Shown here in pieces: positions 1-24,206 of a stretch of 24,206 bases of DNA (positions are counted from its first letter, which is position 1; every line of letters begins with the position of its first letter). Location: NCBI GenBank assembly GCA_009602725.1, contig WELB01000408.1, positions 21,492 to 45,697 of the forward strand, given 5' to 3'. The notes beneath the pieces were generated by a model. It worked only from the letters and a program-made list of their open reading frames with translations, was not told where the DNA came from and ran no database searches. The translations under genes and the position numbers were made by a program. Source of the DNA: Spirogloea muscicola. Taxonomy: Eukaryota > Streptophyta > Zygnematophyceae > Spirogloeales > Spirogloeaceae.

Positions 1-536
1 TGGAGAACTCCACGATAATGCCCATCCTGCGGGGCGCCGATGGACAGCTTCACACCCGCCGCGCGGACCTCGTTGCCATCCCGCCCGGAGGAGGTCCGCG
101 CATCATCGCTGATGTGGTAACTGCCGATTGCGTTGATTCGGCCAACCCCGCGAAGCCCGCGACGCTCGTCGGGCACGCGGTCGCTCTGGCGGCTCGGAGT
201 AAGGAGCGCAAGTACTCTGACCACCCTCCAGGCGATGCCTTCGCGGCACTGGCCATTGACGTACACGGGGCCTTCGGCAGTGGCTGGTTGGATCTCCTCC
301 AGCGGCTTGCCCGGGAGGCCATCGAGCGGCGGCAGGGTTCGCCAGGCTTCAATGCTGCCGGCTCCCTCTCGCAGGTCTTTCGGATGAGGCTGGCGGTCTC
401 GCTGCAGCGCTCTTTGGCTCATGCGGTCCACGCGCGGGCTGGCCGTGCTATGGCGGCTGCTTCCGGGTCTCGGCAAAGTGCCGCTTCTCCTGCTCCGAGG
501 TACTCTGATCTGCTGTTGCTCACACGTGGATACTGA
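1..536 (+). pseudogene. LINE ORF 3' end: restriction-like endonuclease domain, cut by window edge
   Basis: This is the C-terminal part of a non-LTR retrotransposon polyprotein. The frame is open from the left window edge and the ATG at 18 is internal. The visible block is the restriction-like endonuclease that would nick target DNA for reverse transcription. It has an Arg-Arg-Ala-Asp stretch, then the Asp of ADVVTAD exactly 14 residues after the first Asp, with a PPGGGPR linker between. A Lys/Tyr-rich KERKYSDHP segment and an Ala/Arg-rich helix follow, and the protein ends in LLLLTRGY before TGA. The same D-X14-D spacing and [LV][TS]RGY ending recur in the other copies of the window. No stop or frameshift is visible in the 172 residues, but the element is incomplete here. 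Confidence 0.8.
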
Positions 537-692
537 GCAGCCATCTGCATCTCCCTCTGCACCATCTTGCACTTTGTAGTGTAGTCCTTTTTCAGCACCT
601 CTTTCTTTGGCTTTGAACATTGTCCATTCTTTTTGGGTTGGCTTTGCCAGCCCCTCTTCTCAATGGGCGAGCACCTTCTTCTCGAGCGCCAC
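537..692 (+). repeat. LINE 3' UTR with terminal hairpin module
   Basis: This is the 3' untranslated tail of the preceding LINE end. It runs from the TGA through a GTGTAGTCCTTTTTC block and a TTGTCCATTCTTTTT block. A hairpin follows at 635-653 (GGGTTGGC, loop TTT, GCCAGCCC, with one G-T wobble), then the tail ATGGGCGAGCACCTTCTTCT. The same order of blocks follows or overlaps LINE ends at about 7.3, 12.0, 13.3, 14.6 and 16.9 kb. It is therefore the shared 3' terminus and plausibly the reverse-transcriptase recognition structure; that role is inferred. Confidence 0.7.
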
Positions 693-1194
693 CGTATAAT
701 CGGCCTCGACAAAGATGCCAAACATGGCAGTCCGCAGCAGGTGTTCCTGTCCGCTCCCCGCCCCGTGCGCACCTGAGCATGTGAGCTGCAAGAAAGAAGT
801 GCCGAAAAAGGACTACACTACAAAGCGCGAGCCGGTCTGCATTTGCATCTCCCTCTGCACCGTCTCGCCCATTGAGGACGAAGCCTGCTCCCACCCCCCC
901 CCTTGCAAATTCTTCTGGCTTAGCAGCAGGTGACGTACATTTTGAAAGTTTTCTTGCTCCGCCTGCCCTCGTCTTTCTTGTCTGCAACCTGAACCTGCTG
1001 TTCACGATCTACATTTTGTACCAGTCCTTCATGCCTTACAGCCACTTTCTGTCTTAATGTGGGAGGACCAGTAGCCCGTCCCCGTCTTGGCGCAGATACA
1101 GACGCAGACGCAGACATGATCACAAAGAGCTCAGAGTAAGACAAAGGCTTGCCTGATTACACACAGAGCCGGCAAGCTCTCAGCTCCACCTGGC
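693..1194. other. Spacer with scraps of LINE 3' UTR
   Basis: I see no convincing gene here. Positions 788-826 are a reverse-complement copy of the LINE 3' UTR block at 573-610, so the two could fold back on each other. Positions 834-870 resemble 540-573 in direct orientation (CTGCATCTCCCTCTGCACC). A 25-bp stretch at 918-942 is repeated exactly at 3150-3174. Short open frames are present but overlap on both strands and match nothing I know. Confidence 0.5.
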
Positions 1195-1355
1195 CGCACA
1201 CACAGCACCGTCTTGCCGCACACAGAGCCGCCGCGCACGCAGCGCCGCCTAGTCGCACACAGAGCCGCCGCGCACGCAGCACCGCCGCACACAGAGCCGT
1301 CGCGCACACAACGCCGCTTTGCCGCACACAGCGCCGCTTCGCCGCACTCAGAGCC
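1195..1355. repeat. GC-rich degenerate minisatellite (CGCACACAGAGCCGCCGC-like unit)
   Basis: About 160 bp of imperfect tandem repeats built from CGCACACAGAGCCGCCGC and CGCACGCAGCGCCGC units. Arrays are interspersed with CTTTGC or CTAGT spacers. All three frames on both strands stay mostly open because the unit lacks stops, so the His/Arg/Ala-rich ORFs across it are compositional artefacts. Slippage or replication error is the usual origin of such arrays. Confidence 0.7.
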
Positions 1356-1699
1356 ACAAGATTGTTCGGGCCTATCCTGTCATCTGCCGGGGCCTCCCTT
1401 ATCTAGGGAGACTCTCATCGGCCTGGCAGAATGAGCGGAATGGGTAAATCTACCAACCCACTGATTGAACATATTTCTAAATTCAACACATTTGAATATG
1501 TGCTTGCCTGTTTTGTTTTTGGCCCCTTCGAACCCTTGTCAATTCTTTTCGGGCTGGCTTTTCACAGCCCTTGCCCCCATCCTCTCCTTGGAGATCCGCA
1601 GCTGGCGCTAGCCATCCTTACTCGCTGCATTGGTCAACGAGCTGGCTACCTGCAGCGAACAGTCGCCTCAATGGACTTCGTGGGCGAGCTGTACAAGGA

Positions 1700-1773
1700 A
1701 AAGCGCGGCCAGATTGACTGGTGGCTGGGAAAGGCCAGTCCAAAGGAATGGACAAGGTCTGAGGGAGCCTGAG
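1700..1773 (-). mobile_element. 74-bp hairpin-type short element with 10-bp target duplication
   Basis: The LINE frame should read GAG CTG TAC AAG GAG TGC GAC, but after TACAAGGA it is interrupted by 74 bp. TGTACAAGGA is then repeated (1690-1699 and 1774-1783) and the frame resumes. On the minus strand the insert reads GACCTTGTCCATTCCTTTGG, a degenerate GGCTGG/CCAGCC-type stem, then a CAATCTGGCCGCGCTT tail. Relatives lie at about 3845-3913 (+) and 14361-14418 (+). Its 84 bp of net gain keeps the frame but brings an in-frame TGA at 1770-1772. It is likely a non-autonomous element mobilised by LINE machinery; that is inferred. Confidence 0.6.
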
Positions 1774-1936
1774 TGTACAAGGAGTGCGACAAGTCCCTCC
1801 TGCAAACCCTGGCTTCCCTAATTCAACACCCATCCTTCCCCTCACCTTCCTCCTCCCTGCAAGCATCCCTTCCCACACGCATGGGCGGCCTGGGCTGCCG
1901 GTCACTTGAAAAGACGGCGCAGGCAGCCTTTCTCAG

Positions 1937-2013
1937 AGTACGAGAAGGGGGCCAGGGGAAGCGCGAAGAAAAGCAAGCACACAGAGAAACAAAGCAGCTA
2001 CGAATCACTCAGG
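1937..2013 (-). repeat. Antisense scrap of LINE 3' UTR inside the LINE frame
   Basis: The stretch starting AGTACGAGAAGGGGGCCAGG and running through AAACAAAGCAGCTACGAATC is the reverse complement of the UTR that follows copies at 12174 (-) and 16840 (+). It interrupts the plus-strand LINE sequence between the AQAAFL frame and the downstream FQVQLRS frame. No duplicated flank is obvious, so this may be a small insertion or template-switch product. Confidence 0.5.
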
Positions 2014-3141
2014 TCTCTTTCTCGGTTGCTGGCACCAGGTTGCCTCCCTTCTTCCCTTGCGCTTCCCTTGCCTGGCCGGCCCTGCAGCCGAGGTGGAGGA
2101 AGGCTCCTTGGCATTCCAAGTGCAATTGAGGAGCATCCGGGAGTCAGCACTCTGCTCCTTCCCCTCTCTACAACCCCTCCTCACCCCGTTCTCAGCGCTT
2201 GCTCAAGCACCAGACAAAGCGACACAGGCGAGACTCGTGCTGCTGTTGAGGACGAGCGTCGCAAGGCGTTGAGGACGATGCCGGATATCAAGACCAATCC
2301 AAGGAGTCTGGCACGTCTCACATCGCTCGCAACGCCTGGGGCAACGGATTGGCTCACCACACACGCAATCCACAACACTTTCAAAATCAGCCCTGAAGCA
2401 TTCCGGACGCTTCTCCAGCTGTTCCTGGGCCTGCCCCCGACCTGCCTGATTGGAGTAACTCAGTGTGAGTGTGGCTTCCGTACGGAGGGCGGAGACCTAG
2501 CCACCCACTTGCTGCGGTGTCCCACAGGCCCTGAGGTGGTGGGCGTCCACAATCTCCTACGGGACGCCCTGGCGGGCTTGATGCGCGACGCCGGCTACCG
2601 CGCCATCGTTGAAGTGAGCAATGTAATGCCCATCACCACGGATTCCCAGGGAGGCCATCACCGTCGCCCCCTGGACATTGTGGGTGTACAACCTGGCGGA
2701 GGCCCACGAGCTTTGGTTGATGTGGTGGTGACTGAGGCATACAAGAGTTCCGCTTCCACACACATTGCTGGCCACGCAGTGGGAGGTGCTGAGCAGAAAA
2801 AGCTCCGACACTACTCAGACTACCCCCGCAGTGACCACCTCCTCCCGGCCGCAATCGACACTTTCGGCTGCTTGGGTCCTCGCTTCCATACCCTACTCGA
2901 GAACATAGCGAGTCTGGGATATGCACGACGCGAGGATATGCTCCCAGCCCAGATGGGTATGCCGGCAGCCTATCTGTCATTTCTGCGACGTCGAGTGTCA
3001 ACCTGTCTGCAACGAGCTCAGGCGTATGCTCTGCATCAGAAAGCTGGTCGAGCCTTAGCTGCTGGCACAAGAGCTAGTCAATTGCCGTCCGGTATTCGAG
3101 CGTCAGCTAGCGACCTCTATGTGCTGACTCGTGGTTACTGA

Positions 3142-4147
3142 GCGGGTCAGCTTAGCAGCAGGTGACGTACATTTGTCCAATGTGCTTGCCTTTGTACTTG
3201 GCCACACATGGCCTCCCCATCTCTTAATATACACGCATTTTCATTCACACGCTTGCACCCCCCCGCCCCCCCCCCGGCTTGGAAGCAAATGGCGGCGCCG
3301 GCGGCCCGGCGCATGGCGGCTGCCAGCCGCCATCATGCGGGAGGGCAGGCGGTGGCGGGGCCGCCACCGCCTGCGGCCCTCGGCCGCCAGCCAAGCGGCG
3401 GCGCCCCCCTCTCTGCCTGCCTTCATCACTTGGCCGCTCAGGCTTTTCCGCTACTCTTCACCCGCTGTAGCTGCTTTCTTTCTTTGTGCGCTTTGGTTTC
3501 TTAGCGCTTCCTCTGGCTTCCTCTGGCCCCCTTCTCGTTCTTTGTTCATTCTTTTTTGGGCTGGCTTGTCCAGCCCCTATCCTCTTCACCCGCTTCTCCC
3601 CTCCGCCCTCCCACTCCCGGCTCAGCTCGCCTCACGCTGCCCGGCTCGCCCCCTGCCCGCCGCGGCGCTGCCCACAAAAGGGAGAAGCCAACGCGTAAGC
3701 CGCTGGCCTGCAAACCCTTACCTCCACTAATTCCGGTCTGATTGCACCAACGTTGCCAACAGCCCCTCGATGCGCACGTGCACATAGTCCAGTGTCGCCC
3801 TCTCATGATGGCTGCTCATGACCTTTCAGTAGTCTTCGTACTCCGGCTCCTTCGGACCTTGTCCGTTCCTTTGGGCTGGCCTTTCCCCGCCACCAGTCAA
3901 TCTGGCCGCGCTTCCTTTGAGTGTGCCCGACCACCCCTGCTTCATGTGTGATGCTGCAGACCTGTCTTTATAGGGTCCTTCAAGATACCCATTGCCATTC
4001 AAGAAGGGCACCCTGTAGGATCTCAACCGGAAGGTCGAGTTGCACTGCATGTGGTTGTCATCTGGTCTGCCGTCTTCGGTCTGCCCGCAAGTGCACTCAC
4101 CTTATTGCCTGCTTGGCAGCTGCAAGAACGCAGTGTAGGTGGGAGGG
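3142..4147. other. Spacer with LINE-UTR hairpin modules and 5' flank of the P-loop pseudogene
   Basis: No gene is supported. Positions 3475-3600 (+) carry a LINE 3' UTR fragment with a hairpin at 3558-3576 (GGGCTGG, loop CTTGT, CCAGCCC). Positions 3845-3913 (+) are a relative of the 74-bp short element at 1700-1773. A C-rich tract at 3258-3275 and GC-rich low-complexity sequence (3290-3420) explain the open frames there. The last 90 bp before 4148 are homologous to the minus-strand flank upstream of the relic exon at 16153: both contain GTGG-TGTCA, CCGTC, CTCAC and TTGGCAGCT or CTGGCAGCT blocks in the same order. That flank is probably an old promoter/5' UTR. Confidence 0.5.
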
Positions 4148-5926
4148 ATGGCTGCTTTGGCTTTGGCGGCACTGCCATATGTACTCTCGGGCACTAGCGT
4201 GGCGTCTCAGGCTGCATATTGGGTGCGAGAATGGTGGAAGTCTGGTCAGGTAGGAAGCACCTTGAAGTCTCTGCCTACGCTTAGTTCCCTTGGGCCATGG
4301 TGTCATCCAGGAGCTTGTCACCAAGAGCTCCAATACCTGGTGTGCTTATTTCTGTTGACCCTGCCCTCACAGATTGCAGACGAGGCATCGGTGGCCCCGT
4401 ACAGTGAACGAGCACGCAATGCTCAACTTATGGACCAACTTGAGAAAAGCAGGAACGCATCTGAGAAAGAGAAGGCCCACATACTCAATGAGCTGAAGAT
4501 CTCAAGCAAGAATCTTCAGAAACTTATGGACCTACTTGAGAAAAGCAGGGACGCATCTGAGACAGAGAAGGCCCGCATAAGCTATGAGCTAAGAATCACG
4601 CACGAAAAGCTTCAGCAAGCAGAAGAGGAGACGTGCAAGCTGGTTGAGGACTGTAAGCAGCAAATTGCAGAGGCAGTACAACAGGCGAGCACGGCTTTGA
4701 GCAAGTGGAAGACAGTCATCGCCCACAAGGCTCACCTGTCGGAGCCCCTGGAACTTCTGCAGGACCTGCAAGCTCGAATTCGAGCTTCTTTGCCACCTTA
4801 CAACCCAAAATGGCGGCATGTTGTCGTCATTGGATCTTCGGGCCTTGGAAAGACAACATTTGTGCGACAGATGCTGGACCAGCTGGATTACCCAGGTGCT
4901 GCATGTTAATGCATGACAGATGATGCGCTGAAGCGTGCAGTCTCTCCTGCCGATCATACTTGACGTTGATGCCTGCCGTCCATGTAGAGGGTTGCATGCT
5001 GGTACAAGCCTCAAGTCATGCTCTTCATTGTCAGTGCCTGTATTTATATATTTCAGGCAGCATGAATGGAGATCACCTTCGCACAAGCGCCAATGGTGCT
5101 GGAACCACTGGTGACTATGACTACGTCTTCGACAACAAGAATTTAACACTCACCGATTTGTAGGGACTGTGAAGAACAACTTTGCTAGCGGCAGGATACT
5201 GGCAGCCGACCTTGTCATCATGTTCCTCTCCGAAAACTGCAGAGCCGAGGAGCCACACGGAGATGCCTTAGCACTGGCCTATCGTCTCTGCAAAAGCATG
5301 TCCTACCTAAGATGGACCTTTGGATCAAGAATAATTACAAGGGGCCTGAGTAAGTAGTTTGTAAGTTTGCCTGTCATGGAACAAATGTGCACTGAGCAGT
5401 GTGCATGCATCTTTGGTGCAAGCACTCTGCAGGCTTGTTCTTATTTGGTGTTGTGATCTGCAGGGCTCGTATGCCTAGGATGTTATCTACTTTACTAGCA
5501 TGCTAGACCACTGCAGACGGCTACTCATCTACGTAACTGAAGACTGCAAGCAGTGGCACGTGACTGAGCTTGGACATTTGCTTATGCTGGTCATATACTT
5601 GCAGGCAACTGCTTGTGGAAGAAGAAGTCCTAGCGCGGGCCCACAGTAAGTTGGCTAAAGATCTCGTGGAAAAGCTAAGAGTCAGTGTGAATCAGAGCGT
5701 CGATCAATGCAACATCGAGATTGCGCCAGACTTGCAGGTTCTCATGCGGCTGGATGCAATTGAAAAGATCGACAAACTGAGGCCGATTATAGAGCTCCGG
5801 TGCTTCTTCAGCCAGAAGAACTATGACACTGGACACGAGGCCTACCCTAACTTGCTGCCAGGTGTTATGAAAGTGACCATGCAACAAGAGCGTCAAGCTC
5901 TTGTTGACTTGATCTGTGGCAAGTAG
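4148..5926 (+). pseudogene. Coiled-coil P-loop (GTPase-like) gene, copy 1, inactivated by two frameshifts
   Basis: Exons inferred by alignment with the copy at 17921 and by GT-AG sites: 4148-4249, 4373-4895, 5057-5349 and 5605-5926, with intron phases 0, 1 and 2. Exon 1 encodes 34 residues with a hydrophobic start and VASQAAYW. Exon 2 encodes a Glu/Lys-rich coiled coil and the P-loop GSSGLGKTT. Exon 3 should hold a DxxG motif, but one base is missing near 5158-5163, giving TAG at 5161. A further 13 bp are missing near 5306 relative to the sister copy. Exon 4 is open (107 codons including stop) and retains IEIAPDLQV and ERQALVDLIC. The conserved exon-4 reading frame suggests inactivation was not ancient, or that a shortened protein is made; the latter is less likely. 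Function unknown. Confidence 0.75.
4427..4618 (+). repeat. 96-bp in-frame tandem duplication in the coiled coil of copy 1
   Basis: Two adjacent 96-bp units (4427-4522 and 4523-4618) each encode 32 residues. They begin LMDQLEKSRNASEKEK and LMDLLEKSRDASETEK. Similarity is high over the first 60 bp and lower at the end. The sister gene at 17921 has no such doubling, so copy 1 gained it after the paralogs split. It would lengthen the predicted coiled coil by about 32 residues. Confidence 0.8.
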
Positions 5927-7205
5927 TACTATCGCCGACTAGTGCTTAACATTGTCATAGCAGTTGGATGGGTAGCTTAATTGTGTCTCTCGTAGATTCG
6001 TAGCAGGTTGGATTGGATCCTGGATGAGTACTTTCACCTCTGTCTAGTACAGTGTTGGGCAAAGCTCTCAGTATTTCAGCCAATTTGCTGCTTATTTCAC
6101 AATGCAGCCGCTTTCAATAAGGCACTTGCAGCCACTTTCAACAAGGCACTTGCAAGAGGACACAATGGTAACATGATCTTGCAATGTCAGCAGAATCCCA
6201 ATTTGTCCAGTAATGAGAGGATGCTTCTCAGGCACTAGTGACGGCCTCCCATTTCGTGTATGCCAGCACCTTGGCAGTTATCGTACACGTGGACATAGCT
6301 GGCAGTCAGGCCACCACACTTGCCAGTCTTTCTCTTTGAGGCGTCTCGTGTGCTGCGTGGCATCAGATTGGAGTAGCAAGAGCTTTGGCATTGTTGCGGA
6401 CAAGTCAAGAATCGCTTCTGCCAAGGATACAACAAAGATATTGTTTCAGAGAGAGCTAGGCTTCTCGTGGATGTCAAGAGTGTAGGGTCACGTGAACAGG
6501 ATTGGACAAGTCTCAGGATTGCATACTAGATGTTCATGAGCGAAGCATTGAAGAAGTATATGGCATGTAGACTGCTAAGTACCAACATCGCTCCAAGTGC
6601 CAAAGGGAGACATTTGCTGTTTGAGAACTGTGCAGCATCACGAGGCTATGAACACAGAGAGTGGCACAATTTCTTGCACACGCTGTCGTTAAAGAGAGTA
6701 GCTGGATACTAAGTGGAGAGGAAAAGGTGGCTCTTCCAAAGGGGGCGAGGGCTGTGAAAAGCCAGCCCAGCAAATAAGACGAGGTCGAAAAAGTCGTAAG
6801 GCGCTAACGTCACACAAATATGCAAAGTGGCTAATCAGCAGCCGCATTATCTTAGTCGTGTATAGATCTGCTAGAATTCAGGCGGTCTTCTCGTCTAAGC
6901 AATGCAGAACGGTGACTTGGTGAAAAAGTGAGGCAGCAGTTACAGGAAAGCGGTGAACAGCATGATAGAATCAAGAAGCTGTGCTCTTCTGATAGAGGGT
7001 GAGGTTGCGGAGGCTGCGAATAGCGGCCTGGCTGGAGTGCTACGGCAGGGTGGGCAAGGAGAGCTGGCAGGGCGAGCAAGATGTAGGCAGGTGTGGGGCC
7101 CGGGGCAGAGGCAGCTTGGGGAGCTCTGCTGCAGACTTCAGGGCAGCGGCGGCTGGTTAAGCCTGAGGGCCGCTGCCGCCGCCGGCCCTAGTTGGGTACT
7201 GAGCT
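5927..7205. other. Spacer downstream of the pseudogene
   Basis: I recognise no gene. The first part is probably the old 3' UTR of the preceding pseudogene. A 24-bp unit is tandemly doubled at 6104-6127 and 6128-6151 (GCAGCC-CTTTCAA-AAGGCACTT). Open frames of 60-90 codons at 6213-6485 (+) and 6235-6477 (-) overlap each other and show no known motif. At 6749-6768 a minus-oriented LINE-UTR hairpin occurs (GGGCTG, 8-nt loop, CAGCCC). The G-rich sequence at 7000-7190 carries no recognisable product. Confidence 0.4.
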
Positions 7206-7345
7206 TTTGGGATACTGAGCTTCCACCTGCATCTTCTCGTGTCTTGTGTAGTCTTTCCTTTTTTCTGGCACTTTTATGTGGCTTTTGAGTATTGCCCATC
7301 CTTTTTTTGGGCTGGCTTTGCTAGCCCCACATTCTCCATACGCTA
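7206..7345 (+). mobile_element. Severely 5'-truncated LINE 3' end (UTR only)
   Basis: The sequence GATACTGAGCTTCC at about 7209 matches the last codons, TGA stop and first UTR bases of the LTRGY-type LINEs. It is followed by the TGTAGTC, GGCAC and CCCATCC blocks and a hairpin at 7309-7327 (GGGCTGGC, TTT, GCTAGCCC, one G-T pair). Only the tail of the element was copied, as expected for early termination of target-primed reverse transcription. A second diverged hairpin of the same type lies at 7465-7483 (GGGCTG...TAGCCC). Confidence 0.6.
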
Positions 7346-7606
7346 TCAATTTCTCTAGCGGGAACCGCCCCACCACGGCACGTGCAGCGGCGGACTCGCT
7401 GACATTTCTCTCGACTCCATCGCAAGGAGATGAAAGAGCTCTTCCAACCTTGTCAAATGTTTTCGGGCTGGCTGTTCATAGCCCTTGCCCCCCTTTAGGA
7501 GAGCCAGTTTCATTTCTTTCAACGTAAGTCAGTGGCTGTGAGAGAGGTCAGCCCAAAGGAATGTACAAGGCAGCAGCCCCACCGATGTGGCCCCGTCACA
7601 GCTAGC
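7346..7606. other. Spacer with diverged hairpin modules
   Basis: No gene is seen. A plus-oriented hairpin lies at 7465-7483. A minus-oriented scrap around 7531-7570 reads GTCAGCCCAAAGGAATGTAC and resembles the core of the 74-bp short element. The right edge of the stretch meets the 3' tail of LINE element A. Confidence 0.4.
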
Positions 7607-7740
7607 AGAAGAAGTGCTCGCCCATAGAAGATAGGGGCTGGAAACGTTCAGCCCAGAATGAATGGACAAGGTTCGAAGGGGCCAGGGGAAACGCTAAGGG
7701 AACACAAGCACAGAAAAGATCTAAACAGCTACCAAACACA

Positions 7741-8256
7741 CAGTAACCCCTGCTAAGCAGCTGCAGGTCAGAGAAAATGGTCTCCTAGTAGCGGGTCGCC
7801 TGGCGAGGGCCAGAGGTTGCAGCAAGGGCTCGACCAGCGCGGAGATGCAGCGCGTGAGCCATGCACCGCTGCGGCGAGACGGCCAAGCCAATGCAAAACA
7901 CCTGCGCCAGGGAGCCTGCAGCAGGGAAGTCCACCGGCTCCCCATAGAAGTGGCGGGAGAAGCTGTGGCGCAAGAGCTGATTGGGCAGCTCGAGCCACCG
8001 AGCGCCCATTGCGCCGCGAGTGTCAATGGCGAGCGGGAAGAAGTCGTCTTCCCGCCGGTGGTCCGCATACCTCCTTGGCCCGGGCTGCGCAGGCCACCGC
8101 ATACCCAGCCTTAAAGGCGGATTGCGAGGGGTGCGAGCAGTCGTAGGAATCCGTTGTCACCACGTCCAAGATGAGACGTGGCCCGCCAGCGAGGGGGGTG
8201 GCCAAGAGGTCGACGCGACGGGCATGGAGGCCGTCCTGCCGCTCCTGTAGCGGCAT
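7741..8256 (-). pseudogene. RLE endonuclease domain of LINE A
   Basis: The minus-strand frames hold LHARRVDLLATPLAGGPRL followed by the second Asp of ILDVVTTD, 14 residues after the first, as in the other copies. A frameshift separates this from the helix-rich C-terminal part, which starts at about 8100. A premature TAG lies at 7785-7787, just before DLQLLSRGY, and the normal TGA after GY has become TGT at 7740-7742. These three defects make the domain non-functional. Confidence 0.7.
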
Positions 8257-9030
8257 GACTGCGGATACTCGGCGGCAATCTAAAACCCGGCCTCCACGAG
8301 GATGCCATGTATTGCGTCACGGAGGAGGTCGTGTGCCGCTGTCCGCTCCCCACCGAGGGCCCCGCTCGCCGCATTCGCTCTGAAGCACTCCCTGGAGGCA
8401 TGGCGGCAGCAGACCGAGGAGTCGGTGGCCGGCACATTAGAATACCTCGCCCGGGAGGGTGAGGGGCGTCAGTGAGGGGGAGGGCCTGGAGCCACGCCGC
8501 TGCCCCCGGGGAAGAGGCCGAGTGGAGTCGTGCGCGCCTGCGCAGGTCGGACTCTGGGAGCTGCTGCAAGGTGGTGGCGAAGGCTGCCCTGTCCATCGCG
8601 GCCATGAAGGGCGCTTGGACGCGCAGGTCGGCGGTGTGCGCGAGGTGCGTAATGAGACCGCATGAGCAGCCAGGTCCGGGTGCGCTGCCAGCAGCTCTTG
8701 GTGGGCTGAGCGGAGCAACACCTGGAAGGGCAGCACACCCATGTTTACCTCCACCACCGCCTGCTCCAACGCACGCCAGCCGTGGACCAGGAAGCGCTGG
8801 GAGACGGTGGCGGCTGTCTGCGCCCAGCTGCCCACGTACGCCGCCCTGCAGGAACAAGCGAGCGGGCGAAGGCCAAGACCACCGTGGCCGAGGGGCAGCG
8901 CTGCCTGGTGAAGAGCGGCAGGCGACTGGGGGAACCCCTGGTGGTGGACCAGGGCCGCCAGGCTTGCCACCAAAGCTGCATCAAGTACCGCGTACGCTGC
9001 CAGCGCCTCTGGGGACGACGGGGTGGCCCG

Positions 9031-9785
9031 TTACTGGGGCCTCTGTGCAGTGGCCTTTGTCAGCATGGCCAAGGCCAGCTGCATGTCATGCAGCTCTGGG
9101 AGGCCCGCCGCAGGCTGGAGGTGCTCCTCAAGGCGGGCGCGCAGCTGCCCCTCCACGAAGGACGACGCACCCAGGAGGACCCCCAGGAGGGTGAAGCCGT
9201 CTGCAGGAGTCAGGCATCCGGGTGGCAGCGCCAGGGTGGATGGGAGGCCGCAGGCGGACCAGCCACGCACTTCGACGCCCGGGTGGACAGGCCGAGGGGA
9301 GGCCAGCTGCTGCTCGAAGGTGACGAAGGCCGCCGCCACACCCGCCAGGGGACCAAACAGGGTGGTGTCATCTGCGAACATGGGCAGCAGGACCCCTGCG
9401 TGTGCCGTCGCGGTGGCCTGCAAGGCCCGGTTGTGGGCAAGCGCAAAGAAGAACCTGGCGAGGGGGTCCCCTTGCCGCGCGCCCATCTGGGACTGCAGGA
9501 CCTCCACCTGGTCGGTCCCTGTCCTCCATACATAGAAGGTCGCTGCGCTGGCGGTACCTGAGGCCGGAAGAAGGGTAGCAGGGAGGGGAAGGCAGCCCGC
9601 AGCTCCTCGATGATGCTGTCGCGCCCCACGCTGTTGAAGGCATGCCGCACATCTACGGCCAGTACCATCCACTCTGGGTGCTGGTCCAAGGTTGCGCGGA
9701 TCCCGTTCAAGCAAGGCCTCGCCGCCACTCCGCAGCCCCGCGCCGTATCAGTGGGGCGCCAGGTGCATCTGCGCCTGCCCAGCAT
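9031..9785 (-). pseudogene. Reverse transcriptase catalytic region of LINE A
   Basis: RT synthesises element cDNA from its RNA. Motif A is visible as AVDVRHAFNSV, followed by the helix IIEELRAAFP, in the frame ending at 9210. After a frameshift at about 9580 the frame 9714-9031 carries GARQGDPLARFFFALAH (RT motif B) and FADDTTLFGP at 9378-9349 (motif C, the catalytic Asp pair). Then come the RT 3' region TLLGVLLGASSF and LALAMLTKATAQRPQ, alignable with element B. Catalytic residues are therefore present but split between frames. Confidence 0.75.
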
Positions 9786-9806
9786 GCTGCAGCCAGAGGA
9801 CGCGGC

Positions 9807-10622
9807 TCACCAGCTGGTAGAGAACCTCGCCTGCTGGTAGATCTGCAGCAGCGCTTGAAAGTCCGCCTCGTCCCCCTCCAAGAAAATCTCCCGCAGGTAC
9901 TTGGTGAGCATGCGGGAGGGGCCGCCAGCTGCTGCGTGATAGCTGCTCTGCAGAGCCTTCCTGAGGGCGTCAATGTCCCAGACCACCTCCTCTGGTGGTG
10001 CAAAGGTGGCCAGCAACGGTGGCAGGGAGGAGCGCGCCGGGGTGTACAGGGAGTCCAGACCCGCCCATGTCGCCGCATTGGAAGGCGCCAGCATCGCATC
10101 GTCAAGGGCCTGTACAGCTCGGAAGAGCTCACCCGCGTGGCCGAAGCGAAGAGCCCTGCGGACGCTGGCGGCTTGGTCATGCATTGCCCCTTGGCCACCA
10201 CGGGTGGCCGCAGATGCTGCCACGGCTGCGTCATGGCGTGCCAGGAGCTCCTCCCAGTGCCTGCTCTCGAACGATGGACGCGCTCCAGGAGGGGCTGCTG
10301 GCCCTGCTTGAGGTTTTTGGGAGAGGCTCATCCGAGCAGCAGCCCGGGGAAGAGGAGGAAGAGCTTCCACGCCGCCCCGTCCAAATGGTCCGTGGAAATC
10401 TGCTGCGTCACCAGGCGGAGTGCGCGGCGGAGGTGCGGGCGCACGCAGCGCAGGACGTGGCGGAGGAGTGGGAGGGCCGCCTGGCAGTGGACCGCAGCCA
10501 GGTCGAGGCCAGCCAGCCACTGCCAGTGATGAGGCATGGGCGGGGAGGCGCGGGAGGGACTGGCCTGCCTGGTCTGCCCCGGCGGGCACCCATATCCGCT
10601 GCGCTCCACGCCTGCTCCGCAC
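9807..10622 (-). pseudogene. LINE A region between zinc finger and RT
   Basis: A 271-codon open stretch on the minus strand. It contains HWEELLARHDAAV, SVRRALRFGHAGELFRAVQA and AAGGPSRMLTKYLREIFLEG. Element B has the counterparts AWEQLLEEHRAAVQ, AVRRAIRFGRAGDLSRAAQA and AAGGPSGMLFEHLRELWLD, which fixes the identity. In non-LTR elements this segment leads into RT block 0/1. The end at 9807 is where the frame breaks; the expected LSKP/GVQPIAMGEVL block of element B was not found intact here. Confidence 0.65.
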
Positions 10623-10974
10623 GCTTGTTACGGCACACGCAGGCTCGCTCGTGGTTGGCCCGGGCAGACCGCGAGTGGAAGGGCTTCTGGCAGTGCTGGC
10701 ACAGCAGTGGTTCGGGCGACTGAGGTGGGGGCACAGGGGGTGGAGCTGGCGCGCTCGGCGGGGGTGGAGGCAGCGGTGGCGGAGGCGGCGTCAATGGCGC
10801 CGACTGCGGGGGGCAGGGCGGCTCGAGAGGCGGATGGTGAATGGCTGGGAAGGCGGCGTCGGCGGAGAAGGGGGGGTTGGGGACGGCGGCGGCAGTAAAG
10901 GCGACGGCGCGGCGGGTCCTTGCGGCTACGGCACCTCTGTCGCGGGAGAAGCACATCAGGGACATCAGGGTCAA
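10408..10974 (-). pseudogene. LINE A N-terminal zinc finger and Pro-rich segment
   Basis: The minus-strand frame has a long Pro/Ala linker, then C-Q-H-C, 12 residues, H-E-R-A-C (10701-10639). This CX2C-X12-HX3C finger is repeated with identical spacing in element B (23578-23516). N-terminal fingers of this sort bind nucleic acid in R2-like and related site-specific LINEs; the role here is inferred. After the finger the frame shifts: the following GSGWLASTWLRS runs out of the frame used at 9807-10622. Confidence 0.65.
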
Positions 10975-11350
10975 GCACAGGGGACATGGTACCCTGTGGA
11001 TGGAGGAACGTGTTCACCTCGGGGGTCCCCTCGCATCTCAGGATTTGAGGCGATAATGCAGGTACCCGTCGCTTCTCACGGGCGGGAGGCGATAAAGCAT
11101 TGGGCTCCATGATGCAAGCCTGCTGAGATTCTGCGAGGCCGGGAGCGATGGGGCTGCAAGCCGCGGCGGCCGCAGCGGGCATCGTGCCGGTGAAGCTGGC
11201 AAGCCCTTTGCAGTATCGCCAGTGCGAAGAGGGAGGGGCGCAGATGAAGTCGATGGGGATGGGAGGGGGAATGGCGGAGGGGGCTGCGGCGGAGGTGGCG
11301 TGGTGACGGAATCGAGGGCGGAGAGGACAAGGAGGCGCAGCGGCCAAGCT

Positions 11351-11667
11351 CGCTTGGCCGGGGGGTCGTTTGGGACTCCTGCTCCGTAGACGGAGCCAAG
11401 ATGGGCGGGCGGCGCGGCGGCTGCGACAACCGGCGGCGGCTGGGGGGGGTCGGCGCGGGGGCCTGCTGCGACGGCGCCGGCAGCCCGGGGTTTTGGAGGG
11501 GCGGCGCGGCGGCGGCGGCGCCCGCGACCTGGCGCGGCTACGAAAAGGATTGCAAGTTGGTTAGATTGATGGCGATGTGTAGCGCCCGGCCCGTTACTGG
11601 CAGGTCAGAGCCGAATGCGTCCTGTTTAGCTGGCCGTGCTCTAGCTGCAGCGTCTGGCTTTCGTCAG
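11351..11667. other. GC-rich spacer ending in a plus-strand LINE scrap
   Basis: No gene is supported; the Gly/Arg-rich frames at 11370-11844 are compositional. Positions 11626-11667 (+) translate to LAGRALAAASGFRQ, the helix near the C-terminus of the RLE LINEs. It is cut abruptly where the 3' tail of a minus-strand LINE begins. Confidence 0.5.
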
Positions 11668-13228
11668 AGAAGAAAGTGCTCGCCCACAAGAAGAATGAGC
11701 TCGCCCATAGAAGAGGAGAATGAGCTCGCCCATAGAAGAGAGGAGCTGGCAGAAGCCAGCCAGAAAAGAATGGACAATATCCAAAGAGCTTCAACAGGTG
11801 CCGAAAAGAAGGGAAACACACTAGCTAGGCATCTAGACAACTAGACAAGACGGAACCACACGAAGTTCAATATCCGCGGGTTAGCAACATCAGGTCAGAG
11901 TAGCTCGAAGCTGGAAAAGTTGCAGCCGGACGAGACCCGGAAGCAGCAACAAGAGCACGGCCCGCGCGCGAGTGGACGGCATGAGCGAGGGAGCGTTGAA
12001 GGGACACAGAGAGCCGCATCCGGAAAACCTGGGCCAGGGAGCAGAAGAAAGTGCTCGCCCATTGAGAATAGGGGCTGGAACAACCAGCCCGAAAAGGAAT
12101 GAACAGAGTACGAGAAGGGGGCCAGGGGAAGCGCTAAGAAACAGAAACAAAGCAGCTACGAGACACTCAGTAACCCCTGCTAAGCAGCCGCAGATCAGAG
12201 ATGCTGGGCTCCTGGAAGTGGGTCCCCTGGCCAGAGCCAGAGGCAGCAGCGAGGGCTCTGCCGGCACGAAGGTGCAGCGCCCGGGCCATGGACCTCTGCA
12301 GCGAGACGGCCAGGCGCATTCGATACACTTGCGCCAGCGACCCGGCTGCAGGGAAGTCAACCGGCTCCCCATGGAAGCGCCGGGCGATGGTGTGGCGGGC
12401 GAGCTGAGTGAGCAGCTCGAGCCACCGAGCGCCCAGCGCCCCATGTGTGTCGATGGCCAACGGGAAGAACTCGTCTTCCCGCGGATGATCCGCGTACTTC
12501 AGCTCTTTGGCCCGAGCAGCGCAGGCGACCGCATACCCAGCCGTGGTGGCACATTTAGCTGGGTGTGAGCGGTCATAGGCATCAGTGGTCACCACGTCCA
12601 GGAAAAAACGTGGCCCGCCGGCCTGTGGGAAGCGGGGTGGCCACCAGGTCTACACGCCGGGCGTGGAGACCGTCGGCCCTGTGCTGGATTGGCATGATTC
12701 CGGAGTGCTCCGCTGCCACGGAGAAACCAGCCTCCAACAGGATGCCATGCATTACGTCGCGGAGGCGGTCGTGGGCCGCTGTCCGCTCTCCGCCGTGGAG
12801 GGAGCCGGCCGCCTTGAAGCCGGGCAGCCCCCCTGGCGGACACGGCCGCCGCTCCATGGCCTGCCGGGCAAGCCGCTGGAGGAGATCCAGCCAGCCGCTG
12901 CCATAAGCCCCGTGGACGTCGATGGCAAGGGCTGCGAACTCATCGCCTGGGGGTGATCTGCATACTTCCGCTCCTTGCCCCGGGCCGCCAAAGCGACCGC
13001 ATGCCCAGCGGTCGTCGCCGACTTGGAGGGATTGGCGGAGTCGACAGAGTCGGCGGTCACCACATCCGCAATGATACACGGACCGCCGCCGGGCGGGATG
13101 GCGACTAGATCTGCGCGTCGGGTGTGGAGTTGACCATCGGCGCCGCGCACGAGGGGCATTATCGAGGTGTGCTCCTGGGCACCTTGTAGCCTGCCTCGAT
13201 GAAGACACCCTGCATGCCGTCCCTAAGA
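11668..13228 (-). mobile_element. RLE LINE 3' end, split in two by a younger LINE insertion
   Basis: The 5' half (about 13228-12806) encodes the RLE start: RDGMQGVFIEAGY, LHTRRADLVAIPPGGGP, then a second Asp at the usual 14-residue spacing. It ends at FKAAGSL. The 3' half (12042-11668) resumes at LAQVFRMRL in the expected frame family and runs to DLMLLTR, then the 3' UTR. The gap is filled by a separate 756-bp LINE copy (12043-12798). A GTATT-type frameshift is also present in the 5' half, where the KYADHPQAM frame diverges. The UTR tail has an extra local amplification of its GCTCGCCC unit at 11676-11735. Confidence 0.75.
12043..12798 (-). mobile_element. 756-bp 5'-truncated RLE LINE with 7-bp target-site duplication
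   Basis: A younger element inserted into the LINE above. AGGGAGC flanks it on both sides (12036-12042 and 12799-12805), and the related copy at about 13569-13598 shows the uninterrupted site GGGCCAGGGAGCCGGCCGC. The insert starts just after the zinc knuckle (GGERTAAHDRLRDVMHG). It carries LHARRVDLVATPL, then breaks frame near 12600 (the GGP linker), resumes as DVVTTDAYDRSHP and ends SDLRLLSRGY with TGA at 12167-12169. The UTR hairpin is at 12072-12090 (GGGCTGG, AACAA, CCAGCCC on the plus strand) and the end is the AGAAGAAAGTG tail at 12043. 5' truncation plus short TSD is the hallmark of target-primed reverse transcription. Confidence 0.85.
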
Positions 13229-13244
13229 AGGGGGCCAGGGGAAG

Positions 13245-13645
13245 CGCTAAGAAAGAATGAGCTCGCCTATAGAAGGGAGGGGCTGGCAGAAGCCAGCCAA
13301 AAACGAATGGACAAAATCCAAAGAGCTACAAGAGGTGCCGAAAAGAAGGGAAACACACTAGCTAGGCATCTAGACAACTAGACATGACGAACCACAGGAA
13401 GTTCAATACCCGCGGGTGAGCAACATCAGGTCAGAGTAGCTCGAAGCTGGAAAAGATGCAGGCGGACGAGACCCGGAAGCAGCAACAAGAGCACGGCCCG
13501 CGCGCGAATGGACGGCATGAGCGAGGGAGCGTTGAAGGGACACGGAGAGCCGCATCCGGAAAATCTGGGCCAGGGAGCCGGCCGCGTTGAAGCCGGGCAG
13601 TCCCCCTGGCGGACACGGCCGCCGCTCCATGGCCTGCCGGGCAAG
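13245..13645 (-). mobile_element. 5'-truncated RLE LINE end, sister of the split copy
   Basis: The coding part runs 13645-13403: ARQAMERRPCPPGG, FNAAGSLAQIFRMRLSVSLQ, SDLMLLTRGY, then the stop. Its UTR (13402-13245) is nearly the same as that of the split copy, including the hairpin at 13281-13298 (GGCTGGC, AGAA, GCCAGCC) and the tail GAATGAGCTCGCC. It is therefore a close sister of the split copy and supplies the empty-site control. A short AAGAA occurs at both edges and may be its target duplication. Confidence 0.65.
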
Positions 13646-13740
13646 AAGAACAAGCACACAAAGAAACAAAGCAGCTATGAATCACTCAGTAGCCCCTGCT
13701 AAGAAACCGCAGATCAGAGATGCTACGCTACTGGATATGG
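13646..13740 (-). mobile_element. Truncated LINE end (SDLRFLSRGY subfamily)
   Basis: Only about 35 bp of coding sequence remain (SDLRFLSRGY, TGA), followed by the GTGATTCATAGCTGCTTTG UTR block. The remainder of its UTR appears to continue at about 13226-13244, on the far side of the 13245-13645 insertion. GGGGAAGCGCTAAGA occurs at both 13232-13246 and about 13739-13753, so a target duplication or shared UTR sequence is possible. Confidence 0.45.
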
Positions 13741-13985
13741 GGAAGCGCTAAGAGACAGAAACAAAGCAGCTACGAATCTTTCAATAGACTCTGCTAAGCA
13801 GCCGCAGGTCGGAGATGCTAGGCTCGTTGAAGTGGGTCCCCTGGCCAGAGCCAGAAGAAAGTGCTCGCCCATTGAGATTAGGGGCTGGAGGCAGCAGCGA
13901 GGGCGCTGCCGGCACAAATGTGCAGCGCGCGGGCCATAGACTTCTGCAGCGAGACGGCCAGGCGCATACGATGCACTTGCGACCA
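13741..13985 (-). pseudogene. LINE RLE C-terminus interrupted by a 34-bp hairpin-tail insertion
   Basis: The minus strand reads VHRMRLAVSLQKSMARALHI, then SALAAA, the same subfamily as the 12043-12798 copy. Where that copy continues GCTGCTGCCTCTGGCTCTGG, this one has 34 extra bp (about 13854-13887) carrying CCAGCCCC...ATGGGCGAGCACTTTCTT, and then the host sequence resumes. The insert is the 3' half of the UTR hairpin module and disrupts the frame. The copy ends LLSRVY with TGA. Confidence 0.6.
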
Positions 13986-14323
13986 GCTGCCAGGGGCGCT
14001 TCCCGGCTTCAACGCCGCCGGTTCGCTCGCCCAAGTCTTCCGCATGCGCCTGGCGGTATCGTTCCAACGCTCCCGTGTGTTTTTGGCCGTGATTTGTAGT
14101 GTAGTCCCATTTCGGCACCTCTTTCTTTGGCTTTGTACATTGTCCATTCTTTTTGGGCTGGCTTTGCCAGCCCCTCTTCTCCATGGGCGAGCACTTTCTT
14201 CCCTTGCCCACGCTGTCCACACGCGCGCAGGAAGTGCTCTGGCCGCCGCCTCCGGGGCTCGGCAGAGTGCCTCCTTCGCCAACGATGACTCCGACCTGAT
14301 GTTGCTGACTCGCGGATACTGAG
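13986..14323 (+). pseudogene. LINE RLE C-terminus with an in-frame 126-bp hairpin-module insertion
   Basis: The plus-strand frame reads LPGFNAAGSLAQVFRMRLAV, then FQRS, is interrupted, and resumes LAHAVHTRAGSALAAASG, ending SDLMLLTRGY with TGA. The interruption (14075-14200) is a LINE-UTR hairpin module flanked by CCC on both sides. The net gain of 129 bp is a multiple of three and has no stop, so the 134-codon frame stays open throughout. The element is 5'-truncated and abuts a minus-strand LINE at about 13985. Confidence 0.7.
14075..14200 (+). mobile_element. 126-bp hairpin module inserted within a LINE coding sequence
   Basis: It starts GTGTGTTTTTGGCC, contains the TGTAGTGTAGTCCC, GGCACC and TTGTCCATTC blocks, then a perfect 8-bp stem with TTT loop at 14155-14173. 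It ends ATGGGCGAGCACTTTCTT. CCC flanks both ends (14072-14074 and 14201-14203). It has no coding part of a LINE, so it is either the product of extreme 5' truncation or a free-standing SINE-like element sharing the LINE tail. Confidence 0.65.
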
Positions 14324-14360
14324 CTTCCCTGATGCGTTGTCGTGTTTGGTTGTGTAGTCC

Positions 14361-14555
14361 TTGTCCATTCCTTTGGGCTGGCCTTTCCCAGCCACCAGTC
14401 CATCTGGCCGCGCTTCCATTTTTGGCACCCCTTTCTTTGCCAGCCCCTCTTCTTGATAGGCGGGCACTTTCTTTTTTTCTTTGGCTTTGGACATTGTCCA
14501 TTCTTTTTGGGCTGGCTTTGCCAGCCCCTCTTCTCTATGAGCAAGCAAGCACTTC
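14361..14555 (+). repeat. Nested hairpin modules in a LINE 3' UTR
   Basis: After the LINE stop at 14323 the UTR begins normally, then contains a relative of the 74-bp short element (14361-14418, stem GGCTGG/CCAGCC, tail CTGGCCGCGCTT). A GGCACCCCTTTCTTTGCCAG piece of UTR follows. From about 14470 comes a further complete hairpin module with a perfect stem at 14509-14527. This stacking shows repeated insertion into the same kind of sequence. Confidence 0.6.
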
Positions 14556-14580
14556 TCGATAGGGTGCTCCCTACACCGTC

Positions 14581-14765
14581 AGAAGAAAGTGCTCGCCCAT
14601 AGAGAAGAGGGGCTGGCAAAGCCAGCCCAAAAAGAATGGACAATGTCCAAAGCCAAAGAAAGAGGTACCGAAAAAGGACTACACCACGAAACACTGAAGG
14701 ACACAAGACGATGCAGAAGGAAGCTCAGTACCAGCGAGTGAGCAACATCCGGTCAGAGTAGCTTT
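14581..14765 (-). mobile_element. LINE 3' end retaining only about 12 codons
   Basis: On the minus strand the copy begins in SYSDRMLLTRWY (stop at 14727-14725), followed by a full UTR, the hairpin at 14610-14628 and the AGAAGAAAGTGCTCGCCC terminus at 14581. It lies head-on against the plus-oriented module ending at about 14555, forming a long foldback. Confidence 0.7.
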
Positions 14766-15680
14766 TGAAACAAGGAGGCCTTTGCCAGAGGCAGCTCAGG
14801 TAGCTTCCTGCTTGCTTCCGCTAATCTAGTCAAGAACATCCTCAGTGTGCACCTGGCTGGCTTTTACAGCCGCTCTTTCAAAGTCAGCAGCCGCATCCTC
14901 CTTGCAGGGAGTGGCGTCCGCGGCGGTGGAGGCAGCCGCAGCCGCCACTGGCCCCGCGCGCGGCGGGAAGGTCCAACAACCTGGCCCGTAGCAGCTGCGC
15001 AGCTGACCGTATCTCCGTAACGTCGCTCATGTAGTGAGGCCCCGTCACTGCCTGCTCCGTCCTGGCTCGCCTGCCCTCATGGGCTGGGCGCGTACTTCCA
15101 GTCACTGGGACACCAGGAAGCGCTTTCATGTGCAGTCAGAGGCGGATGTCAGCCGCTTGGTTGCACAGTCCAGCAGGTCGGCAGTAAGCCGCCAACCATC
15201 GGGCAGCCCGGCGCGGTCGGCGGCCGCGGCAGTCGCAGTCCTTGCAGTGTTCACTGTTGCTAGCGCCATCTGCTGCCTGCCAAGAGGGGGATTCTTGATG
15301 CGCCCACGCCACAGTGTGTGGACCCAGCGGTATATTGAACATATGCACGCAATCACTTCCACAAGGTTGGGTTTGATAAGGAAAGGAGGAGGAGAGCCCG
15401 GGGTTGGTAGAACAAAGAGGGGATAATGATGACTCCTACTTCAATTTTGGTAAACAGGAAGATTAAGATAAATCCCAATTCGTATTTGGCACCATCCGAG
15501 CAGTGCAACGACATCAGCAATCTCCAAGCAGTCAGCTATAAAGGCAACACGATCAGGCTGTTTGCGGGTTTTCAAGGTGGCCGGTGTTCGAAGCGGCAGG
15601 TGTTGGCGGGTTGTCCAGTTGGCCCCAGCCAAGGAGCGCGGCCCGCTGGGGCCCGCATCCCCCCAGCCCACTACTTCGCC
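14766..15680. other. Region without a recognised gene
   Basis: Minus-strand frames of 78 and 81 codons (15362-15126 and 15129-14884) are open and Ala/Arg-rich, but show no motif or splice pattern I can support. They lie downstream of the relic P-loop paralog on the same strand and could hold decayed later exons, though I could not align them to exons 3 or 4. GGCTGGCTTTTACAGCC at 14856-14872 resembles the hairpin core of the LINE UTR. Confidence 0.3.
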
Positions 15681-16153
15681 GCAGCAAACGTTGTCCATCC
15701 CAAGCTTGCCTCCAGAAAGCCAATGACACTCAGAGACGTAGTGAAAGAACGGGCGACAGCGATTTTACCACATGCCGCTGTTGCGAGTTGTATGAAGGCA
15801 AAGCCCTACGCAGTAGGGCTCGCATTCCCTTAAGATCCTCCAGAGGCTTTGACAGGTGAGCCTTGTGGGCTGTCCCTGCTCTCCACTTTGTGATAGTCGT
15901 GCTCGCCTAGTGTTCGGCATGTTCAATCCGCCGTTCTGCCTCTGTAACTGAGACTCCTGAGCAATGGTACTGTGCACACAACCAGACAATTACAGATTGC
16001 ACCAGCGATGTGAACTTGACTTACTTTGGGCGGAGCCCTTGGCTTCAACTTGCATGTTACCTGGCTATAGTGCCACCACCACAATGCGCCATGAGACGCC
16101 AGGCCAGCTCCGGCCAGGGCCCCCGCCGCCAGGATGATCTGAAGTGCAGCCAT
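15681..16153 (-). pseudogene. Coiled-coil P-loop gene, copy 3: decayed antisense relic
   Basis: Exon 1 (16153-16061) is intact: 31 codons beginning MAALQIILAAGALAGAG, with LASHGALW matching LASQGAYW and VASQAAYW of the sisters. It ends in CAG before a GT donor, the same phase-0 boundary. An acceptor GTGCACAG lies near 15971. Exon 2 is shortened but recognisable: GAGGCAGAACG, GGCGAGCACG, CACAAGGCTCACCTGTC, and GCGGCATGTGGT (the RHVV site before the P-loop). Further on, GTCATTGG and CTTGGGATGGACAACGTTTG align to the P-loop region, but about 39 bp intervene and the lysine codon has become TGG. Exons 3 and 4 were not found. It is therefore a pseudogene. Confidence 0.7.
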
Positions 16154-16661
16154 ATTTAACAATTGAGCTGCCAGGCAGGCGGTAGAGTGAGCAGAACTGC
16201 GGACAGGTTTAGGACGGTAGACCGGCTGACATCCACATTGGGTGTGACTCGGAGCCTCTGATTGAAAGCCCGTGGAGTGCTTATCAAGTCCGGATGCGGT
16301 GGCTGTCACGGAAGCCCCGAGTGCAGAGGGGCCTGCGGCATCACGAGTCAAGGGGAGTGGCTGGCTACACTGATGCGAAGGATGCACTTCTCGAAGGAGG
16401 GCTGTGACTGGACTGTGTGCACACATGCGCCTCGGGACCTCATTGCGGCTTGCTGTTGGCAATGTCGTCGCAGAGCAGACCTGACGTGGTGGAGGTGGCC
16501 AGCGGCGGGCGCTAGCGGAGCGCTGGCGGGCAGCAGGCCCGGGGCGGCCAGCGGGCGGGCCGGGTGTTGTTGTGAGGCCAGCCGTGGGGGAGCAGGAGAC
16601 CGATGGGGAGAAGCGAGCGCGGAGTGATGGAGGGCCGGAGCGGCCAAGCACCCCGGGGGGG
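16154..16661. other. 5' flank of the relic paralog, then GC-rich spacer
   Basis: The first 90 bp (minus orientation, reading away from 16153) are homologous to the flank upstream of 4148, showing that the promoter/5' UTR was duplicated with the gene. The rest, G-rich from about 16490, has no supported gene. Confidence 0.45.
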
Positions 16662-16669
16662 GATTGTGG

Positions 16670-16967
16670 CTGGCGCAAGTGTATCGAATGCGCCTGGCCG
16701 TCTCGCTGCAGAGGTCCATGGCCCGGGCGCTGCACCTTCGTGCCGGCAGAGCCCTCGCTGCTGCCTCTGGCTCTGGCCAGGGGACCCACTTCCAGGAGCC
16801 CAGCATCTCTGATCTGCGGCTGCTTAGCAGGGGTTACTGAGTGTCTCGTAGCTGCTTTGTTTCTGTTACTTGGCGCTTCCCCTGGCCCCCTTCTCGTACT
16901 CTGTTCATTCTTTTTCGGGCTGGTTGTTCCAGCCCCTATTCTCAATGGGCGAGCACTTTCTTCTCTG
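16670..16967 (+). mobile_element. 298-bp 5'-truncated young RLE LINE with 8-bp target-site duplication
   Basis: GATTGTGG flanks the element (16662-16669 and 16968-16975). Inside, the frame reads YRMRLAVSLQRSMARALHLR and ends SDLRLLSRGY with TGA at 16838-16840. The UTR follows with a hairpin at 16918-16936 (GGGCTGG, TTGTT, CCAGCCC) and a TTTCTTCTCT tail. By eye, it differs at only three positions from the minus-strand copy at 12043-12345. The coding segment is identical, so the two are recent sisters and this subfamily moved recently. Confidence 0.85.
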
Positions 16968-16975
16968 ATTGTGGA

Positions 16976-17827
16976 GCGCCTCCAGCTCGGCTGGCGCCGA
17001 GATGGCGGGGGCGGGGAGCGGTGGCGGCGTGCGGCCGCCACAGCGCCACCCCACCTGCTGCGGCGCGGAGGCGGGCAGCTCGGCGGCCCCACGCAGCCAC
17101 TCAGTACGCGCCTGTGGGCTGACCTCACAGCCAGTGCCTTCAGATCGACAGAGCTGCTTCCCGGACCACCCGCAGGCGCAAGTCAAGGCTGACCCGCAGC
17201 AGCCGGGCCATGCGGGGCGGCCCCGGGGGGGGCATGGTTGCTCGGAAGCCGCCGCGGGCGGGTCAAACCGGCCCCGCCCGCCGGCGATCGGGCGCCCCGA
17301 CTGGCGGCGCGCCGCCGCCGGGCGTGGCGGTCCCCACCCGCCACCCGCCGCCGGAGCTCACTCTCCGGCCTGGCCTCCCAGTGCCCACATGAAGTCTGCA
17401 GCCGCGGCAGGCCCCCGGCCCCCTCTTGGCCGCTCCCCCCCCTCCTCTCGGTCGCGGCGCTTGCCGCTCCTGTGCGGCACCCACTCGGGCAGCGGGCTGT
17501 CAGCTCGCCGGGCCCTCGTCTGCCGGCGAGCACAGACATCCCCGGGCTCTCTCACGACCGTGCCTGCTCCTGCCACCTCGACGCCACAGGTCAGGACGTC
17601 GCTCTGCCCACTGACACATCCCCACTGCGGCTCTCAGATGACCTCCTCTGCACATGCCATGCGCCTCCTCTTCATAGCCATAAGCAAGGAGTGTGCACAT
17701 CTTCCTGCAAACTCCTCCCGCACCGCTACTGATTCAGCATAATCACACAGCAGCGGGCCTGCACAGGAGAATGCCGACCTACATGCTGTACACGTGATGC
17801 TCACAATATGATCCGCCGAGAATAGTG
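16976..17827. other. GC-rich region upstream of the intact P-loop gene
   Basis: No gene is supported. Long open frames on both strands (up to 257 codons at 16969-17742) come from very high GC between 17000 and 17560 and overlap one another without motifs. The last 250 bp drop in GC and probably contain the promoter of the gene at 17921; I cannot place a TATA box with confidence. Confidence 0.4.
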
Positions 17828-17867
17828 ATTGTGTGGGTGGGGCTCTTCTCAGCCCCACCCACACAAT
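17828..17867. promoter_or_regulatory. Perfect 17-bp inverted repeat 53 bp upstream of the start codon
   Basis: ATTGTGTGGGTGGGGCT (17828-17844), loop CTTCTC, and its exact complement (17851-17867). In the 5' UTR it would form a very stable RNA hairpin; in the promoter it would be a cruciform or a dyad binding site. Neither sister copy has it upstream. Function is not shown by the sequence. Confidence 0.6.
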
Positions 17868-17920
17868 GTCTCATGTTGGCCCATGCTTGAAAGCACAGGA
17901 AAGGTGGTACACTCGTAGTT

Positions 17921-19785
17921 ATGGGGCTACAAGACATCTTACCTTTAGTAAATCTAGGCATACAAGGAGTGAACCTGGCATCTCAGGGCGCATATTGGAT
18001 GAAGGAATGGTGGACCTCAAATGAGAGAACGGGTTTTGCACATAATAGCCAGGTCAGCAGGCAACTGCATCCGCTTTCTAGATTTTCAATTTGGTGTGCA
18101 TGAGTGGAGTCATCGTCTCCGCAATATTTTGACCACATTTTGCTGCTTCTAGTTCAGGAGGCCACTTCCACTAGACTATTGAAAATGCCCACCTGTGTGA
18201 TGACCACAACAAGGGCACGTCCCCTCTAGATTCAATGGGTGTTGCAGGTCTGACTCAGCAACTCACATGCAAGTGCAGGCCCAAGCGGCACCGAGGGACC
18301 TTAGGACACCTGAGGAATATCTCATCTTGGAGGGAAGAGCGAACCGCATCTCTAAACTGCTGGAAATCAGAGCAGCATCGATTGAGATAAGGGCCAACAT
18401 GGAAAAGGAGCTTCAGGATGTCAAGGACGAGCTCAAGAAAGCAGAAGAAGCGGCCAAGAACGTCAGACAATTGCTAATTCAATACCGACAACGAGTGGCT
18501 GAGGCAGAACGCCATGCGATCGAGGCTCGCAAGAAATGGAAGAAAGCCATCGATCACAAGGGCCACCTGTCACAGCCTCTAGAGGATCTACAACACTTGC
18601 AAGCTCAGTTACGTGCTAGTTTGCCACCTTGTGACCCGACATGGCGGCATGTTGTGATCATTGGACCTTCAGGTCTTGGAAAGACAAGCTTTGTTCGACA
18701 GATGCTGGAGGAGCTGCACTATGAAGGTGCTGTACGATGTCGTCCATGATGGGCTGGAGCATGCATAAATCCAGACATCTTCTCAAGAGCTGCTCGGAAG
18801 AGAGCCGGCTGTTGCGAGCAATTGCTTCCAACACAGCTCAATCATTTCTCATTATGGCCAGTCTTATGTGAAGTGCAGGGTGCATGGACGGGGATGAACT
18901 CCGAACAAGCTCCAGTTGCGCCGGCACGCTCGAACAACATGAATACTTCCTCGACAACCACAAGCTAGTGCTCATCGACTGTGTCGGCTCTGTCAGAAGC
19001 AATTTTGCCAATGGCATCATACTTGCTGCCAACCTAGTCATCATGTTCCTGTCAGAAAACTGCAGAGCTGAGGAGCCCCACGGCGAAGCTGTGGCACTTG
19101 CCTATCGTCTGCGTGCGAGCATGCAGTGTGCATTCATTCTTCCTAAGATGGACAACTGGATACGGAATTGGAGACCCGGCCAAGAGTAAGTTACTCGGAT
19201 GTCTAACCATAATCTCGCCACTATCTGACCTTTGCAACACGCTTGTGGGGGGATTCCTATGCGTGCCTTGTGTTGTCTATGGTTCTGTGAGCATGCGTTT
19301 TGCTTGATACTGTACCTTCCATGCTGGCTTCACTTGATCAAGGATATGTCCTAACTATCATCAAATGTCCCCAAAGAAGATGTCCAATTTTCCGCCAAGG
19401 ATTGAAAGAGTGCTGAACCATGCCAACCACTAAACTTGTATGCCTCCGATCTGGCAGGGTTTCCTCCTTGCCAAATGGAGAAGTGGTTCTTGCTTGTGCC
19501 CACAATGACATGGCCAAAGATCTCATTTTGAAACTAGATCAAGGAGTGGAAGAGAGCATCGAAAGCTTCTCCATTGAGATTGCGCCAGACTTGCAGGTCT
19601 TTCTGGATATGGCAGAAGATGCCAAAATCGAGCATCTGAACAAATTTGTCGGACTGCGGTGCTTTTTCAGCACAACCAACTACGACATTGGCCACTCTCG
19701 TTTCCCTCGTTCTTTGCCAGCTGTCCTGCAGGAAGCCATGGCAGATGAGCGACAAGCACTTGTGGACTTGATCTGCAAGCACTAG
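17921..19785 (+). CDS. Coiled-coil P-loop NTPase, GTPase-like, unknown family (intact copy 2)
   Basis: Four exons inferred: 17921-18052, 18279-18726, 18879-19185 and 19458-19785, all GT-AG, phases 0, 1 and 2, giving 404 residues. Residues 1-44 form a hydrophobic/amphipathic start with NLASQGAYWMKEWW, possibly membrane-associated. Residues about 60-140 are Glu/Lys/Arg-rich and heptad-like (coiled coil). The P-loop is GPSGLGKT at 173-180; a hydrophobic strand plus DCVG at 227-230 looks like a G3 or Walker B; PKMD at 282-285 is in the position of an NKxD-like G4. The C-terminal 108 residues hold IEIAPDLQV, VGLRCFFSTTNYD and ERQALVDLIC, all conserved in copy 1. The same exon borders in two paralogs support the model. 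A GTPase role is inferred from motifs only; a different P-loop NTPase is possible. The exon 2 acceptor at 18278 was chosen over CAG at 18247 because only it keeps the frame. Confidence 0.75.
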
Positions 19786-20630
19786 GATGTATCACACAAG
19801 CAAGAGACAACAGGGTCATAACAAAGACGATGTGAGCAAAAGGCTCTCTGCACCTGGCCAGATTCTTTACTAGCATAAGCTTGTAGCGAGGATACTTTCT
19901 AGTTGTTCCGTCTGAGATACTTTCTTTGTGTAGCACGCCATAGTAGAATTCTTTCTCACTTCTATCATAGGCATGTAAGGATACAATTTTTTTTTAGTCG
20001 TGCTTAGTCAATTTCCAACACAGTCTCTTTAGTCAAGTGTTGACTGCCCAACTCTCGCTTCGTGTTCCTTCCTACAAATCATCAAAGTACATTGGTTATC
20101 ATGGTCACGTTGAGACTATGATGTGCCAAACCTTGCAGCATGCTTGGCATATTTCGCCCAGTTCAAGAATGCAGCTATCCCCTCGCTGTCTAGGCCGCCA
20201 CTTGGTGTTGCATAATTGCTGTCACCACTGCACTGGGTCTTTGAGGAGCCAGGGCACGCTTGCATCACTCTTATAGCAGATAGGGCTAACCAATAACTAT
20301 TAGCCAGCGCTTAGCGGATGATGTAATAGACGATGCCAATAAACACTGGGGAACTGCACGGATGTCACACCCTGCGGGATATCCTGTCCGCCCTGGGTTT
20401 GGCCCGTTAAAGTATGTACACGTCAAAGAGCGTTTGCACTCCCTTCAAGAGCGCTGCTTCTTCTCCATCGCTTAAGCCCCAACCAAGTGGCGGTGACTAT
20501 CTGGGACCTGGGGTTTCGTTCAGCTCTGAAAGAGAGAGAGAGAAGGCGCGCGGGGCGCATGAAATGAAATGGAGGCCAATCCAAAATTAGACACATTGCT
20601 CATGCAGAGTTTAGGGCAAACTGAACAGGG
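19786..20630. other. 3' flank of the P-loop gene and spacer
   Basis: TGTAA at 19974-19978, 189 bp after the stop, is a candidate polyadenylation signal of the volvocalean-algal type. A T9 run lies just after it (19988-19996). A (GA)n microsatellite occurs at 20529-20543. No supported gene; the 79-codon frame at 20037-20276 has no motif. The boundary with LINE B is indistinct. Confidence 0.45.
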
Positions 20631-20689
20631 TTACATTAACACGAAAACCGAAACTAAGGCAACTAAGGCCCGCTGAATGCTGGAGTGGC

Positions 20690-21234
20690 CCAAGCTGCCC
20701 CCCCGACTTCGACGACGCGCATCAACCAGCCGGGCCAGATGCTGGATCAGGGAGGACCATGTTACGCCGTAGCCTCTACAGATAACCATGGCACACGGAT
20801 AAAGATGGTCCCCTCGGGGATGGTCCTGATAGTGCCGCTCCTTGCGCTCTGCGCTGGACGTGGCCCAGCCAGACACGGTTGACGTGGGTGCGCCAGCCTT
20901 GTACGTCCAGGAGCAGACGAGGCCCACCGCCCCGGGGGGTGGCAACCACGTCCAGACGTCGCACGCGTCTGGACGGCAAGCCATATGAAGGCTTGCTGCA
21001 CCTTGAGGAGATTGGCATGATGCTGGACACCTCCATCGCCGGATGATACCCCGCCTCTCGCACAATTCCAAACAAAGTGTCCCTGAGTGAATCATGGGAG
21101 GCAATGCGCTCACCCCCCTCAACACATCTCAGCATGTGAGCAGCTAGATTGAGCTCGGCAATGTGGCCACACTCGCACTGGCGAATGCCAAGCAAGTGGG
21201 GGGGAGGCCGAGGTGGTGGTGAAGCGCTGTGCAA
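20690..21234 (-). pseudogene. Zinc knuckle and RLE endonuclease of LINE B
   Basis: CECGHIAELNLAAHMLRC is a CXC-X10-HX3C knuckle. It is followed by GGERIASHDSLRDTLFG and PSRRVRRLDVVATPRGGGPR, then the second Asp 14 residues after the first. Two overlapping frames (21234-20776 and 21125-20631) share the region; KERHYQDHPRGDHLYPCAMV in the second frame continues the domain, so there is a frameshift near 20870. Confidence 0.7.
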
Positions 21235-21716
21235 AATAGGCTGTCTGTGAGTTGAAGGGACTCGTATATCGGCAGAGCGTTTAGCGACTCAGACGAGCCC
21301 GGGGAGCTGATGGAAAGGAGCCGGATGAGGCCACGTCCATTGTCCTGGAGCAGTCCCTTCGACTCAGAGGCGGCCTGCACGTCCGCAGCGTGAGTGTAGT
21401 GCGCCTGCGCTTTCCTGTCAGAACAGCGTGCCCATGCCGCAAAGTTTGCATGACCCTCTGCGAGTGTTGGTAAAGAGCGCGAGAGGTCATGCAGTGCTGC
21501 GGTTAAGGAAAGCTGGAAGGGCAGGTCCCTGTTGCAACACCCGCTATAGCGGGTGCTAAAACAGCCAGGCCCCTCAGGATGAAGCAACTGGAGATGGTGG
21601 AGGCCACTTGGGCCCAGCAACCCAGGTGAGCTGCTTGAGACAGGCGGGGCAGTGGGTGGCACCCAAGGCCGCCTGTGCTGGTAGGAAGGGTACACTGTAG
21701 GATGGCAGCCGGCGTG

Positions 21717-22166
21717 TCAGGAAAAATTGGGATGGTCCACCAGGCCGTGAAGAGCCTGTTGGAGTCTGGAGTCCACGGTAGAGTAGATGGCGCTTAGTGC
21801 AGAGGTGGGGGGTACAGTCCGCAACAAGTAAGTGGGACGCTGGGCCACACAGCGAGTGAGGATGGCCACCGCAAGCTGCGCGTCCTGTAAGGAGGAGAGG
21901 GACGGGAGGGCTTGGAGATGGTTCTCAGGTTGACTCCACAACTTGCTCCACATGCGCAGCAGCCCCCAACGGGGCTCCAAGCACCAACATGCCGAGTGGT
22001 GGGGTCCGGCACCCAGCCGGCAGCTTGATGGAGGGAGGGATGCCGGCTGGAGACCAGGCTGAACACTTCTCGGGCCGGATGTTGAGGCCAAGGATGTGAA
22101 GCTCGCGCTCCAACGTGCTGTAAGCGCTGGTGACTTAATTTGGGGGTCCCACCATGGTGGTGTCAT
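21717..22166 (-). pseudogene. RT 3' region of LINE B
   Basis: The frame carries LQDAQLAVAILTRCVAQRPT and LRTVPPTSALSAIYSTVDSRL, the alpha-helical segment after the RT catalytic core, matching 1600-1690 (+). Another frame over 22113-21925 holds LHILGLNIRPEKCSAW and TPPLGMLVLGAPLG, the expected thumb-side block. The two are separated by a frameshift near 21940. Confidence 0.65.
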
Positions 22167-22416
22167 CGGCGTAGCTTGGGATTAGCACAGCAGGGTGGGC
22201 CTCCGCCGTGTTACGAAGCGCCCATAGGTGTGCCAGTGCAAAGAGGAACCCACCCAGAGGGTCTCCCTGCCGGGTGCCTGTGCTGGATTGCAAGACCACC
22301 TGTGACGTGCCCGCTCCCCAAAGCAGGCGGGAGGGTGCTCGGTAGGAGCACCGGAAGAAAGGGATGAGGAAGAGAAAATGCGTGCGCAGCTCCTCCATGA
22401 TGACACCTCTGTCCAC
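22135..22416 (-). pseudogene. Reverse transcriptase motifs B and C of LINE B
   Basis: The frame has DRGVIMEELRTHF, then STGTRQGDPLGGFLFALAH (RT motif B) and YADDTTMVGP (motif C, YADD at 22173-22162). A stop follows near 22140. Upstream, motif A should read VDVxNAFNSV. The sequence GTGGAAGAATGCGTTTAAC keeps NAFNSV but has lost about 5 bp covering the catalytic Asp, which also shifts the frame. Confidence 0.75.
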
Positions 22417-22420
22417 GCTG

Positions 22421-23926
22421 TTAAACGCATTCTTCCACTGAGAGGGTCATCCAATCGGGATTGCAATCCAGGGCAAGATGTAGACCATTTACCACTGTCT
22501 CCGCACCCGCACACAGCCCTGCGCCAAACTGGTGGGGGGAGAAGTGGAGCTGCGCCTCCTCTCTGTTCTGCTGGAATAGGGTCTTTAAAACCAGTTGGGT
22601 AAGGACCTCGCCCATCGCAATTGGCTGGACGCCTCTGCAGGGCTTGGAGAGAGCGAGCAGGGTGCTGCTGGTGAGTGCCGCCCGGGCCTTAGGTGGGAGA
22701 AGGCCGCGCGCCACCGCTTGGCACACTTTGTGCAGCAGACTGAAGTCACCCGCCTCGTCGTCTAGCCAGAGCTCGCGAAGGTGTTCAAAGAGCATGCCCG
22801 AGGGCCCTCCAGCCGCTGCTTTCCGGCTCTGCACCAATGTTGTCCAAAGGGCTGCTGGGTTGAGGTCCACCAAGGTCGGGGGCTGGAATCCTCGAGCCAG
22901 GGGGGTAGGGGGCTTGGGGCAGGGGAGTGGAGGGTCCTGAGAGCAGCAAGGGTCTCTGCGTCGTGAGGTGCTGGGGTGGCTGGGTCCAGCTTGGGCAGCA
23001 CGGGAAAGGTCCCCTGCGCGGCCAAAACGAATGGCTCGTCGGACAGCTGAAGCCTCTGAGGTGGCTGGGGTGGGCTGATTCGCCTGGGACACCTGGACAG
23101 CTGCGCGATGCTCCTCCAGGAGCTGCTCCCATGCACCGCCCTCAAAACGCTGAGTCCTGGCTAGCATCACCGCGCGTTGGCTTGGACCACTTGGAAGGGG
23201 TCCCAGGACCAGGTGAGGGAGGAGCTGCCAGACAGTCCACGCAGCTTCGTCGAAGCTGTTCCGAGCCATCCGAGTGAGTATGGGCCGCGAGGCTCGCTGG
23301 ATGTGTGGCCGTGCCCAGTGGAGGATGTGCCGCAAGGTGAGCAGACTGGGTTCCAGCATGACCGCTTCTAGGTCCAGGAGCCATGCCCAACGCCACTGTG
23401 CCGGCGAGGGAGCTGGGGGAAGGGGTGCCGGGGCTGGGGTGCCGGGCCGCCGTCGTCGGGTAGCGGCCTCAGCGTTGGCTTCGGTCTGCTGCTTGGCTCG
23501 ATTGACCTTCTTGGAACAATGGCTCTTGTGCATGCAAACGCTCCGCAGGCTAGGCCAGGGCTGCTGGCAGTACTGGCAGGCTTGGGGTACAATCTGTAGC
23601 GGCAGGGCGTGTGGATGGAGCTGCTGCAGCTGCAGGGATAGCGGGAGTAGGAAGGAGAGGCGGGAGGGCTGAAGCTGGCGGGGGCTGGGGCGGACGACCC
23701 CTCCTGGGCCTGCTACTGGAACCACCTGTGCTTGAAGGAGCCACATCAGCGGCAGCGGCAGCAGAAGCGGCAACAGCAGCAACATCGGCAGCGGCAGCGG
23801 CAGTCGCCGGAATGGTGGCCATGGGAGGGGCAGTTGGAGGAGCAGGGGCCGCCAAGAGTGGGGTGGCTGTGGGGGCACCGTCAGGGGGCACGTCTGTGTC
23901 CTTGGGCGCACTTGCAGGGGGCACAT
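22421..23926 (-). pseudogene. LINE B N-terminal half: zinc finger to RT block 2
   Basis: A continuous 501-codon frame. The Pro/Leu/Ala-rich start is followed by the finger C-Q-Y-C, 12 residues, H-K-S-H-C (23578-23516), a basic stretch (TRRRRPG), and helical segments matching element A (AWEQLLEEHRAAVQ, RRAIRFGRAGDL). RT lead-in blocks are next: AAGGPSGMLFEHLRELWLD, LALSKPCRGVQPIAMGEVL, QFGAGLCAGAETV. It ends DWMTLSVEECV at the motif-A deletion. This is the best-preserved N-terminal half in the window. Whether translation starts at 23926 or further upstream is unclear. Confidence 0.75.
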
Positions 23927-24206
23927 GCGAGGATGGAGGGGGGATGCACACCTCGCTCGAACTCAAGCCGTCCCCGCCCCGGGAATTGGCGGCAGCGGTC
24001 ACGCCACCCTCTGTGCGTGCATTCTTCGTGGCCCTGGCGACTTGTTGGGGCAAGCCCGCTTCGAACGAGGAGGCGGCAGCCGCACGCTAGAGAATATCAT
24101 ACACCCTGCGGCACGAGTGGCAGGGTGCAAGAGCGTGCTCGGCTACGGTGCAACGGACAGCGGTACTGCTGAGGGAGGCGGGACGGGAGGTGAATGACGG
24201 AGGACG

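Follow-up and report, generated by a model that had tools for sequence, protein, structure and literature searches.

A candidate coiled-coil GTPase-like gene family with P-loop-less homologues in the alga Spirogloea muscicola

A four-exon gene on contig C408

The stretch analysed here, called the window throughout, is 24,206 nucleotides long and covers bases 21492-45697 of the 45.7-kb contig C408 of Spirogloea muscicola; genome searches were run against the 153-Mb, 471-contig assembly. Positions 17921-19785 of the window carry a gene whose four exons, spliced in silico, join into one open frame of 404 residues with no internal stop, as a sequence-only reading of this DNA had proposed. Its introns of 226, 152 and 272 nt are all of the GT-AG type and lie in phases 0, 1 and 2. 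The three motifs named in the same reading are present and lie downstream of a long predicted helix. The features of this focal gene are as follows.

17921..18052, plus strand: exon 1, with the start codon and a mildly hydrophobic N-terminus containing ASQGAYWMKEWW; intron 1 follows in phase 0
18279..18726, plus strand: exon 2, an 84-residue predicted helix (coiled coil) and then the beta1/P-loop segment
18663..18686, plus strand: G1 / Walker A motif GPSGLGKT, residues 173-180
18879..19185, plus strand: exon 3, with the candidate switch I threonine T210, the G3-like DCVG and the G4-like PKMD
18977..18988, plus strand: G3-like DCVG, residues 227-230; DSAG or DSVG in relatives
19142..19153, plus strand: G4-like PKMD, residues 282-285, invariant in 4/4 aligned members
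19458..19785, plus strand: exon 4, with an insertion, CFFSTTN (G5 candidate), a C-terminal stretch and the stop codon at 19783-19785

The locus is a real gene, beyond what chance would produce, because its relatives keep the places and phases of the introns and because the codon-position differences among them fit a protein. At 17830-17865, 55 bp upstream of the start codon, two perfectly matching 15-bp arms (TGTGTGGGTGGGGCT...AGCCCCACCCACACA) form an inverted repeat around a loop of 6 bases; searched for as an exact pattern, with loops of 3-9 bases allowed, it occurs at this place only in the genome.

Other elements share the window. LINE-like reverse-transcriptase open reading frames (ORFs) occupy 9034-9747 and 22135-22446, both on the minus strand; a FADD/YADD motif is the mark of a reverse transcriptase, and the ORF at 9034-9747 has no Pfam match at 0.01. 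Around 1120-1434, repeats resembling TEPPRTQRR and AHTEPSRTQ are read in several frames, probably a low-complexity DNA repeat. No Rfam family reaches its gathering threshold in the window. Elsewhere in the genome, the chlorophyll a/b-binding family has 68 matches at the level of single exons; one such exon, compared with solved structures, returned first a 620-residue chain LHCI-2 (9vfj) and then many chlorophyll a-b binding proteins, some of them from moss, conifer and Chlamydomonas. These light-harvesting genes mark the host as a green-type phototroph.

Copies of the gene and selection on subfamily A

A tblastn search of the genome with the focal protein returned relatives on contigs C21 and C348 and elsewhere on C408. 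Genome searches place at least about nine loci in this group, here called subfamily A, at least six of them on C408; these counts, like those given below for subfamily B, are lower bounds drawn from the best-scoring candidates.

C408, 2.6-3.8k: subfamily A
C408, 10.1-11.1k: subfamily A
C408, 14.7-16.1k, minus strand: subfamily A
C408, 25.6-27.4k: subfamily A
C408, 37.2k, minus strand: subfamily A
C408, 39.4-41.3k: subfamily A, the focal gene
C21, 989.2-990.7k: subfamily A
C348: subfamily A, exons 3-4 only
C264, 4.4k: subfamily A, fragment

Two of these loci accompany the focal gene in the window (window coordinates).

4148-5926, plus strand: second copy, with the four-exon layout of the focal gene (4148-4249, 4373-4895, 5057-5349, 5605-5926; limits by eye)
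15766..15933, minus strand: third copy, a decayed exon 2 fragment, 44.6% over 56 residues with one stop
16061..16153, minus strand: exon-1-like hydrophobic peptide ending ...GLASHGALWWWHYSQ, within ORF 15923..17182, placed by eye; it probably belongs to the fragment copy

The claim that intron phases are preserved held up well. Introns 2 and 3 recur as GT-AG introns at the focal places and in phases 1 and 2 in the C21 member and in the copy at C408:2628-3772. By eye, a motif similar to ASQGAYWMKEWW with a phase-0 donor is seen again at 4148-4249 and in the copy at about 10.1k of C408, which gives intron 1 the same phase in both.

Three copies in 14 kb had also been reported, and three are indeed there; only the focal gene is intact among them, and it is the only complete subfamily A gene among the loci found. 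Compared with the C408:2.6k copy, the 4148-5926 copy is missing 1 nt and 13 nt in exon 3, which breaks the frame, so that it is probably a pseudogene. In the C21 gene the reading frame is open from exon 2 on, and the candidate frame for exon 1 has no start codon; the C408:2.6k copy is truncated at its 5' end by an assembly N, and in the C408:10k copy the P-loop is altered to GTSGVGMT and exon 3 contains a stop.

Codons were compared among four subfamily A members. Between the focal and C21 members the three codon positions differ 104/84/177 times (pN 0.26, pS 0.63), and across the six pairs pN/pS is 0.41, 0.41, 0.42, 0.42, 0.43 and 0.51, the three pairs with the focal gene all lying at 0.41-0.42. 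Third positions are the most altered, with dS of 0.66-1.35. Subfamily A has therefore been under purifying selection on the protein over a long time, and the high dS means that the duplications separating these four members are not recent. Conservation is uneven along the gene: between the 4148-5926 and C408:2.6k copies, exons 2 and 3 (87.3% and 85.4% identity) are more conserved than the introns (76.4% and 76.2%), and exon 4 (77.2%) resembles the introns. The sequence-only reading had spoken of an expanding family. Against this, most of the roughly six copies clustered here are decayed and a single complete gene was found among them, so that the cluster looks like birth and decay with no fresh expansion.

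Subfamily B, homologues without a P-loop

Searching with a weak match on C264 uncovered a second group of at least about six homologues, subfamily B, which brings the whole family to at least about 15 loci.

C264, 9.3-10.1k: subfamily B
C264, about 97k: subfamily B
C404, 16.3-17.2k: subfamily B
C21, 1046.9-1047.8k: subfamily B
C21, 986-987k: subfamily B, two loci

Aligned as profiles by hhalign, A and B (three of the six B loci) are homologous with a probability of 98.9% and an E-value of 2.2e-17, at 36% identity over 128 columns, and on both C21 and C264 no more than about 5 kb separates members of the two groups. The three B members compared keep DPSWRHVVVI and the phase-1 intron 2. They are without GKT and PKMD, and ETVG replaces DxxG. 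From this loss of motifs the B proteins are not expected to bind nucleotide. Pfam offers DUF6794 alone, in one of these three proteins (E 0.023). The similarity among C404:15000-19500, C21:1043500-1049500 and C264:7776-10997 extends outside the B genes, and whole segments bearing them therefore appear to have been duplicated.

These segments have diverged in an unusual manner. Between C404 and C21:1046k, noncoding identity is 95.6% upstream, 93.5% in intron 2, 93.2% in intron 3 and 93.9% downstream, compared with 80.4%, 90.4% and 84.9% in exons 2, 3 and 4, where the limits of exon 4 are approximate; with other limits, the three exons stand at 80.4, 89.5 and 86.1% and intron 3 at 91.4%. Exons 2 and 4, within the same approximate limits, differ at 156 of 882 positions against 59 of 1074 in introns and flanks (Fisher p=7e-18), a test that omits the intermediate exon 3 (27/282) and whose upstream part contains the putative first exon. 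Compared with C264, exons are 74-78% and introns plus flanks 85-90% identical. Within approximate exon limits, the two comparisons show 17 gaps in exons, 14 with a length divisible by three and the other three of a single base.

Substitution rates point to more than one possible cause. In exon 2 of the C404-C21 pair pN exceeds pS (0.231 and 0.131, one-sided p 0.016), pN about equals pS in the other two B pairs (p 0.43 in both), and no 45-codon window of B exon 2 is significant alone. Exon 3 (dN/dS 0.53-0.79) and exon 4 (0.74-0.85, on whole open frames) remain below 1. The exon 2 pS of 0.131 is itself above the divergence of introns and flanks in the C404-C21 pair, and exchange of exon segments between paralogues therefore fits as well as selection. 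The pattern suggests diversifying selection, exon exchange, or both, and is not proof of positive selection.

Motif anatomy and comparison with known families

Modelled by AlphaFold without an alignment, the exon 2 piece forms an 84-residue helix over residues 11-94 (block pLDDT 86-98 over 11-90), in line with a coiled coil, which leads into WRHVVIIGPSGLGKTSF; the P-loop part was modelled poorly, and exon 3 alone gave an uninformative all-helix model (pLDDT 50.8). The hydrophobic N-terminus described earlier is stronger in the other two window copies and mild in the focal one: the best Kyte-Doolittle 19-mer scores 1.62 and 1.88 in the former, 0.98 in the latter and, for the C408:10k copy, 0.28. 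Some copies may therefore have a membrane anchor, which is doubtful in the focal protein.

The candidate nucleotide-binding motifs recur among the aligned members. G1 (GxxxxGK[ST]) reads GPSGLGKT or GTSGLGKT in all three aligned subfamily A members having the exon. Among the four aligned members, G3 (DxxG) is D[CS][VA]G and the G4-like site is PKMD throughout, so that D227, G230, K283 and D285 are invariant; K and D of [NT]KxD are kept and P takes the first place. The aspartates of G3 and G4 are 58 residues apart, compared with about 62 in Ras. In the order G1-G3-G4 and in this spacing the family resembles the TRAFAC P-loop GTPases (MMR_HSR1 and relatives). It differs from them in scoring below the curated cut-off, in PKMD, in the distance of about 80 residues that separates G4 from the G5 candidate, and in its long N-terminal coiled coil.

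Searches for a known family agree with the earlier judgement that this coiled-coil P-loop family could not be assigned to one. Among the matches listed from Pfam, NCBIfam, PADLOC and PHROGs, none is above threshold. Those from NCBIfam are weak, as are those from PADLOC, where the P-loop or the coiled coil is covered (best 3e-4), and from PHROGs, where two of four members resemble a terminase family (best 0.0019) and one of four an ABC transporter family. In the PDB the best sequence matches (E 0.06 with the protein, 0.098 with the profile) are not significant. The C348 member, which has no P-loop exon, yields zero Pfam matches, and the profile signal therefore comes mainly from the P-loop. Viral and prokaryotic origins were also considered and rejected: no relative was found in IMG/VR (protein, profile), phages or GTDB contigs, collections that are viral, bacterial and archaeal, although the contig scans are seeded by short peptide patterns and can miss distant relatives. 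No description of the family was found in the literature covered, which excludes subscription journals.

The foremost alternative is an ATP-using P-loop protein, a signalling NTPase of the AAA, STAND or NACHT kind in which PKMD does not read the base. The best Pfam matches lean this way, with AAA_16 for the focal protein (8.1e-5), AAA_33 for the C21 member (1.4e-4), and AAA_22, nSTAND3 and NACHT also among the matches; AAA_16 and AAA_33 outscore MMR_HSR1 in these two members, although the P-loop region is what they cover. AAA_28 covers residues 12-131 of the 245-residue C21 stretch (E 0.0017), a length equal to that of MMR_HSR1. All these matches, however, are below their cut-offs and most end near Walker A, whereas MMR_HSR1 (E 0.0014-0.0046, 17.5-19.1 bits against a cut-off of 21.9) runs from G1 through G3 or further in all three members with a P-loop, which are three of the four members overall. 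The Walker B site, moreover, reads IDCVG, TDSAG or TDSVG (hhhhDxxG) in 4/4 members, not hhhhD[DE]. The MMR_HSR1 profile run against the genome at E <= 0.001 does not have the family loci among its matches listed. In the accessible part of a study of SpoIVA (PMC7952092), changes in G4 and G5 can accompany the switch of a TRAFAC protein to ATP, and PKMD is therefore to be read with caution. Overall, we consider an ATPase rather unlikely.

Septins were also weighed. The G1 core of the family resembles the septin P-loop core SGLGK[ST], and the septin G3 form DxPG is absent from it. According to the accessible part of PMC8640212, septin G1 is GxxGxGKS/T and a first G4 residue other than N/T is accepted, human septins reading A/GK/RAD; that of PMC11238149 states that algal septins may bear coiled coils and transmembrane segments. 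The family has in common with septins a G4 position whose first residue is neither N nor T, a coiled coil and possible membrane proximity. Its coiled coil, in contrast, precedes the G domain, and its match is limited to the P-loop: Pfam Septin gives the C21 member 14.4 bits against a cut-off of 26.2, over residues 12-34 only. A Septin profile search of the genome lists two other places, both below cut-off, and not the family loci. Septins are a useful analogy, membership is not supported, and we consider it very doubtful that this is a highly divergent septin or septin-like protein (paraseptin), a GTPase that associates with membranes, forms polymers and carries a coiled coil.

AIG1/GIMAP and Toc GTPases form gene clusters, and like this family they join a GTPase-like domain to a coiled coil or membrane segment. 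The 25 AIG1 matches listed in the genome, however, include none on the contigs of the family, and AIG1 is absent from the complete 20-family Pfam list of the C408:2.6k member. The genome holds AIG1-type GTPase genes in neighbouring pairs at C23:377-383k, C34:737-743k and C20:700-707k, which are perhaps Toc34-like.

That the genes are cargo or debris of retroelements and not a host family is highly improbable: LINE-like reverse-transcriptase ORFs crowd the window, with gene fragments among them, and the one at 9034-9747 has at least 150 genomic matches listed, itself included, of 1573 candidates, but the many family loci keep their introns and have been under purifying selection at high dS.

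Interpretation

We give a little better than an even chance to the reading that the focal gene, a protein-coding gene of the nucleus, belongs to an undescribed family of coiled-coil GTPase-like switches, with the nucleotide-free B homologues as partners or decoys. It builds on the gene model and its conservation, the purifying selection on A, the homology of A and B, the motif loss in B and the faster change of B exons. The expressed protein would consist of a short N-terminal exon product, sometimes hydrophobic, a long rod formed by the coiled coil and a divergent P-loop domain, the motifs of which (GxSGLGKT, DxxG, xKxD) follow the order seen in TRAFAC-type GTPases. Most likely, the rod would join subunits in pairs or larger sets, and the G domain would work as a switch loaded with GTP, perhaps close to a membrane. 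The B homologues, without P-loop and xKxD, may serve A as nucleotide-free partners, or as decoys, with quickly evolving surfaces. As no profile scores above its cut-off and the exon 3 model is uninformative, the GTPase reading draws on the order, conservation and spacing of the motifs rather than on a match to a profile or fold. The higher AAA scores and the PKMD form of G4 count against it, and the focal N-terminus, with no clear membrane segment, counts against a membrane role.

A more specific proposal is a two-armed system for self/non-self or parasite recognition, in which A GTPases would act with fast-diversifying pseudo-GTPases of subfamily B that sense a variable partner, similar to animal immune GTPases and of separate origin. 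We find this improbable as it stands, and an immune-type role is unproven. A role in recognition or conflict is nevertheless less arbitrary for a family with P-loop-less B members, because their coding exons diverge more than their introns.

If true, the coiled-coil switch reading would add a GTPase-like family not captured by current profile libraries. With it would come a sister group of pseudo-GTPases in which the coding exons change faster than the introns of the same genes, the pattern expected of genes in conflict or recognition.
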